A DNA stretch of 64,000 nt, from NCBI RefSeq assembly GCF_000195315.1, contig NC_015389.1, positions 682,001 through 746,000 of the forward strand, written 5' to 3'. Made by a program: the position numbers and the translations under genes. This DNA is from Coriobacterium glomerans PW2 (GTDB lineage: Bacteria; Actinomycetota; Coriobacteriia; Coriobacteriales; Coriobacteriaceae). How positions within the stretch are numbered: the first letter of the stretch is position 1; every line of letters starts with the position of its first letter. The notes under the pieces are model-generated. The model was not told the DNA's origin, did no database searches, and saw only the letters and a list, made by a program, of their open reading frames with translations. Shown in pieces: positions 1-64,000 of this stretch.

Positions 1-906
1 TCACTCGCCTACCAGGGCGACGAGGCCGCCTTTGTCTCGGTCGTGCCCGACAATCGGATCGGGGCGTGCGCGCTGCGATCGCTTCGTGCATACGGGGTCG
101 ATACGAACCGCGTCGTGCGCGCCGGAGATCGGCTGGGTGCCTATTTCTTCGAGATCGGTGCCTCGCAGCGGGGCAACGGCTGCGTGTACGACCGGCGATA
201 CTCCGCGATGAGCCTGGCTTCCCATACGGTCTTCGATTGGGACGAGATCCTGCAGGGCGTCGGCGTGTTCTACTTCTCCGGGGTTACGCCAGCCGTGTCC
301 GAGGAGATGGCGCTCGCCTGCAAGGAGGGCTTGAGCGCGGCGCGCGTTCGCGGCATCACCACGGTGTGCGATGTCAACTACCGCGGCAAGATGTGGTCGC
401 CTGCGCGCTCGCAGCGCACCATGGCCGAGCTGCTCGATCTCGTCGACGTCCTCATCGCCAACGATGAGGACGCTCCCGCCGGGCTCGGCATGACCTGCGT
501 CACGGGGTCGCTCGAACACGGCATCGAGGAGCGCGACGGCTATATTGAGATGGCGCGCGAGATCTGCCGGGCGCACGGCTGCGCCGCGGTCGCCTCGGTC
601 GTGCGCGACATCCAGTGCGTCGAGAGATCGCAGTGGATGGCCATGCTCTACAGCGCCGCCGGAGATCGGCACTGGTTGAGCCCTGTGCATGATGTCCATG
701 TCGTCGAGGGGGTCGCTGCCGGCGATGCATTCAATGCGGGTCTCATTCACGCGATGCTTGCGGGCTGGGACCCGCAGCGCGCGCTCGACTACGCCATCGC
801 CGCCTCGATCCTGAAGCTCACCGTTCCGGGGGACTCCAACCTTGTCAGCGAGGAGGAGATCTCCGCGGTGGCGACGCATCGATCGGGGATGCGCGTATCG
901 CGTTGA
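1..906 (+). CDS. kdgK: PfkB-family sugar kinase, probably 2-keto-3-deoxygluconate kinase (5' end outside window)
   Basis: The frame is open from base 1, and the upstream residues (AYQGDEAAFVSVVPDNRIG) match the N-terminal part of ribokinase/PfkB-fold KDG kinases, so the true start lies left of the window and the GTG at 43 is internal. The C-terminal PfkB signature reads GVAAGDAFNAGL; the usual first Gly of GAGD is Ala, but the anion-hole Gly and catalytic Asp are kept. The predicted reaction is ATP-dependent phosphorylation of 2-keto-3-deoxygluconate to KDPG. The next gene, 61 bp downstream, is KDPG aldolase, so the pair makes the last two steps of hexuronate/KDG catabolism. The neighbour, not the kinase sequence alone, gives the substrate; another ketose kinase is possible. 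Confidence 0.85.
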   Translation, partial: SLAYQGDEAAFVSVVPDNRIGACALRSLRAYGVDTNRVVRAGDRLGAYFFEIGASQRGNGCVYDRRYSAMSLASHTVFDWDEILQGVGVFYFSGVTPAVSEEMALACKEGLSAARVRGITTVCDVNYRGKMWSPARSQRTMAELLDLVDVLIANDEDAPAGLGMTCVTGSLEHGIEERDGYIEMAREICRAHGCAAVASVVRDIQCVERSQWMAMLYSAAGDRHWLSPVHDVHVVEGVAAGDAFNAGLIHAMLAGWDPQRALDYAIAASILKLTVPGDSNLVSEEEISAVATHRSGMRVSR

Positions 907-967
907 GCGGCTCCGAGGGGAGGGCGGCTGGTGCATCCGGACAGACCACGCTGAGAAGGGAACAGCT

Positions 968-1609
968 ATGTTTGAGACGTTCTACAAAGACCTCGAGGCA
1001 CTGGGTATCGTTCCGGTGATCGTGCTCGAGAACGAGCGAAGCGCCGCACCGATGGCCGATGCGCTCATGGCAGCGGGCATGGCTGCGGCTGAGGTGACAT
1101 TTCGCACGGATGCGGCGGCGGCCTCCATTCGCGCCATGCGTGAGGCGCAGCCCGAGATGATCGTGGGCGCCGGAACGGTGATCAGCGTCGAGCAGGTTGA
1201 CGCCGCCGTCGCTTCCGGAGCCGCTTTCATCGTCGCACCAAATCTCGACGTCGAAGTCGTGAAGGCATGCATCGAGCGGAACGTGCCCGTGCTGCCGGGC
1301 GCGGTGACGCCCACTGAGGTCGGTGCCGCGCGCAAGCTCGGTCTCACGGTGACGAAGTTCTTCCCCGCCGCGCAATATGGCGGTCTGGCGACCATCCGGG
1401 CGCTCAGCGCGCCCTTCACCGGTCACCGCTTCATTCCCACCGGCGGGGTGAGCATGGGAAATATCAAGGAGTACCTCGCGGCTCCCGAGGTCATAGCGTG
1501 CGGGGGAACCTGGATGGTCGCTCCCGAGCTCATCGGTGCGGGAGATTTCGCACAGGTGACCGAAAGAGCGGCCGAGGCGATGGCTGCGCTACGCAGTGTT
1601 CGCGGCTGA
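968..1609 (+). CDS. eda: KDPG/KHG aldolase (2-dehydro-3-deoxy-6-phosphogluconate aldolase)
   Basis: Cleaves KDPG to pyruvate and glyceraldehyde-3-phosphate in the cytoplasm. The protein is 213 aa, usual for this class I TIM-barrel aldolase. Visible motifs are EVTFRTDAA (Glu42 and Arg46 region), GAGTVIS near residue 67 and the Schiff-base lysine in VTKFFPAAQYGG (Lys130), followed by the phosphate-binding TGG segment. The ATG at 968 is preceded by a GAGAAGGGAA ribosome site; a longer upstream extension in this frame has none. It forms a two-gene unit with the KDG kinase and converges on the RpiR regulator, overlapping its 3' end by 21 bp. Confidence 0.93.
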   Translation: MFETFYKDLEALGIVPVIVLENERSAAPMADALMAAGMAAAEVTFRTDAAAASIRAMREAQPEMIVGAGTVISVEQVDAAVASGAAFIVAPNLDVEVVKACIERNVPVLPGAVTPTEVGAARKLGLTVTKFFPAAQYGGLATIRALSAPFTGHRFIPTGGVSMGNIKEYLAAPEVIACGGTWMVAPELIGAGDFAQVTERAAEAMAALRSVRG

Positions 1610-2419
1610 GTCTTCGGCGCGATCCATTTCCGTCTTCAGGTCCAAGGCCCCGGCCGTCTTCATGGCTCTGGTCATGGCGTCTGCAAGCAGCTGGTCGAAG
1701 TACAGCATCGAGGCAGAGCAGCCTCCGACCCGGCATGCGCGGCCCGCCTGCCTGGTCGGCAGAACGAAGATGTCATCGGCGAGCGAGCGAAGCGGATGGC
1801 GCGCCGTCTGAGTGATGAGCATCACAGAAGGCTGCAGCTTTTCTCCGCGTGCCCGCAGCGCCTTCAGAAAGCGCTGCTGCGACGGATTTCGCGCCGAGAA
1901 GATGATGATGAGATCCTCGTCGGTCATGCAGGAAAGCATCTGCTCTTCCCATCCGGATGACACGAACTGAGCCCTAACTGAGAGCTCAACCAGCAGAAAT
2001 GCAAGATAGCGCGCTCCCAAGCTGCTCGCCGCCTGCCCGATGGTGTAGACGAGACGAGCACGTGAGATCCGACTGCATAACTGGCCCAGCGCCTGATCGG
2101 TCGCCACGATTCGAATCTCGCGGATATAGGCGGCGATATCGTCGGCGATATCCTCTCGTGCCCTGCTCTGCCTGCTCCTCGGTTTGTTTCGCATCTCGAA
2201 TGAGAGCACCATGTTTATCCGAAAGTCCCCATATCCCCTGAACCCGACCTTTTTGCAGAATCGGCTCACCGCGCTTTGAGACACATGGAACCGCTTCGCG
2301 ATGGCCGTGGAGCTGCTCGCGGCGATCTCCTCGGGGTTGTCGCGAAAAAGTCGGTAGATTTCCTGCTCTCGGGGGGACAGATCTTCTTTGTGAAGCTCCA
2401 TTTGCGTGAACGCGTCCAT
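1589..2419 (-). CDS. RpiR/MurR-family transcriptional regulator (HTH + SIS domain)
   Basis: A 276-aa cytoplasmic regulator. The N-terminal HTH_6 region reads LSPREQEIYRLF, then SSSTAIAKRFHVSQSAVSRFCKKVGF, typical of RpiR proteins. The remainder (about residues 105-245) is a sugar-phosphate-binding SIS domain with YTIGQAASSLGARYLA. I chose the ATG at 2419 because AAAGGA lies at proper spacing; the frame can be extended to a TTG at 2449 that lacks a ribosome site. It converges on kdgK-eda with overlapping 3' ends and probably senses KDG or KDPG, but that is inferred from position only. A near-perfect 22-bp palindrome upstream (2508-2529) is a possible operator. Confidence 0.88.
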   Translation of the reverse strand: MDAFTQMELHKEDLSPREQEIYRLFRDNPEEIAASSSTAIAKRFHVSQSAVSRFCKKVGFRGYGDFRINMVLSFEMRNKPRSRQSRAREDIADDIAAYIREIRIVATDQALGQLCSRISRARLVYTIGQAASSLGARYLAFLLVELSVRAQFVSSGWEEQMLSCMTDEDLIIIFSARNPSQQRFLKALRARGEKLQPSVMLITQTARHPLRSLADDIFVLPTRQAGRACRVGGCSASMLYFDQLLADAMTRAMKTAGALDLKTEMDRAEDSAANTA

Positions 2420-2731
2420 GAGTGGGTCCTTTACTGTTGGATGAATCAACAGCTAATTGTACTTGAATCTCAATCAGTTGCATGGACGATCCATATTAGC
2501 TTGGGTTTGTTTAAACACGTGTTGAAACAGTATAAGCAATTGAGCGGGGATATTGTTTTAAAAAAGCCACTTATCTGGATAATCCATCCGATTATACAAT
2601 TAGTGAATAGATCATCCATCAAGTATCGTAGGATTTCACTGTCGGGGGGAATTCTCGTTCAAATAGAGGGGTCATTATTTGATGGCATGTTGTCGCGCGT
2701 CGACGGCTGCATGGGGTGAAGGGGCATCAGA
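2420..2731. other. AT-rich divergent intergenic region
   Basis: These 312 bp separate the minus-strand RpiR regulator from the plus-strand ceramidase-like gene and are clearly more AT-rich than their surroundings. They hold a palindrome (2508-2529) and several TATA-like hexamers. I see no convincing gene: the open frame running through it on the plus strand lacks coding character and overlaps the regulator antisense. Confidence 0.6.
2508..2529. promoter_or_regulatory. Putative operator: 22-bp near-perfect palindrome
   Basis: TGTTTAAACACGTGTTGAAACA is an inverted repeat centred between 2518 and 2519 with one mismatched pair. It lies about 90 bp upstream of the RpiR-family start and about 200 bp upstream of the ceramidase-like gene, in an AT-rich patch. 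It fits a dimeric HTH regulator; assignment to the neighbouring RpiR protein is inference. Confidence 0.45.
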
Positions 2732-3895
2732 ATGCAACTGGAAGAGGTCAAGCAACGTCCGGATACAACAGGGCTGCTACGTGTGGCGACGGCGACCCGT
2801 CGCCTGAAGCCGGCGGATGATTTCTACCCGCATGTCGACTCAGCGAGCGCAGATGACGCGCAGGCGGCGAGGAGTCGAGACAGCTCCCATGTCACGGCGC
2901 TCATCATGGAGGTTGCGGGTGCACGCAGCGTGTTCATCTCGATCGAGTGCGCGGGTCTCGATCGCGCGCGTGCGATGCGGTTGCGCCGGCGTATCGCCGA
3001 TGATGCGAGCGCGGCGTTTGATGCCGTGCATATCGCCTCTGTCCGCACTTCATCAGCTGCGCTGCGCGCGGCAGATGCCGATTACAACATCGAGGTTGAT
3101 CAGCGACATTCGGATATGATCGCTGAGCAGATCATCGGTAGCGTCAAGGACTGTCTCGCGCATCCGTCGGTAGAGGTCAGCGCCCACGCGATTCGATACA
3201 TGCCCGAGGGTTTCTTTGCGAGCCGCCGCGCGTTGGATGAGGTGGCCGATCGGGAGGTCTTCACCCTTGAATTTCGCGATGGGAGGGGGTGCGGAGTTGC
3301 GGGGCTATGCGGGCTTCCCTGTTATCCGGCCGCATTGGGTTCTCGAAACGATGATGTGAGCGGCGACTTCGCGATCTACCTTGCAAATTATCTGTCATTG
3401 CGCTGGGGTGTGCGGCCGGTGTGCATGATCGGAGCTTCGGTTGATGCGCCGGGTTGCTTTTCGACAACTCCTCAGGATAGCGGAGATCTTGCTCAGATGA
3501 GAGCAGATCTGGTCGCTCAGCCGAAGGTCGTCGAAGAGATCCCGCTGTCGTTGCGCGAACCGAGGATCTCAACGCTTTCTCTCAAGGCCGCCTGCCGACG
3601 GGATGGTCGCCTTGAGACGGACGTATTCGGTGCAACATCGGCCCCCTGCGATCTGGTCTGCACGCTTGCGGACTATGGCGATCTACGCGTCTTCGCCGTT
3701 CCCGCCGAACTGTCTGCGCGCATCGGCGCCCATCTCAGGGAGGCGCTCGATGCGCCGCTTCCGATTTGCTGGTGTCAATGCGACTGCAATGCGGGGCGAC
3801 TTGAAAGCACCGGAGGCGCAACCGGGGGCCAAGGGGGAGGCGCACAGGGTGTTGTTCGCGAGCTCATGACCTTCATCGAACGCTCTATCCCGTAA
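2732..3895 (+). CDS. Neutral/alkaline ceramidase-like protein with degenerate metal site
   Basis: A 387-aa protein whose layout follows the N-terminal domain of neutral/alkaline (non-lysosomal) ceramidases: an ALIMEVAGARSVFISIECAGLD strand-helix unit, then a segment where the family has a THTH zinc motif, then a DGR...CYPAALG segment where the family has NxxCHPxxLG. Here the first motif is ASVRTSSA and the second CYP, so the family's histidine ligands are missing. I see no signal peptide, so it is probably cytoplasmic. The C-terminus is Gly-rich. Start at ATG 2732 behind a GAAGGGG-type site. Adjacency to the KDG genes suggests a part in glycan or uronate use, but no substrate can be named. 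Family call is moderate; enzymatic activity is doubtful. Confidence 0.5.
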   Translation: MQLEEVKQRPDTTGLLRVATATRRLKPADDFYPHVDSASADDAQAARSRDSSHVTALIMEVAGARSVFISIECAGLDRARAMRLRRRIADDASAAFDAVHIASVRTSSAALRAADADYNIEVDQRHSDMIAEQIIGSVKDCLAHPSVEVSAHAIRYMPEGFFASRRALDEVADREVFTLEFRDGRGCGVAGLCGLPCYPAALGSRNDDVSGDFAIYLANYLSLRWGVRPVCMIGASVDAPGCFSTTPQDSGDLAQMRADLVAQPKVVEEIPLSLREPRISTLSLKAACRRDGRLETDVFGATSAPCDLVCTLADYGDLRVFAVPAELSARIGAHLREALDAPLPICWCQCDCNAGRLESTGGATGGQGGGAQGVVRELMTFIERSIP

Positions 3896-4075
3896 CCGCC
3901 AACATCTCTGCAGCTACCGACTACGATCGGTGTTCCGCTGAATTCGCGTCTGGCAGCGAGTAAATGGATCTGATTGGCGCGCGAACGTATTTTGAAGTTT
4001 TCGGTCTGAGGCTTTCGCGGTAAAATGCCCTCTGTATTCGTTGCTGCATCTTGAATGCCAACTGAAGGGAACTCT

Positions 4076-4495
4076 ATGATCAAAGAGCTCGTACGAGACC
4101 AGGCTCTCCTCTCCCAGCCCGCGAAGCCGGCTACCGCTGAGGACGCCGCGCTCGCCAAGGATCTGCTCGATACGCTGGCATCGCTGGAACATGCAGGTTG
4201 TCTCGCAGCAAATCAGATCGGAGCGCTCAAGGCGATCTGCGTTTACAGCGATGAGCGGAACGAGCCCCACGTGATGTTCAATCCACGGTTGCTCTTCGGT
4301 CTCGGTGCCTCCAAGATGCGGGAGGAGTGTCTCACGAAATCCGAGCCGGTCACCGTGACACGATACGCGAAGGTCAAGATCCAGTTCGACGAGCTGGCAG
4401 ACGGGGCACTCAAAACACGGAAACGAGATTTCACAGGGTACACCGCGCAGATGATTCAGCATATGATCGACCATTGTCGCGGCAGGCTTGTATAA
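4076..4495 (+). CDS. Peptide-deformylase-like protein with altered HExxH motif
   Basis: A 139-aa protein that aligns by eye along its full length with the second-type Def proteins of Gram-positive bacteria. Motif 1 is GCLAANQIG (residues 41-49), motif 2 EECLT (Cys85 is the metal ligand) and motif 3 HMIDH (129-133), where deformylases have HExDH. The metal ligands Cys85, His129 and His133 remain, but the catalytic Glu is Met130 (codon ATG, at least two base changes from a Glu codon). True deformylases remove formyl from the initiator Met; this copy may be inactive, use another chemistry or be regulatory. A canonical def must then exist elsewhere. The ATG at 4076 follows AAGGGAA; the frame also contains an unsupported start at 4055. 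Confidence 0.8.
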   Translation: MIKELVRDQALLSQPAKPATAEDAALAKDLLDTLASLEHAGCLAANQIGALKAICVYSDERNEPHVMFNPRLLFGLGASKMREECLTKSEPVTVTRYAKVKIQFDELADGALKTRKRDFTGYTAQMIQHMIDHCRGRLV

Positions 4496-4619
4496 TCGGA
4501 ACCTCGCCGAGCCGCAGATGATCTCGGCTGCGCCGAGAACTCCCGAGTGGTCCTGAAGCGATGATCGACGAAGAGCACATGTCGCGTCCCATCCTCCGCA
4601 TCGAATCCAGCCGGGATCC

Positions 4620-4647
4620 TTGACGCCGAGCGGGGCTATGGTATTCT
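4620..4647 (+). promoter_or_regulatory. Predicted sigma-70-type promoter of the HAD phosphatase gene
   Basis: TTGACG (4620-4625), 16-bp spacer, TATTCT (4642-4647), about 75 bp upstream of the start codon. The match to both hexamers is good for this GC-rich sequence. Confidence 0.5.
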
Positions 4648-4723
4648 CGAGGTCGATTCGCAGGAATCATGTATGAACGATGTGCGCTGCTTATGTACAA
4701 CGTATAAGCAGGAGGGGATTGGC

Positions 4724-5521
4724 ATGGAAACTGTGATTTTCGCCGACATCGATGGCACGCTTCTCAACTCCGAGCATCAGATCACGACGCTGACCCGGCA
4801 AGCCATCGATACCGTTCAAAACAACGGCATCCCGTTCGTGATCGTCACCGCGCGAGGCATCACCGGAACCTACCCGCTGCTGGATCAAAACGGCATTCGC
4901 TGTCCCGTCATAACCTACAGCGGCGGGGTCATCTTGGATGAGCACCGTAACGTCATTTACCACGATGGCCTCACCAGGGATCGAGCGGCCGACGTAGTCG
5001 ACTTCATCGAGTCGAACAACCTCGACATGGTGTGGTGCGCGTTCTCATTTGAGGATTGGATCAGCCAAGACAGATCCGATCCTCGGATTCTCAATGAGGA
5101 AAGCATCGTCATGGCGCGCTCGCGCGAGGGTGCCATCGCGTCGGTTGAGCGCGATGAGGTGCAAAAGATTTTATGCATCTGCAACCCGGCCGAGACCAAT
5201 GAGATCGAGCGGCGGCTTGGGGAGCATTTCTCAGATCTCATGATCGTGAAGTCATCTGATATCCTCATCGAGGTCATGCCTATGGGAACCACGAAAGCCG
5301 CCGCCATAAGAAGGCTGTGCGCCCTGTGGAACCTCCCGATTGAGCTCTCGATCGCATTCGGAGATAGCTACAACGATGTGCCCATGCTCGAAGCGGCGGG
5401 CAAAGGCTATCTCATGGCGAACGCACCCGTTGATCTGAAGTGCCGCCTGCCGCTGCTGACGGATCGGGACAATGACCACGATGGCATCTACTGGACGCTC
5501 AAAGACTTGGACCTCGTATAG
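4724..5521 (+). CDS. Cof-type HAD-superfamily hydrolase (sugar-phosphate/nucleotide phosphatase)
   Basis: A 265-aa cytoplasmic phosphatase of the HAD IIB (Cof/YidA/YkrA) group. Motif I is DIDGT (Asp8 nucleophile, Asp10), motif II is VTARG, a conserved Lys lies in GTTKAAAIRRL, and motif III/IV is FGDSYNDVPML. A type C2 cap fills the middle. The ATG at 4724 is preceded by AGGAGGGG; the 17-codon upstream extension from 4673 has no ribosome site. The gene stands alone with its own promoter and converges on the SPFH gene with only 14 bp between stops. Substrate cannot be told from sequence. Confidence 0.9.
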   Translation: METVIFADIDGTLLNSEHQITTLTRQAIDTVQNNGIPFVIVTARGITGTYPLLDQNGIRCPVITYSGGVILDEHRNVIYHDGLTRDRAADVVDFIESNNLDMVWCAFSFEDWISQDRSDPRILNEESIVMARSREGAIASVERDEVQKILCICNPAETNEIERRLGEHFSDLMIVKSSDILIEVMPMGTTKAAAIRRLCALWNLPIELSIAFGDSYNDVPMLEAAGKGYLMANAPVDLKCRLPLLTDRDNDHDGIYWTLKDLDLV

Positions 5522-5535
5522 AGGGCCCGGCGGAC

Positions 5536-6477
5536 CTAAGCCTTCTCCTTCGATAAAGAAGAGTCGTGCGCGGAGTCGGCTGCCCGTCCGGCTGCGAGCA
5601 TCTGCTGAAACATCGAGGCGCTCTGCTCGAAGCTGTTCGGCAGGACCACAGTTGAGCTCTTGCCGGTCTTCGCGAACTCGATCATCATCTCGGTCCACTG
5701 CGTGAACATGAACAGCTGATTTGCCTCGTTGTTTCCGACGCCGGTCTCCTGAATGGTCTCAAGCGAGTCCTTGATGCCCACTGCGATCGCCTTGCGCTGG
5801 TTGGCGATGCCCTCGCCGGCTTTCTCCATGGCTTCGGCTTCAGCTCTGGCTTCGGTGACACGACGGATGCGGTCCGCTTCCGCGAGATCCTGAGTTGCCG
5901 CTTTCGTGCGTTGCGCGGCGTTGATCTTGTTCATCGATTCCTCGACCTCGGCAGGCAGCGCTATCTTGGTGAGCAGCGTTGAGACGAGCGTGAAACCGTA
6001 GGCGGCCATCTGCTCGGAGACCGTTGCGTTCACGTCCTTGGCGATGTCGTCCTTTTTGGCAAAGACCTCGTCGAGTGTGTAGACCGGAATGGATGAGCGC
6101 AGCGCGTCGGTTATGAAATCGCGCATCTGCGCGACGGGCTGCTGCAGCATGTAGTAGCTCTTGTAGACGCCGGAATCCTGCTGGGTGGCACCGATCTCGT
6201 AGCTCACATGGTACTGCGCGGAGACCTCGAGGCCGATGGTGACGTTGTCTTTCGTCTTCACATCGATGTCAAAGCCGTTCTTCATGGTTCGAAGCGAGAC
6301 CGTTGCAGCCTTGTGATCCATGAATGGAGCAAGAGCATGAAACCCGGCACCGACGATGCGGTCGAATTTCCCGAGACGCTCGATGATGACGGCACTCTGC
6401 TGCTTGACCGAGAAAAACGATCCGCCCACACCGAAGATCAGGAAGATCAAAACCACTACCGAGATTGCGACTCCCAT
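5536..6477 (-). CDS. SPFH/Band-7 (stomatin-like) membrane protein
   Basis: A 313-aa protein with one N-terminal hydrophobic segment (about residues 3-22), then a Band-7/SPFH domain beginning SVKQQSAVIIERLGKFDRIVGAGFH, then a long Ala/Glu/Arg-rich coiled coil (about 195-240). Such proteins form oligomeric scaffolds at the inner membrane and act with proteases or in membrane microdomains. The companion NfeD-type gene often seen with this family is absent. ATG at 6477 with GGAAAGGA upstream on the minus strand. Confidence 0.88.
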   Translation of the reverse strand: MGVAISVVVLIFLIFGVGGSFFSVKQQSAVIIERLGKFDRIVGAGFHALAPFMDHKAATVSLRTMKNGFDIDVKTKDNVTIGLEVSAQYHVSYEIGATQQDSGVYKSYYMLQQPVAQMRDFITDALRSSIPVYTLDEVFAKKDDIAKDVNATVSEQMAAYGFTLVSTLLTKIALPAEVEESMNKINAAQRTKAATQDLAEADRIRRVTEARAEAEAMEKAGEGIANQRKAIAVGIKDSLETIQETGVGNNEANQLFMFTQWTEMMIEFAKTGKSSTVVLPNSFEQSASMFQQMLAAGRAADSAHDSSLSKEKA

Positions 6478-6636
6478 GAATATGCGTCCTTTCCCCAGAT
6501 GTATGGCATTTCATTCATCATACGTTATTCTCGTCGCGAAGATTGCGCCGAAGTCGCATTTAATTTGATGGCAACGATATCGGCTTCATCGGAGCCGGTG
6601 CCGCCACCGCTCACCAGATACCATCGAGCGGGATCC

Positions 6637-6664
6637 TTGATCGATGCGGCGACGTTGCTACAAT
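6637..6664 (+). promoter_or_regulatory. Predicted promoter of the GH32/permease operon
   Basis: TTGATC (6637-6642), 16 bp, TACAAT (6659-6664). The predicted transcript begins about 40 bp before the ATG at 6714. The 236-bp region also serves the divergent SPFH gene. I found no clear LacI-type operator. Confidence 0.5.
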
Positions 6665-6713
6665 TTTATGAGATAAGGGTGTTCAAATAGCTATATCGGA
6701 GGTCGTGTCAACT

Positions 6714-8138
6714 ATGCAGATCATAGACGAATCCCGATCGATCGCGGTCACCAACGAGCGCTTCCGCCCGCGATTCCATATCGCGACCCCAGGCGGCTGG
6801 CTGAACGACCCGAACGGTCTATGCTTCTTCAAGGGCTTCTACCATGTATTTTACCAGTTTCATCCTTATTCTGCTGAGTGGGGGCCCATGCACTGGGGCC
6901 ACGTGCGCAGCCGTGATCTCATTCACTGGGAGCAGCTGCCGGCCGCCTTGGTTCCGGGTGATCCCGAGGACGAGGGGGGCTGCTTCTCCGGCTCTGCGAT
7001 CGTGCGAGATGGACGACTCTATGTGATCTACACCGGTCAGCACTACTACGGCGACGGCGATCCGGAGCATTTCTGGGAGAACCAGAACATCGCTTGGAGC
7101 GATGACGGCGTGAACTTCACCAAATTCGAGGGCAATCCCGTGATCTGCGCACCCGAGGATAACTCGCAGCATTTCCGCGATCCGAAGGTGTGGCAGCTCG
7201 GCGATGCTTACTACGCGGTCATCGGCAGTCAGGATGCAGCCGATCTGCGTGGTCGGGCGCTGATGTATCGCTCGGATGATCTCATGCGCTGGGAGTCGAT
7301 CGGGGTCATCTCGCGCGCCGCCGATGCGGCCAGCGAGGGGGCGATCTGGGAGTGTCCGGACCTGTTCCGTCTCAACGGACGCGATGTCTTGGTCTGCTCC
7401 CCCCAGAAGATGCCGGCAGCGCATCATCGCTTCCTCAACGTCGATCAGAACGCGTACTTCATCGGTCAGCTCGATTACGAAGCGGCGCGCTTGGATCGCG
7501 GCGAGCTGCATGAGCTGGACTCGGGTCATAACTTCTACGCGCCTCAGAGTTTTTTGGCTCCGGACGGTCGTCGGATCCAGTTCGGGTGGATGAGTTCGTT
7601 CGGCGCGCCCATGCCAGAGCAGAGCGATGGATGGGCCGGTATGCTCACGGTCCCCCGCGAACTCATCATAATGGACGATGACACACTGGGTGCCGTGCCG
7701 GTTCGCGAACTCGCGCACCTTCGGAAGGCCGAAGTGATCAACGAGACGATGGACGTCGTCGGATCCGTGACGCTTCAGGTACCCGACCCCCAGCACCTCG
7801 AGCTCGATCTCGACGTCTCGCTCGATCGTTCATGCGACCAGATCAGCTGGGTGCTCGAATGCGAGGGCGACGCGCTCGTCTCGCTGACCTTCAGCGAGCG
7901 CACCGGAGAGCTGAGCGTCCATCAACGGGGCGCAGCTAGCGATAGATACGCTGAGATCGGCTCTGTCGAGCACCTGCGTCTTCAGATCATCGTCGATACG
8001 AGTTCGGTGGAGATCTTCGTCAACTCCGGAGCGGCGACGTTCACGGAACGCTACTATGCAGATGCCGCGCCCAGCCATCAGGTGCGATCCACTCATCCGG
8101 CGCGCATCTCCGTGAGCGCTCATACACTGAGCGCGTGA
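6714..8138 (+). CDS. GH32 beta-fructosidase / sucrose(-6-phosphate) hydrolase
   Basis: A 474-aa enzyme hydrolysing terminal beta-fructosyl bonds in sucrose or short fructans. The GH32 catalytic triad is visible: WLNDPNG with nucleophile Asp32, RDP at 155-157 (transition-state stabiliser) and WECPD with acid/base Glu213. The C-terminal beta-sandwich ends in the VEIFVNSG segment typical of the family. No signal peptide, so cytoplasmic. The ATG at 6714 lies 10 nt after GGAGGT; a GTG at 6705 overlaps that site too closely. The permease follows after 11 bp. Because that permease is a symporter rather than a PTS, the likely substrate is free sucrose or oligofructose. Confidence 0.93.
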   Translation: MQIIDESRSIAVTNERFRPRFHIATPGGWLNDPNGLCFFKGFYHVFYQFHPYSAEWGPMHWGHVRSRDLIHWEQLPAALVPGDPEDEGGCFSGSAIVRDGRLYVIYTGQHYYGDGDPEHFWENQNIAWSDDGVNFTKFEGNPVICAPEDNSQHFRDPKVWQLGDAYYAVIGSQDAADLRGRALMYRSDDLMRWESIGVISRAADAASEGAIWECPDLFRLNGRDVLVCSPQKMPAAHHRFLNVDQNAYFIGQLDYEAARLDRGELHELDSGHNFYAPQSFLAPDGRRIQFGWMSSFGAPMPEQSDGWAGMLTVPRELIIMDDDTLGAVPVRELAHLRKAEVINETMDVVGSVTLQVPDPQHLELDLDVSLDRSCDQISWVLECEGDALVSLTFSERTGELSVHQRGAASDRYAEIGSVEHLRLQIIVDTSSVEIFVNSGAATFTERYYADAAPSHQVRSTHPARISVSAHTLSA

Positions 8139-8149
8139 GAGGATCCACC

Positions 8150-9421
8150 ATGGCTACCGAAAGAACCAATGCCTTCAAAAACCCCTGTTATCGCTCAAGC
8201 TCCCTGATCATTCTGCTATTCTTCACCGGATGGGGGATCTGGTGGTCGTTCTTCCAGATCTGGCTCACGGGTACCCTGCACTTCTCCGGTGCCGAGGTGG
8301 GCACGATCTACTCGTTCAACTCCGCGGCGACGCTTGTCGTGATGTTCCTCTATGGGGCGATTCAGGATCATCTGGGCATCAGACGGACCCTGCTCATCGT
8401 CTGCGCCGCGCTGCAGATGCTGCTCGGTCCGTTCTTCACGTGGATCTACGCGCCGCTGCTCCATGGCAGCTTCTATGCGGGCACCGTGATCGGAGCCGTG
8501 TATCTGTCATTCGCCTTTCTGGCCGCTTCACCCACGTTCGAGGCGGTCACCGAGCGCTTCAGTCGCCGCTTCGGGTTCGAGTACGGGCAGGCGCGCGCCT
8601 GGGGTTCGTTCGGTTACGCGCTGTCTGCGCTGGCTGCAGGCTTGTTGTTCGTCGTGAGCCCCTATCTCGTCTTCTGGGCGTCCTCGGCGATCGCGACGGT
8701 GCTGCTGGTGGTCATGATCTGCGACGGCGCATCCAGCCGCGCCTCTTGCGCGCGCATCTCCGACGGTCGGGAGAGCGAGCAGAATCGCACGACCCCCTCG
8801 CTCAGGGAGATCCTGTCTGTCTTCAAGCTGCGCGCTCTGTGGCAGATCATCGCCTATATCATCTTGAGCTGGACGTTTTACACGGTTTTCGACCAGCAGA
8901 TGTTCCCGGACTTCTATACGAAGTTCTTCAACGGGTCGACGGGTCAGGCTATGTACGGTGCCCTGAACTCGCTCGAGGTTCTGCTCGAGGCTCTCATGAT
9001 GGCCTGTGTGCCTTGGCTCATGAGGCGCGCCGGCGTGCGCAGGACGTTGCTTTTGGGCGTCGTCATCATGATCGTGCGCATCGGGGGTTGCGGTCTGGTG
9101 ACCAATCCGGTGGGAGTCTCGCTCATCAAGCTGCTCCACGCCCCGGAGACCGCGCTGTTCGTCGTTGGACTGTTCCGCTACTTCACGCTGCATTTCGATA
9201 CAAAGGTCTCAGCGACGCTGTACATGGTCGGCTTCCAGATCGCCGCCCAGATCGGTCAGATCATCTTCTCGACGCCGCTCGGCGCTGTTCGAGACGGGAT
9301 CGGCTACAGCAGCACCTTCCTGCTGATCGCCGGAATCGTCGCGGTCGCCGGGATATATGCCCTGTTCATACTCAAGCGCGACGACCAGGATGTGGAGGGA
9401 CAGCCGCTGAGCACGAAGTGA
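8150..9421 (+). CDS. MFS oligosaccharide:H+ symporter of the LacY/CscB family (sucrose/fructoside permease)
   Basis: A 423-aa integral membrane protein with about 12 hydrophobic segments and a polar central loop (residues about 195-220). YGQARAWGSFGYA in helix 5 corresponds to the LacY-family GRxRxWGSxGxA segment, and ISATLYxVGFQ-like KVSATLYMVGFQ occurs near the C-terminus, as in LacY and CscB. It lies 11 bp after the GH32 gene in one operon, so it probably imports sucrose or fructo-oligosaccharides. ATG at 8150 with GAGAGGA upstream; an in-frame start at 8135 overlaps the previous gene and is less likely. Confidence 0.88.
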   Translation: MATERTNAFKNPCYRSSSLIILLFFTGWGIWWSFFQIWLTGTLHFSGAEVGTIYSFNSAATLVVMFLYGAIQDHLGIRRTLLIVCAALQMLLGPFFTWIYAPLLHGSFYAGTVIGAVYLSFAFLAASPTFEAVTERFSRRFGFEYGQARAWGSFGYALSALAAGLLFVVSPYLVFWASSAIATVLLVVMICDGASSRASCARISDGRESEQNRTTPSLREILSVFKLRALWQIIAYIILSWTFYTVFDQQMFPDFYTKFFNGSTGQAMYGALNSLEVLLEALMMACVPWLMRRAGVRRTLLLGVVIMIVRIGGCGLVTNPVGVSLIKLLHAPETALFVVGLFRYFTLHFDTKVSATLYMVGFQIAAQIGQIIFSTPLGAVRDGIGYSSTFLLIAGIVAVAGIYALFILKRDDQDVEGQPLSTK

Positions 9422-9493
9422 GCTTGCCGCAATCCATGTGTTCACAGAGCTCGAAAGGCGCGACCTGTGGGGCCCTGCACGCCCGAGGGCCCG

Positions 9494-9511
9494 GACGGGC
9501 GCTAAGCGCCG
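9494..9511. terminator. GC-rich hairpin between convergent genes, possible bidirectional terminator
   Basis: GGCGC-TAA-GCGCC (9498-9510) in a 92-bp GC-rich spacer between the permease and the GNAT gene, next to further GCCCG/CGGGC pairs. There is no T run. Confidence 0.35.
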
Positions 9512-9513
9512 CG

Positions 9514-10284
9514 TCAGCTCCGCGTGACCTCGAAAACGGGATAGGGGTGGCTGAGATGGTAGCCGAGCTGCTCGGCCAGCGCGAGCGATGCGCGGCTGTG
9601 CGCGTCCCAGCTCGGGTACAGGCCGCGCTCTCGACAGCGCAAGATGAGTCGGGCGCTGCAGGCGCGCGCGAGACCGCGGCGGCGCTCGGCGGGCATCGTG
9701 TCCACCTCGATCTCGATGCCGAAGCGATAGCGGCTGTAGGATGATGCGCCGGAAACGGGGATCCCGTTGCTGAGGGCGACGACGCCGATGCCGAGTTGGC
9801 GATAACGCTCGAAGCTGCCGAAGTTGGCCACGAGATCGCGGCTCCATGCGGCTGTGCGGCACGCCTCGAAGAGCGCTTCGTCGTCAAGGTCGCGCAGCTC
9901 GACGGTTGAGGGTAGCGCTTCGGTGAGCCGACTCAGCAGCTGTTCGTCGAAGACATCCGGTTCTTTGCGCGTCGCGTAGCGCACGTGGGGCCGCGCAGCC
10001 GCACCGAAGTTCTCCGCGATCAGGCGCTCCCATGCCGCGTCGTGCGGCACCACGATCTCGACGTCGTGCGCCGCTCCGGTGGGATCGAAGCGCAGCAGCC
10101 CTTCGCACGGCGCGCCCGCGCAGAACCGGAAGTCGCCGAGCAGCGCTGCGGCTGCGGACGGCCGGTCTGCATCATCGGCGATGAGCACACCCATCGTCTC
10201 ATCCAGACACGACCAGATCAGCGTATCGTCCCATTGGTTGAACAGCGCTGCGACCGCTGTCGGTGCTACGAGCCCCATAGCCAT
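9514..10284 (-). CDS. GNAT-family N-acetyltransferase (GNAT_acetyltran type)
   Basis: A 256-aa protein. The C-terminal half carries a GNAT fold: VSGASSYSRYRFGIEIEVDT (beta4-beta5), then PAERRRGLARACSARLI, the acetyl-CoA-binding loop and helix, and a closing SLALAEQLGY. This pattern is common in the low-characterised GNAT_acetyltran family of Gram-positives. The substrate is unknown. The gene is last in a minus-strand group behind the Ski2-like helicase, and its start overlaps the small ORF at 10266-10502. Function beyond acyl transfer cannot be given. Confidence 0.75.
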   Translation of the reverse strand: MAMGLVAPTAVAALFNQWDDTLIWSCLDETMGVLIADDADRPSAAAALLGDFRFCAGAPCEGLLRFDPTGAAHDVEIVVPHDAAWERLIAENFGAAARPHVRYATRKEPDVFDEQLLSRLTEALPSTVELRDLDDEALFEACRTAAWSRDLVANFGSFERYRQLGIGVVALSNGIPVSGASSYSRYRFGIEIEVDTMPAERRRGLARACSARLILRCRERGLYPSWDAHSRASLALAEQLGYHLSHPYPVFEVTRS

Positions 10285-10502
10285 GATGTCATCTTTCTCT
10301 GCTGATGCGCGCGAAGTTTCGCACGATCGAGATAAACGAACGCGAGATCCACGCGCTGCACCGCTCCGAGCGCCGGCGCAAGAAGGATCTTATTATAGCG
10401 CTGGCTGTCTTCGCCGTCGTCCATATCGACTGCGGCGACGCCGGTCCCCGCGTGTTTCAGGATCGAATCGACACAGGCGAGTTCATCGCTGCTCCGGATC
10501 AA
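10266..10502 (-). CDS. Small hypothetical protein (78 aa, TTG start)
   Basis: An overlooked reading frame that fills the 198-bp space between the helicase stop and the GNAT start. The TTG at 10502 follows GAGGATCTGG at good spacing and overlaps the helicase's last codons; the stop lies 19 bp inside the GNAT gene. The product is acidic in its first half (VDMDDGEDSQRYNK) then reads as an amphipathic domain (ALGAVQRVDLAFVYLDR). Third positions are GC-biased as in neighbours. The 4-to-20-bp overlaps at both ends suggest translational coupling. I recognise no family, and it might be a frame artefact. Confidence 0.42.
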   Translation of the reverse strand: MIRSSDELACVDSILKHAGTGVAAVDMDDGEDSQRYNKILLAPALGAVQRVDLAFVYLDRAKLRAHQQRKMTSWLWGS

Positions 10503-13206
10503 CCAGATCCTCAAACGCTCCGGCGCGCATGTTTTCGAAGACGGCCTCGCCTTCCTCCTGCGAGGCGTCCAGATCGACATCGGCCATGATGCCGAAATCG
10601 CGATCGCCGTCTGAGTCCGAAAAGATCTGATGCACATGCCAGCGGTGCGTCGCGTGCTCGTCGGACTCATCGATCTCGAGGAACGCCGAGGAGCGCGCAT
10701 CGGCGTCGATGAGCATCTCGTCATGGGAGTCGAAGAACGCCGCGATGGCGCGGCGCCAGCGCAGCTCGGGCATGCCCCAGGCGCCATCCAGCTCACCGAG
10801 CGCCTCGGCGCGCCCGCGTGCCGCGAGTCGCACTCGGCGAAACAGGGCGTTTCTCACAAGCAACGTGAGCCCCCGCCGGTCCGCAACGACCATATCGCTC
10901 GCTGCGGGCGGCGCCGCATCCAGCGCGGTGGGATCGCCGGCTGCCACCCATTCGTCCATGAGGCTCGAATCGATGGAGCGCACGACGAAGCCAAGCCAGG
11001 AGATGATGTCGTCGAGTTGCTCCGTGCGCTTCTCATGTGGGATCGTCCGGCCGAGTGAACGATATGCCTCAGCGAGATAGCGAAGCAGGACCCCCTCGGA
11101 TCGGGCGATCCGGTAGCGTTGGATATAGTCCTTGAAATCAGAGGCGCACTCGAGCATGTCGCGCAGCACCGATTTCGGCGACAGGGAGTAGTCGTTGGCC
11201 CAGGGCACGCTGATGCAGTAGCGGGCGAAGGCGACGTCGAGCATGTCTCTGAGCGGCTGCGGATAGGTTATATCCGCAAGTCTCTCGAGCCGCTCCTCAT
11301 ATCCCACCCCGTCGGCCTTGAGTTCGGCCATGGCGCGATCTCGCGCAGCGCGCTCCTGCGCGCGCAGCACCTGCCGGGGATCTTCCAACGTGGCTTCGAC
11401 CATGGAGATGAGATCCATCGTATAGGATTCGCTGTCCGGATCGAGCAGCTCGAGCGCGGCGAGCAGAAACGGTGATAGGGGCTGGTCGAGAGCGAAGTCC
11501 TCGGGCAAATCTATCATGAGGGCGTAGTCCACCTCGCCCGTTTCGCTCATCTGACGCACCACGACGCCGGTGTCGATGAGCGTCTGCATGATCTCGTCGG
11601 CGCGAATCGCCAGATGGGCCTTCTCCTCATCGGTCTGAAGGCTGCGTTCTATGAGTTCGTGTACGTGTTCGAGAGCGTCACCGCCCTGCTCGACCATCGA
11701 CAGAACCATCGAGTGGGTGATCCGCATGCGGGGTCTCATGATCTCCGGGCGCGTCTCGATGAGCCGCTCGAATGTCTGCTGGTTCCAGCTCACGAAGCCC
11801 TCCGGCGGCCTCTTCCGCTTTATTCGGCGCAACCGCTTCGGATCATCGCCCGCCTTCGCCAGCAGCCTAGCGTTCTCGATGTCATGCGGCGGGGCTTCGG
11901 CGATGATCATCCCCTCGGTGTCGAAGCCCGCTCGTCCGGCGCGGCCGGCGATCTGCTGGAACTCCCTGGCTCGAAGCCGACGGACCCGGTGTCCGTCGTA
12001 TTTTGTGAGAGCGGTCAGGATGACGGTGCGTATCGGGACGTTGATGCCGACGCCGAGCGTATCGGTTCCGCAGATGACGGGCAGAAGCCCCTGCTGCGCG
12101 AGCTTCTCGACGAGCAGGCGATAGCGGGGGAGCATACCGGCATGGTGGACACCCACTCCCGAGGTGATCAGGCGTCTCAGGATCTTGCCGAACGCGGTCG
12201 TGAAGCGCGTATCGCGCGCGACCTCTCTGATGCGCGCTCGCTGCTCGCGACTCGCGACACCGAAGCTCGCGAGTGCCTGAGCCGATCTCAACGCGCTGTC
12301 TTGAGAAAAGTGGACGATGTAGAGCGGTGCCTCATTGCGTCGAAGGGCGAGCTCAACGGTACCTTCTAGGGGAGTTTCAACATACTCCCAGCTGAGAGGT
12401 ACAGGACGGTCAGCCTCGGCGACGATGTCGACCTCGGTACCGGTCCATGAGGCGAGAGCTGCGGCAAGATCGCGCGTGTCGCCGAGTGTGGCGCTCATGA
12501 GCATGAACTGTGTTCGCGGCATAGAAAGCAGGGGCACCTGCCAAGCCCATCCCCTGTCGCGATCGGTGAAATAATGGAACTCGTCCATGCACACGCAGCC
12601 GATGTCGCAGCGGTATCCCTCGCGCAACGCCTGATTGGCGAGGATCTCGGCGGTGCAGCAGATGACGGGCGCATCCGTGTTGATATGGATGTCGCCGGTG
12701 ATCATGCCGACGCTGTCACGACCGAGGATGCGCACCAGATCGAAGAATTTCTCGCTCACGAGCGCCTTAATGGGTGCCGTATAGTACGATCGCCGTCCGC
12801 GCGCGAGTCCCATAAAAAGCATGCCGAGCGCGACGAGCGACTTGCCCGAGCCGGTCGGCGTACCGAGTATCACATGGTCTCCCGCCGCGAGATCGATCAG
12901 CGCCTCCTCCTGATGCGACCACAGCACGATGCCACTGTCGGCCGTCCATTGGCTGAAGCGCGCATATGCTTCATCGGCCGTGAGCCATTCCTCGGCGCTC
13001 TCACCGACTTCGGGCTCCCACCAGCTCGGGGCGAGGGCACCGAGCGAGGCGGGCTCTCGCTCGCCGGATCCGCCCGCGGCAAACGCGCTCGCCGCACCGC
13101 CGTCCAAGGGGAAACGTCCGACTCGATCTGCTTCCATGCGAGGGGCCTCCAGAGATCTGCACTTCTGTTCGCTCATAGTTGCAACCATTATGAGCCAAGC
13201 GCGCAT
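10483..13206 (-). CDS. Ski2-like DEAD/DEAH-box superfamily II RNA helicase (with DUF3516-type C-terminus)
   Basis: A 907-aa ATP-dependent helicase. Motif I is GTPTGSGKS (115-123), Ia is TAPIKALVSEKFF, motif II is DEFH (208-211), motif III is MSAT, and the second RecA domain carries GTDTLGVGIN and QIAGRAGRAG. The roughly 450-residue C-terminal region resembles the DUF3516 extension found in actinobacterial Ski2/Mtr4-like helicases. It probably acts in RNA turnover or ribosome-related processing. The first ATG (13206) has a weak ribosome site; ATGs at 13188 and 13176 are alternatives, and a CATAAT sequence just before 13176 would give a very short leader. About 90 N-terminal residues before the helicase core look disordered. 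The small ORF and GNAT gene follow in the same direction. Confidence 0.85.
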   Translation of the reverse strand: MRAWLIMVATMSEQKCRSLEAPRMEADRVGRFPLDGGAASAFAAGGSGEREPASLGALAPSWWEPEVGESAEEWLTADEAYARFSQWTADSGIVLWSHQEEALIDLAAGDHVILGTPTGSGKSLVALGMLFMGLARGRRSYYTAPIKALVSEKFFDLVRILGRDSVGMITGDIHINTDAPVICCTAEILANQALREGYRCDIGCVCMDEFHYFTDRDRGWAWQVPLLSMPRTQFMLMSATLGDTRDLAAALASWTGTEVDIVAEADRPVPLSWEYVETPLEGTVELALRRNEAPLYIVHFSQDSALRSAQALASFGVASREQRARIREVARDTRFTTAFGKILRRLITSGVGVHHAGMLPRYRLLVEKLAQQGLLPVICGTDTLGVGINVPIRTVILTALTKYDGHRVRRLRAREFQQIAGRAGRAGFDTEGMIIAEAPPHDIENARLLAKAGDDPKRLRRIKRKRPPEGFVSWNQQTFERLIETRPEIMRPRMRITHSMVLSMVEQGGDALEHVHELIERSLQTDEEKAHLAIRADEIMQTLIDTGVVVRQMSETGEVDYALMIDLPEDFALDQPLSPFLLAALELLDPDSESYTMDLISMVEATLEDPRQVLRAQERAARDRAMAELKADGVGYEERLERLADITYPQPLRDMLDVAFARYCISVPWANDYSLSPKSVLRDMLECASDFKDYIQRYRIARSEGVLLRYLAEAYRSLGRTIPHEKRTEQLDDIISWLGFVVRSIDSSLMDEWVAAGDPTALDAAPPAASDMVVADRRGLTLLVRNALFRRVRLAARGRAEALGELDGAWGMPELRWRRAIAAFFDSHDEMLIDADARSSAFLEIDESDEHATHRWHVHQIFSDSDGDRDFGIMADVDLDASQEEGEAVFENMRAGAFEDLVDPEQR

Positions 13207-13298
13207 CGGAGCGGCTCTCGCCGGTCAAGATCGGGAACGCAAGCGAAATCCCCCGGTCGGTTAGCGCTGTGGCGGACAACGGTGTCGAGCAGACGAGA

Positions 13299-14246
13299 TC
13301 AGACGCGTTTTTGGTACGAGTAGAAGCCCTTGCCCGACTCGACGCCGGTCTCGCCTCGATCTATGTGCTGCTTCAGCATTCTCTGGATCCTGCCCTGTAC
13401 GGAGCCCGGATCCTTGGCGCGCTTGTCCAGATTGCCGATCTCGAACATGGTTCGCAGCCCGATGATATCCATGCTGCGAATCGGGCCCACGGGTGCGCCC
13501 GTCGCCAGCATCCACGTTTTGTCGATGGTCTCGATGTCCGCGACCTCGTCGACGATGAGCTGCTCCGCTGCAGCGAGAAAGGGGATGAGCAGGGTGTTCA
13601 GGATGTAGCCAGGCTGCTCCTTGTGCAATACGAGCGGGATCATGGCGATGGCTTTTGCAAATTCGACGATCTCATCGAAAACCTCCTTCGAGGTGCCGGG
13701 ATGTCCCATGATCTCTGCGGTGTTGCGTCGCCAGATCTGATTCGCGAAGTGCATCGCGAGGTATCTTTCAGGTCTTCCCGTGAATTTCGCGAACCGGCTC
13801 GGCACCATGGTGCTCGAATTCGTGGCGATGATCGCATTTTCCGGCAGATGGTTAGCCATCTTTTCGTAGAACGCGATCTTGTCATCGGGATTCTCCGAGA
13901 TCGCCTCGATGAGCAGATCAGCTTGGCGGCCCGCCTCCTCATAGCTCGTGGTGAGCCGAATGGATCCAGCGGCGCGCTCGACGCGCTCCTTCAATTGGTC
14001 GAGCTGCGAGGCTGTGACGTGGGGCGAGTCCACAAGACCCCGGGAATAGGCATTCGTATCGGTTTTCATGGCCTCCAGCGTCTCCAGATAGGTCCGGCGC
14101 AGCCGCTCGAGACGGGGTCGCGCGCGATCGACGGATTCCTCGCTGCGCAGCCACACGGTCACATCGAATCCTCTGTAGGCGATCTGGAATGCGATCTGGC
14201 TGCCGAGCACGCCCGCGCCGGCCACCGTGACATGTTTGATATCCAT
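13299..14246 (-). CDS. 3-hydroxyacyl-CoA (3-hydroxybutyryl-CoA) dehydrogenase family protein
   Basis: A 315-aa NAD-dependent dehydrogenase. The N-terminal Rossmann motif is VAGAGVLGSQIAF, followed by the Ser-containing IATNSSTMVPS and the catalytic-His segment LAMHFANQIWRRNTAEIMGHPGTS. In classical HBDH the latter reads HFFNP; the HFAN variant marks a subgroup common in Gram-positives. The C-terminal helical domain has LHKEQPGYILNTLL and ends with GKGFYSY. The ATG at 14246 follows AAAGGAG. No other beta-oxidation or butyrate genes are nearby, so the physiological substrate is open. The 92 bp separating it from the helicase carry nothing I recognise. Confidence 0.85.
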   Translation of the reverse strand: MDIKHVTVAGAGVLGSQIAFQIAYRGFDVTVWLRSEESVDRARPRLERLRRTYLETLEAMKTDTNAYSRGLVDSPHVTASQLDQLKERVERAAGSIRLTTSYEEAGRQADLLIEAISENPDDKIAFYEKMANHLPENAIIATNSSTMVPSRFAKFTGRPERYLAMHFANQIWRRNTAEIMGHPGTSKEVFDEIVEFAKAIAMIPLVLHKEQPGYILNTLLIPFLAAAEQLIVDEVADIETIDKTWMLATGAPVGPIRSMDIIGLRTMFEIGNLDKRAKDPGSVQGRIQRMLKQHIDRGETGVESGKGFYSYQKRV

Positions 14247-14393
14247 CCGATTGACTCCTTTCAGCTTCATGCGAAGCGGATCTGCCATCGCCCTTCGACG
14301 GGTTCATCTGGGGGCATGTATCACTATGCCCGCATCGAGGCACATCTTGCCACCGACAGAAAGATTCTCACTGTCCAGCCCGATCGAGTCCGC

Positions 14394-15227
14394 TCAGCGC
14401 GACAGATTCCGGCGTTCGCCGAGCAGATTGCGCACGGTTGCCTCCATCCCGAGCGGAACGTAGCCCAAAGAGGACAGATCGCTCGGCAGATATCCGACGA
14501 GGCTCTGCTCAAGCCGTCGCGCCGCCTCGATCCGCTCCGATCTCGCGGCGCGGCCGGGCCGAGCGCATATGCCGTATACGGGCGCTCCGCGCTCGATCAG
14601 GCGGCTCTCGTACTCCGTTCGGGCGAAGTCGCTTCGTTCGGAAGCGGCATCGTCGGAGATCCACACGAGTTCGTAGCCGGCGCAATCGAGTTGAAGAAGC
14701 GAGTAGTCTCTGAGCGGAAGGCTGTCCGTTCGCAGAGCTATGAGACCGTTCGGGCCGAGAGATCGGCGATACGAGATGAGATGATCGACGTTTGTGAGCC
14801 TCAGGTGGGCATGGCGGCGCTTCGGGTGCGGTGTGGGAAAGTTGAGTTCGATGCGCGAGAGCTCACCGGGCGCGAAGAGCGCGTCGATCGATTCCGCGCC
14901 GCGTGGAACGATCACGATGTTGCGCAATCCGCTCTCGGTTGCATGCTGGGCGGCATAGGCGATGCAGATCGGTTCGGTGTCCATACCGATGAACAAGGTT
15001 TCTCTCGACCGTCGCGCGAGCTCGACGATACCCGCTCCCTTTCCGCAACCCAGATCGAGGTGCACGCGATCGAATGCTCCGGTGCAGATCTTATCGCCGA
15101 TAGGCCAGCATGCCTTCGCCCATCTGCCGATCAGCTTCTCGGGACGCTGCTCGATCAGGTCCCCGAAGCGCTCGAGTCGCTCCTCGAGCACGAAGTTTTT
15201 CGGCACGCGAATATGTGTCGATCCCAT
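14394..15227 (-). CDS. trmB: tRNA (guanine-N7-)-methyltransferase TrmB
   Basis: A 277-aa SAM-dependent methyltransferase that makes m7G46 in tRNA. Motif I is HLDLGCGKG (56-64), the acidic SAM ribose ligand lies in GMDTEP, and the family hallmark is ELNFPTPHPKRRHAHLRLT (from 127). The usual wording is NFSDPWPKKRH, so this copy is slightly divergent. About 60 extra C-terminal residues follow the usual end, including YGICARPGR. ATG 15227 with GGAG upstream. It sits 12 bp after the Trm9-like gene, in one operon divergent from elp3, which makes a tRNA-modification locus. Confidence 0.85.
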   Translation of the reverse strand: MGSTHIRVPKNFVLEERLERFGDLIEQRPEKLIGRWAKACWPIGDKICTGAFDRVHLDLGCGKGAGIVELARRSRETLFIGMDTEPICIAYAAQHATESGLRNIVIVPRGAESIDALFAPGELSRIELNFPTPHPKRRHAHLRLTNVDHLISYRRSLGPNGLIALRTDSLPLRDYSLLQLDCAGYELVWISDDAASERSDFARTEYESRLIERGAPVYGICARPGRAARSERIEAARRLEQSLVGYLPSDLSSLGYVPLGMEATVRNLLGERRNLSR

Positions 15228-15239
15228 GATGGCTCCGGC

Positions 15240-16067
15240 TCATTCCGACCGAGGGCACCGATGCGATACGGCGCGGCATCTCTCGAGTACGAGGTAGGTA
15301 TTGAGATCGCCCTGCCGCCCGTCTGCTGTGAAGCGATGTCGCAGAATCGCTCCGCGCCGTGCGAGATCGCAGGTGAGCGCCGCGATATCCTCTTGGGAGA
15401 AATGATGGCAGAAGCGTCTGGGGCCCAAGTCCGTATCCCATCCGAGCAGCAGATCGCCCTCGTCCATGCTCTCGGCCCGATAGCCTGCGAACGGAGGTTG
15501 CGTGCGCGCCGCCTCGATGCAAGCCCGCGCGCGCCGCCGGATCCGCGCGCTCGAAAGCGGATGCCACAGGGACACCGCTATGATGCCGCCCGGCCGCGTC
15601 CTCTCGATGAGCAGATCGATCACCGCTTCGCGCAGCCGCATCCCGGGCACGTGATGCATGAAGCCGAAGCACACCGTCAGATCGCACGTCGGGCCCGCTA
15701 CCGTGCAGCACGGGGCGCAGCTCGGGTTCATGAGCGCATCGAGTACATCGATGCGCACGAAGTCGACGCGTGGCGTCTCCGCGGTAACCCTTGCGAGCTG
15801 GGTACAGCTGTCCCAAGCATGAAACGTCAGATCCGCAGACGGTAGCTCCTCGCGCAGATAGCGCTCGAAGCGCAGATTTCCGCAGGCGAGATCGAATACG
15901 CTGAGGCTCGCGCCCGCCGCGCGCAGCGAGAGATCCTCTTCGATCAGCTCTATGAGACGCCTCCATCCCGGCCAAGGTGCCTGCCGCGTCGCGGAGAACG
16001 ACTTCGCATGCTCGCGGTAGAAGGCGTTGTCGAGCGAGATGAGCGCCCGGGCGGTCGCATCGTCCAT
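15240..16067 (-). CDS. Class I SAM methyltransferase, Trm9/ALKBH8-like
   Basis: A 275-aa protein. The N-terminal signature AKSFSATRQAPWPGWRRL (21-38) recalls the FSxTRxxPWP segment of eukaryotic Trm9/ALKBH8 tRNA wobble-uridine methyltransferases. Motif I is VFDLACGNLRF (57-67), an acidic motif II occurs at FHAWDSC, and CFGFMHHVPG and RPGGIIAVSLWHP form later motifs. Trm9 esterifies 5-carboxymethyluridine made by Elp3; here the divergent neighbour is Elp3. The ATG at 16067 has a strong AGAGGAG site. The functional link is inference; a generic ubiE-type methyltransferase cannot be excluded. Confidence 0.72.
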   Translation of the reverse strand: MDDATARALISLDNAFYREHAKSFSATRQAPWPGWRRLIELIEEDLSLRAAGASLSVFDLACGNLRFERYLREELPSADLTFHAWDSCTQLARVTAETPRVDFVRIDVLDALMNPSCAPCCTVAGPTCDLTVCFGFMHHVPGMRLREAVIDLLIERTRPGGIIAVSLWHPLSSARIRRRARACIEAARTQPPFAGYRAESMDEGDLLLGWDTDLGPRRFCHHFSQEDIAALTCDLARRGAILRHRFTADGRQGDLNTYLVLERCRAVSHRCPRSE

Positions 16068-16114
16068 CTGTTATCTCCTCTTATCGAAACCTCGCATCCG
16101 CATCTTCATCCTCA

Positions 16115-16123
16115 TAGTATAGA
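16115..16123. promoter_or_regulatory. Shared divergent -10 element between the Trm9-like gene and elp3
   Basis: Only 66 bp separate the two start codons. ATAGTATAGAAT gives TAGTAT/TATAGA on the plus strand and TATACT on the minus strand at nearly the same position. For elp3 the transcript would begin at or next to the first ATG, that is, leaderless, which agrees with the lack of a ribosome site there. -35 elements are weak. Confidence 0.4.
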
Positions 16124-16133
16124 ATGCATGTGC

Positions 16134-17993
16134 ATGGAGCAGATCATCTTGCAGATACTCAACGCATTGAGACGCGGCGAGGAACCATCCGAGCGCGATC
16201 TCGGAAGGCTCGTCAACGCTCAGGCCAAGCTCGCGCATCAAGATAAGAGGCGGTTCTCGAAGCGTCGGCTGCTGCCCTTCTATTTTCAGATCAAACGCGA
16301 GCAGCCGGCGCGCTGGAAGAGCTGGGATGTCTCACCGGAGCTCGAGCGATCCCTCATCGCCGCGCTTCGCATGAAACCCAGACGCTCCGCTTCGGGGGTT
16401 TCCACGATAACGGTGATAACGAAGCCCTGGGCGTGCTCGGGCTCGTGTGTGTTCTGTCCGAGCGATATTCGCATGCCCAAGAGCTATCTCCACGATGAAC
16501 CCGCCTGCGCTCGCGCCGAGCAGAATATGTTCGATCCCTACCTGCAGGTATCCTCTCGTCTCGTTTCGCTGGCGCAGATGGGCCACGCTATCGACAAGAT
16601 CGAGCTCATCGTGCTCGGTGGGACCTGGAGCGACTATCCTTTTGACTATCAGGTCTGGTTCATCTCCGAGCTCTTTCGAGCCCTCAATGAGTGCACCATC
16701 GGCGGCGCCGCACAGACTGATCTCCTCTCGACGGCGGGCCCGGGGATCGATCCGACTCCGGTGGGGGTGCGACAGCGACGCGAATGGTATTCCGCGCGGG
16801 GATTCGGCTTCGGCGCGCCCGCCGACGCCGAGCGCGTGCGCTCGGCTCAGCTCGCCATCGATCGCGCAGAGCTGAGCTATAACGCGGCAGTGGAGCGGGT
16901 GTACGGCACGGCTGCCGCTGTTCCGCCGATCGGCCGAGGCGAGCTGGCCGACCTCGACGGTCTCGAGACTCTGCAGCACAGCAATGAGTCCGCGCGCTGC
17001 CGTGCCGTGGGCCTCGTGATCGAGACGCGTCCTGATGCCGTCACAGCTGAAAGCCTGCGTCTTCTTCGGCGGCTTGGTTGCACAAAGGTGCAGATGGGGA
17101 TCCAGAGCCTCGACCAGGGCATTCTGGATGCCAACGGACGCGGGATCACGGTCGACAGGATCGAGCGCGCCTGCTCTCTGCTGCGGCTGTTCGGCTTCAA
17201 GACCCACGTCCACTTCATGGTCAATCTCATGGGAGCAACCCCGGAGCGCGACCGGCGCGATTACGAGCGTCTTGTCGGCGATCCGGCATTTCTGCCCGAC
17301 GAGGTGAAACTGTACCCGTGCGTTCTGGTGCAGGGGGCTCGTCTCGCCTCATGCTATGCTGACGGTTCATGGAGGCCCTACACCGAAGATGAGCTGATCG
17401 GTGTGCTTTCCGATGATGTGCTTGCGACCCCGGCCTTCGTTCGCGTCTCCAGGATGATCCGTGATTTCTCAGCCAATGATATACTGGCTGGCAGCAAGCG
17501 TTCGAATCTCAGACAGCTCGTCGAGGCCTCGCTCGCCGGACGTCCGGTACGCGAGATTCGCTATCGCGAGATCGGTGCCGCAGACATCGACATCGAGGAG
17601 CTCGCTGTCGATGTCGTCGATTACGAGACGACGGTCTCCTCCGAGCGGTTCTTGCAATGGGTCACGCCTGGCGGCGCGATCGCGGGCTTTCTCAGACTGT
17701 CCCTGCCGCATCTTGAATCTGTCGGCGAGCGAGGCGATGAGCTGCCGATCGGGCCCGGCGAGGCGATGATTCGCGAGGTGCACATCTACGGCGTGGCAAC
17801 GCGCATCGCCGCTCAAGGGGGCTCCGCTCAGCACCGAGGACTCGGGCGCCGCCTCATCGAGCGGGCCTGCGACATCGCGCGCGAGCAGGGTTACACGAAG
17901 ATGAACGTGATCAGCGCAGTGGGGACCCGCGCCTACTATCGACGCCTCGGCTTTGTCGACGCCGGTCTCTACCAGCAAAGGACGCTTATATGA
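16134..17993 (+). CDS. elp3: Bacterial Elp3: radical SAM/GNAT tRNA uridine-34 carboxymethyl-forming enzyme
   Basis: A 619-aa two-domain enzyme. The radical SAM core carries CSGSCVFC (Cys101, 105, 108) for the 4Fe-4S cluster, preceded by VSTITVITKPWAC, with KIELIVLGGTWSDYP and VIETRPDAVT as expected for Elp3. A GNAT domain (about 500-619) ends with QHRGLGRRLIERACDIA and YYRRLGF. Elp3 uses acetyl-CoA and SAM to make cm5U34 in tRNAs. No Elp1/2/4-6 homologues are seen, as is usual in bacteria. Start codon is ATG 16134 (family-like MEQIILQIL) or 16128; neither has a ribosome site. It shares a stop-start overlap (ATGA) with the next gene. The divergent Trm9-like methyltransferase suggests further conversion to the methyl ester. 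Confidence 0.9.
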   Translation: MEQIILQILNALRRGEEPSERDLGRLVNAQAKLAHQDKRRFSKRRLLPFYFQIKREQPARWKSWDVSPELERSLIAALRMKPRRSASGVSTITVITKPWACSGSCVFCPSDIRMPKSYLHDEPACARAEQNMFDPYLQVSSRLVSLAQMGHAIDKIELIVLGGTWSDYPFDYQVWFISELFRALNECTIGGAAQTDLLSTAGPGIDPTPVGVRQRREWYSARGFGFGAPADAERVRSAQLAIDRAELSYNAAVERVYGTAAAVPPIGRGELADLDGLETLQHSNESARCRAVGLVIETRPDAVTAESLRLLRRLGCTKVQMGIQSLDQGILDANGRGITVDRIERACSLLRLFGFKTHVHFMVNLMGATPERDRRDYERLVGDPAFLPDEVKLYPCVLVQGARLASCYADGSWRPYTEDELIGVLSDDVLATPAFVRVSRMIRDFSANDILAGSKRSNLRQLVEASLAGRPVREIRYREIGAADIDIEELAVDVVDYETTVSSERFLQWVTPGGAIAGFLRLSLPHLESVGERGDELPIGPGEAMIREVHIYGVATRIAAQGGSAQHRGLGRRLIERACDIAREQGYTKMNVISAVGTRAYYRRLGFVDAGLYQQRTLI

Positions 17994-18883
17994 GCAGGCG
18001 GGGTCCGCGGCGCGCAGCTTCAGCGTCCGCTCTGCTGGCCGGCTGCGCGGGTCTCGGCGCGATCTCGGCTCTGATCGCCGTGATCCGCGCTGCGCGTCTC
18101 GCCAGCACCGATGCCGACGCAGCCGTCATCCGAACGCTGCGGCGGGTCGGCCGAGAGCCGATCAGGGTGCTTTGCCAGGGAGGCGCATATCAATCGGCGA
18201 CCTATATCGGCAAGCGGTGGGCCGAGCCGGTGTTCGCCTATCATCGCGCACTTGACGCGCTGTTCGCAGCAGAGGAGGATCTGATCGCGGCAAGCGGTCA
18301 CGCCGTGCGCGATGTGCTCATGATCGGCGGCGGTGGCTATGCCTATCCCAAACATGCCCTTCTGGAGCATCCCGAGATACGCATGGATGTCGTCGAGATC
18401 GATGCGCGCATCGAGCGACTCGCCCGACGCTGGTTCTATCTGGATCGGCTCATCTCCCTCACCGGGTCGCGTCTGCGCTGCATCACCGCAGACGGACGAT
18501 CCTTCTTGGAGTCCGCTGGGCGCTGCTATGACGCCATCATCAACGATTCGTTCATCGGACGCGCGCCCGCGCGCGATCTGGCGACGCTCGAGGCCGCGCG
18601 AGCAGTGAGCCGGCGGCTGAATCCGGGTGGGGTCTATCTCGCCAACGTGTCCACCGAGTGCGATGGCGCGGACCCCGCCTTCCTGCGGCGGGTGTGCGCA
18701 ACCCTTGCGCCCGTCTTCGATCATGTGCGCATCATCGACGCGACCGATGAGGAGCTGGCCGCAGAGCGCACCTATCTCGTGATCGCCGGCGACGGCGATC
18801 ATGTATGGAGCGAGAGCATAGCCTACGACGAGAGCTTTCTGGGTGAGGTGCTCCTCGATGCGGAGGCGCCGGCCGCCCATTGA
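17990..18883 (+). CDS. Spermidine-synthase-like SAM-fold protein with N-terminal membrane segment
   Basis: A 297-aa protein. Residues about 12-33 are hydrophobic, probably a membrane anchor. The rest has the polyamine synthase fold: VLMIGGGGYAYPKHALLE (motif I), MDVVEIDARIERLARRWF and DAIINDSFIGRAP. In true spermidine synthases the last segment is DLIIxDxxDP; the Asp-Pro here differs, so aminopropyl transfer is uncertain. It overlaps elp3 by 4 bp and converges on the helicase gene, overlapping its 3' end by 61 bp. Role unknown; coupling with elp3 could mean tRNA-related methyl or aminopropyl chemistry, but this is speculation. Confidence 0.7.
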   Translation: MSRRGPRRAASASALLAGCAGLGAISALIAVIRAARLASTDADAAVIRTLRRVGREPIRVLCQGGAYQSATYIGKRWAEPVFAYHRALDALFAAEEDLIAASGHAVRDVLMIGGGGYAYPKHALLEHPEIRMDVVEIDARIERLARRWFYLDRLISLTGSRLRCITADGRSFLESAGRCYDAIINDSFIGRAPARDLATLEAARAVSRRLNPGGVYLANVSTECDGADPAFLRRVCATLAPVFDHVRIIDATDEELAAERTYLVIAGDGDHVWSESIAYDESFLGEVLLDAEAPAAH

Positions 18884-21237
18884 CGCACGCGCTGTCTCAT
18901 CCCCTCGATGTCGAGCACGCCCTCCGCGAATCCCTTGCGCACGAGTTGCGCCGGTAGAAATCTATCATATTTGTTGAAGTTGGGCGTCTCGGTCGGGTAG
19001 AGCAGATCGATCGGCTCGAAGTCCGCCTCGGCCGCCTCGCTCACGACCGAGATGAACGACGCGGCATCCGCCTTCATCTTGAACTGGAGGAAGTACGGCC
19101 TTGACACATCCATGCCGGACAAGCCGAGTCGTCGCGCGCATCTGATCTTGAGCAGCCGCTCGAGAGCGAGAAATGCGTAGCTGCCGAGCCACGGCATCAA
19201 ACACCATGTGTCGCCACCCAGACAGATCAGAGGTTCGCTCACCGCTCCCGAGAGCTGCGCGGCGCGTCTGGCCTGATCGAGTCGAGCGCGGGCGTTGTCG
19301 AGCAGATACGGGTAGACATCTCGCTCGGCGAGCACGCCGCGCATCCTCTCGAGCACGCGAGTGTGGATATCTCCCGGGCACTCGCCGAAGTAAGCGGGCA
19401 CCCGTCCTTTGACCTGCGTGCAGTAGACGAGATGGCGCTTCCAGTCTATCTCCTCGACGATCCAGCAATGACCTGCGATCGCGATGCGCTCCCCGGGGGG
19501 CGGGGGATTCACGATCGTTCCCAGCTCCGAGGACGCGCACCTGACCGTGAACTCCTCATTCTCCTGAAAGACCGCGTAGAACTTATAGGAGTTGACCACC
19601 CGCTCGCCAGCGAGCCCGATGATGAGCCCGCCGCCCTCGGTCCGCTCGAGATGATCCGTCTGAAGCAGATGGGTGAGCAGCGTCCGGTAGTCATCCAGGC
19701 TCACGCGATGAAACGGGCTCAGGGTGAGGACCCGCTCGGCCAGAGCGGCGCAGGAGAGCTCCCCTGTGCCGGCGAGCGTCGCCATGGTCTGATGGTAGAG
19801 CAGGCTGTAGGGGAGCCTGTCTGCACGCGGTGGCTCGACCCAGCGCTCTTCGCGGTAGAGCTGGATGAGCGCGCAGCCTTGGATGAGCTTCCAGGGAACG
19901 GTCTGCGGCATCGGATCTCGCGCCTGCGGTTGCTCTTCGCGCATGACGAAATGCATCTCGGGTGGCAGATCTCGACGCCCGGTCCGGCCCATGCGCTGCA
20001 GAAACGATGAAACGGTCCAGGGCGCATCGATCTGGAAGGCGCACTCGAGTCGGCCGATATCGATACCCAGCTCCAGTGTCGCGGTCGTGACGGTCGTCTG
20101 GTTCTGCTCTTCGTCTCGCATCAGCTGCTCGGCGGTTTCGCGGAAGGATGAGGAAAGGTTGCCGTGGTGGATGAGGAAGCGATCGGGTTCGCGCAGCGCC
20201 TCGCCGAGGGATCGAAGCATCGTGCAGACGGCTTCTGCCTCCTCCCGCGAGTTCACGAAGACGAGGCACTTGCGGCGCCGCGTATGCTCGAAGATGTAGC
20301 CGATGCCGGGATCGGCGTCGACCGGGGCAGCGGATGCCGGATCGCCTCGCCCGCTCACCTGCGCGCGGGAGATCGATGACTCCTCCTCGATCTTCGCGCC
20401 ATCCGCGCTGGCACCCGCTGCGCACCCGCCTGTCCCGTCCTCGGGTCGGATGGGACGGCTCTCGATGCGCTCGCAGCTCACCACCTCGGTCTGCCGCGCG
20501 AGCAAGCTCTCGACCGCGGCTTCGGAGGCCTGGGGCCCGCTGATATAGAAGTGCTCCATCGAGAGTCGCCAGGTTCGTCGGGGTTCCTCGAAGCGCGGCA
20601 CGATCGTGGCCCGCCCCGTGCCCGCTCCGAGCATCTCCGCGCAGCGCCGCGGATCGCCGATCGTGGCCGAAAGTCCGATGCGCCGCGGCCGCGCGCCCGC
20701 CATGCGCGACAGCCGCTCGATCAGGCAGAGCGTCTGAGCGCCTCTCTCACCGCGAAGAACCGAGTGGACCTCGTCGATGATGACGAACCGCAAATCGCAA
20801 AAGGCCCTGGGAACGCAACCATGTTTGTGCATGAGAAGAGCTTCCAGCGATTCGGGCGTGATCTGGAGGATGCCCTGGGGATGTCTGAGCATCTTGCTCT
20901 TGTGCGAGGCCGAGACGTCTCCGTGCCAGCGCCAAACCGGGATATCGGCTTCATCGCAAAGATCGCCCAGCCGCAGAAACTGGTCGTTGATCAAGGCTTT
21001 GAGCGGAGCGATGTAGACCGCGCCGATCGAGGTAGGTTGATCCTGCCAGAACAGCGTGAGAATCGGGAAGAGGGCCGCCTCGGTCTTGCCAGATGCGGTC
21101 GAGGCGCAGAGCAGGACGTTCTCGTCGGTGTTGAAGATGGCGTCGGCGGCGGCGACCTGAATGGAGCGAAGGTTCTCCCAATCGTGGGCGTAGATGAAAT
21201 CTTGGATGAACGGTGCGTAGCGATCAAAGGTGCTCAT
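18823..21237 (-). CDS. BrxHI/Lhr-like superfamily II DNA/RNA helicase
   Basis: An 804-aa ATP-dependent helicase, third gene of the TerB/BrxD operon. Motif I is ASTASGKT (45-52), motif Ia YIAPLKALIND, motif II DEVH (155-158), motif III GLSATIGDP; the second RecA domain has VNSREEAE, HHGNLSS, TATLELGIDIG and QRMGRTGRRD. This order and wording match the Lhr-like family that includes BrxHI of type 2 BREX. Between the RecA domains (about residues 250-305) lies a low-complexity insert rich in Ala, Gly, Asp and Ser. The C-terminus is a winged-helix/DUF-type extension. It starts 6 bp after the ATPase stop, so the genes are co-transcribed. It probably translocates on DNA or RNA as part of a complex with the other two products. 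Confidence 0.85.
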   Translation of the reverse strand: MSTFDRYAPFIQDFIYAHDWENLRSIQVAAADAIFNTDENVLLCASTASGKTEAALFPILTLFWQDQPTSIGAVYIAPLKALINDQFLRLGDLCDEADIPVWRWHGDVSASHKSKMLRHPQGILQITPESLEALLMHKHGCVPRAFCDLRFVIIDEVHSVLRGERGAQTLCLIERLSRMAGARPRRIGLSATIGDPRRCAEMLGAGTGRATIVPRFEEPRRTWRLSMEHFYISGPQASEAAVESLLARQTEVVSCERIESRPIRPEDGTGGCAAGASADGAKIEEESSISRAQVSGRGDPASAAPVDADPGIGYIFEHTRRRKCLVFVNSREEAEAVCTMLRSLGEALREPDRFLIHHGNLSSSFRETAEQLMRDEEQNQTTVTTATLELGIDIGRLECAFQIDAPWTVSSFLQRMGRTGRRDLPPEMHFVMREEQPQARDPMPQTVPWKLIQGCALIQLYREERWVEPPRADRLPYSLLYHQTMATLAGTGELSCAALAERVLTLSPFHRVSLDDYRTLLTHLLQTDHLERTEGGGLIIGLAGERVVNSYKFYAVFQENEEFTVRCASSELGTIVNPPPPGERIAIAGHCWIVEEIDWKRHLVYCTQVKGRVPAYFGECPGDIHTRVLERMRGVLAERDVYPYLLDNARARLDQARRAAQLSGAVSEPLICLGGDTWCLMPWLGSYAFLALERLLKIRCARRLGLSGMDVSRPYFLQFKMKADAASFISVVSEAAEADFEPIDLLYPTETPNFNKYDRFLPAQLVRKGFAEGVLDIEGMRQRVRQWAAGASASRSTSPRKLSS

Positions 21238-21243
21238 GATGAA

Positions 21244-22647
21244 CTATATCTCGAATTCGGTGAAGAGGCGGCGATTGCGCTCGGTGCCTATCTCGATGCC
21301 GTCCGATCCGCCCGACGGCATCGTCGCCTGTGAAGCCCCCAGGGCCTCTGAAAGATCGAGCTGCGGGTTCTGATACAAGATGTCGAGCAGTTCGATGAAG
21401 TCGCGAATCACCTCGCGCGGCGTCAGATGCGTTTCGGCTCCCATGCGAGCGAACTCGATCTTCAGAAACTCAGCCAGATCGCGCTCATCGAGTCGCGTTG
21501 GATATCCGAAATAGCCCGCATGGATACCGGCGAGCTTCTCGACGAGCACCAACAGCTCTTCATAGGTGAGCTGGTGCAGGCGCACGATCGGTGCGAGCAT
21601 GTCAGCCGCGTCCTCGCGCGCGAATCGACCCTGCGCGAGTCGGCTGCGCAGCGCCTCGTAGCTGAACACCCCGCGACGACGGTCCTCGACGGTTTGGGGC
21701 GTGCCGCCCATGATGATGCCAAGGTGGCGCGCTTTGCCCTGAAGGGTATCGTTGTACATCGTCAGGATCTTCTCGTAATTGTACTGGCGCGTGACAGCGT
21801 TCGGGATCTTGTGAAGGTTGACCAGCTCGTCTATGAGCACGAGCATGCCCCGATAGCCCGCGCCGACCATGAATTGAGCGAAGAGCTTGATATAGTCGTA
21901 CCAGTTGTCCTCGCTGATGATGGCGGTGACCCCCAGCTCGTCGCGCGCCTCGGTTCTCGTTCGATATTCGCCGCGCAGCCATTTGATCACCAGCGATCCG
22001 ATCTCGGTCTCACCGCTCGCATGCGCTCGGTAATACTTGATAAGGAGCTGTGTGAAGTCGAAGCCGTGCACCATATCCGAGAGCATGGCGATCCGCTCGC
22101 GGATTCGCCGCTCGACGATCGCCGCGAATCGAGGATCGTCGGCATCGGGTACCTTGCCTGCCGCTGTCGCTGCCGGGGTCAGCGCGCCGGAGTGCGCGTC
22201 CTCTTCGGAGGCGACCTCGGCCTCGACCGACGAGATCCATCGATCCAAGATGAGGGGCAGCGCTCCGCCCTCCGGCCGCGTTTTCGTGGAGAGGTTTCGC
22301 ATGAGTTCGCGATAGGTGGCCAAACCCTGTCCCTGACCACCCTGAAGGCGGCGATCCGGTGAGAGGTCGGCATCGGCGACCACGAAGTCGCGGCCCATGG
22401 CATGGGTTCTGATGGTTTGGAGCAAAAACGACTTGCCGCAGCCGTAGCGTCCGACGAGGAAGCGGAAGGATGCGCCACCTTCTGCGATGAGGTCGAGATC
22501 GCAGAGCAGCGCGCGAATCTCGACCTCGCGCCCCACGGTTATGTAGGGCAGACCTATCCGCGGCACCACTCCTCCCTTCAAGGAATTGATGATCACGGCG
22601 GCGACGCGCTTCGGAACGCGTGGCGGCTGGCTTGCGGACTCACTCAT
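21244..22647 (-). CDS. BrxD-like P-loop ATPase (DUF2791/BrxC-BrxD superfamily)
   Basis: A 467-aa ATPase. An N-terminal helical segment reads VAAVIINSLKGGVVPRIGLPYITVGRE, the typical BrxD opening. Walker A is GRYGCGKS (66-73), Walker B is LVLIDE (269-274), and a sensor-like region reads GIIMGGTPQTVEDRRRGVFSYEALRSRL. An acidic/Ala-rich insert lies at 145-172. BrxD acts in type 2 BREX phage defence, but PglX, PglZ, BrxC/PglY and PglW are not in this window. Its start overlaps the TerB-domain gene stop by 4 bp (22644-22647). It probably forms an oligomeric motor or loader for the following helicase. Confidence 0.85.
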   Translation of the reverse strand: MSESASQPPRVPKRVAAVIINSLKGGVVPRIGLPYITVGREVEIRALLCDLDLIAEGGASFRFLVGRYGCGKSFLLQTIRTHAMGRDFVVADADLSPDRRLQGGQGQGLATYRELMRNLSTKTRPEGGALPLILDRWISSVEAEVASEEDAHSGALTPAATAAGKVPDADDPRFAAIVERRIRERIAMLSDMVHGFDFTQLLIKYYRAHASGETEIGSLVIKWLRGEYRTRTEARDELGVTAIISEDNWYDYIKLFAQFMVGAGYRGMLVLIDELVNLHKIPNAVTRQYNYEKILTMYNDTLQGKARHLGIIMGGTPQTVEDRRRGVFSYEALRSRLAQGRFAREDAADMLAPIVRLHQLTYEELLVLVEKLAGIHAGYFGYPTRLDERDLAEFLKIEFARMGAETHLTPREVIRDFIELLDILYQNPQLDLSEALGASQATMPSGGSDGIEIGTERNRRLFTEFEI

Positions 22648-24266
22648 ATTCGGACGATCTCCTTAAGGTCGCTCTCGTAATCGTCGATGGCTCGCGGGCT
22701 GCCGTCGACGCACTCGATGACGGTGTCGCCGAGGATCTCGAGCATCTTCTCGTTGATAGCGTCGATCAGCATATCCTGGCTGATTCTCGCTGCGGCTTGC
22801 GCAACCGAGCGCGCGCGCTCGTCTCGATCGAGCAGCGCACGCAGCCAATCGGCCTCCTCCGCGCTGAGCGGTCCGCTTCCCGCCGCTTGGGCTGGAGCCC
22901 GACTGATTCTGGCGCCACCGTCCTGCGGAGCCGCGGGCACTCGCGAGAGGAGGGGGTCGCTGGGCGCGTCTTTCGTCGCGGTCGTCTCGTCGGGGTCGAG
23001 ACCCTCTGAGGGCCCGGGCGCGCGCTCCTCATCCACGAGCAGCGCCTCGCAGACCCCTTCGGCTGCCTTGCGGATCCTTGCGAGCTTGGACAGATCTATA
23101 TCGATCACTCGAGGGGCGTGGTCGCGCTTCCAGCCCAGCCAGGTCTCGATCTCCCGATCGATGATCTTCGCCAGGTACTTCGGTGTGCTCCCCTCCTTGA
23201 GGGGATGGGCCGGGTCGAGCTTCAGCCGCAGCCTGCAGTCGAGTGCGCGCATGATGCGTCCGAGCTTTGCGCTCCTGGACCGGCTGGCATGCTTCCGCGA
23301 ACAGGTCCAGCGGCCCCGCTCGCATCGGTAGCTGCAGACTCCGTCAAGTTCAAAACAGGCGCGCCTGTGCGGGTTCCTTTCGAAGAAGACCGCGGATCGA
23401 AACATCTCGTATGGCTCCTCGGAGGCTCTTCCGAAAAGGTTCTCGCTCAGACTCAGCTTGCAGCGGCGGTCGCAGTGCTGCGCCAAGCGCGCGTAGACGG
23501 CGCATGCGCAGCGCCGCATGTCCTCGGGGTGGTCTCGAAAGAGTCTCGAGGCGGTGATGCGATACGTGGACAGCGTCTCGATGGCGCCGAGCAGCCGCCT
23601 CTCGCGTTCGACGTCGGGCGGCAGCGGGAGGGGGCGGGGCTCGATGCGATCGAGCTCGGCGAGCGCGCCATCGAAGATGACCTCTCGGCATCCCGCTATG
23701 AGCCCGGGATCGAGATCATGATAGACAACCATATCCCGCCGCCAGATGCGCGCGTAGCGATCGATATTCGAGTTGAGGGCGCGCCACGCGCGCCAGAAGG
23801 AATCGAATCGGGAGAACGCCTCAAGCGGATCGTCCACACCGATGCCGTTGATGAGTTCGTACAGGTAGACGTAGGCAAACGAGAGCGATGCGTCCTCGAC
23901 GCGGCCTGCGCGCACCGCCGAGCGCCATGTGAAGTAACCGCGCAGCTGGCGGTCGCTCATTGCGCTGTAGGTGGGAAAGTACGACTTGAACGCGCCGTGA
24001 TAGGGGCACTCGTCGACGACGTCGGCCATGAAATCGCCCTGAAGGCAGAACAGCTCGCCGTCCGATAGCCATCGAGGCCGCGAGTCCACCTGTCGTACGC
24101 GCGAGATCGCACGCATGCGACGGTAGCGATCGGGAAGATAGGTCGACATCTGCCGGCCCGTCATGAGGATCGGCTCCTCGCCGTGGATGGTCTCAGAGAA
24201 ATGGGAGGTGCCGTGCCAGCGCTCATCGCTCAGAATGCGCGCTATGAGCTCTTGGGCATCCGACAT
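22644..24266 (-). CDS. TerB-N/TerB-C domain protein
   Basis: A 540-aa protein, first of the three-gene operon. The TerB-N domain (about 25-235) shows LPDRYRRMRAI, then WLSDGELFCLQGDFM, the core FKSYFPTYSAMSDRQLRGYFTWRSAVRAG and SFAYVYLYELINGIGV. The TerB-C domain (about 385-540) shows DIDLSKLARIRKAAEGVCEALLVDEE and, after a Pro/Ala-rich linker (420-465), the ending DTVIECVDGSP...DYESDLKEI. The central region is Cys/Arg-rich (CSYRCERGRWTC) and may bind metal. Comparative genomics has linked TerB domains to tellurite/stress islands and DNA processing; no TerC/TerD genes are here. ATG 24266 follows GAGGAGAGGAG. Its partners are the BrxD-like ATPase and Lhr-like helicase. Confidence 0.87.
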   Translation of the reverse strand: MSDAQELIARILSDERWHGTSHFSETIHGEEPILMTGRQMSTYLPDRYRRMRAISRVRQVDSRPRWLSDGELFCLQGDFMADVVDECPYHGAFKSYFPTYSAMSDRQLRGYFTWRSAVRAGRVEDASLSFAYVYLYELINGIGVDDPLEAFSRFDSFWRAWRALNSNIDRYARIWRRDMVVYHDLDPGLIAGCREVIFDGALAELDRIEPRPLPLPPDVERERRLLGAIETLSTYRITASRLFRDHPEDMRRCACAVYARLAQHCDRRCKLSLSENLFGRASEEPYEMFRSAVFFERNPHRRACFELDGVCSYRCERGRWTCSRKHASRSRSAKLGRIMRALDCRLRLKLDPAHPLKEGSTPKYLAKIIDREIETWLGWKRDHAPRVIDIDLSKLARIRKAAEGVCEALLVDEERAPGPSEGLDPDETTATKDAPSDPLLSRVPAAPQDGGARISRAPAQAAGSGPLSAEEADWLRALLDRDERARSVAQAAARISQDMLIDAINEKMLEILGDTVIECVDGSPRAIDDYESDLKEIVRI

Positions 24267-24299
24267 CGCCTGCTCCTCTCCTCGCGCCCGCGATTCGGT

Positions 24300-24308
24300 A
24301 TCATAGCA
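24300..24308 (-). promoter_or_regulatory. Extended -10 promoter element of the TerB/BrxD/helicase operon
   Basis: On the minus strand TGCTATGAT (TGn plus TATGAT) lies 34 bp before the ATG. No good -35 is seen, as is usual with extended -10 promoters. The 153-bp spacer to purL holds no gene. Confidence 0.4.
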
Positions 24309-24419
24309 TAACAGGCAAACACATGTTCGCTTCGCAGGGAAAGCGCATATTCCCTCCGGTTCGCATGCGGCTGACGCAAACGTGGCGAGGCGGGCGCGGC
24401 ACCAAAGATCTGGTCTGGA

Positions 24420-27400
24420 TCATGCCGAGAAGTAGGAGACTCCGCTTTCGAAGATCGGCATCCAGGTGTTGCCGGGGACGTTCGCATACAGATTCCGACC
24501 TCGGCGCTCCGTATGGCCCATCTTGCCGAGCACGCGCCCGTCGGGGCTCGAGATCGCCTCGATCGCCATGAGCGAGCCATTGGGGTTGACGTCGAGCGCC
24601 ATCGACGGCGCGCCGTCCTCATCGACGTACTGCGCGGCGATCTGCCCGGAGCTGGCGAGCTCGGAGAGCACCTCGGCCGGAGCTTCGAAGCGGCCCTCGC
24701 CGTGCGAGACGGGCACCGTATAGATCGTGTCCGAATCGCACGCGCTCACCCAGGGGGACAGGTCGCTCGCCAGGCGGACGCGAACGAGCCTGCTTTGATG
24801 ACGCCCGATGGTGTTGAGCGTGAGCGTGGGGTCCTGCGCGGTTGCGGTCACGATGTCGCCGTGGGCGATGAGCCCGAGCTTGATGAGGGCTTGAAATCCG
24901 TTGCAGATCCCGAGCATGAGCCCGTCACGCTCTCCCAGGAGCTCGCGCACGGCATCGGCGACCTCGGGGGCGCGGAAGAACGCCGTGATGAACTTCGCCG
25001 ATCCGTCCGGCTCATCGCCGCCTGAGAACCCACCCGGTATCATGACGATCTGGCTCGAGCGGATTCGTCGAGCCAGTTCCGCGGTGCTCTCGGCGACGTC
25101 GGACGGGGTGAGGTTTCCGAGCACGAGCGCATCGCAGACGGCACCCGCCGCCTCGAAGGCGCGAACGCTGTCATATTCGCAGTTGGTCCCTGGGAAGATC
25201 GGGATCACGACGCGCGGTTTGGCGATCCGACCGCGCCGGCGCTTCGCCGGTCTCGCTCGATCTGCGGACGCGTGCCAGATAAGCCGCTCGACGGATTCGA
25301 GCCCCTGCTGCTCCTCGCCCGCCGCGCGATATGGAAACACCGATTCGAGCGCGCTCTCCCAGCGCTGCTGGAGCTCATCGAGATCAATCGTCTCGCCGGC
25401 CCCGCGGAGCTCGAAGGCCTCGAGCGTCGTCCCGAGCGGCTCGATGACGACATCGTCTGGCCCCTGCGGCAGATCCGCCGTATCGGCGACCTCGACGATG
25501 AAGCTGCCGTACATCGGTTCGAACAGCGAGTCGATGTCGACATCGCGTGAGAGGGCGACGCCGACGCGGTTGCCCACAGACATCTTGAACAGCTCCTCCG
25601 CGCCGCAGCCGTAGCCCGGCGTCGCGATCGCGAGCGCCGAGGCGGCCCCGGTCATGTCCTCGACGATTCGAAGCGCGCTCAGAAGCGCCTGCGGGGCGGG
25701 CCTGCGATCGGTCCCGTATGCGGCGGGGGCTATGCGTACGATTCTGTGACCGGCGGCCTTGAACTCCGGAGAGACCGCGCGGTCGGCCGGGCCGGTCGAG
25801 ACGGCGAACGAGACGAGCGTCGGTGGCACATCCAGGTTCTCGAAGCTGCCGCTCATCGAGTCCTTGCCGCCGATCGCCGCCACCTTGAGATCGATCTGAG
25901 CCATGAGGGCGCCGAGCAGCGCGCTGACCGGCTTGCCCCACCGCTTCGGGTCGGATCGCAGCCGCTCGAAGTACTCCTGAAACGAGAGATAGGCGCTCGC
26001 GCGCGTGAAGCCGGAGGCCACGAGTTTCGAGATGCTCTCGACGACGCTGAGATACGCTCCGGCGAACGGATCGAGTTCCATGAGGAAGGGATTGAAGCCG
26101 AATGCCATGGCGCTCGCTGTGCGAGTCTCGCCGTCGACGGGAAACTTCGCGACCATAGCTTGGGCCGGGGTGAGCTGGCTCGATCCGCCGAACGGCATGA
26201 GTACGGTCGCAGCTCCGATCGTGGAGTCGAAGCGCTCGGCGAGTCCTTTGTTCGAGCACACGTTGAGATCGCTGACAAGCGAGCTCAGCCGTTCGGCCAA
26301 CGTCTCGCCCGGCCATGTCGGCTGCCAGATCCGGCGGGCTTCCACCCGCGCTCGCGCGTGCTTCGGCGCACCGTTGCTCGCGAGAAACGCGCGAGCGATG
26401 TCGACGATGACATCTCCGCGCCAGATCATGCGCACGCGCTCATCGTCGGTGACCTCGGCGATGACGGTCGCTTCCAGATTCTCCGAGCGCGCCAGCGACA
26501 TGAACTCCTCGACATCTTCGGCCGAGACGGCAACGGCCATGCGCTCTTGACTTTCAGAGATCGCGAGCTCGGTGCCATCGAGACCCTCGTATTTCTTCGT
26601 CACCCGGTCGAGATCGATCGCGAGTCCGTCTGCCAGCTCGCCCACGGCCACCGCGACCCCGCCGGCGCCGAAGTCGTTGCAGCGCTTGATGAGACGACAG
26701 GCGCGCTCGCCGCGGAACAGCCGCTGGAGCTTTCGCTCGACCGGTGCGTTGCCCTTCTGGACCTCTGCTCCGCATGTCTCGATGCTCTCGGCGCTATGAG
26801 TCTTGGACGAACCGGTGGCGCCGCCGATGCCGTCGCGACCCGTCCGCCCACCGAGCAGGATGATCTTGTCGCCAGGACACGGCCGTTCGCGATGCACGTG
26901 AGACGCCGGGGTCGCGCCCACCACGGCTCCGATCTCCAAGCGCTTTGCGACGTAGCCGGGGTGGTAGATCTCAGTGACCTGACCGGTCGCCAGACCGATC
27001 TGGTTGCCGTAGCTCGAGTATCCCTGGGCCGCCGCCGTCACGAGCTTTCGCTGCGGCAGCTTGCCGGGCAGCGTGTCGGCTACCGGTGCCAGCGGGTCCG
27101 CCGCTCCGGTGACGCGCATGGCCTGGTAGACGTAGGAGCGCCCGGACAAGGGGTCTCGAATCGCCCCTCCGATGCAGGTCGCTGCCCCTCCGAAGGGTTC
27201 GATTTCGGTGGGATGGTTGTGCGTCTCGTTCTTGAACAGCAAGAGCCAGTCCTCATCGCGACCGTTCACGTCGACAGCCGCGTGCACGCTGCAGGCATTG
27301 ATCTCCTCGGACTCGTCGACGCCGCGCAGCTCACCGCTCGCCTTCAGATGGCGCGCGCCGATCGTGCCCATGTCCATGAGCGTGACGGGTCGCTCCGCGC

Positions 27401-28172
27401 GCCCCAGATCCCGTCGAATTCTCAGATACCGCTCGTATGCGTCGCGCACGTCATCGTCTTCGATCTCGATATCGGCCAGCTGCGTGCCGAACGTCGTATG
27501 GCGGCAGTGATCCGACCAGTAGGTGTCGATGACGCGCAGCTCGGTGATGGAGGGATCCCGGTGCTCCCCTCGAAAGTACGTCTGGCAAAAGGAGATGTCG
27601 GCGGCGTCCATGGCGAGCCCGCGCTCAGCGATCAGCTTGTCGAGCCCGTCCGCATCGAGGTCGCGAAAGCCGTTCAGCATCTCGACGGATTCTGGGATCG
27701 AAGACTCGGCGGCAAGCGTCTCGGGCAGCTCGAGGCGGGCCGGGCGCGCCTCGACGGGATTCACGACATATCGCTCGATAGCGGCCGCCTCGCCGGCGCT
27801 CAGATGCCCTTCGAGCACGTAGACCCTGGCCGAGCGCACCTGTGGTCGCTCGCCTTGGGATATGAGCTGTATGCACTCGCTTGCGGACTCGGCGCGCTGA
27901 TCGAACTGGCCGGGAAGAAACTCGACGGCGAACACCGTCGCTTCCTCGGCGCGGGGCAGCTCGCGGGTCGCGACATCTACCTGCGGCTCGGAGAAGACCG
28001 TGGTGACAGCGTAGCGGAACAGCTCCTCGCTGATGCCCTCGACGTCATAGCGGTTCACGATGCGGACGCGCCTGAGACCGGGCACGCCGAGGGTGGCGCG
28101 CAACTCGTCTCCCAACCGCTGGGCCTCGATATCGAGGCCTGTTCTCTTCTCAACATAGATACGGCAGACCAT
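24420..28172 (-). CDS. purL: Phosphoribosylformylglycinamidine synthase, fused PurL-PurQ
   Basis: A 1250-aa single-chain FGAM synthase for step 4 of purine synthesis (FGAR + Gln + ATP to FGAM). Order: N-terminal PurS-like part, linker with ELRVIDTYWSDHCRHTTF, first AIR-synthase half with FKNETHNHPTEIEPFGGAATCIGG, second half, then a class I glutaminase domain: VIPIFPGTNCEYDS, LGICNGFQ (Cys about 1090) and GKMGHTERR. This large form is known from Proteobacteria and also from several Gram-positive gut bacteria. ATG 28172 with GAAGGGCGAGGG before it. It is monocistronic here, and I saw no purine or PRPP riboswitch in the 287-bp divergent upstream region. Confidence 0.95.
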   Translation of the reverse strand: MVCRIYVEKRTGLDIEAQRLGDELRATLGVPGLRRVRIVNRYDVEGISEELFRYAVTTVFSEPQVDVATRELPRAEEATVFAVEFLPGQFDQRAESASECIQLISQGERPQVRSARVYVLEGHLSAGEAAAIERYVVNPVEARPARLELPETLAAESSIPESVEMLNGFRDLDADGLDKLIAERGLAMDAADISFCQTYFRGEHRDPSITELRVIDTYWSDHCRHTTFGTQLADIEIEDDDVRDAYERYLRIRRDLGRAERPVTLMDMGTIGARHLKASGELRGVDESEEINACSVHAAVDVNGRDEDWLLLFKNETHNHPTEIEPFGGAATCIGGAIRDPLSGRSYVYQAMRVTGAADPLAPVADTLPGKLPQRKLVTAAAQGYSSYGNQIGLATGQVTEIYHPGYVAKRLEIGAVVGATPASHVHRERPCPGDKIILLGGRTGRDGIGGATGSSKTHSAESIETCGAEVQKGNAPVERKLQRLFRGERACRLIKRCNDFGAGGVAVAVGELADGLAIDLDRVTKKYEGLDGTELAISESQERMAVAVSAEDVEEFMSLARSENLEATVIAEVTDDERVRMIWRGDVIVDIARAFLASNGAPKHARARVEARRIWQPTWPGETLAERLSSLVSDLNVCSNKGLAERFDSTIGAATVLMPFGGSSQLTPAQAMVAKFPVDGETRTASAMAFGFNPFLMELDPFAGAYLSVVESISKLVASGFTRASAYLSFQEYFERLRSDPKRWGKPVSALLGALMAQIDLKVAAIGGKDSMSGSFENLDVPPTLVSFAVSTGPADRAVSPEFKAAGHRIVRIAPAAYGTDRRPAPQALLSALRIVEDMTGAASALAIATPGYGCGAEELFKMSVGNRVGVALSRDVDIDSLFEPMYGSFIVEVADTADLPQGPDDVVIEPLGTTLEAFELRGAGETIDLDELQQRWESALESVFPYRAAGEEQQGLESVERLIWHASADRARPAKRRRGRIAKPRVVIPIFPGTNCEYDSVRAFEAAGAVCDALVLGNLTPSDVAESTAELARRIRSSQIVMIPGGFSGGDEPDGSAKFITAFFRAPEVADAVRELLGERDGLMLGICNGFQALIKLGLIAHGDIVTATAQDPTLTLNTIGRHQSRLVRVRLASDLSPWVSACDSDTIYTVPVSHGEGRFEAPAEVLSELASSGQIAAQYVDEDGAPSMALDVNPNGSLMAIEAISSPDGRVLGKMGHTERRGRNLYANVPGNTWMPIFESGVSYFSA

Positions 28173-28459
28173 GGTGCCCTCGCCCTTCTGCTGGGGCTCG
28201 CCCGGATCGGCGGCGAGCTGTGATGACTTTCCTATGATATGACATTATCGTTGCCGGGCGGGCCGCGTTGCACGCCATGTTGAGAAGCACGCGTCGTCCT
28301 CGCGCACTCGAGGCTCTGCGCATCGGGGATTTGTGTCAAGAATGATGTTTTTATCCTGATCGCTCGCGCGCCTTTGGTCGGAACTAGAATCGAGTGTCGA
28401 ATGAAAAACGGGTGCGGCCTCAAATATCGGCCGCGCACGTCATAACGAACGGGGACGAG

Positions 28460-30790
28460 ATGGGCACTATAGTTATGACCTGCATCTCTGCTGTTGCAAC
28501 GGTTTTGATGGCAATCATGATCGCAAGATTTCTTATTGCGGGTCGCCAGACAGGCGCGCCGGCTCTGCGCTCGCGGACAGCTTGGTGCTGCACGTTCACC
28601 GTCGTCTCGATCGTCGTGGGCGGGCTGTGCGCCCGCGGTATGCTCTCCGCCGATCCGCTTTCCCTGATCGTGCTCAGCGTCGTGCTCGTCGGATGCGTCG
28701 CGGCGCAGACGCGCGCGGAATCGATCGCGCGTTTCGTTTCCGTGCCGCGCCACCCCTATGTCCGCTCGCTCGCGCTCGTGCTCATCGCGTCGCTGCTGGC
28801 GATGATGGCTCTCGAGATCCCCTGGAACCATGAGATCTGGAATATGGTCATGATGACCGCGATACTGGAATACCTGCTCATCGCGGCGCTCCTGTCGTTT
28901 TTGTATTACCTGCCCAGACGACACGGCGTTCTCGCCGCCGCGGCCGTCGCGGTGCTGGCCGGTATCGGCGTCGCGCAGTATTTCGTCGTGACGTTTCGAC
29001 AGATGCCGATTCAGCCCGGGGACCTGTTCGCGCTTTCCACGGCGGCGTCGGTGGCGGACTCCTACATCTATGTGGTTTCGGCATACTGCCTGTACGGCAT
29101 CGCCTTCGCGGCGGTGGCGATCTGCCTTTTCTCGTTGTCCTTCCCCCTGACTCAGGGCAGTCTCAACCCGTCGTCGACTTCATGCGCCCCGCTGCCGACG
29201 ATACGAGCTGGCCGCGCGCTCGCCGATGAGGCGGAGAAGTGCGATGCCGCTCCCGAGGACGCGCGGGACCAGCGCGGTCCCGCCGAGGCGTCCGACGACG
29301 AGCGACACGAGGAGGGTTTCCGCTTGAAGCTGCCGCTCACCGTGGATCGCCGGACCGCTGTGTTGTCTGCCGCGTTTCTGGCGGGACAGGCTTTCGTGGA
29401 CTACTACAACACCCTCGACGTCCGTCTCTACACCTGGCGGCCGCTTGGCAGCTACTACGACCAGGGATTCCTGCCGACGTTCATCTCGACCGCGCAGATG
29501 ATGATTCCGCCCAAGCCCAAGCACTTCAACAGCGAAGACGCCGACAAGTTGATCAAGCGCTACGCCGCATCATGGGACAGCGATGCGAACGGGGGACTGC
29601 TTCCGGCACGCGCCGCAGCCGAGCAGCAGTTCGAGGAGCTGAAACCCTCCATCATCTGCATCATGAACGAGTCGTTCTCCGATCTGTCGATCTTCGACGG
29701 ACTTCGCTGCGGCTACAAGGGCCCCCAGCGGTTCGCCAGCGTCAGCGATGCGCTGTTTTGCGGAACGAGCTACATGAGCGCGTTCGGCGGAGGCACCTGC
29801 AACAGCGAGTTCGAGTTTCTGACCGGCCACTCCATGGCGTTTCTTGGTTCAGGCGTCTATCCGTTCATGACCTACAATCTCGCTCCCACCGAGAACCTCG
29901 CGCGGCAATTCGCCAAGCAGGGCTATCATGCCCTCGCCATGCATCCAAACCATGCCTCGAACTGGAATCGCGTGAATGTCTTCAATGATATGGGCTTCGA
30001 GCACTTCTACTCGATCAAGGACTTCGTCGGCGCCGAGGAGCTGTGCCGCAAGGTAACCGATGCTGCGACCTATGACAAGTGTCTGGACCTGCTGCGCTCG
30101 CAGGATGAGCCCGTGTTCATCCACGACGTCACGATGCAGAACCATTCCGGATACGACACCGGTCTGATCCCTCCGGCTCAGCGACTGAGCTATGTCCCGG
30201 CGGGCGTCGACGCGGATCACATCAGATGGACGAATGAGTACCTCGCCCTCATCGAGGCCTCCGATGTCGCGTTCAGATCCTTCTTGGATTCGCTGTCCAA
30301 GCTCAGCAGGCCCGTGGTCGTGGTCATGTACGGCGATCACCAGCCGTTCTTCACCGACGCCTTCAACGACAGCTATTTCAAGGGCGAGCCGAACGCGGAT
30401 CACACAGAACGGATCTGGCAGACGAAGTACATGGTGTGGGCGAATTACGACGTCGCTGGCGCGCGACAGCACAGCGATGTCTTGGATACGAGCATCAACA
30501 ACGTCGGCGCGCTCGCCCTGGAGGCGATAGGCGCCCCGCTGAGCTCCTATCAGCGCGCCCATCTCGCGCTCAGAAAAGAGATGCCGGCGATCAACGTGGT
30601 GGGGTATCGGGATGCCGCAGCCGCCTGGCACCTCTCAGAGGAGACGAGCGACGCAAGCGAAGCGCGCGAGAATTACGCCGCGATGCAGTATCGCGCCCTG
30701 TTCGACCATGGCCAGTCTATTTTCGCCACGCGCAGGCAGACCGAGGCAAATGAGACCGACGCGAACGCCGCGCCCGGAACCGATATCTGA
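28460..30790 (+). CDS. LTA synthase-family sulfatase (phosphoglycerol transferase-like)
   Basis: A 776-aa membrane enzyme. About five or six N-terminal hydrophobic segments are followed by a long polar loop (roughly 230-280 after the start) and an extracytoplasmic alkaline-phosphatase-fold domain. Catalytic features: ICIMNESFSDLSIF (metal-binding Glu), GGGTCNSEFEFLTG with presumed nucleophile Thr446, and MYGDHQPFF with Asp626-His627. It matches LtaS/MdoB-like proteins that transfer glycerol-phosphate to glycolipid or polysaccharide. An upstream GTG at 28394 would add 22 polar residues but lacks a ribosome site. Whether the product is LTA, a wall polymer or a modified glycan cannot be told. 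A strong hairpin follows the stop. Confidence 0.88.
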   Translation: MGTIVMTCISAVATVLMAIMIARFLIAGRQTGAPALRSRTAWCCTFTVVSIVVGGLCARGMLSADPLSLIVLSVVLVGCVAAQTRAESIARFVSVPRHPYVRSLALVLIASLLAMMALEIPWNHEIWNMVMMTAILEYLLIAALLSFLYYLPRRHGVLAAAAVAVLAGIGVAQYFVVTFRQMPIQPGDLFALSTAASVADSYIYVVSAYCLYGIAFAAVAICLFSLSFPLTQGSLNPSSTSCAPLPTIRAGRALADEAEKCDAAPEDARDQRGPAEASDDERHEEGFRLKLPLTVDRRTAVLSAAFLAGQAFVDYYNTLDVRLYTWRPLGSYYDQGFLPTFISTAQMMIPPKPKHFNSEDADKLIKRYAASWDSDANGGLLPARAAAEQQFEELKPSIICIMNESFSDLSIFDGLRCGYKGPQRFASVSDALFCGTSYMSAFGGGTCNSEFEFLTGHSMAFLGSGVYPFMTYNLAPTENLARQFAKQGYHALAMHPNHASNWNRVNVFNDMGFEHFYSIKDFVGAEELCRKVTDAATYDKCLDLLRSQDEPVFIHDVTMQNHSGYDTGLIPPAQRLSYVPAGVDADHIRWTNEYLALIEASDVAFRSFLDSLSKLSRPVVVVMYGDHQPFFTDAFNDSYFKGEPNADHTERIWQTKYMVWANYDVAGARQHSDVLDTSINNVGALALEAIGAPLSSYQRAHLALRKEMPAINVVGYRDAAAAWHLSEETSDASEARENYAAMQYRALFDHGQSIFATRRQTEANETDANAAPGTDI

Positions 30791-31135
30791 TTGGAGCGCA
30801 TCGCCTCTCGCGGCTCATCGGAGCCGCGAGAGGCAGATTCGCGTCAATCGCGATCGCCGGTTGATCTTTTTGCGGCAGATCCACCTCCGCGCTGTCTCGC
30901 CTTCGAGCGGGAAGGGTTCCGCGCCATCTCAGTGGACCTGCGGTTTGCGTAACAGAGATTTAACATGCTGCAGACATCGGCGCTAAATGGGATACCGTCA
31001 GGTCAACCATATCAGACGAGATCGAATCGCGTTGTGTTGGCGCTGCAACCGGTGAAGGCGCGGGACGAACCTGTGCGCTTCGCGCTTCGAGAGGGTAATC
31101 TAGGTCAAACCGAGATGAAGTGAGAGGGGAGCCGC
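30791..31135. other. 345-bp intergenic region between LTA synthase and livJ
   Basis: It holds the 14-bp terminator hairpin at its left end and the liv leader at its right. I see no T-box (no AGGGTGGNACCGCG) or other recognised riboswitch and no coding frame. Confidence 0.6.
30803..30834 (+). terminator. Strong 14-bp hairpin terminator without U tract
   Basis: Perfect inverted repeat (left arm 30803-30816, ATCG loop, right arm 30821-30834) 13 bp after the LTA-synthase stop. No T run follows. Confidence 0.65.
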
Positions 31136-32326
31136 ATGCCATGTCAAGGTGACAGCCGATTCGGTCCGACAATCGATCGGAGGGTTTTCGCGGGACTTTT
31201 CGGTCTGTCAGCCGCAGCAGCTCTCGTCGGCTGCTCGGGCAACGACCCATCCGGCCACTCCACCGATACGGATGGGCGTGCGTTCAAGATCGGGGTCATC
31301 GGTCCACTCACCGGCGATAGCGCCTCGTATGGGATCTCTGTTGCGAGGGGCGCGAAGCTCGCCGCACGAGATTTCCAAGATGATGAGCGCACCTACGAGA
31401 TCAGAGCAGAGGACGACATCGCGGACTCGGAGACATCGGTCAACGCGTTCAACGCTCTTTACGATTGGGGGATGCAGGCGCTCGTCGGTCCCACCACGAC
31501 CGGTGCGGCGCTGGCCGTCTCCTCGGAGGCCTATGAGGCGCGCATCTTCATGCTCACTCCGTCAGCGACCTCAGAAGAGGTCACATCCGGCAAGGACAAC
31601 GTATACCAGGTCTGCTTCACCGATCCCGCTCAGGGCAAGAACTCCGCGCTCTTCATCTCGAATCACTTCCCGGGCGAGAAGATCGCGGTATTCTATAGAA
31701 ACGATGACTCCTATTCGCAAGGCATCGCGACCGCCTTTCTCGAGCAGGCGAAGGTCTCGGGGCTCGATATCGTCAAGAGCGAGCTGACGTTCACCGAGGA
31801 CACACAAAGCGACTTCAAGGTTCAGCTGACCTCTGCGCGAAGCTCGGGCGCGACGATGATCTTCGCTCCGATCTATTACACACCGGCTTCCGTGCTGCTG
31901 ACTCAGGCGCACGAGATGGGCTTTTCCGTCAGGGTCTTCGGTGTGGACGGCATGGATGGCATCCTGTCCGTCGAGAACTTCGATGCCCGTCTCGCTGAAG
32001 GCGTCTGCCTGCTCACACCGTTCTCGGCCGACGATGCGCGAAGCGCCGAGTTCGTGAACGCTTTTCGCAAGGAGTTCGACGCCGTCCCCGATCAGTTCGC
32101 CGCCGATGCCTATGATGCGGTCCACGCCATTCATGAGGCGCTGGCGCATGCAGACATCGATGCGGACGCATCCGCCGAAGACGTGTGCGACAGTCTGCGC
32201 GTGGCGATGACCGAGATCGAGGTCGATGGTCTGACCGGCAAGCTCACTTGGAAGAGCAGCGGACAGGTCTCCAAGGAGCCGACCGCCTATGTCGTGAGAG
32301 ACGGTGCCTATGTCGCGGTCGAGTAG
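31136..32326 (+). CDS. livJ: Branched-chain amino-acid ABC transporter, substrate-binding lipoprotein (LivJ/LivK)
   Basis: A 396-aa type 1 periplasmic-binding-fold protein. An N-terminal lipoprotein signal ends in the lipobox ALVGC (Cys about residue 33), followed by a Ser/Gly/Asp linker. The mature part begins FKIGVIGPLTGDSASYG and has ARDFQDDERTYEIRAEDDIADSET and VPDQFAADAYDAV, as in Leu/Ile/Val-binding proteins. It would be anchored on the outer face of the membrane and feed the permease coded downstream. ATG 31136 behind AGAGGGGAG. It is followed after 108 bp by livH; the longer gap may allow higher expression of the binding protein. Confidence 0.92.
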   Translation: MPCQGDSRFGPTIDRRVFAGLFGLSAAAALVGCSGNDPSGHSTDTDGRAFKIGVIGPLTGDSASYGISVARGAKLAARDFQDDERTYEIRAEDDIADSETSVNAFNALYDWGMQALVGPTTTGAALAVSSEAYEARIFMLTPSATSEEVTSGKDNVYQVCFTDPAQGKNSALFISNHFPGEKIAVFYRNDDSYSQGIATAFLEQAKVSGLDIVKSELTFTEDTQSDFKVQLTSARSSGATMIFAPIYYTPASVLLTQAHEMGFSVRVFGVDGMDGILSVENFDARLAEGVCLLTPFSADDARSAEFVNAFRKEFDAVPDQFAADAYDAVHAIHEALAHADIDADASAEDVCDSLRVAMTEIEVDGLTGKLTWKSSGQVSKEPTAYVVRDGAYVAVE

Positions 32327-32434
32327 GCTCGCATCGCGCGCCGTGTTCAGGAAATCTACCGAGGTGGCGCATGCTGCTCGCTTGGCGATGATCGTCAGCT
32401 CGGGCGCGCGGCGCTCAGAGAGGAGGTGCGGCGC

Positions 32435-33316
32435 GTGAGCGCGTTCAGCCAATATCTGCTCGGCGGCATCAGCTTGGGCAGCGTCTACGCGATCATCGCT
32501 TTGGGCTATACGATGGTCTACGGCATCGCCAAGATGCTCAACTTCGCTCACGGCGATATCATCATGGTCGGTGCCTATGTCTCGTTCTCCGCAACAACCT
32601 ATCTGGGTGCGCCCGGGTGGGTGTCCTATTTGATGGCGATCGCGCTCTGCGCGGTTCTGGGCATGCTCATCGAGGGATTGGCGTACCGCCCGCTGCGGCA
32701 CGCCGCCCCGCTCGCCGTGCTCATCACCGCTATCGGCGTCTCTTATTTCCTTCAGAATTCCGCGCAGCTCATCTGGGGTGCGGCTCCGAAGCACTTCACA
32801 TCGCTCGCGAGCGTTCCCGTTCTGACCCACCTCACCGGCCTGCCGATCAGCGAGGTGTCGCTCATAACCGTTTTCACCTGCGTTGCGATCATGATCGGCC
32901 TCATGTGGTTCATCTCTCGAACGCGGACGGGCAAGGCCATGCGGGCATGCTCTCAGGATGCCCAGGCGGCCCAGCTCATGGGAATCAATGTGAATCGCAC
33001 CATCTCGACCACGTTCGCCATCGGCTCGGCGCTGGCTGCGATCGCCGGCGTGCTGCTGTGCTCCTATTCACCGGTGCTGCAGCCGACGACGGGCTCCATG
33101 CCCGGCATCAAAGCGTTCACGGCGGCCGTGTTCGGGGGCATCGGCTCTCTGCCGGGTGCATTCATCGGCGGCATCCTGCTCGGTGTCGTCGAGGCTCTGG
33201 CAAAGGCGTATCTCTCGAGCAGCCTCGCGAACTCAATCGTATTCGGTGTGCTGATCATCGTGTTGCTCGTGAGGCCCGCCGGACTGCTCGGTCGCCGCGT
33301 TCCGGAAAAGGTCTAG
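32435..33316 (+). CDS. livH: Branched-chain amino-acid ABC permease LivH
   Basis: A 293-aa integral membrane protein with about 8 hydrophobic segments. GSVYAIIALGYTMVYGIAKMLNFAHGD is the LivH hallmark; GKAMRACSQDAQAAQLMGI is the cytoplasmic coupling loop. GTG 32435 lies 8 nt after AGGAGG; the upstream GTG at 32426 overlaps that site. It forms the transmembrane channel with LivM. The stop is directly followed by the livM GTG. Confidence 0.93.
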   Translation: MSAFSQYLLGGISLGSVYAIIALGYTMVYGIAKMLNFAHGDIIMVGAYVSFSATTYLGAPGWVSYLMAIALCAVLGMLIEGLAYRPLRHAAPLAVLITAIGVSYFLQNSAQLIWGAAPKHFTSLASVPVLTHLTGLPISEVSLITVFTCVAIMIGLMWFISRTRTGKAMRACSQDAQAAQLMGINVNRTISTTFAIGSALAAIAGVLLCSYSPVLQPTTGSMPGIKAFTAAVFGGIGSLPGAFIGGILLGVVEALAKAYLSSSLANSIVFGVLIIVLLVRPAGLLGRRVPEKV

Positions 33317-34399
33317 GTGGGAGCTGTGCGATTTCTCAACAACAGGCGCACGGCGTCTGATCTTCTCACCTACGCGATAGTCGTGGTCGCGTTCGCGCTC
33401 ACGACCGCGGCTCAGGCCGCGCACATGGTTCCGCGTTCCCTTGCCGGCCAGCTCGTACCTATCAGCTGCTACATCGTCATGGCGGTCTCGCTCAACCTCG
33501 TCGTCGGCATCTCGGGTGAGCTGTCCCTGGGTCACGCGGGCTTCATGAGCATCGGCGCCTTCACGGGCATCATGTGCGCCGCCGGACTTGCCCGGGCCAT
33601 ACCGGCACCTGAGATTCGTCTCGCACTGGCCATGGTCGTCGGTGCCGGTTTCGCCTGTATCGCCGGATTTCTCATCGGAATCCCCGTCATGCGCCTTCGT
33701 GGAGACTATCTGGCAATCGTCACGCTCGCCTTCGGTGAGATCATCAAGGAGCTCATCAACTGCCTTCTCGTCGGCGTCGATTCAGACGGCGTACACGTTC
33801 TGATCAACGTCTCGGGGACCCTCGGTGTCAGAGATCTGCATCTGGCCGCAGGCGGTCAAGCGATCATCAAGGGCGCCCAGGGTGCTTCGGGAACCGAAAA
33901 GATCGCGACGTTCGCAGCCGGTTTCGTTCTCGTCATGGTCGCGCTCGTCGTCATCCAGAACCTCGTTCGCAGTCGCACGGGTCGCGCTATCATGGCCGTG
34001 CGAGACAATCGCATCGCCGCGCAGAGCGTCGGCATCTCGGTGACGAAGTACCGCATGATCGCCTTCGTGGTCGCAGCGGCGCTCGCCGGGGCCTCCGGAG
34101 CGCTGTTCGGCTGCAACTTCACTCAGCTGTCCGCCTCGAAGTTCGGCTTCAACACCTCGATTCTGGTATTGGTCTTCGTGGTGCTCGGAGGGTTGGGCAG
34201 CATGCGCGGCTCCATGGCAGCCGCCGTGGTTCTGACCGTTCTGCCTGAGGCGCTGCGCGAGTTTTCCAGCTATCGCATGCTCGCCTACGCCGTGGTGCTC
34301 ATCGCGGTCATGATCATCAGGAACAGCGATCGCGTTCGCTGGGCCGTCGCTCGGCTGAAGCACAGGGTCGCGCGCACCCGGGCGGTGCGCCATGTCTAG
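33317..34399 (+). CDS. livM: Branched-chain amino-acid ABC permease LivM
   Basis: A 360-aa integral membrane protein, about 10 hydrophobic segments. Hallmarks: NLVVGISGELSLGHAGFMSIGAF, RGDYLAIVTLAFGEIIKE and GRAIMAVRDNRIAAQSVGIS. The GTG at 33317 abuts the livH stop; a second GTG three codons on (33326) is possible. A roughly 40-residue loop (about 150-190) with GGQAIIKGAQGASGTEKI is typical of Gram-positive LivM. The gene overlaps livG by 8 bp. Confidence 0.92.
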   Translation: MGAVRFLNNRRTASDLLTYAIVVVAFALTTAAQAAHMVPRSLAGQLVPISCYIVMAVSLNLVVGISGELSLGHAGFMSIGAFTGIMCAAGLARAIPAPEIRLALAMVVGAGFACIAGFLIGIPVMRLRGDYLAIVTLAFGEIIKELINCLLVGVDSDGVHVLINVSGTLGVRDLHLAAGGQAIIKGAQGASGTEKIATFAAGFVLVMVALVVIQNLVRSRTGRAIMAVRDNRIAAQSVGISVTKYRMIAFVVAAALAGASGALFGCNFTQLSASKFGFNTSILVLVFVVLGGLGSMRGSMAAAVVLTVLPEALREFSSYRMLAYAVVLIAVMIIRNSDRVRWAVARLKHRVARTRAVRHV

Positions 34400-35258
34400 A
34401 TTTCACTGCGACATGAACAAGATGGCACCCGATCTCGGTCGTCCCGTTGTCTCTGCGTGCGATCCGACGTCCGCGGCGGCGCTCGAATGCATTCACCTCG
34501 GGATCGATTTCGGTGGACTCAGCGCTGTAGAGGACTTCACGCTCAGCGTCGGCGCGACACGCATCACCGGTCTCATCGGCCCCAACGGCGCGGGAAAGAC
34601 CACGGTGTTCAATCTGCTCACGGGGGTCTACCAGCCCACGCGCGGCACGATCCTTCTGAACGGAGCGGATACGCGCGGCAGAAGCGTCGCGCAGATCAAC
34701 CGCATGGGCATCGCGCGCACGTTTCAGAACATCCGCCTCTTCGACACGATGAGCGTCGAGGAGAACGTCATGGTGGGCCTGCACAACGAGCAGCGCTATG
34801 GCGCGGTGTCCGGTGTTCTCAGACTGCCTTCGTTTTGGATGCGCGAGCGCGCCGCGGCCGCGCGCGCCCGCGAGCTGCTCTCGATCTTCGATATGGAGAC
34901 TCTTGCCGGCCGTACCGCCGGTTCGCTGCCCTACGGATTCCAGCGCCGCCTCGAGATCGTCCGGGCGATCGCGACCGGTCCGAGTCTGCTTCTGCTCGAT
35001 GAGCCCGCAGCGGGCATGAATCCATCTGAGACGACCGAGCTGATGGAGAGCATCGCCAAGATACGGGACGCATTCGGTATAGCGATCATGCTCATTGAAC
35101 ACGACATGAATCTTGTGATGAACATCTGCGAGGTCATATGCGTGCTGAACTTCGGCCGCATCATCGCGACGGGCACGCCTGAGCAGATCCAGAGCAACGA
35201 TGAGGTCATCGAGGCGTATCTCGGTGGATGCGGAAAGGAATCTGCGCAGCCATGTTGA
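34392..35258 (+). CDS. livG: Branched-chain amino-acid ABC transporter ATPase LivG
   Basis: A 288-aa ABC ATPase. Walker A is GPNGAGKTT, Q-loop ARTFQNIRLF, signature SLPYGFQRRLEI (a relaxed form of LSxGxQ, usual in LivG), Walker B LLLLDEPAAGM, H-loop EHDM. About 30 extra N-terminal residues precede the nucleotide-binding domain. It energises transport as a heterodimer with LivF. It overlaps livM (8 bp) and livF. Confidence 0.94.
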   Translation: MSRFHCDMNKMAPDLGRPVVSACDPTSAAALECIHLGIDFGGLSAVEDFTLSVGATRITGLIGPNGAGKTTVFNLLTGVYQPTRGTILLNGADTRGRSVAQINRMGIARTFQNIRLFDTMSVEENVMVGLHNEQRYGAVSGVLRLPSFWMRERAAAARARELLSIFDMETLAGRTAGSLPYGFQRRLEIVRAIATGPSLLLLDEPAAGMNPSETTELMESIAKIRDAFGIAIMLIEHDMNLVMNICEVICVLNFGRIIATGTPEQIQSNDEVIEAYLGGCGKESAQPC

Positions 35259-35953
35259 GCGTCTACAACATCAACGTGTGGTACGGGGCGATCCACGCGA
35301 TCAAGGGCATCTCGTTTTCGGTCGGTGAGGGCGAGATCGTAGCGCTTATCGGGGCGAATGGCGCCGGCAAGTCAACGACGCTCAGGACCCTGTCCGGGCT
35401 CATGCGCTCCATGACCGGTTCCATCGAGTTTCTCGGTGCGGACATCATGCACGCGCCGCCTGAGACGATCGTGCGCCGTGGACTCGTGCAGGTCCCGGAG
35501 GGACGACGCGTATTTCTTGAGATGACCGTCGAGGAAAACCTCGAGATGGGCGCCTTCACCCGTCCCAGAAGCTCGATCGCCTCCGGCCTCGAGCGCGTCT
35601 TCTTCCATTTCCCGCGGCTCAAGGAGCGCCGCCACCAGATGGCGGGCACGCTCTCCGGTGGCGAGCAGCAGATGGTTGCGATGGGGCGCGCGCTCATGGC
35701 GGACCCGAGGCTTCTCGCCCTCGATGAGCCCTCGATGGGGCTCGCGCCCATTTTCATCCAGCAGATCTTCGATATCATCGGCGAGCTCAACCGAGCTGGC
35801 ACCACGGTGCTTCTCGTCGAGCAGAACGCGCGCATGGCGCTTTCGATCGCGACGCGCGGCTATGTGATCGAGACCGGCAGGGTCACGGTTTCGGGTACCG
35901 GCTCCGAGCTCATGAACAACGATGACGTGCGCAGGGCATATCTCGGCGGCTGA
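35252..35953 (+). CDS. livF: Branched-chain amino-acid ABC transporter ATPase LivF
   Basis: A 233-aa ABC ATPase. It starts MLSVYNINVWYGAIHAI, the typical LivF opening, which favours the ATG at 35252 over 35228. Walker A GANGAGKST, LivF-specific VQVPEGRRVFLEMTVEENL, signature LSGGEQQM, Walker B LLALDEPSMGL, H-loop VEQNA. Last gene of the liv operon; a hairpin follows 13 bp after the stop. Confidence 0.95.
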   Translation: MLSVYNINVWYGAIHAIKGISFSVGEGEIVALIGANGAGKSTTLRTLSGLMRSMTGSIEFLGADIMHAPPETIVRRGLVQVPEGRRVFLEMTVEENLEMGAFTRPRSSIASGLERVFFHFPRLKERRHQMAGTLSGGEQQMVAMGRALMADPRLLALDEPSMGLAPIFIQQIFDIIGELNRAGTTVLLVEQNARMALSIATRGYVIETGRVTVSGTGSELMNNDDVRRAYLGG

Positions 35954-35966
35954 TGACGACGGTCTC

Positions 35967-35986
35967 TCTCGGCGAGCGCGCCGAGA
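35967..35986 (+). terminator. Hairpin terminator after the liv operon
   Basis: TCTCGGCG-AGCG-CGCCGAGA, an 8-bp perfect stem just after livF. No U tract. Confidence 0.55.
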
Positions 35987-36069
35987 TATCGGTCTCGCGG
36001 CGAGAGGCGCAGGTGTTTGACGCGAACGTGATGGGCGAAGCCTCGTCATCTGCGTGAGACGGGTTCGCG

Positions 36070-36110
36070 TATAATGGCTCTGGATACGAAATCAGCCCGC
36101 CGAAGCGGGC
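36070..36110 (+). promoter_or_regulatory. -10 element and leader hairpin upstream of the recJ-type gene
   Basis: A perfect TATAAT (36070-36075) has no good -35. It is followed by a tight hairpin GCCCGC-CGAA-GCGGGC (36095-36110) in the predicted 5' leader, ending 18 bp before the small leader ORF. Confidence 0.45.
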
Positions 36111-36128
36111 CAATGCGAGGACTCGACT

Positions 36129-36227
36129 ATGAAGCTCTTATCCTTCGCACCTGAGGGCCGTCTCGGCTATCAGGTGCTGATCGGTCCCGACTCATCTCAA
36201 AAGGGGGCCGCCCATGGCATCGCTTGA
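36129..36227 (+). CDS. Putative 32-aa leader peptide overlapping the recJ start
   Basis: ATG 36129 is preceded by GAGGACTCGACT (good site and spacing). The frame reads MKLLSFAPEGRLGYQVLIGP, then a short polar tail, and stops 14 bp inside the next gene. It sits just after a promoter and a stable hairpin. It may couple translation to the nuclease gene. The first 20 residues also recall the N-terminus of FAH-family hydrolases, so a gene remnant is an alternative. Confidence 0.4.
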   Translation: MKLLSFAPEGRLGYQVLIGPDSSQKGAAHGIA

Positions 36228-39200
36228 GGGATGCAGGCGCTGGACAATGGTTTCCGGCGATCGCCGATCCGCCGGACTGCTTGCTGAGGAGCTGGGAGTC
36301 GCCCCGCTCGTCGCCAGAATCATGGTCGCACGCGGTATCAGCTCGGTGCGCGCCGCGAAGCGCTTTCTCGAGCCCTCGCTCGATCGTGACTGGGGCGATC
36401 CCCTCGCGATCCCGGGCATGGCGGATGCGTCGATGCGCCTCGCCCGAGCGATCGAGGAGCATGAGTCCATTGCGATATTCGGCGATTTCGACGTCGACGG
36501 CATCACATCGACCTGTCTGCTCACCGAGGGCCTGCGCGCGCTCGGTGCGCGCGTCCAACCGTTCATCCCCAACCGTTTCGGCGAGGGCTACGGCATCACC
36601 GAGACCGCGCTCGAGCGCGTGATCCGAGCGTGCGCGCCCAGCCTGATCGTCACCGTTGACAACGGCATCGCCGCCGGAGCGGAGGTGGACTACCTCTGCG
36701 AGCGCGGCATCGATCTGGTCGTGACCGATCACCATGAGCCGGGTGAGTCGGTGCCCCAGGGGGTGCCCGTGGTCGATCCCAAGCTCGAAGCGAGCGGCTG
36801 CTCGCATGAGCTTGCGGGGGCGGGCGTCGCTCTCAAACTCGTGCAGGCCCTCGGCGACAGATCGGGTGCTCCCGACCTGTGGCGAGGGCTCACCGATCTC
36901 GCCGCGCTCGGGACCGTATCGGATATGATGGAGCTCACGCCCGAGAATCGCGCTCTCGTCGCCGACGGGATCGCCCGCGTGCGCGACTCGTCGCGACCAG
37001 CCTTCAGCGCGCTCGCGTCGCTGGCCGGAGTCGATCTGAGCGCCATGACGGCCGAGGCGCTCTCCTTCTCCTTGATCCCGCGCCTGAATGCAGCGGGTCG
37101 CCTCGCCGATCCCGCGCTCGCGCTCGATCTCCTGCTCGAGTGGGATCCCGTCGAGGCGGGTCGGCGCGCCGCTGAGCTGGAGAAGATCAACACCCGCCGC
37201 CGTGAACTCGAGGCGGAGCTCGCTGAGGACGCCCTCGCCCTGGTGGGACGGGCCTCCTGTATCGGCCGCGTCATCGTCGCGGGCAAGGAGGGCTGGCACG
37301 AAGGCGTGAAGGGCATCGTGGCGAGTCGGCTCGTCAACCGTTTCCATGTTCCCGTCGTGCTCTTCTCGATCGAGGGTGGCATCGCACGCGGATCGGGGCG
37401 CTCAGTCGGTTCCGTGAACCTGTTCGATGCGATGAGTCGCTGCGCGGATCTGCTGATCCGGTTCGGCGGCCATGCGGGTGCCGTCGGCGCCACCCTGGAT
37501 GCCGCCCGACTGCCCGACCTTCGCGAGCGTCTCGCGGAGATTCTCGATGAGCTGCCAGCTGAGGCCTTTGAGGATCGAGCTGAGATCGCGACGGAGGTTG
37601 CTCTCTCCGAACTCGATGTCAAGACGGTGGCGCAGATATCGGTGCTCGAGCCGTTCGGTCGCGGCAACGCGGCGCCTCTGCTCGCGGCGCGCGGAGTCAC
37701 GATGATCGATCGAGCCGGAGTCGGCAGGAGCGCGGATCACATGCGTTTCCGGGCGACCGACGGGATCGCGACGGTGCCGGCCATCATGTTCAGGGCTCCG
37801 GACGTGCAGGAGCTGTGCGCATGTGAGAGCGCCGTCGACCTCGTGTTTCAGGCGATCGCCGAGCGGTGGCGCGGTCAGGTCAAGACCAAGTTGCTCGTAA
37901 AGGATATCCTGGTGCGCTCACCCGCGCCGATTCGGTCGAGCGCACCGACCGCGGAGCCGCGCTCGCCGCTCGTCGTCGAAACGGGTGAGTCGGTCGCGCC
38001 TCGCGCAGACGCTGAGGAGGCGTCCGCGCGGCGGGCGCGATTCGCAGCGCTGACGCAGGAGGAGCTCACGACCGCCTTGCTTCAGGCGTTCATCGGCGAC
38101 GGCCGGCTCCACCGAGCGCAGCGCGAAGCGCTCGATGCGCTGTCGCAGGCGCAGAGCTGTCTTGCGATCATGGGCACCGGCCGCGGCAAGTCGCTTGTAT
38201 TCCAGGTGCATGCCGTCAGGGAGGCGCTGCGCCGCGGTCGCGCGAGCGTGTTGGTCTATCCGCTGCGGGCGCTCGTGGCAGACCAGGCCTTCCATCTCGT
38301 CGGGGCATGCGAGTCGTTCGGTCTCACCGTCGGAGTCCTCACCGGTGAGACCGATTCCTCTGCTCGTGAGAGCGCGTTTGACGCATTGGCCTCCGGCGGA
38401 CTCGATATCGTCTTGACCACGCCGGAGTTTTTCACCATCCATGCAGAGCGCTTCGCGGCCTCAGGGCGGATCGGTTTCGTCGTCATCGATGAGGCGCATC
38501 ACGCCGGTCTCGCGAAGTCGGGGCAGCGCAGCGCCTATCTCGATATGCCAAGGGCTCTCGATCAGATGGACGCGCCGACCGTTCTGGCGACGACTGCGAC
38601 GGCTGATGCCGACGTGAGTTCCGAGATCTGCTCGCTGCTGCACATCGAGCGCGTCGTCGTCGATGAGTCGGTCCGCGCCAACCTGCGGCTCGAGGACGGA
38701 CGCGACCTGGCATGCCGAGAGGATCGCCTCGTCTCGATCGTCGCTCGCGGCGAGAAGTGCGTGGTCTATGTGAACTCACGTGATCGCTCCGTCGCCTTGA
38801 CGCGCATGTTGCGCAAGCGCGTTCCGGACATCGCTGTCGCCATCGCGTACTACAACGCCGGTCTCTCGCGTCTTGATCGCTGCCGCGTCGAGGACGCCTT
38901 TCGCGAGGGAACGCTCGTCTGCATCGTCTCGACTTCCGCATTCGGCGAGGGCGTCAATCTGCCCGACATCCGCCATGTCGTCTTGTATCACATGCCGTTC
39001 AGCGCCGTGGAGTTCAATCAGATGAGCGGACGAGCCGGTCGCGATGGGGAGACGGCCTGCATCCATCTGCTGTATACGCGCCGCGACGCGCGCATAAACG
39101 AGAACCTGCTCGATGCCGCAGCGCCCCCTCGAGAAGAGCTCGCGGTGCTGTATCGGGCGCTTCAGACGTTGCGACAGAGCGGCCGGGGGGGAGCCGACGG

Positions 39201-39537
39201 GGTCAGCGTTCGCGCGCCTGACGGGGAGATCGCGCAGATGTGCCATGCCATTCGGTCAACATGCCGCATCGATGAACGCAGCGTCGACGCGGGCATCTCC
39301 ATCTTCGAGGAGCTCGGTCTTCTGCGCGTCATCGGATTCGACGAGCATCGCGCCATCGAGATGGGCTCGGCGTCCGTGCGCGTCGAACTCACGCGCTCGA
39401 TTCTCTATCTCGAGGGTCTTCATGCGCGGCTGGCGTTCTCCTCATTCATGAAATGGGCGCTCGATGCGCCGTCACGTGATATGCTGGCTCGAATGAATCG
39501 CCCGATCACCCCTCGGGCGGAACATGCGATCGGATAG
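36214..39537 (+). CDS. recJ: RecJ exonuclease fused to a RecQ-like helicase
   Basis: An 1107-aa fusion. Residues about 15-570 are a RecJ single-strand 5'-3' exonuclease: motif I FGDFDVDG (89-96), VTVDNG, motif III DHH (172-174), DHHA1 motif GGHAGA and an OB-like segment. A Pro/Arg/Ala linker (about 570-620) leads to a superfamily II helicase: GTGRGKS (about 654-660), YPLRALVADQA, DEAH (about 759-762), TTATAD, and FGEGVNLPDIRHVV...QMSGRAGRDG. This resembles the RecQ core, but I see neither an RQC zinc site nor HRDC; a different C-terminal helical domain follows. In other bacteria RecQ and RecJ act together in the RecF pathway. ATG 36214 follows AAAAGGGGG. Rel follows after 11 bp. Confidence 0.88.
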   Translation: MASLEGCRRWTMVSGDRRSAGLLAEELGVAPLVARIMVARGISSVRAAKRFLEPSLDRDWGDPLAIPGMADASMRLARAIEEHESIAIFGDFDVDGITSTCLLTEGLRALGARVQPFIPNRFGEGYGITETALERVIRACAPSLIVTVDNGIAAGAEVDYLCERGIDLVVTDHHEPGESVPQGVPVVDPKLEASGCSHELAGAGVALKLVQALGDRSGAPDLWRGLTDLAALGTVSDMMELTPENRALVADGIARVRDSSRPAFSALASLAGVDLSAMTAEALSFSLIPRLNAAGRLADPALALDLLLEWDPVEAGRRAAELEKINTRRRELEAELAEDALALVGRASCIGRVIVAGKEGWHEGVKGIVASRLVNRFHVPVVLFSIEGGIARGSGRSVGSVNLFDAMSRCADLLIRFGGHAGAVGATLDAARLPDLRERLAEILDELPAEAFEDRAEIATEVALSELDVKTVAQISVLEPFGRGNAAPLLAARGVTMIDRAGVGRSADHMRFRATDGIATVPAIMFRAPDVQELCACESAVDLVFQAIAERWRGQVKTKLLVKDILVRSPAPIRSSAPTAEPRSPLVVETGESVAPRADAEEASARRARFAALTQEELTTALLQAFIGDGRLHRAQREALDALSQAQSCLAIMGTGRGKSLVFQVHAVREALRRGRASVLVYPLRALVADQAFHLVGACESFGLTVGVLTGETDSSARESAFDALASGGLDIVLTTPEFFTIHAERFAASGRIGFVVIDEAHHAGLAKSGQRSAYLDMPRALDQMDAPTVLATTATADADVSSEICSLLHIERVVVDESVRANLRLEDGRDLACREDRLVSIVARGEKCVVYVNSRDRSVALTRMLRKRVPDIAVAIAYYNAGLSRLDRCRVEDAFREGTLVCIVSTSAFGEGVNLPDIRHVVLYHMPFSAVEFNQMSGRAGRDGETACIHLLYTRRDARINENLLDAAAPPREELAVLYRALQTLRQSGRGGADGVSVRAPDGEIAQMCHAIRSTCRIDERSVDAGISIFEELGLLRVIGFDEHRAIEMGSASVRVELTRSILYLEGLHARLAFSSFMKWALDAPSRDMLARMNRPITPRAEHAIG

Positions 39538-39548
39538 GGAGGGGCACT

Positions 39549-41903
39549 ATGGATGCGAAGACACGCGCCGAGCATGATGCGTCGCTGCAACCCTTCTCGG
39601 AGATGATGAATTACACGCGCGCGGATGATCTGCCGCCCGAGATCATAGCAGACAACTGCGAGAAGCTAATTCAGCTCTGTCGAAGGTATATGAGCGTCGA
39701 GGACAGCGATCTCGTGGAGCGCGCCTACTGCTTCGCCGCCGAGCGGCATGAGAACCAGAAGCGCCGTTCGGGCGAGCTGTATATCAACCATCCCGTCGAA
39801 GTCGCCATAATCTTAGCGGAGCTCAAGATGGACTGCGACGTTTTGTGCGCGGCGCTGCTGCACGACACGGTCGAGGACACGCAGACCTCGCTCGATGAGG
39901 TCGCGAGTCTGTTCGGCTCGACCGTATCCGAGCTCGTCGACGGGGTGACCAAGCTTACGAATATCGAGGTCGGCTCAATGGATGAGAAGCAGGCGCTCAA
40001 TCTGCGCAAGATGTTTCTCGCCATGAGTCGCGACATCCGCGTGATCATCGTGAAGCTCGCTGATCGCCTGCACAACATGCGCACGCTGGCCGCTCTGAGC
40101 GAGGATCGGCGTCTGTTCAAGGCGCGCGAGACCATGGATGTCTACGCGCCCCTCGCCGATCGGCTCGGTATGTCCTCGATCAAATGGGAACTCGAGGACC
40201 TGTCGTTCTTCTATCTCGATCCTGAGGCCTACCAGCGCATCTCTCGGATGGTCGCGGAGTCACGCGAGGTGCGGGAGCGCTTTCTCAGCGAGACGATAAA
40301 GACGCTTACCGACGAGCTCAAGAAGATGGGGATGGGCGATTATCAAATCAGCGGTCGCTCGAAGCACTACTGGTCCATCCATCAGAAGATGAGACGCAAG
40401 GGCAAGGAGTTCTCCGAGATATACGATCTCGTCGCGCTCCGGGTCATCGCGCCCTCCATGAATGATTGCTATCTCACGCTCGGTGCGATCCACTCGCTGT
40501 GGCATCCGATGCCCGGCCGCTTCAAGGATTACGTCGCCACGCCGAAGCTCAATAACTACCGCTCGCTCCACACCACCGTCATCGGCCCCACGGCGCGTCC
40601 GCTTGAGATTCAGATCCGCACCGCCGAGATGCACGAGCAGGCGGAATACGGCATCGCCGCGCACTGGCTCTACAAGAAGTCGGGAGGTTGCGCCTCTCTC
40701 AAATCGAAGGAGGCGCAGCGGCAAGACGAGCAGATAAACACCCTCAGGCATTCGCTCGACTGGGCGGCCTCCGACGACATCGAGGACGCCAAGGAGTTCC
40801 TGCGCACCCTCAAGGCCGACCTGTTTGATCAGGAGATCTTCGTCTTCACGCCAAAAGCCGAGGTCATGAGCCTGCGCGCCGGTGCCACACCGCTCGATTT
40901 CGCCTACGCCGTCCACACCGAGGTGGGCAATCACTGCGTAGGCGCAAAGATCAACGGAGCCGTGGCGCCGCTCACGCATCGGCTCTCGATGGGCGAGCGC
41001 GTCGAGATACTCACGAACAAGTCGGCCAAGCCCTCACGGGATTGGCTGGCGATCGTCAACACCCCCTCTGCGAAGTCGAAGATCCGACGTTACTTCGCGA
41101 TGGCCACCAAAGACGACGACGCGGCTTCGGGCAGGGATATCCTGGCGCGTGATCTGCGACGTCGAGGCTATGGCATATCCACGGCACGATCGACTCGAGC
41201 GCTCACGCAGATCGCCGAACAGCTCAAGTACAAGCAGCTTGCAGACCTGTTCGCGGCGATCGGCGCAGGAAAGCTCGCTGCGCGCTCGGTCGGCAACAAG
41301 GTGGAGCGCCTGCTCGATCCCAAACCGCTCGGCGAGAAGACGGCCTCGGGAGGGGCCTTGAGCACTCCCGCGCCCTCCCGCGGGTCCCGGCGTTCCCCTC
41401 AGCAGGAGCAACATAGAAGCTGCGGGGTTCGCATGAAGGGTTCCGATAGCGGCGACATCCTCATTCATCTGGCGCATTGCTGCAACCCCGTCGCCGGAGA
41501 CGATATCGTGGGATTCATCACGCACGGCAGGGGCGTCTCCGTGCACCGTGCGAGCTGCCCGAATGTGAAGGGTCTGATGGAGCACGCCGAGCGTATGACG
41601 GCAGTGGAGTGGGACTGCGCGGCCGATGCGCTGTTCCGCGTGGAAGTCGTCGTCGAATGTCTCGATCGCATGGGTCTGCTGAAGGACGTCACCATCGCCA
41701 TCGGCGACGCGGGAGGCAACATCTTGTCTGCTTCCACATCGACGACCAGAGAAGGGATAGCCGTGCTCCGCTATTTGGTGGAGATTTCTGACGCGAGTGG
41801 CCTCGACCCTCTGTTTGCGGCGATCACACGGGTAGAAAGCGTATACGATGCTCGCCGGATCATGCCCGGAGAAGGCGGCGAGCAGATGAAACGGAGGAGT
41901 TAG
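39549..41903 (+). CDS. relA: Bifunctional (p)ppGpp synthetase/hydrolase (RelA/SpoT family)
   Basis: A 784-aa stringent-response enzyme. The HD hydrolase domain has LLHDTVEDT (HDxxED intact), the synthetase domain has SGRSKHYWSIHQKM and EIYDLVALRV, then YHSLHT-like RSLHTTVIGP and QIRTAEMHEQAEYGIAAHW. TGS begins FVFTPKAEVMSLRAGATPLDFAYAVHTEVG; the C-terminal ACT domain is FRVEVVVECLDRMGLLKDVT. Both activities look intact. There is a low-complexity Ser/Arg segment around 600-625. ATG 39549 with GGGAGGGG. The MBL gene begins one base after its stop. Confidence 0.95.
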   Translation: MDAKTRAEHDASLQPFSEMMNYTRADDLPPEIIADNCEKLIQLCRRYMSVEDSDLVERAYCFAAERHENQKRRSGELYINHPVEVAIILAELKMDCDVLCAALLHDTVEDTQTSLDEVASLFGSTVSELVDGVTKLTNIEVGSMDEKQALNLRKMFLAMSRDIRVIIVKLADRLHNMRTLAALSEDRRLFKARETMDVYAPLADRLGMSSIKWELEDLSFFYLDPEAYQRISRMVAESREVRERFLSETIKTLTDELKKMGMGDYQISGRSKHYWSIHQKMRRKGKEFSEIYDLVALRVIAPSMNDCYLTLGAIHSLWHPMPGRFKDYVATPKLNNYRSLHTTVIGPTARPLEIQIRTAEMHEQAEYGIAAHWLYKKSGGCASLKSKEAQRQDEQINTLRHSLDWAASDDIEDAKEFLRTLKADLFDQEIFVFTPKAEVMSLRAGATPLDFAYAVHTEVGNHCVGAKINGAVAPLTHRLSMGERVEILTNKSAKPSRDWLAIVNTPSAKSKIRRYFAMATKDDDAASGRDILARDLRRRGYGISTARSTRALTQIAEQLKYKQLADLFAAIGAGKLAARSVGNKVERLLDPKPLGEKTASGGALSTPAPSRGSRRSPQQEQHRSCGVRMKGSDSGDILIHLAHCCNPVAGDDIVGFITHGRGVSVHRASCPNVKGLMEHAERMTAVEWDCAADALFRVEVVVECLDRMGLLKDVTIAIGDAGGNILSASTSTTREGIAVLRYLVEISDASGLDPLFAAITRVESVYDARRIMPGEGGEQMKRRS

Positions 41904-41904
41904 C

Positions 41905-42582
41905 ATGGAGCTCGATACCGATCCGAAAGGCAGCATCCAAATTGAGACTGTGGTGAACGGTCCCATCGAGACGAACACGTATTTCGTGATCTCGGGCGCT
42001 GAGGCGGTGGTCATCGATCCGGCTTGGGATGGCGCGAAGCTCACCCGTGATTTCGAGAAGGGCTACCCGGGCGTCACGATTCGCGCGATCATCTCGACGC
42101 ATGGTCATGCCGATCACGTGGGCGGTGTGGCCGCGATGCGCAAGGAGCTGGGGGCTGACGTGGCGTTTCTGATATCGGCCGCCGATGCCGCGTTGATAGG
42201 GACTGCCATCAAGAGCATGAAGGAGCGCTGGGGCGTGACCGTGGAGGATCCCGGTGAGCCCTCTCGTCTGCTCGCCGAGGGCGACACCATAGAGTTCGGT
42301 GACGCGGTCCTCCAAGTGATCGAGACACCCGGTCACACGCCCGGCGGCATCGTTTTGTTCACGGCGACCGATCAGGGCGATATCGCTTTCGTCGGCGACA
42401 CGCTGTTTCCGAGCAGCCACGGTCGCACGGATCTCGAGGGGGGCGACGAGTGCGCGATGCTGCACTCGCTGACGAAGCTCGCCCGGCTGCTGCCTGCCGA
42501 CACCCACTGTCTGGTCGGACACGGTCGCAGTACAACGATGGCCGAGGAACTCGAGTTCAACCCGTTCATGTCAGCCTCCTGA
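41905..42582 (+). CDS. MBL-fold metallo-hydrolase (glyoxalase II-like)
   Basis: A 225-aa cytoplasmic metallo-beta-lactamase-fold protein. Metal motif STHGHADHVGG (His66, His68, Asp70, His71), GHTPGG, GDTLF and GHGRST give the usual binuclear site. It begins two bases after the Rel stop, and its GGAGGAG site lies inside rel. The same neighbours (rel then this MBL protein) are common in Gram-positives. It is glyoxalase II-like, but the substrate is unproven. Confidence 0.9.
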   Translation: MELDTDPKGSIQIETVVNGPIETNTYFVISGAEAVVIDPAWDGAKLTRDFEKGYPGVTIRAIISTHGHADHVGGVAAMRKELGADVAFLISAADAALIGTAIKSMKERWGVTVEDPGEPSRLLAEGDTIEFGDAVLQVIETPGHTPGGIVLFTATDQGDIAFVGDTLFPSSHGRTDLEGGDECAMLHSLTKLARLLPADTHCLVGHGRSTTMAEELEFNPFMSAS

Positions 42583-42687
42583 TCCGTCTGAAGCCGCCTT
42601 CGCCCCTTGCCGCCCCGGCAGCGGAAAACATCGGTGCGTGGTATGCTGGATGAGTTATGGGTGCAACCTTATCATGGGAGGTTTTCT

Positions 42688-43554
42688 ATGCTCGTCAATG
42701 CAACGGACATGCTCAAGAAGGCTGAGGAGGGCCATTTCGGACTCGGTGCCTTCAACACGAACAACCTGGAGTGGACCATCTCCATCTTGACGGCGGCGCA
42801 GCAGGCGAAATCACCGTTGATCATCCAGTGCACCTCCGGTGCGGCAAAATGGATGTCGAGCTTCAAGGTCTGCCGGGATATGGTCGTCGATGTGATGGAG
42901 ACGCTCGATATCACCGTGCCGGTCGCTCTGCATCTTGATCACGGCACCTATGAGAACTGCTTCAAATGCATCGAAGCGGGCTTCACTTCGGTCATGTATG
43001 ACGGCAGCCACGAAAAAGACTTTCAGGTCAACCTCGATCGCACGGCCGAGATCGTGAAGATAGCCCATGCCAAGGGCATCTCGGTCGAGGCTGAGGTCGG
43101 CGGCATCGGCGGCACCGAGGATGGCGTCACCGGAATGGGCGAGATCGCCGATCCGCAGCGCTGCGCTCAGATCGCCGTGCTGGGAGTCGATTTCCTCGCC
43201 TGCGGCATCGGCAACATCCATGGACTGTATCCGGCCAACTGGCAGGGTCTGTCGTTTGACACGCTCGCGGCTATAAAAAAGAAGGTCGGCGATCTGCCGC
43301 TCGTGCTTCATGGCGGCACCGGCATCCCGGTCGACCAGGTCAAGCGCGCCATCACGATGGGCGTGGCCAAGATCAATGTCAATACCGATCTGCAGGTTGA
43401 GTTCGCTCGTGCCACCCGGGGCTATATCGAGGCGGGAGATGATCTGCGAGAGAAGGGCTTCGACCCCAGAAAGCTTCTCAAGCCCGGTCGCGATGCGATA
43501 GTCGAGCGCACCAAGGAGCTCATGGGCGAGTTCGGCTCTGTGGGCAAGGCGTAA
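42688..43554 (+). CDS. fba: Class II fructose-1,6-bisphosphate aldolase
   Basis: A 288-aa zinc-dependent aldolase of glycolysis. Visible: GLGAFNTNN, zinc/catalytic LHLDHGTY (His82, Asp84, His85), YDGSHEKDF, EAEVGGIGGTEDG, the second zinc His in GNIHGLY, and VLHGGTGIP. ATG 42688 follows GGGAGG; the frame extends upstream to 42607 without a ribosome site. Short (285-310 aa) Gram-positive type; a related tagatose aldolase is less likely given the GxxGxxD wording. Terminator directly after. Confidence 0.94.
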   Translation: MLVNATDMLKKAEEGHFGLGAFNTNNLEWTISILTAAQQAKSPLIIQCTSGAAKWMSSFKVCRDMVVDVMETLDITVPVALHLDHGTYENCFKCIEAGFTSVMYDGSHEKDFQVNLDRTAEIVKIAHAKGISVEAEVGGIGGTEDGVTGMGEIADPQRCAQIAVLGVDFLACGIGNIHGLYPANWQGLSFDTLAAIKKKVGDLPLVLHGGTGIPVDQVKRAITMGVAKINVNTDLQVEFARATRGYIEAGDDLREKGFDPRKLLKPGRDAIVERTKELMGEFGSVGKA

Positions 43555-43582
43555 CGGCATCGGCGGATCGTACGTCATGCGC

Positions 43583-43617
43583 GCAGCCCGCATCCGTTTG
43601 AAACGGATGCGGGCTGC
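43583..43617 (+). terminator. Long hairpin terminator after fba
   Basis: Inverted repeat with a stem of about 15 bp (left arm from 43583, right arm to 43617), small TTGAA loop, no T run. Confidence 0.65.
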
Positions 43618-43673
43618 ATCCGGACTCGTGGCGAGCTTCGATCTGTGCTACTATGGTCCGGCGCGGAAATGCG

Positions 43674-43759
43674 GCCCGAGTGGCGGAACGGCAGACGCAG
43701 GGGACTCAAAATCCTCCGATGGCGACATCGTGTGAGTTCAAATCTCACCTCGGGCACCA
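43674..43759 (+). tRNA. tRNA-Leu (CAA anticodon)
   Basis: GCCCGAG...CTCGGGC acceptor stem, class II long variable arm, GTTCAAATC T-loop and coded CCA end (43757-43759). The anticodon loop is CTCAAAA, so the anticodon is CAA (reads UUG). 86 nt. Confidence 0.95.
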
Positions 43760-43780
43760 TGCGCGCAGAGTCCCGATCGA

Positions 43781-43817
43781 CTCACCCGCGCGTCTCACCC
43801 GCGCGTCTCACCCGCGC
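43781..43817. repeat. 13-bp tandem repeat, 2.8 copies
   Basis: CTCACCCGCGCGT occurs twice in full and once without its last two bases, just after tRNA-Leu. Perfect copies. Confidence 0.85.
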
Positions 43818-44019
43818 AATTGACCCTCTGGTGCGCATATCCGTGATGAACGCATGAATTCACAGATGTTGTGCTATGATGCATCCGCATCGCTCATGCG
43901 AGGCAATCGAAGCGAGATCCGTGCGGTCTCCACCTTTCGGCGCTATCGGGCAGCTGGCTGGTTTCACAATTGAGGATCGAGGGCGGGCCGTATGCCTCGC
44001 CTTCGAGGATCTGTGAGAA

Positions 44020-44051
44020 CCTGGACGCCGCTCATGGCCCCGGGTTTTTTT
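44020..44051 (+). terminator. Transcription attenuator in the infC-rpmI-rplT leader
   Basis: CCTGG/CCGGG and GCC/GGC pair into a hairpin directly followed by seven Ts (44045-44051), only 11 bp upstream of the infC ribosome site. Such terminators in this operon in Gram-positives are controlled by L20 or other leader binding. An upstream inverted repeat (GGCGGGCC...CTCGCC near 43982-44002) may form a competing fold. Confidence 0.7.
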
Positions 44052-44078
44052 ATTGGCCATCAAAAGGAGGTAAGGAAA

Positions 44079-44636
44079 ATAGCTAAGTCTGACGACACGC
44101 GCATCAATGAGGACATCACGGCGACGACATGTCGGCTGATCGGCGTCGACGGATCCCAGCTCGGGGTCTTCGGCATCCGCGACGCTCAGCGCATCGCTGA
44201 TGAACAGGGCCTCGATCTGGTCGAGATCGCTCCCAACGCGGAGCCCCCGGTCTGCCGGGTCATGGATTACGGCAAGTTCAAGTATCAGCAGGCTATGAAA
44301 GCCAAGGCCGCCCGCAAGAACCAGTCCAGGGTCGAGGTCAAGGAGATGAAGTTTCGTCCCAAGATCGACGTCGGCGATTTCGAGACGAAGAAGGGCCATG
44401 TCCTGAGGTTTCTCAAAAAGGGCGCCCGCGTGAAGATCACCATCATGTTCCGAGGCCGCGAGATGGCCCATCCCGAGCAGGGCCTGAACGTGCTGGAGAG
44501 ACTCGCCAAGGATCTTGAAAGCTGCGCTGTGGTCGAGTCCGCACCCAAGCTCGAGGGCCGAAACATGCTCATGGTCCTTGCTCCCATCAAGGGCGCGTTT
44601 GACGAGGAGCAGGCCGAGGCAGGCGGCAACGAGTAA
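44079..44636 (+). CDS. infC: Translation initiation factor IF-3 (rare ATA start)
   Basis: A 185-aa factor that checks start-codon pairing on the 30S subunit. The N-domain opens IAKSDDTRINEDI; the C-domain contains KVKITIMFRGREM-type RVKITIMFRGREMAHPEQG. No ATG/GTG/TTG fits: the very strong AAAAGGAGGT site (44062-44071) is 7 nt before an ATA codon at 44079, where homologous proteins begin. Non-AUG starts (usually AUU) let IF-3 repress its own translation. An upstream in-frame ATG at 43992 would cross the attenuator and has no ribosome site. First gene of infC-rpmI-rplT. Confidence 0.93.
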   Translation: MAKSDDTRINEDITATTCRLIGVDGSQLGVFGIRDAQRIADEQGLDLVEIAPNAEPPVCRVMDYGKFKYQQAMKAKAARKNQSRVEVKEMKFRPKIDVGDFETKKGHVLRFLKKGARVKITIMFRGREMAHPEQGLNVLERLAKDLESCAVVESAPKLEGRNMLMVLAPIKGAFDEEQAEAGGNE

Positions 44637-44665
44637 CGTTTCGCAACCGATAAGGAGTAATGATC

Positions 44666-44857
44666 ATGCCCAAGATGAAGTCCCATAGCGGAACCAAGAA
44701 GCGCTTCCGTCTCACCGGCACCGGAAAGATCATGCGTGCCAAGGCGTTCAAGAGCCACCTCACAGGCAAAAAGAGCCAGAACCGCAAACGCGGGTATCGG
44801 CAGGAGACAGAGGTTTCCCCTGCTGACCGCAAAGTCATAAAGGCTCGTCTGGCCTAG
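44666..44857 (+). CDS. rpmI: 50S ribosomal protein L35
   Basis: 63 aa, strongly basic, opening MPKMKSHSGTKKRF as in all L35 proteins. AAGGAG lies 8 nt before the ATG at 44666; the ATG two codons earlier (44660) is too close to it. Confidence 0.97.
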   Translation: MPKMKSHSGTKKRFRLTGTGKIMRAKAFKSHLTGKKSQNRKRGYRQETEVSPADRKVIKARLA

Positions 44858-44904
44858 GCGACGCTTCCCGATCGTTCCAATCACCGAGTAGGAGTTGATG
44901 AGAT

Positions 44905-45264
44905 ATGGCACGTGTCAAACGCGCAGTTTCTGCCAAGAAGAAGCGCCGGACCGTAATGAGTCGCGCGAAGGGCTACTACGGTGCGGCCTCGCGCACATAC
45001 AAGCACGCCAAGGAGCAGGTTCAGCATTCGCTCCAGTACCAGTACCGCGATCGGCGCACCAAGAAGCGCGACATCCGCAGTCTGTGGATCACACGCATCA
45101 ACGCGGCGGCGCGCATGGACGACCTGTCGTACTCGCAGTTCATGCACGGGCTCAAGCTCGCTGGCATCGAGCTCGATCGCAAGGTCCTGGCTCAGATGGC
45201 CTATGAGGACCCGGAGTCCTTCAGTGAGCTCACCGGCATCGCGAAGAAGGCGCTCGAGGTTTAG
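44905..45264 (+). CDS. rplT: 50S ribosomal protein L20
   Basis: 119 aa, opening MARVKRAVSAKKKRR, with AKGYYGAASRTY and the ending LTGIAKKALE. Binds 23S domain I early in assembly and represses its own operon in other bacteria. Last gene of the operon, followed by a strong terminator. Confidence 0.97.
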   Translation: MARVKRAVSAKKKRRTVMSRAKGYYGAASRTYKHAKEQVQHSLQYQYRDRRTKKRDIRSLWITRINAAARMDDLSYSQFMHGLKLAGIELDRKVLAQMAYEDPESFSELTGIAKKALEV

Positions 45265-45297
45265 AGCAGCTTTCGAATCAGCGGGATCTGCATGCGA

Positions 45298-45321
45298 CAG
45301 GGCGCCGAGGGCGCCCTGTTT
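45298..45321 (+). terminator. Rho-independent terminator of infC-rpmI-rplT
   Basis: CAGGGCGCC-GAG-GGCGCCCTG, 9-bp perfect stem, followed by TTT. Confidence 0.8.
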
Positions 45322-45405
45322 CATATTGAGCGACCCATCGCAGCGGTTTAAGCGCACCGATGCGCCCTTTGGGGGATTTATTTTTTTGTAAAATGAAATT
45401 GACGC

Positions 45406-45433
45406 TTGAAAACGGTGCGCGATGGCTTATTAT
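45406..45433 (+). promoter_or_regulatory. rRNA promoter P1
   Basis: TTGAAA (45406-45411), 16 bp, TATTAT (45428-45433), preceded by an A/T-rich stretch (45378-45400) that could be an UP element. About 430 bp upstream of the 16S gene. Confidence 0.6.
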
Positions 45434-45534
45434 AAGCAGCCGCTGGAGTTCACGAAGAGATTCGATCGCGTTTCAGAAGATTCAGATGACGCGTATGTCC
45501 CTCGATGTGAACGACATGAGTTGAAAGATTCTTC

Positions 45535-45563
45535 TTGACTCAGGTCGCGCGCTCCAGTAGAGT
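45535..45563 (+). promoter_or_regulatory. rRNA promoter P2
   Basis: TTGACT (45535-45540), 17 bp, TAGAGT (45558-45563). About 300 bp upstream of the 16S gene. Confidence 0.6.
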
Positions 45564-45860
45564 ATTACGTTGCCGCGTGGCCCCGAGCTTGACGCGAGGG
45601 AGACCGCGGCGGGTACCCTGAGAACCGGATACTGCGAGGTGGGACACGGCGAGATGCCGGTCCCGCCAGGACAGACAGACCATTTTGTTCAAATGTTATG
45701 AACTGTGAGAAGATCTTTGCGAGCCGCCCCACGGGGCGGCCCCGCAACGATTCCTTTCCAGGGACTGATGAGACTTTACGAGATGGATCCGATCAGCGAG
45801 AACTCATCGCTGGCCGGTCGGGCGCCTCGCCGAATCGCGGCCCCCTCGGGGGCCGCTCAT

Positions 45861-50770
<4,910 letters not shown>

Positions 50771-50923
50771 ATCCCTCACAAGGGCCCCGAGGGCGCCACG
50801 CCCGAGGGTGCCGCGATACACCATCAGATCCCGATCGGGTCTCCCTTCTCATGTGCTGTGCGGCCCCCAGGGGGGCGCGGGGGAGATCCCCGGACAGACC
50901 GATCGGGCGGGGCGCCGCCCACC

Positions 50924-51040
50924 GGTCAGCGGTCACAGCAGGGGTGGCACGCCCGGAACCGTTCCGAACCCGGAAGCTAAGCCCCCGAGCGCCGATGGTA
51001 CTGCGGGGTCAGCCCGTGGGAGAGCAGGACGCCGCTGACC
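50924..51040 (+). rRNA. rrf: 5S ribosomal RNA
   Basis: About 117 nt. Terminal stem GGTCAGCGGT/GCCGCTGACC, loop sequence CCGTTCCGAACCCGGAAG and TGGTACTGC...GTGGGAGAG. The 150-bp 23S-5S spacer has no tRNA. Confidence 0.93.
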
Positions 51041-51075
51041 GGTGGACGGCACCGACGCCGGAAGCCGAAGAGGAT

Positions 51076-51107
51076 GGGACCTCCCGCATCGCGGGAGGTC
51101 CCTTTTT
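51076..51107 (+). terminator. Rho-independent terminator of the rRNA operon
   Basis: 12-bp perfect stem (arms 51076-51087 and 51091-51102, ATC loop) followed by TTTTT (51103-51107). Confidence 0.9.
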
Positions 51108-51519
51108 CTCGTTTCGCGTCCGTTCGCGGGCGCAGAGCGCGCGCGGCCATCGATGCGGTCGTTGCGCCGCCCGCTCTCGCGTTGCTCGTGCGGCCGACGG
51201 CGACGTATCATTTCTCGGTCAAGTTTACAGCATGCTTCAAATCGAATACCAGCGCGTTCCGCGCGCAACTCACCGATCTTTACAATCATTTGCTCAGCAG
51301 GAACCCAATCCGATTTCAGGATCGCGGTGGCGTCTCCGTGTTGTTGCGACTTTGCAGCGCCGCTGCGCTCGGATCGCGCGCGCGACAAAAGGCTGCTCGC
51401 TTGATGAGTGGAATATGAATATGGACATATGCACAAAGACAACAAATGCTTGAATCGAGCTCGCACCCTCTGAGCTCGGACGAGGAGCTTCGGGCGATGA
51501 ACGATACGATGAGTCCTGA

Positions 51520-51546
51520 TTGAGCGGAACTGTATGATAGTATAAT
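51520..51546 (+). promoter_or_regulatory. Predicted promoter of the BspA-type surface protein
   Basis: TATAAT (51541-51546) with TTGAGC (51520-51525) at 15 bp, somewhat short. About 100 bp before the start codon. Confidence 0.45.
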
Positions 51547-51647
51547 ATCCCATCGAGCAGGAAGCATATCGCGGAGATGCCGCGACGCCGTCGAGCGCAT
51601 CGAGGAGGGGCACCCGCGAGCGCGCCGCTGAGAGGGGAGCGATGATG

Positions 51648-54239
51648 ATGAGAAGAGCCGTCCGCGTCAGACGGGCGCTCGCCAGAGCGCTCGTCCTCGC
51701 GGCTGTCTGCGTGCTGGCGGTCGGCCTCATCGTTTCGATGCATGGTTCCGCTGCAGCTGAGGTCGCCGACGGAGTGGACGCAGGCGGAGAGTCGTCCATC
51801 GAGCGCTCCGATTTGCGCCGCGGCGAACGAGAAGCGAGGAGCGACGCGGATCCGCGGCCCGCTGCCGCCGACGATGCGGATCGAGACGACGCTCGCGCCG
51901 ATCCCGCTCAGAGCGGACAGACGGAGCAGACGAGAGTGGACATGTCCGTCGCGCAGCATCCCGCGCGCGCAACGGGCGCCGGTCAGAGCGAGCGGGCCGA
52001 TCAGTCGGATGAGAGCGCTGACCGCTCGCCGGACGCACAGCCGGGGGGAGAGAGCGTCTCCGAGATCGCCTCGGGCATCATGGCGACCTCCGACGGGGGC
52101 GACGTGAGATGGCGCATCGATGACGCCGGCGTCCTCACCATCTCCGGCCATGGGAGGATGACCCAGGCGGGATACGAGACGCCTTGGGCTTACTATCGCG
52201 AGCAGCGTCTGACGCGCGTCCGCATTCAGGGGGACCCCGGCACCGAGGGCATCGTCCCTGAGTCCACGCGGCAGTGGTTCGCGGGAACCGACTACAACAA
52301 GAGCAAACTCGTTGCATTCGAGGCCACCGGTCTGGACATGTCCGCGTGCGCCGACGCCTCCTCCATGTTCTACGATTGCAAATCGCTGACCGCCTTGGAT
52401 GTGTCGGGATGGGACACATCAAGCATGAAAGACATGTCTTACATGTTCTGCAGATGCTCCTCTCTGCCCTCGCTGGACGTTTCGGGCTTCGACACCTCGA
52501 AGGTGACGGACATATCCTACATGTTCTCCGGCTGCTCCTCCCTTTCCTCCCTGGACGTCACCGGCTTCGACACCTCGCAGGTGACGAGCATGTCCTACAT
52601 GTTCGAAGACTGCTCCTCCCTGCCCTCCCTGGACGTCACCGGCTTCGACACCTCGAAGGTGACGACCATGGATAATATGTTCTACGGCTGCTCCAAGGTG
52701 CCCTCCCTGGACGTCACCGGCTTCGACACCTCGAAGGTGACGGATATGACCCGGATGTTCCAAAGCTGCTCCTCCCTGCCCTCTCTGGACGTCACCGGCT
52801 TCGATACCTCGCAGGTGACGGACATGTCCTTCATGTTCTACGGCTGCTCCTCCCTGCCCTCTCTGGATGTCACCGGCTTCGACACCTCGAAGGTGACGGT
52901 CATGTCCAACATGTTCACCGACTGCTCCTCCCTGCCCTCCCTGGATGTCACCGGCTTCGATACCTCGCAGGTGACGCGCATGTCCACCATGTTCACCGGC
53001 TGCACCTCCCTGACCTCTCTGGACCTCTCCGGCTTCGACACCTCGAAGGTGACGAGCATGGAATCCATGTTCAACCGCTGCTCCTCCCTGACTTCTCTGG
53101 ATCTCTCCGATTTCGACACCTCGAAGGTGAAGGACATGACTTGGATGTTCGTCTATTGCTCCAAGCTGTCCTCTCTGGATCTCTCCGGCTTCGACACCTC
53201 GCAGGTGACGCGCATGTTCGAAATGTTTTGCGGGTGCTCCCTTCTGACCTCCTTGGACCTTACCGACTTCGACACCTCGAAGGTGACGGACATGTCTAGG
53301 ATGTTCCGAGACTGTCGCTCCCTGTCGCGCATCGATCTCGGCGCGCGGTGGGCGTTCAAGAGCGGCGGGTCGTGCGAGCTTCGCGAGGCGCGCTCTGACG
53401 AGGGGCACACCGGGATGTGGCAAGCGATCGGGGAGGGCACCGAGGCCGTCCCGCTCGGGCGGGTCCTCAGCGCGAAGGAGCTCATGGAGACCTACGATGG
53501 CAAGACGATGGCCGACGCCTATGTGTGGCAGCCGGCGTTCCATCTCGTCTACGAGGCCAACGCCGATGACGCCGCCGGCTCCACGGCTCCTACCAGAGGG
53601 GGTTCCGGTGCCACGGTGAGCGTCTCCGCGTGCGGCTTTCGCCGACCTTACGACCGGTTCACCCGCTGGAGCACCGAGCCGGACGGCTCAGGGGCCTCCT
53701 ACGTCCCCGGCGACCCCTTCGTGCTCGCCGCTCGCTCCCAGGTGCTCTATGCCCAGTGGGAGACCACCGTGTCCAAGTCTCTGATTGTGCGCAGCCTCAC
53801 CGAGGGCGACGCCCCGGTGGCCGGGGCCGCCTACGTCCTGGGCTCGCGCGACGGCGACGCCGCCTCCGGGGTCGAGGCCTACACCGACGAGGCGAGGACC
53901 GAGCGGGCGTCCTGGCCGCAGCGCTCCGGCGCCGACGGCGAGCTGCGCCTCTACGGTCTGGTCCCGGGCACCTACCACCTGTTCGGAACCGAGGTGCCGG
54001 CGGGCTACCAGCGAGCCGAGCGCTCGCATGAGATCGTGATCGACGAGCGCGATCACGCCTTCGTCGACGGGCAGCCCGTCGAGGGCGACCCGGTGCGCCT
54101 CACCATGGTCTACGAGAGGGCCCCGGAGCTGCCGGGCACCGGCGCGACGGCACCGGTCCCGACGCAGGGCCTCTGCGCGCTGGCGGCGGCGGGGACCGCG
54201 GTGGCCGCCGCGGCGCTCGCGCGGCGCGCCATGCGCTAG
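51648..54239 (+). CDS. BspA-type leucine-rich-repeat surface protein, LPXTG-anchored
   Basis: An 863-aa cell-wall protein. N-terminal signal peptide (ALARALVLAAVCVLAVGLIV), then an acidic, Ser/Asp/Arg-rich region (about 45-150). From about 225 to 565 lie 12 tandem 26-residue DUF285/BspA LRRs of the form MxxMFxxCSSLxSLDVTGFDTSKVTx, plus one degenerate first unit. Then an InlB-type B-repeat-like segment (FHLVYEAN...VLYAQWE), a SpaA/Cna-B-like domain (VAGAAYVLGS...GTYHLFGTEVPAGYQ), and a sortase signal LPGTG, hydrophobic helix and RRAMR tail. A role in adhesion to host or other bacteria is likely from the family. Three ATGs start in a row (51642, 51645, 51648); GGGGAG spacing favours the third. 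Preceded by its own promoter. Confidence 0.9.
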   Translation: MRRAVRVRRALARALVLAAVCVLAVGLIVSMHGSAAAEVADGVDAGGESSIERSDLRRGEREARSDADPRPAAADDADRDDARADPAQSGQTEQTRVDMSVAQHPARATGAGQSERADQSDESADRSPDAQPGGESVSEIASGIMATSDGGDVRWRIDDAGVLTISGHGRMTQAGYETPWAYYREQRLTRVRIQGDPGTEGIVPESTRQWFAGTDYNKSKLVAFEATGLDMSACADASSMFYDCKSLTALDVSGWDTSSMKDMSYMFCRCSSLPSLDVSGFDTSKVTDISYMFSGCSSLSSLDVTGFDTSQVTSMSYMFEDCSSLPSLDVTGFDTSKVTTMDNMFYGCSKVPSLDVTGFDTSKVTDMTRMFQSCSSLPSLDVTGFDTSQVTDMSFMFYGCSSLPSLDVTGFDTSKVTVMSNMFTDCSSLPSLDVTGFDTSQVTRMSTMFTGCTSLTSLDLSGFDTSKVTSMESMFNRCSSLTSLDLSDFDTSKVKDMTWMFVYCSKLSSLDLSGFDTSQVTRMFEMFCGCSLLTSLDLTDFDTSKVTDMSRMFRDCRSLSRIDLGARWAFKSGGSCELREARSDEGHTGMWQAIGEGTEAVPLGRVLSAKELMETYDGKTMADAYVWQPAFHLVYEANADDAAGSTAPTRGGSGATVSVSACGFRRPYDRFTRWSTEPDGSGASYVPGDPFVLAARSQVLYAQWETTVSKSLIVRSLTEGDAPVAGAAYVLGSRDGDAASGVEAYTDEARTERASWPQRSGADGELRLYGLVPGTYHLFGTEVPAGYQRAERSHEIVIDERDHAFVDGQPVEGDPVRLTMVYERAPELPGTGATAPVPTQGLCALAAAGTAVAAAALARRAMR
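52330..53330 (+). repeat. Tandem 78-bp repeats coding for BspA-type LRRs
   Basis: About 12 units of 78 bp. Long segments such as CTGCTCCTCCCTGCCCTC and GGCTTCGACACCTCGAAGG recur almost unchanged, so the array is recent at the DNA level and open to unit gain and loss. Confidence 0.9.
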
Positions 54240-54259
54240 CCGGACCTCCCCGGTGAGAG

Positions 54260-54285
54260 CCGCTCCGTCACTCCGAGCGGTTGTT
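54260..54285 (+). terminator. Possible terminator after the surface-protein gene
   Basis: CCGCTC/GAGCGG stem (54260-54280) with a 9-nt loop, followed by TTGTT. The 290-bp spacer to coaE otherwise shows no gene. Confidence 0.4.
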
Positions 54286-54529
54286 CGCTGTTGATCGAAA
54301 CTCGAGATCATCTCCGTTCGGTCAAGGACGGCGCTCAGCTGCAGCGGGGGGTAGAAATAACTCTCAAGATACCTGAGAGCATGATGAGCTCATTTGCTGA
54401 CCCCGACATGTAGTTCAGAGGGAATGCTCTCGAAGAGGTGGTCTTTGCTTGCGGGTTGCGTGAGAATACACACGAATGACCTGCTTTTTGGTCGCTGCTG
54501 CGCCCGCCCGCTTCGTTAAGGGATGAAAC

Positions 54530-55159
54530 TTGTTCAAAGTTTTTGTCATTGGAAATCTGGCTTCGGGGAAATCGACCGTCGTTCGCCATCTGAGGGATCT
54601 CGGTGCGAGCACGATCGATCTGGACGAGGTGGCAAAGGATCTCTATCGTCCTGGATCGGATATCGTGGCCGAGCTCGCTGGTGCGTTCGGCGAGGCCATC
54701 TTGGATGCGCAGGGCGCTCTCAGAACGTCTGAGCTCGCCTCTCGTGCGTTTGCGTCAGCTGAGCAGCTGGAGCGTCTCAACGCGATCGTCCACCCAATCG
54801 TTCGGGAAAGGCTCCGCGAGCTTCTTGAGACAATCGACGATCAGGGTTCGGCTGCTGAGGATGAAGCCGCGAGCAGACTCGTGGTCGTCGAGGTCTCGGT
54901 GCCCTCCGCGCTAGGTGATATCCGTGCTGTCGCCGATGAAGTCGTCGCCGTCACGGCACCCTTGGAGGTGCGACGTGCGCGCGCGCTGCGACGGGGCATG
55001 GATCCCCGGGATTTTGATAGGCGCTGCGCCCTTCAGCCCAGCGAGTCGGAGTTGCGCGCGCAGGCGAGCTTCGTGCTTGACAACTCCCAAGATGGCCGAT
55101 GTCTCGTCCGCCAGCTCGACGCATGGCTCGCCGTGCTTTCTCGCGCAGGTGAGAGGTGA
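54530..55159 (+). CDS. coaE: Dephospho-CoA kinase (TTG start)
   Basis: A 209-aa P-loop kinase for the last step of CoA synthesis. The P-loop is GNLASGKST (8-16), followed by ASTIDLDEVAKDLYRPGS and NAIVHPIVRERL, and the closing ERRxRQ-like region is shortened here. The frame starts at a TTG (54530) with AAGGGA upstream; no ATG/GTG fits. Overlaps the lytic transglycosylase start by 1 bp. coaE beside uvrB is a common actinobacterial arrangement. Confidence 0.88.
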   Translation: MFKVFVIGNLASGKSTVVRHLRDLGASTIDLDEVAKDLYRPGSDIVAELAGAFGEAILDAQGALRTSELASRAFASAEQLERLNAIVHPIVRERLRELLETIDDQGSAAEDEAASRLVVVEVSVPSALGDIRAVADEVVAVTAPLEVRRARALRRGMDPRDFDRRCALQPSESELRAQASFVLDNSQDGRCLVRQLDAWLAVLSRAGER

Positions 55160-55746
55160 TGTTTAGGTGGGTTTGGAACGTCGCTTGGTATCGGGTGCTG
55201 CCGCTCGTTGCCATCTCGATATTCGGAGTGGCGGCAGCTACGTACTCGTTCGCTCCGGCGTCTATGATGAGATCCTATTACCCGATCAGATACGAGACGT
55301 ATATCAGGCGCTCGAGCGCGGCGCATAACATCGATCCCTATCTTGTCTGCGCGGTCATCAGCGCTGAGTCAAACTGGAATCCCACGGTGACCTCTCAAAA
55401 GGATGCTCGAGGACTGATGCAGGTCATGCCAGACACAGCGAAAGAGATGGTCGAGCGCGGCATCGTCAGTTCCCGGAGCTATCGCGCATCCGAACTCGAT
55501 GATCCCGCGACGAACATCGAATTCGGCTGCGCCTACCTCTCATATCTGATCACTTGCTTTCATGGGTCGACCGATCTTGCGATCTTGGCATACAATGCCG
55601 GTATGGAACAGGTGAGGGTTTGGGCAAAAGAGGATACGGTGCTGGTCAACGCGATCACCTACCCGGAAACGCAGACATATCTGCTCCGCGTCAAAACCGC
55701 GCAGTCCAGATACGTTGATCTGCATTCGGATCAATTCGCAGATTAG
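55159..55746 (+). CDS. Membrane-anchored soluble lytic transglycosylase (SLT domain)
   Basis: A 195-aa wall hydrolase. N-terminal hydrophobic helix (about 12-32), then an SLT domain: VISAESNWNP with the catalytic Glu, DARGLMQVMPDTA, TNIEFGCAYLSYL and LAILAYNAGM. Cleaves peptidoglycan glycan strands outside the membrane. The ATG at 55159 overlaps the coaE stop (TGATG). Confidence 0.9.
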   Translation: MFRWVWNVAWYRVLPLVAISIFGVAAATYSFAPASMMRSYYPIRYETYIRRSSAAHNIDPYLVCAVISAESNWNPTVTSQKDARGLMQVMPDTAKEMVERGIVSSRSYRASELDDPATNIEFGCAYLSYLITCFHGSTDLAILAYNAGMEQVRVWAKEDTVLVNAITYPETQTYLLRVKTAQSRYVDLHSDQFAD

Positions 55747-55821
55747 CCGCGCCGCCTTCGAGCGCGCATCGGCTCCACCGGTCGCGGCGGGGCGCACGAG
55801 ACGGACAGGAGAGGTCGGGCC

Positions 55822-58059
55822 ATGGAATCCTCAGAGGTCGAACGAGTCGGCGGTGAGCTGCGCCGTTTCGGCGTGACCGGCGAGTCGGCGAGGTTCGAAG
55901 TCGTCTCTCCCTTCGAGCCGTCCGGCGATCAGCCGGAGGCCATCGCCTCGCTCGTCGAGGGCATCCGCGACAATGATCGCTATCAGGTCCTGCTCGGTGT
56001 CACCGGGTCCGGCAAGACCTACACGATGGCGAAGACCATCGAGGCACTCGGCAAGCCGGCTCTGGTGATGGAGCCCAACAAGACGCTCGCCGCCCAAGTC
56101 GCCAGCGAGCTGCGCGAGTTCTTTCCGAACAACGCCGTCGTCTACTTCGTCTCCTACTATGACTACTACCAGCCCGAGGCCTACGTGCCCTCGAGCGACA
56201 CCTACATCGAGAAGGATTCCTCCATCAACGAGGAGGTCGAGATGCTCAGACATCAGGCGACCGCCTCGCTGCTCTCGCGCCGCGACGTCATCGTTGTCGC
56301 TTCGGTATCATGCATCTACGGCATCGGCAGCCCCGAGGACTACGCGGGGCTCGCGCCCAACGTGGACAAGACCCAGCCCCTCGAGCGCGACGACTTCATC
56401 CATGCCCTTATCGACATCCAATACGATCGCAACGATTTCGATCTGGCGCGCGGCACGTTCCGGGTGCGCGGTGACGTGGTGGACGTGTTTCCCCCGTACG
56501 CGGAGCATCCTCTGAGGTTCGAGTTCTTCGGTGACGAGGTGGAGCTCATCGCTGAGATCGATGAAGTGACCGGTGAGATCACACGCGAGTACGATGCGAT
56601 TCCCGTGTGGCCGGCGTCGCACTATGTGACCGAGAAGCCCAAGGTCGCCGCCGCGCTCAAGACGATCGAGGCCGAGCTCTCCGAGCGCGTGGGCGAGCTC
56701 AAGGCCGAGGACAAGCTGCTCGAGGCGCAGCGCCTCCAGCAGCGCACCGACTACGATCTCGAGATGCTCGAGACCATGGGATTCTGCAACGGGATCGAGA
56801 ACTACTCGCGTCATCTGGACGGTCGCAAACCGGGGGAGCCACCCTATACGCTCATCGACTATTTTCCAAAGGACATGTTCTGCATCATCGATGAGAGCCA
56901 TGTGACCGTGCCGCAGATCCGCGGCATGCACGAGGGGGATCGCTCGCGCAAGGTGACCTTGATCGAGCACGGCTTCCGGCTGCCTTCGGCCCTCGACAAC
57001 CGCCCGCTGCGCTTCGATGAGTTCGAGGCGCGGATCCCTCAGTTCGTCTACGTTTCCGCGACGCCGGGCGATTACGAGCTGCGCGTGAGCCAGAACAACG
57101 TCGAGCAGATCATCCGACCGACCGGGCTGCTCGATCCCAAGATCAGCGTTCGGCCGGTGCGCGGCCAGATCGATGATCTGCTCGACGAGATCAAGGAGCG
57201 CGCCGAGCGGCATGAGCGGGTTCTCGTGACCACGCTGACCAAGCGCATGGCCGAGGACCTGACCGACCACTTCCTGGATGCCGGCGTGAAGGTCAACTAC
57301 ATGCATTCGGATACGGCGACCCTCGATCGCGTCGAGATACTGCGCGATCTCCGACGCGGTTCGATCGACGTGCTGGTGGGCATCAATCTTTTGCGCGAGG
57401 GGCTCGATTTGCCCGAGGTATCGCTCGTGGCGATCCTCGACGCCGACAAGGAGGGCTTTCTGCGCAACCGGCGATCGCTCATCCAGACGATCGGACGCGC
57501 GGCGCGCAACGCCGGCGGTGAGGTCATCATGTATGCGGACAGAATCACCGACTCGATGCGCGAGGCGATTCAGGAGACGGCGCGTCGACGCGATCTGCAG
57601 GAGCGCTATAACGAGGTGCACGGCATCAGGCCCGAGACCGTGCGCAAGGCCATCAACGATATCTCAAGCTTCATATCCGAGGCTGCGCAGAGCGTCGGTC
57701 GGCGCGATCGCTCTCGCGGCGACTCGCTCGGACACGGCGAGTTCTTCACGCCGACCGGGGAGGGCTCAGACGAGCAGCTTGACGAGACGGCCGGCCGCAG
57801 GCTCGCCGAGGAGCTTGCAGAGCTTCCCCACGATGATCTCGTGCGCATCATCGCCACGATGGAAGAGGATATGAAGACAGCCTCGGAGGGCATGGATTTC
57901 GAGGAGGCCGCTCGGCTGCGCGACGGCATCGTGCACCTGCGGGCTATCGTGGAGGGCGGCTCGGAAGACGAGATCATCGAGCGGCTGCGCGCACGGTCGC
58001 GCAAGGGCTCGGTGTTCGGCGGCGGACGCAAACGACAGGGTTGGAAGGGCAAGCACTGA
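55822..58059 (+). CDS. uvrB: UvrABC excision nuclease subunit B
   Basis: A 745-aa nucleotide-excision repair helicase. Walker A GVTGSGKT (59-66), the DNA-gripping beta-hairpin [16 protein letters not shown] box, TGSGKT-linked [21 protein letters not shown] and [16 protein letters not shown]; a C-terminal UVR domain ([10 protein letters not shown]) binds UvrC. The tail is Gly/Arg/Lys-rich. ATG 55822 with GGAGAGG. Confidence 0.97.
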
Positions 58060-58325
58060 CCAGAGCGCCCTCTCATCAAACATGGGATTCGGGTGATCTC
58101 CACATCACTGTCACCACGTCGATCGAGCAAACCCCTATACTACTGCTCCGGCGGAACCTGCTCCATCGCATGTCCCGCGCCACCGGTGCGCGTCTCTCCA
58201 CCGGCATGCGCGTCTCTGTGATCCGCCGCGTATGAACAGCATCCCTATATACCTAGAGGCGCCGTATCGCCGCTCGCATGCACGCGCATGCGCGCCTTCG
58301 CCCGGCGCGGAATGGAACAGTCTAC

Positions 58326-60182
58326 ATGCATGAAATTGAACACGAAGGTCCCCTCGATCCGACGGAGATCGCCGAAGAGGTCGATGCCGCGATGGTCGAG
58401 CAAGCTTGTGCCGACGAGATGATCGCCTCGCCGCAGACGAGCGAAGCGCTCGGCGTCGATGGAGCCGAGGACGCTGCACCGGGAAAGAAGGAGCCGGGTT
58501 TTGAAGACCTGGGTCTTCCCGACATCATTCTGAAGGCTGTTCGCGGCCTTCACTACACGACGCCCACCCCCGTGCAGGCCGCCTCGATTCCAAGCGTGCT
58601 GGCCAAACGGGATATACTGGCGGCGGCCCAGACCGGAACGGGCAAGACGGCGGCGTTTCTGCTGCCTGCGATGAGCAATCTCGGCCATGTGGTCCACCAG
58701 GGCCGCAGCCGCAGATCGGCTGAGGGGCGGGGCCCCAAGATGCTCATCATCACCCCGACACGCGAGCTCGCCCAGCAGATCGACAGCGTGTGCACCCAGA
58801 TCGCGACCCGTACCAAGCACATCGCCGTGACCGTGGTGGGGGGTGTTGGTTACAATCCGCAGAAGAGCGCGCTGCGCCGTGGTTGCGATATCTTGGTTGC
58901 CACACCCGGTCGCCTGATCGATCTCATCGACCAGGGTGTCTGCAATCTCAGCGAAGTCGAGATTCTCGTCATAGACGAGGCTGATCGCATGCTTGACATG
59001 GGATTTCTTCCTTCGGTCAAACAGATCGTTGCTCTCACTCCGCCTGAGCGACAGACGCTTTTGTTCTCTGCCACCTTGGATGAGAAGACGTTGGGATCGA
59101 TCAGGGATCTGGTCCGCGACCCTGTGCGCGTCGAGATCGCGGCTGCCACCTCGACCGCTGACACGGTGGACCAGTTCGTCTTGCCGGTCTCATTCGACTC
59201 TAAAAACGACGTGCTCGTCGAGGTGCTCAAGCGCGAGGGCGCGAGCCGCGTCATCGTGTTCATGCGCACCAAGCACCGAGCTGATTCCTGCTGCCGCCGC
59301 CTGACCCATGCGGGGATCTCGGCTGCCGCCATCCACGGCGATCGATCTCAGGCACAGCGGGAGCGCGCGCTCAAGGCGTTTCGAGACGGCCGAAGCGACG
59401 TGCTGGTGGCAACCGATGTCATCGCGCGCGGCATCGACATAAGCGACGTCCGCTACGTCGTTAACTTCGACGTTCCCGGCGAGCCCATCGATTACATCCA
59501 CCGCATCGGCCGCACCGGCCGCGCCGGCGAGGTCGGCTGGGCGCTCACGTTCGTGACCCGCCAAGACATCGATGAGTTTTACGACATCGAGTCCCTGATG
59601 GGCAAGACTGCGGAGATCTACGATGCGCAAGGGATCGACGTGGGAGGCAATGCCCCCGTGATCGACCCTGAGCGCGTTCCGCTCGCTCGCGGGGGCAGGC
59701 GCCGCACGAAACGGAGCAGATCGCGCTCAGGCGCAAAGACGCAGAGAAGCAGACGCGGATCCAGCGAGGAATCTCGGCCGCGCCGCCGCTCGGAGTCGGC
59801 TGGCAAAGCCGCTTCGGTGGGAGAGCATCGCGAGTCCGCTCAACCGAGACCATCTCGCCCGAAGCGGCCGGGCAGGGCGCGAGTGCGATCAGGTGCTGCT
59901 GATGGCGACGCCGCGGCCCGCAGCAGCCGTTCCGATCGCTCGCCGCGTTCCGATCGCTCGCGCACTCGTCGCGAGGGCGCTCGCGGTGGCGATGCCGGCC
60001 GGTCCAGGCGAGCAGAGCGGCCTTCGCGCGATCATGATTGGCGCAATCGCGATCTGCCCGAGGAGCGCACGCGACGCGGTGGCCGTTCTGGCGGCGGGGG
60101 GCGCACGGATACCGGCGGCTCCCCACGCGGGCGATCGGGCGGCGCGAGTCGTCGTCCCGGTGACGGCGGCGGAAGGCGCTAG
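58326..60182 (+). CDS. DEAD-box ATP-dependent RNA helicase with RGG/SR-like tail
   Basis: A 618-aa protein. An acidic N-terminal segment (1-55) precedes the core: Q motif (FEDLGL...TPVQ), AQTGTGKT (101-108), PTRELAQQ, DEAD, SAT, RGIDI and HRIGRTGR. From about 445 the C-terminus is a disordered Arg/Ser/Gly-rich tail of about 170 residues with RSRSR, SRSDRS and RRGGRSGGGG segments, as in CsdA/RhlE-like cold-shock and RNA-degradosome helicases. ATG 58326 has only a weak site; an upstream start at 58278 is possible. The tail probably binds RNA and may promote condensates. Confidence 0.9.
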   Translation: MHEIEHEGPLDPTEIAEEVDAAMVEQACADEMIASPQTSEALGVDGAEDAAPGKKEPGFEDLGLPDIILKAVRGLHYTTPTPVQAASIPSVLAKRDILAAAQTGTGKTAAFLLPAMSNLGHVVHQGRSRRSAEGRGPKMLIITPTRELAQQIDSVCTQIATRTKHIAVTVVGGVGYNPQKSALRRGCDILVATPGRLIDLIDQGVCNLSEVEILVIDEADRMLDMGFLPSVKQIVALTPPERQTLLFSATLDEKTLGSIRDLVRDPVRVEIAAATSTADTVDQFVLPVSFDSKNDVLVEVLKREGASRVIVFMRTKHRADSCCRRLTHAGISAAAIHGDRSQAQRERALKAFRDGRSDVLVATDVIARGIDISDVRYVVNFDVPGEPIDYIHRIGRTGRAGEVGWALTFVTRQDIDEFYDIESLMGKTAEIYDAQGIDVGGNAPVIDPERVPLARGGRRRTKRSRSRSGAKTQRSRRGSSEESRPRRRSESAGKAASVGEHRESAQPRPSRPKRPGRARVRSGAADGDAAARSSRSDRSPRSDRSRTRREGARGGDAGRSRRAERPSRDHDWRNRDLPEERTRRGGRSGGGGRTDTGGSPRGRSGGASRRPGDGGGRR

Positions 60183-60284
60183 GCTTCAGGAGATCTCATT
60201 TACCGAGGCGCACAACGAATCAGCGAAGACGATGGCAGAGCACGAAAGCAGAGGGGGCTGACACATGGCGGGCGGAGTATGGCG

Positions 60285-61775
60285 ATGAAGGCGAGCAGAA
60301 CAGCGCAGCAGGGAAGACGAGCCGCCGCGCGCTCCGAGCGCGGTCGGGCCGAGCAGGCGCGCGTATCCGAGGGTGGCCTCGGTGCACGCGGCCACGCGGC
60401 GGCTATCATGCGCGTGGCCCTCGACCACATGCGCGGTGTGCCCGAGGAGAGAATTCATCATCCGAAGCGCAGCAATCACATGTCTGTGCAGTGGCATGAG
60501 GTGCTCGATGACGGCGAGCAGCTTGCTGTCGAGGCGAGTATCGCGGACAAGTCCTCGATCGTGTGCCGCGTCGGGTTGCTGCTCCTGGGCGGCGGTGCGG
60601 GCAGCTGGCGCGTCCGAGACTCCATGAACAGCGTCGCGCAGGTGCTCGGCGTCACCTGCACGGCAAACGTGGGGCTGACCGCGATCGAGTGCACCTGCTT
60701 CGATGCCAGCGGGGCGTTCTCCGAAGTGGTCAACATTCCCGCTCCGGCTATCAATACCGAGCGTATCTGGTACATGGCCAAGTTCGTCAACGAGGTTTCC
60801 GTGCTCGGCAAGGAATTCTCAGTCAACGAGTTCCATGGGCTCATGGATGGTATCGAGCACCGGCCTCTGAGCTACGCTCCTTGGCGGATCTCCCTGGTCG
60901 TCGCGTTCGCCTGCGCTGCATTCGTTCTGCTTCTCGGAGGCGGCGTGCTCGAGACGGTCTGCGCCTTCTTCGCCTCGGGTCTCGGATGCGCTACGCGCAA
61001 GATCATGACGGATAGGCGCATAACCCACTTCGGTTGCATCGGCATGAGCGTCGCGGTTGCCTGCTTGGTCTATCTGGGCTGTCTGAGTGCGGCGTCGCTT
61101 TTCATCCCCGATGCCATGGAGCACGAGGCGGGATACATCGGAGGGCTTCTGTTCATCGTTCCGGGATTTCCGCTCATCACGAGCGGTCTCGACATCGCCA
61201 AGCTTGACATGAGATCGGGTATCGAGCGAATGTTCTACGCCTTGTCGGCCATGATCGTCGCAGCGATGGTCGCTTGGTTGATCGCCACGCTCGTGCATCT
61301 TCATCCCGATGACTTCGCGCCCTCTGGTCTCGGTCCGATCCAGCAGGCCGGCCTGCGAGCGGTTATGAGTTTCATCGGCGTATATGGGTTCTCGTTCCTG
61401 TTCAACTCGCCGCGCTCCATCGCGCTCACCGCCGCCGTCGTCGGCGCGATCTCCAATGTCGTGCGCCTCACCTTGGTCGACTACACCTTCGTGACTCCAG
61501 AGATGGGTGCGCTGCTGGGAGCGACGATGGCTGGACTTTTGGCCTCTGCGATCGGTTCGCGCACATCTTTCCCGCGCATCTCGATCACCGTGCCCTCCAT
61601 CGTCATCATGGTTCCCGGGCTCTACATGTACCGAGCGGTGTATTGCATGGGAGCGTTTCAGGTGCTCCAGGCAACCGAGTGGATCGTCCGTGCATCCATG
61701 ATCCTCATGTTCTTGCCGATGGGAATCGCGCTGGCGCGCATGTTGACCGATAGCGAGTGGCGCCACTGCAGCTGA
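60285..61775 (+). CDS. Threonine/serine exporter family protein (ThrE-type)
   Basis: A 496-aa membrane protein. An Arg/Ala-rich cytoplasmic N-terminus leads into a ThrE domain (VCRVGLLLLGGGAGSWRVRDSM, SVNEFHGLMDGIE) and about 10 hydrophobic segments, including FIVPGFPLITSGLDIAKLDMRSGIERM and ITVPSIVIMVPGLYMYRAVY, both family hallmarks. Both the ThrE and ThrE_2 halves are on one chain, as in Corynebacterium ThrE. ATG 60285 suits GCGGAG; 60279 is too close. Converges on mnmA with 15 bp between. Confidence 0.88.
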   Translation: MKASRTAQQGRRAAARSERGRAEQARVSEGGLGARGHAAAIMRVALDHMRGVPEERIHHPKRSNHMSVQWHEVLDDGEQLAVEASIADKSSIVCRVGLLLLGGGAGSWRVRDSMNSVAQVLGVTCTANVGLTAIECTCFDASGAFSEVVNIPAPAINTERIWYMAKFVNEVSVLGKEFSVNEFHGLMDGIEHRPLSYAPWRISLVVAFACAAFVLLLGGGVLETVCAFFASGLGCATRKIMTDRRITHFGCIGMSVAVACLVYLGCLSAASLFIPDAMEHEAGYIGGLLFIVPGFPLITSGLDIAKLDMRSGIERMFYALSAMIVAAMVAWLIATLVHLHPDDFAPSGLGPIQQAGLRAVMSFIGVYGFSFLFNSPRSIALTAAVVGAISNVVRLTLVDYTFVTPEMGALLGATMAGLLASAIGSRTSFPRISITVPSIVIMVPGLYMYRAVYCMGAFQVLQATEWIVRASMILMFLPMGIALARMLTDSEWRHCS

Positions 61776-61790
61776 GCCGCTCCGCTGCAC

Positions 61791-62933
61791 TCAGCCCGCA
61801 GTCGAGCGCACGGTTCCTCCGCCGAGCACGATGTCGTCATCATAGACGACCACCGCCTGTCCGGGGGCGATAGCGTACTGGGCCTCATCGAACACGATTC
61901 GCATCAGATCGTCTCGCCCCAACCGGCTCATACGCGCCGCTTGAGCGCGTTGGTGGTAGCGCGTTCGCGCCAGCACATGAAGACCTTGTTCCCGCTCGCG
62001 TGCGAGACGATGCTCCATCTCCTCCGCGGGCATGGTCCAGATCCACCCCTCGGCGATGAGTGCGTCAGCGCGAAGCTCCCGCTGCTCTCCCAGGGTCACC
62101 GTGTTGCATCGCGCATCGAGCGCTGTGACGAACAGAGGGTGCCCGGCTGCGACACCCAGACCCTTTCGTTGGCCGATCGTGTATCTGATCGCGCCTCGAT
62201 GACGCCCCAGCACCGCTCCGGTACCGTCGAGGATGTCTCCCGCTGGCAAGGCGGCGCCGACCCGCCTCTCGATGAAGTCGGCGAAGTCTCTGTCCGCGAT
62301 GAAGCAGATCCCCTGGCTGTCTTTTTTTCTTGCGTTGGGAAATCCCTGCTCGCGTGCTATGCGGCGCACATCGCGTGATTTGATCAGCTCGCCTAAGGGC
62401 AAGAGCACGCGACGCAGCCGCTCCTGTCCCAGCGAGTAGAGCATGTAACTCTGATCCTTCGAGATATCGGTCGCGCAGCGCAGCAGGCGCGCGCCCTCTC
62501 CCGTTCCCTCTTCGGAGTCCTCACGGGTCTCGATCCGCGCGTAGTGCCCCGTTGCGATGAAGTCGCACCCAATCTCGAGCGCGCGATCGAGCAGCGCGCC
62601 GAACTTCAGCGCGCGATTGCAATCCGCGCAGGGGTTCGGTGTCCTGCCGCTCAGGTACTGCTCGACGAACCGATCGATGACCCTGCGCTCAAAGAGATCC
62701 TTGAAATCGAAGACGCGGTGTTCGATACCCAAGCGGGCGCAGACCGCGCGGGCGTCTGCGACATCATCGGCGCAACCGCAGATGCCCTCGGGATCGCGTC
62801 CCATGGTGGTCTCGTCATAGAGGCTCATGGTCGCACCTATGCAGGTGTAGCCCCTCTCAAGCAGAAGATGGGCGGCGACGCTGGAATCGACGCCGCCGCT
62901 CATCGCGACGAGGACGCTCTGCTTTCTGGTCAT
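61791..62933 (-). CDS. mnmA: tRNA-specific 2-thiouridylase MnmA
   Basis: A 380-aa enzyme that puts sulphur at position 2 of wobble U34 in tRNA-Lys, -Glu and -Gln. PP-loop SGGVDSS (12-18), NPCADCN with nucleophile Cys102, KDSQGICFI with Cys210. A Glu/Gly-rich insert lies at 137-147. ATG 62933 follows GAGGGGG; an upstream in-frame extension to 63041 overlaps cysK's 3' region and lacks a site. Lies 112 bp after cysK in the same direction. Together with elp3 it would give s2- and 5-modified U34. Confidence 0.95.
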   Translation of the reverse strand: MTRKQSVLVAMSGGVDSSVAAHLLLERGYTCIGATMSLYDETTMGRDPEGICGCADDVADARAVCARLGIEHRVFDFKDLFERRVIDRFVEQYLSGRTPNPCADCNRALKFGALLDRALEIGCDFIATGHYARIETREDSEEGTGEGARLLRCATDISKDQSYMLYSLGQERLRRVLLPLGELIKSRDVRRIAREQGFPNARKKDSQGICFIADRDFADFIERRVGAALPAGDILDGTGAVLGRHRGAIRYTIGQRKGLGVAAGHPLFVTALDARCNTVTLGEQRELRADALIAEGWIWTMPAEEMEHRLAREREQGLHVLARTRYHQRAQAARMSRLGRDDLMRIVFDEAQYAIAPGQAVVVYDDDIVLGGGTVRSTAG

Positions 62934-63045
62934 TCGGATCCCCCTCAAAACATCTTTGCATGCGCGATCCGCTGAACGACGCGCAAAGCGCTTGTGACCC
63001 GCTGCGGTTGGCGGAGCCCTCCATCTCAGCGCGCGCGACAAGCGC

Positions 63046-63984
63046 TCAAGCGCTGAACAGCGATGTCGATAGATATCGCTCTCCGGTGTCGGGCAGCACG
63101 ACCGCGATGGTTCTGCCGCTGTTCTCAGCGCGGTTCGCGAGCTGCATCGCCGCCCATGCGGCCGCGCCCGAGGAGATCCCGACGAGCAGTCCCTCTGCGC
63201 GGGCGATTCGGCGGCCCATTGAGAGAGCGCGATCGTCGTCTACGGTGATGACCTCGTCGTATATACTCGTATCGAGCACCTCGGGGACGAATCCCGCGCC
63301 GATGCCCTCGATCTCATGCGCACCGGATTCGCCCCGCGAGAGCATCGGCGATCCGGCGGGCTCCACCGCGACGACGCGAACGCGCGGGTTGCGCTCCTTG
63401 AGATAGCGTCCCACGCCGGTGATGGTGCCACCCGTTCCCACGCCGGCAACGAATACATCGACGGAACCATCCGTATCCTGCCAGATCTCCGGCCCCGTTG
63501 TCTCATAGTGGACACGGGGGTTCGCCGGGTTGGTGAACTGTCCGCAGATGATGCTCCCCGGGATGCGCGCGGCAAGCTCCTCGGCTTTGGCGATGGCACC
63601 GTTCATTCCGGCGGCGCCCTCGGTGAGCACCAGCTCGGCACCGTATGCCCTCATGAGACGCCGCCGCTCGACGCTCATCGAATCGGGCATGGTGATGATG
63701 ACGCGATAACCGCGGGCCGCTGCGACCGAAGCGATGCCGACGCCGGTGTTGCCTGATGTGGGCTCGATAACGGTGGCACCTGAGCCTCGACGCAGGCGAC
63801 CGCTGCGCTCCGCGTCATCCAGCATCGCTCGAGCCACCCGGTCTTTGATTGAACCGGCGGGGTTGAACAGCTCGAGTTTGGCGAGAATGCGCGCCTTCAG
63901 GTGGTACTCCTGTTCGATGCGGGTGAGTTCCAGCATCGGCGTGCGACCGATCAGCTGGTCGATAGATGTGCGAAGGGCGCTCAT
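63046..63984 (-). CDS. cysK: Cysteine synthase A (O-acetylserine sulfhydrylase)
   Basis: A 312-aa PLP enzyme making cysteine from O-acetylserine and sulfide. PLP Lys47 in PAGSIKDR, phosphate-binding TSGNTG (76-81), VGTGGTITG and GISSGAA. Complete, with AGGAGG just before the ATG at 63984 and 13 bp from the window edge. It supplies cysteine, the sulphur source for MnmA via a desulfurase not seen here. Confidence 0.96.
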
Positions 63985-64000
63985 TGCAGCCTCCTGCTCG

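What the first reader, a model, noticed from the sequence alone, without database searches (positions are those of the whole stretch)
18823..24266. Compact TerB-N/C + BrxD-like ATPase + BrxHI/Lhr-like helicase operon without other BREX genes
Three genes overlap or abut (4-bp overlap, then 6 bp). BrxD and BrxHI are known parts of type 2 BREX. Here they are joined to a TerB-N/TerB-C protein, a domain associated by comparative genomics with stress and DNA processing, and there is no methyltransferase (PglX), PglZ phosphatase, BrxC or PglW. The setting between a spermidine-synthase-like gene and purL is housekeeping-like and base usage looks native, so this may be a stably inherited nucleic-acid processing or defence module and not a degraded BREX island. 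I propose a TerB-led complex recruiting an ATPase-loaded helicase.
Basis: partly seen in the sequence, partly recalled or inferred. Interest (0 to 1): 0.85.

Follow-up and report, generated by a model that had tools for sequence, protein, structure and literature searches.

The report
SOS-linked core Shango operon
The three genes are a copy of Shango, a known anti-phage system, but in this bacterial family they look like a permanent chromosomal gene set with the switch used by DNA-damage genes, which suggests that a defence machine became part of the cell's own DNA-damage response.

Summary
The operon (18823-24266, minus strand) matches the Shango models SngA, SngB and SngC far better than BrxD/BrxHI. 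No PglZ and no second BrxC/BrxD-type ATPase was found in the genome.

Two things are unusual. (1) It is a core gene set: SngC is in 64 of 65 genomes of the window's family (Coriobacteriaceae: Collinsella, Enorma), 57 of 57 near-complete ones; Cas1 is in 21 of 60 genomes. History is mainly vertical; SngB and SngC are strongly constrained. (2) A LexA-type SOS box, as before lexA and recA here, precedes sngA in 44 of 48 family genomes and control genes in 0 of 186. Where sngC is 1 kb or more from sngB it usually has its own box: 16 of 21, against 2 of 21 under 200 bp. All 48 have a box at sngA or sngC.

Best reading: a Shango module kept as an SOS-induced DNA-processing machine. Whether it serves repair, defence or both is open; LexA control is inferred from sequence.

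The parts
22644..24266 (-). sngA: TerB_N / TerB_C protein, 540 aa; C-terminal 464-540 modelled somewhat like a winged helix
   Evidence: PADLOC SngA 260 bits; model pLDDT 86; best PDB matches LysR-type DNA-binding domains, Z 5-6 over about 70 residues, a modest score
21244..22647 (-). sngB: AAA+ ATPase, 467 aa, Cdc6/Orc1-like model; Walker A GRYGCGKS, Walker B LVLIDE
   Evidence: PADLOC SngB 597 bits against BrxD 160; structure match Z 15.3, 248 aligned, 4.0 A; Walker A in 53 of 54 homologues, Walker B in 54 of 54
18823..21237 (-). sngC: Lhr/BrxHI-like SF2 helicase, 804 aa, motifs I, II, III, VI present; last 61 bp overlap the converging spermidine-synthase-like gene
   Evidence: PADLOC SngC 878 bits against BrxHI 397; motif I (GKT) in 56 of 56 homologues, motifs II, III, VI in 56 of 56
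24316..24329 (-). LexA-type SOS box CGAACATGTGTTTG upstream of sngA
   Evidence: same kind of box before lexA (three) and recA in this genome; conserved in the family
24300..24308 (-). extended -10 element TGCTATGAT about 10 nt downstream of the box
   Evidence: sequence read; a TA...T hexamer lies at about this spacing in 44 of 44 family genomes that have the sngA box, with the TG extension in 39
24420..28172 (-). purL, upstream neighbour on the same strand (context)
   Evidence: TIGR01857, 1814 bits
17990..18883 (+). spermidine-synthase-like gene, converging downstream neighbour (context)
   Evidence: PF01564

Best explanation
The locus is a complete Shango module (SngA TerB-N/C protein, SngB Cdc6/Orc1-like AAA+ ATPase, SngC Lhr/BrxHI-like SF2 helicase) that was fixed early in the Coriobacteriaceae as a core gene set and placed under LexA. 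Inferred sequence of events: in a healthy cell LexA sits on the box beside the sngA promoter; DNA damage, or phage replication that leaves single-stranded DNA, activates RecA, LexA is cleaved and the three proteins are made; SngA recognises or marks the DNA substrate, SngB loads SngC, and SngC unwinds or remodels that DNA. Shown here: membership by sequence, intact motifs, near-universal retention, mainly vertical history, strong purifying selection on SngB/SngC, and a conserved SOS-type box at sngA and usually a separate one at displaced sngC. Inferred: LexA binding, damage induction, complex formation, substrate. The most likely use is host DNA-damage response, perhaps doubling as defence.
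For: Shango models 260/597/878 bits. SngC in 64 of 65 family genomes, 57 of 57 near-complete, 6 of 6 genera; SngB in 36 of 37 and SngA in 37 of 37 family genomes of one sample, own included, some partial; Cas1 control in 14 of the same 37. SngB+SngC tree against Elp3, 35 taxa: 12 of 32 splits shared (label shuffles: mean 0.27, maximum 3), tree-distance correlation 0.90. dN/dS in 11 close genomes: SngB 0.044, SngC 0.037, four neighbours 0.036-0.126. Box upstream of sngA 44 of 48; controls SngB 0 of 50, Elp3 0 of 37, SpeE 0 of 39, TrmB-like 0 of 28, MT2 0 of 32; background 0.021 per 280-bp window. sngC box 16 of 21 when 1 kb or more from sngB or not linked to it in the DNA read, 2 of 21 when under 200 bp, Fisher p 1.2e-5 without correction for relatedness; 48 of 48 have a box at sngA or sngC; after clustering at 88% SngC identity, sngA box in 22 of 25 clusters. 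GAAC-N4-GTTT is the most shared 4-N4-4 word upstream of sngA (43 of 48). The 40 bases before the box agree only 0.31 between 22 representatives chosen for having it. Boxes of this kind precede lexA, recA, a Y-family polymerase and ruvC in this genome.
Against: No binding, induction or phenotype data. 4 of 48 genomes lack the box at sngA (they have it at sngC) and 5 of 21 with a distant sngC lack one there. Several genome-wide matches to the pattern lie inside genes, and the reversed control pattern is commoner than the motif, so single matches mean little without conservation. Four well-supported splits conflict between SngB+C and Elp3, and two genera (g3, g5) are not single clades in the SngB+C tree. 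One 97%-complete genome (G077) has SngC but no SngB at the cut-off used, and in G014 sngB lacks its first part in frame, so it may be broken or misread. The published function in what I read is anti-phage.
Confidence: 0.68

Rival explanations
1. SOS-inducible anti-phage immunity: the module is still only a defence system, kept by constant phage pressure, and LexA is used as an infection alarm because phage replication damages or exposes DNA.
For: Shango lowers plating of many phages 10-100-fold in Pseudomonas (PMC10250203, passages). SngC groups with BrxHI, DruE and DpdJ in a helicase tree (PMC12278908, passage). A SngB-like ATPase (tblastn E up to 1e-40) is on 675 of 72,556 plasmid records, 536 predicted conjugative; three of four such regions opened are annotated with all three genes. 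SngA evolves faster than SngB/SngC.
Against: Near-universal retention is unusual for a single defence system; Cas1 is in 14 of the same 37 family genomes. The ORFs between sngB and sngC that Pfam recognised are ordinary genes (20 of 57 listed ORFs tested, 11 without a match).
Confidence: 0.35
2. SOS-induced growth arrest: the helicase-ATPase complex slows replication or kills damaged or infected cells, as some LexA-controlled toxins do (recalled).
For: SOS control would suit a costly activity (inference).
Against: No nuclease or toxin domain was found by Pfam. Conservation over a whole family is less typical of toxins (general knowledge).
Confidence: 0.1
3. Remnant of a type 2 BREX system.
For: Pfam BrxC_BrxD domain in SngB; weaker BrxD and BrxHI model hits.
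Against: Shango models score 2 to 4 times higher; BrxD equivalog cut-off missed; no PglZ; no second BrxC/BrxD-type ATPase; motifs intact in the window's genes.
Confidence: 0.02
4. Recently acquired ordinary Shango island; the box is a chance match.
For: Shango sits in variable defence hot spots in Pseudomonas (PMC10250203, passages) and on plasmids.
Against: Same chromosomal neighbours in many species; largely congruent trees; 44 of 48 against 0 of 186 control upstreams.
Confidence: 0.02

Closest known systems
Shango (SngABC) anti-phage system
   Same: Same three kinds of gene, TerB protein, ATPase, helicase; tight operon in this window
   Different: Near-universal in a whole family, mainly vertical, preceded by a LexA-type box, and in relatives often split into separate sngAB and sngC with their own boxes
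Type 2 BREX (BrxD, BrxHI)
   Same: Homologous ATPase and helicase by profile
   Different: No PglZ, no second BrxC/BrxD-type ATPase, weaker model scores, TerB protein instead
LexA/SOS regulon of Gram-positive type
   Same: GAAC-N4-GTTY box next to the promoter, shared with lexA, recA, a Y-family polymerase and ruvC
   Different: A Shango module as a member; no report found in searches of the held library (listings, partly capped)
Cdc6/Orc1-type helicase loaders
   Same: Predicted SngB fold, best aligned chain Z 15.3, 248 residues
   Different: 15% identity; Foldseek itself ranks the RADAR ATPase RdrA first (E 7e-4); partner is an SF2 helicase and not MCM; loading not shown
Hachiman (HamAB), genome-integrity sensing helicase system
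   Same: An SF2 helicase in a defence system that senses DNA damage (PMC12278908, abstract and passages)
   Different: No HamA-type nuclease; SngC was placed in another helicase clade

Membership tests
Shango | SngA-, SngB- and SngC-type proteins by model | tested here: met
   E 2.1e-77, 6.4e-180, 1.3e-264
Shango | adjacent genes for a TerB-type protein, an ATPase and a helicase | tested here: met
   4-bp overlap and 6-bp gap in the window; in relatives sngC may be displaced
Shango | TerB domain PF05099, listed for Shango in PMC10952713 (passage) | tested here: inconclusive
   Pfam found TerB_N and TerB_C but not PF05099, E up to 0.1
Shango | anti-phage activity | not testable with these tools
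   published for Pseudomonas PA14 Shango and, as cited there, for E. coli (PMC10250203, passages)
Type 2 BREX | PglZ present (feature recalled) | tested here: not met
   no PF08665 match in the genome
Type 2 BREX | BrxC-type ATPase besides BrxD (feature recalled) | tested here: not met
   one PF10923 match only, SngB itself
Type 2 BREX | BrxD equivalog | tested here: not met
   161.4 bits against cut-off 350
Type 2 BREX | PglX methyltransferase and PglW | not tested
   only PglZ and BrxC/BrxD families were searched genome-wide
LexA regulon | conserved LexA-type box at the promoter | tested here: met
   44 of 48 sngA upstreams, controls 0 of 186; -10-like hexamer about 10 nt after it in 44 of 44
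LexA regulon | same kind of box before lexA and recA in the same genome | tested here: met
   three boxes before lexA, one before recA
LexA regulon | LexA binding and damage induction | not testable with these tools
   no experiment or expression data
Cdc6/Orc1-like AAA+ | Orc/Cdc6-type AAA+ fold | tested here: inconclusive
   predicted model, pLDDT 77; top Z 15.3 to 2qby_B, other AAA+ rows at 12-13; Foldseek order differs, RdrA first

The most novel reading that the evidence does not exclude
In the Coriobacteriaceae Shango is a core SOS DNA-repair machine and not primarily immunity: a Cdc6/Orc1-like loader places an SF2 helicase on damaged or stalled DNA, SngA provides DNA recognition, and selection has repeatedly given sngC its own LexA operator when the operon broke. 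Anti-phage Shango elsewhere would then be the mobile form of a general DNA-lesion processor.
Probability: 0.38. Interest if true: 0.82.

Novelty: new variant of a known kind. Interest (0 to 1): 0.62.

Why it matters
The mechanism of Shango is listed as unknown (PMC12926258, passage). A lineage that hardly ever drops it and seems to place it among SOS genes points to what it acts on: damaged or single-stranded DNA. It also gives a case of a defence system apparently turned into a core cellular function in gut bacteria such as Collinsella, testable by one induction experiment and one deletion.

Tried and rejected
BREX remnant: rejected. Cargo slot for defence genes between sngB and sngC: I first read the variable gap as such. 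Of 57 ORFs of 130 aa or more listed, 20 were tested by Pfam; 11 had no match and the 9 recognised were ordinary (iron hydrogenase, two LytTR, pyridoxamine oxidase-like, methyltransferase, ABC transporter, a weak NMT1-like, homoserine dehydrogenase, DUF5104). 37 were not tested, some ORFs may be on the wrong strand, and 3 of the 20 (from G023 and G027) lie upstream of sngC only because sngAB is elsewhere; so defence genes there are not excluded. Shango as a stand-in for a missing AddAB/RecB nuclease: rejected, a PDDEXK_1 match is in 57 of 60 genomes, own included. SOS box as a general Shango property: not supported outside the class; 0 of 34 loci with a readable sngA (6 of these with under 250 bp of upstream DNA; 12 of the 48 non-family loci had no readable sngA and were dropped, and 2 are class members, one with a box), against 6 of 19 sister-family genomes, where the stretch scanned was longer and measured from the open frame. 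Solved relatives by sequence: none convincing for SngA, none for SngB; SngC only other SF2 helicases. SngA by fold: only the C-terminal winged-helix-like part matched; the rest is barely tested.

Rows dropped: the box tally used 52 of the 65 family genomes; 4 of these 52 (G015, G068, G077, G087) had no readable sngA, hence 48. Four genomes of other families, labelled 'out', were left out of family counts.
Full report
What is there. Three minus-strand genes at 22644-24266, 21244-22647 and 18823-21237 (4-bp overlap, 6-bp gap) encode a TerB_N/TerB_C protein, a BrxC/BrxD-type AAA+ ATPase and an SF2 helicase. PADLOC models name them SngA (260 bits), SngB (597) and SngC (878), ahead of BrxD (160) and BrxHI (397). 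The NCBIfam BrxD model scores 161 against a cut-off of 350. The genome (one contig, 2,115,681 bases, 99% complete) has no PglZ match and one BrxC/BrxD-type ATPase, SngB itself. This is Shango, not a reduced BREX. Shango was described in Pseudomonas as a TerB-like protein, an ATPase and a helicase that reduces plating of many phages 10-100-fold (PMC10250203, passages). It is patchy elsewhere: it sits in variable hot spots in Pseudomonas and was in only one strain of one S. aureus clonal complex (PMC13216270, passage). A 2026 review lists its mechanism as unknown (PMC12926258, passage). The TerB domain PF05099 listed for Shango in PMC10952713 (passage) was not found here; TerB_N and TerB_C were.

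Which organism. The family of the window contains Collinsella, Enorma and related genera: named contigs from a genome scan hold the same DNA as the unnamed relatives in all 11 pairs checked. The window's own genome fits Coriobacterium glomerans PW2, 2.12 Mb and 60.4% G+C in PMC4149003 (passage); the exact base count is recalled, so the name is an inference.

A core gene set. SngC is found in 64 of 65 genomes of the family, own included, in 57 of 57 that are near-complete, and in 6 of 6 genera; the miss is 85% complete. In one sample of 60 genomes, own included, family members number 37: SngC 36, SngB 36, SngA 37 (some partial at contig ends); of the 23 others, 7, 7 and 8. As a control for defence genes, Cas1 is in 21 of the same 60, 14 of the 37. 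Over the class, SngB is in 163 of 396 genomes and 32 of 153 genera. One 97%-complete family genome, G077, has SngC but no SngB at that cut-off.

Neighbours and breakage. The order sngA-sngB-(gap)-sngC-speE-like-elp3-methyltransferase-trmB-like recurs in many family members, with purL upstream of sngA in a few where it was in the stretch read. The sngB-sngC distance, measured between open frames, runs from 9 bp in the window to over 9 kb. In G023 and G027 sngAB lies elsewhere from sngC, and in G068 sngB is on another contig. ORFs in the gap that Pfam recognised are ordinary genes (20 of the 57 listed were tested, and 11 of the 20 had no match). The genes persist although the operon breaks.

History and constraint. 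For 35 family genomes with SngA, B, C and Elp3, the SngB+C tree shares 12 of 32 splits with Elp3 (shuffled labels: mean 0.27, maximum 3) and tree distances correlate at 0.90; there are four strongly supported conflicts, and genera g3 and g5 are not single clades in the SngB+C tree, though they are in the Elp3 tree. So descent is mainly vertical, not perfectly so. In 11 close genomes median dN/dS is SngA 0.112, SngB 0.044, SngC 0.037, against 0.097, 0.076, 0.036 and 0.126 for four neighbours; in a second set of 8, SngA 0.331, SngB 0.141, SngC 0.110, against 0.329, 0.209 and 0.346 for three. Median identity to the window is about 71% for SngC, 69% for SngB, 60% for Elp3 and 46% for SngA; that script then stopped with an error on an empty later gene, after these lines and after saving its tables. 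Helicase motifs I, II, III and VI are kept in 56 of 56 SngC homologues, Walker B in 54 of 54 and Walker A in 53 of 54 SngB homologues; in G014 the start of sngB is out of frame, so that copy may be broken or misread.

The SOS box. Between purL and sngA lies CGAACATGTGTTTG (24329-24316) followed by an extended -10, TGCTATGAT. In this 2.1-Mb genome the pattern CGAAC-N4-GTTYG occurs at five places: before sngA, before recA, before a small gene (L182), and two inside genes. A looser pattern also finds boxes before lexA, a Y-family polymerase and ruvC, and several inside genes; lexA has three. The reversed control pattern is commoner than the motif, so the case rests on conservation. With one fixed pattern, within 250 bp upstream of the homology-based gene start: sngA 44 of 48 family genomes; SngB 0 of 50, Elp3 0 of 37, SpeE 0 of 39, TrmB-like 0 of 28, MT2 0 of 32; background 0.021 per window. 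The pattern was written after seeing the window and first relatives, but it is the known Gram-positive LexA form (recalled) and matches this genome's lexA and recA sites. Without assuming it, GAAC-N4-GTTT is the most shared 4-N4-4 word upstream of sngA, 43 of 48. After clustering at 88% SngC identity, 22 of 25 clusters have it. Anchored on the box, 22 representatives agree 0.99 at the fixed positions, 0.31 in the 40 bases before and 0.45 after, where the -10 lies; these were chosen for having the box, so only the flanks are informative there. A TA...T hexamer lies about 10 nt after the box in 44 of 44, with a TG extension in 39.

The second operator. sngC has its own box in 16 of 21 genomes where it is 1 kb or more from sngB or sngB is not linked to it in the DNA read, 3 of 10 at 200-1000 bp, and 2 of 21 under 200 bp (Fisher p 1.2e-5 for the outer groups, not corrected for relatedness; by cluster 12 of 15 against 2 of 9). 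The four genomes with no box at sngA have one at sngC, so 48 of 48 have at least one. In several sngC promoters the -10-like sequence lies before the box and not after it, which suggests operators gained separately. This pattern is hard to explain without selection for SOS control.

Outside the family. Of 20 genomes from two sister families, 19 had a readable sngA and 6 of these a box, in longer stretches. Of 34 loci outside the class with a readable sngA, mostly Lactobacillaceae and rumen bacteria, none had one. SOS control therefore looks specific to this branch. Of four plasmid regions opened, one Paenibacillus region had a match to the pattern near sngA. A SngB-like ATPase (tblastn, E up to 1e-40) is on 675 of 72,556 plasmid records, 446 of them Klebsiella; three of the four opened are annotated with all three genes.

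Structures. SngA was modelled at pLDDT 86; residues 464-540 resemble winged-helix DNA-binding domains (Z 5-6 over about 70 residues, a modest score), the rest had no match. SngB, pLDDT 77, aligns best with Cdc6/Orc1 initiators (Z 15.3, 248 residues, 4.0 A), with other AAA+ proteins at 12-13; Foldseek itself ranks the RADAR ATPase RdrA first (E 7e-4) and lists a BREX BrxC chain at rank 18. That fits a helicase-loading ATPase but does not show it.

Mechanism and limits. The best-supported picture is a DNA-processing module made when LexA is cleaved: SngA binds or marks the substrate, SngB loads SngC, SngC unwinds. Retention, constraint and SOS control favour a role in the cell's own DNA-damage response; published activity favours defence; both may hold. 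It does not replace AddAB-type nucleases, which are present (PDDEXK_1 in 57 of 60). In the held library, searches for Shango with LexA (one unrelated paper), Collinsella with Shango (four papers, listing only, titles on colorectal cancer and gut microbes), SOS with anti-phage defence (78 papers, 12 listed) and LexA/SOS with Coriobacteria terms (1,251 papers, ten listed) showed no report of this; most subscription journals are not in the library and the listings were capped, so novelty in print is not proved.

Noticed in passing
45861-51040 (+): Complete rRNA operon (16S, 23S, 5S) with tRNA-Leu at 43674; it explains the strong purine skew at 46-50 kb.
   Followed up: yes
51642-54239 (+): 865-aa surface-type protein with about eleven 26-residue (78-bp) repeats of the kind DMSYMFYGCSSLPSLDVTGFDTSKVT and a C-terminal LPGTG that looks like a sortase anchor.
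   Followed up: no
L182:1531-1833 (own genome, about 1633.4 kb): Small gene of 101 aa, no Pfam match, with a perfect SOS-type box before it; a possible unnamed SOS gene.
   Followed up: partly
L212:1535-1915 (own genome, about 453.8 kb): 127-aa ORF without Pfam match next to a perfect AGAACATATGTTCG box.
   Followed up: no
G006:C34:43771-44517: Second, partial SngC (C-terminal third, 74% identical) about 17 kb from the full copy, a possible duplication remnant.
   Followed up: no
G014 (L044): sngA frame runs on to 868 aa and the start of sngB, with Walker A, is out of frame: a broken copy or an assembly error in a 99%-complete genome.
   Followed up: partly
G077 (L170): Near-complete genome with SngC and a box before it but no SngB at E 1e-80; either a loss or an assembly gap.
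   Followed up: no
42547-42558: The only other match to the LexA-type pattern in the window, GGAACTCGAGTTCA; probably chance.
   Followed up: no
own genome C1:2040265-2040936 and C1:494779-495390: Cas1 matches, so two possible CRISPR-Cas loci.
   Followed up: no
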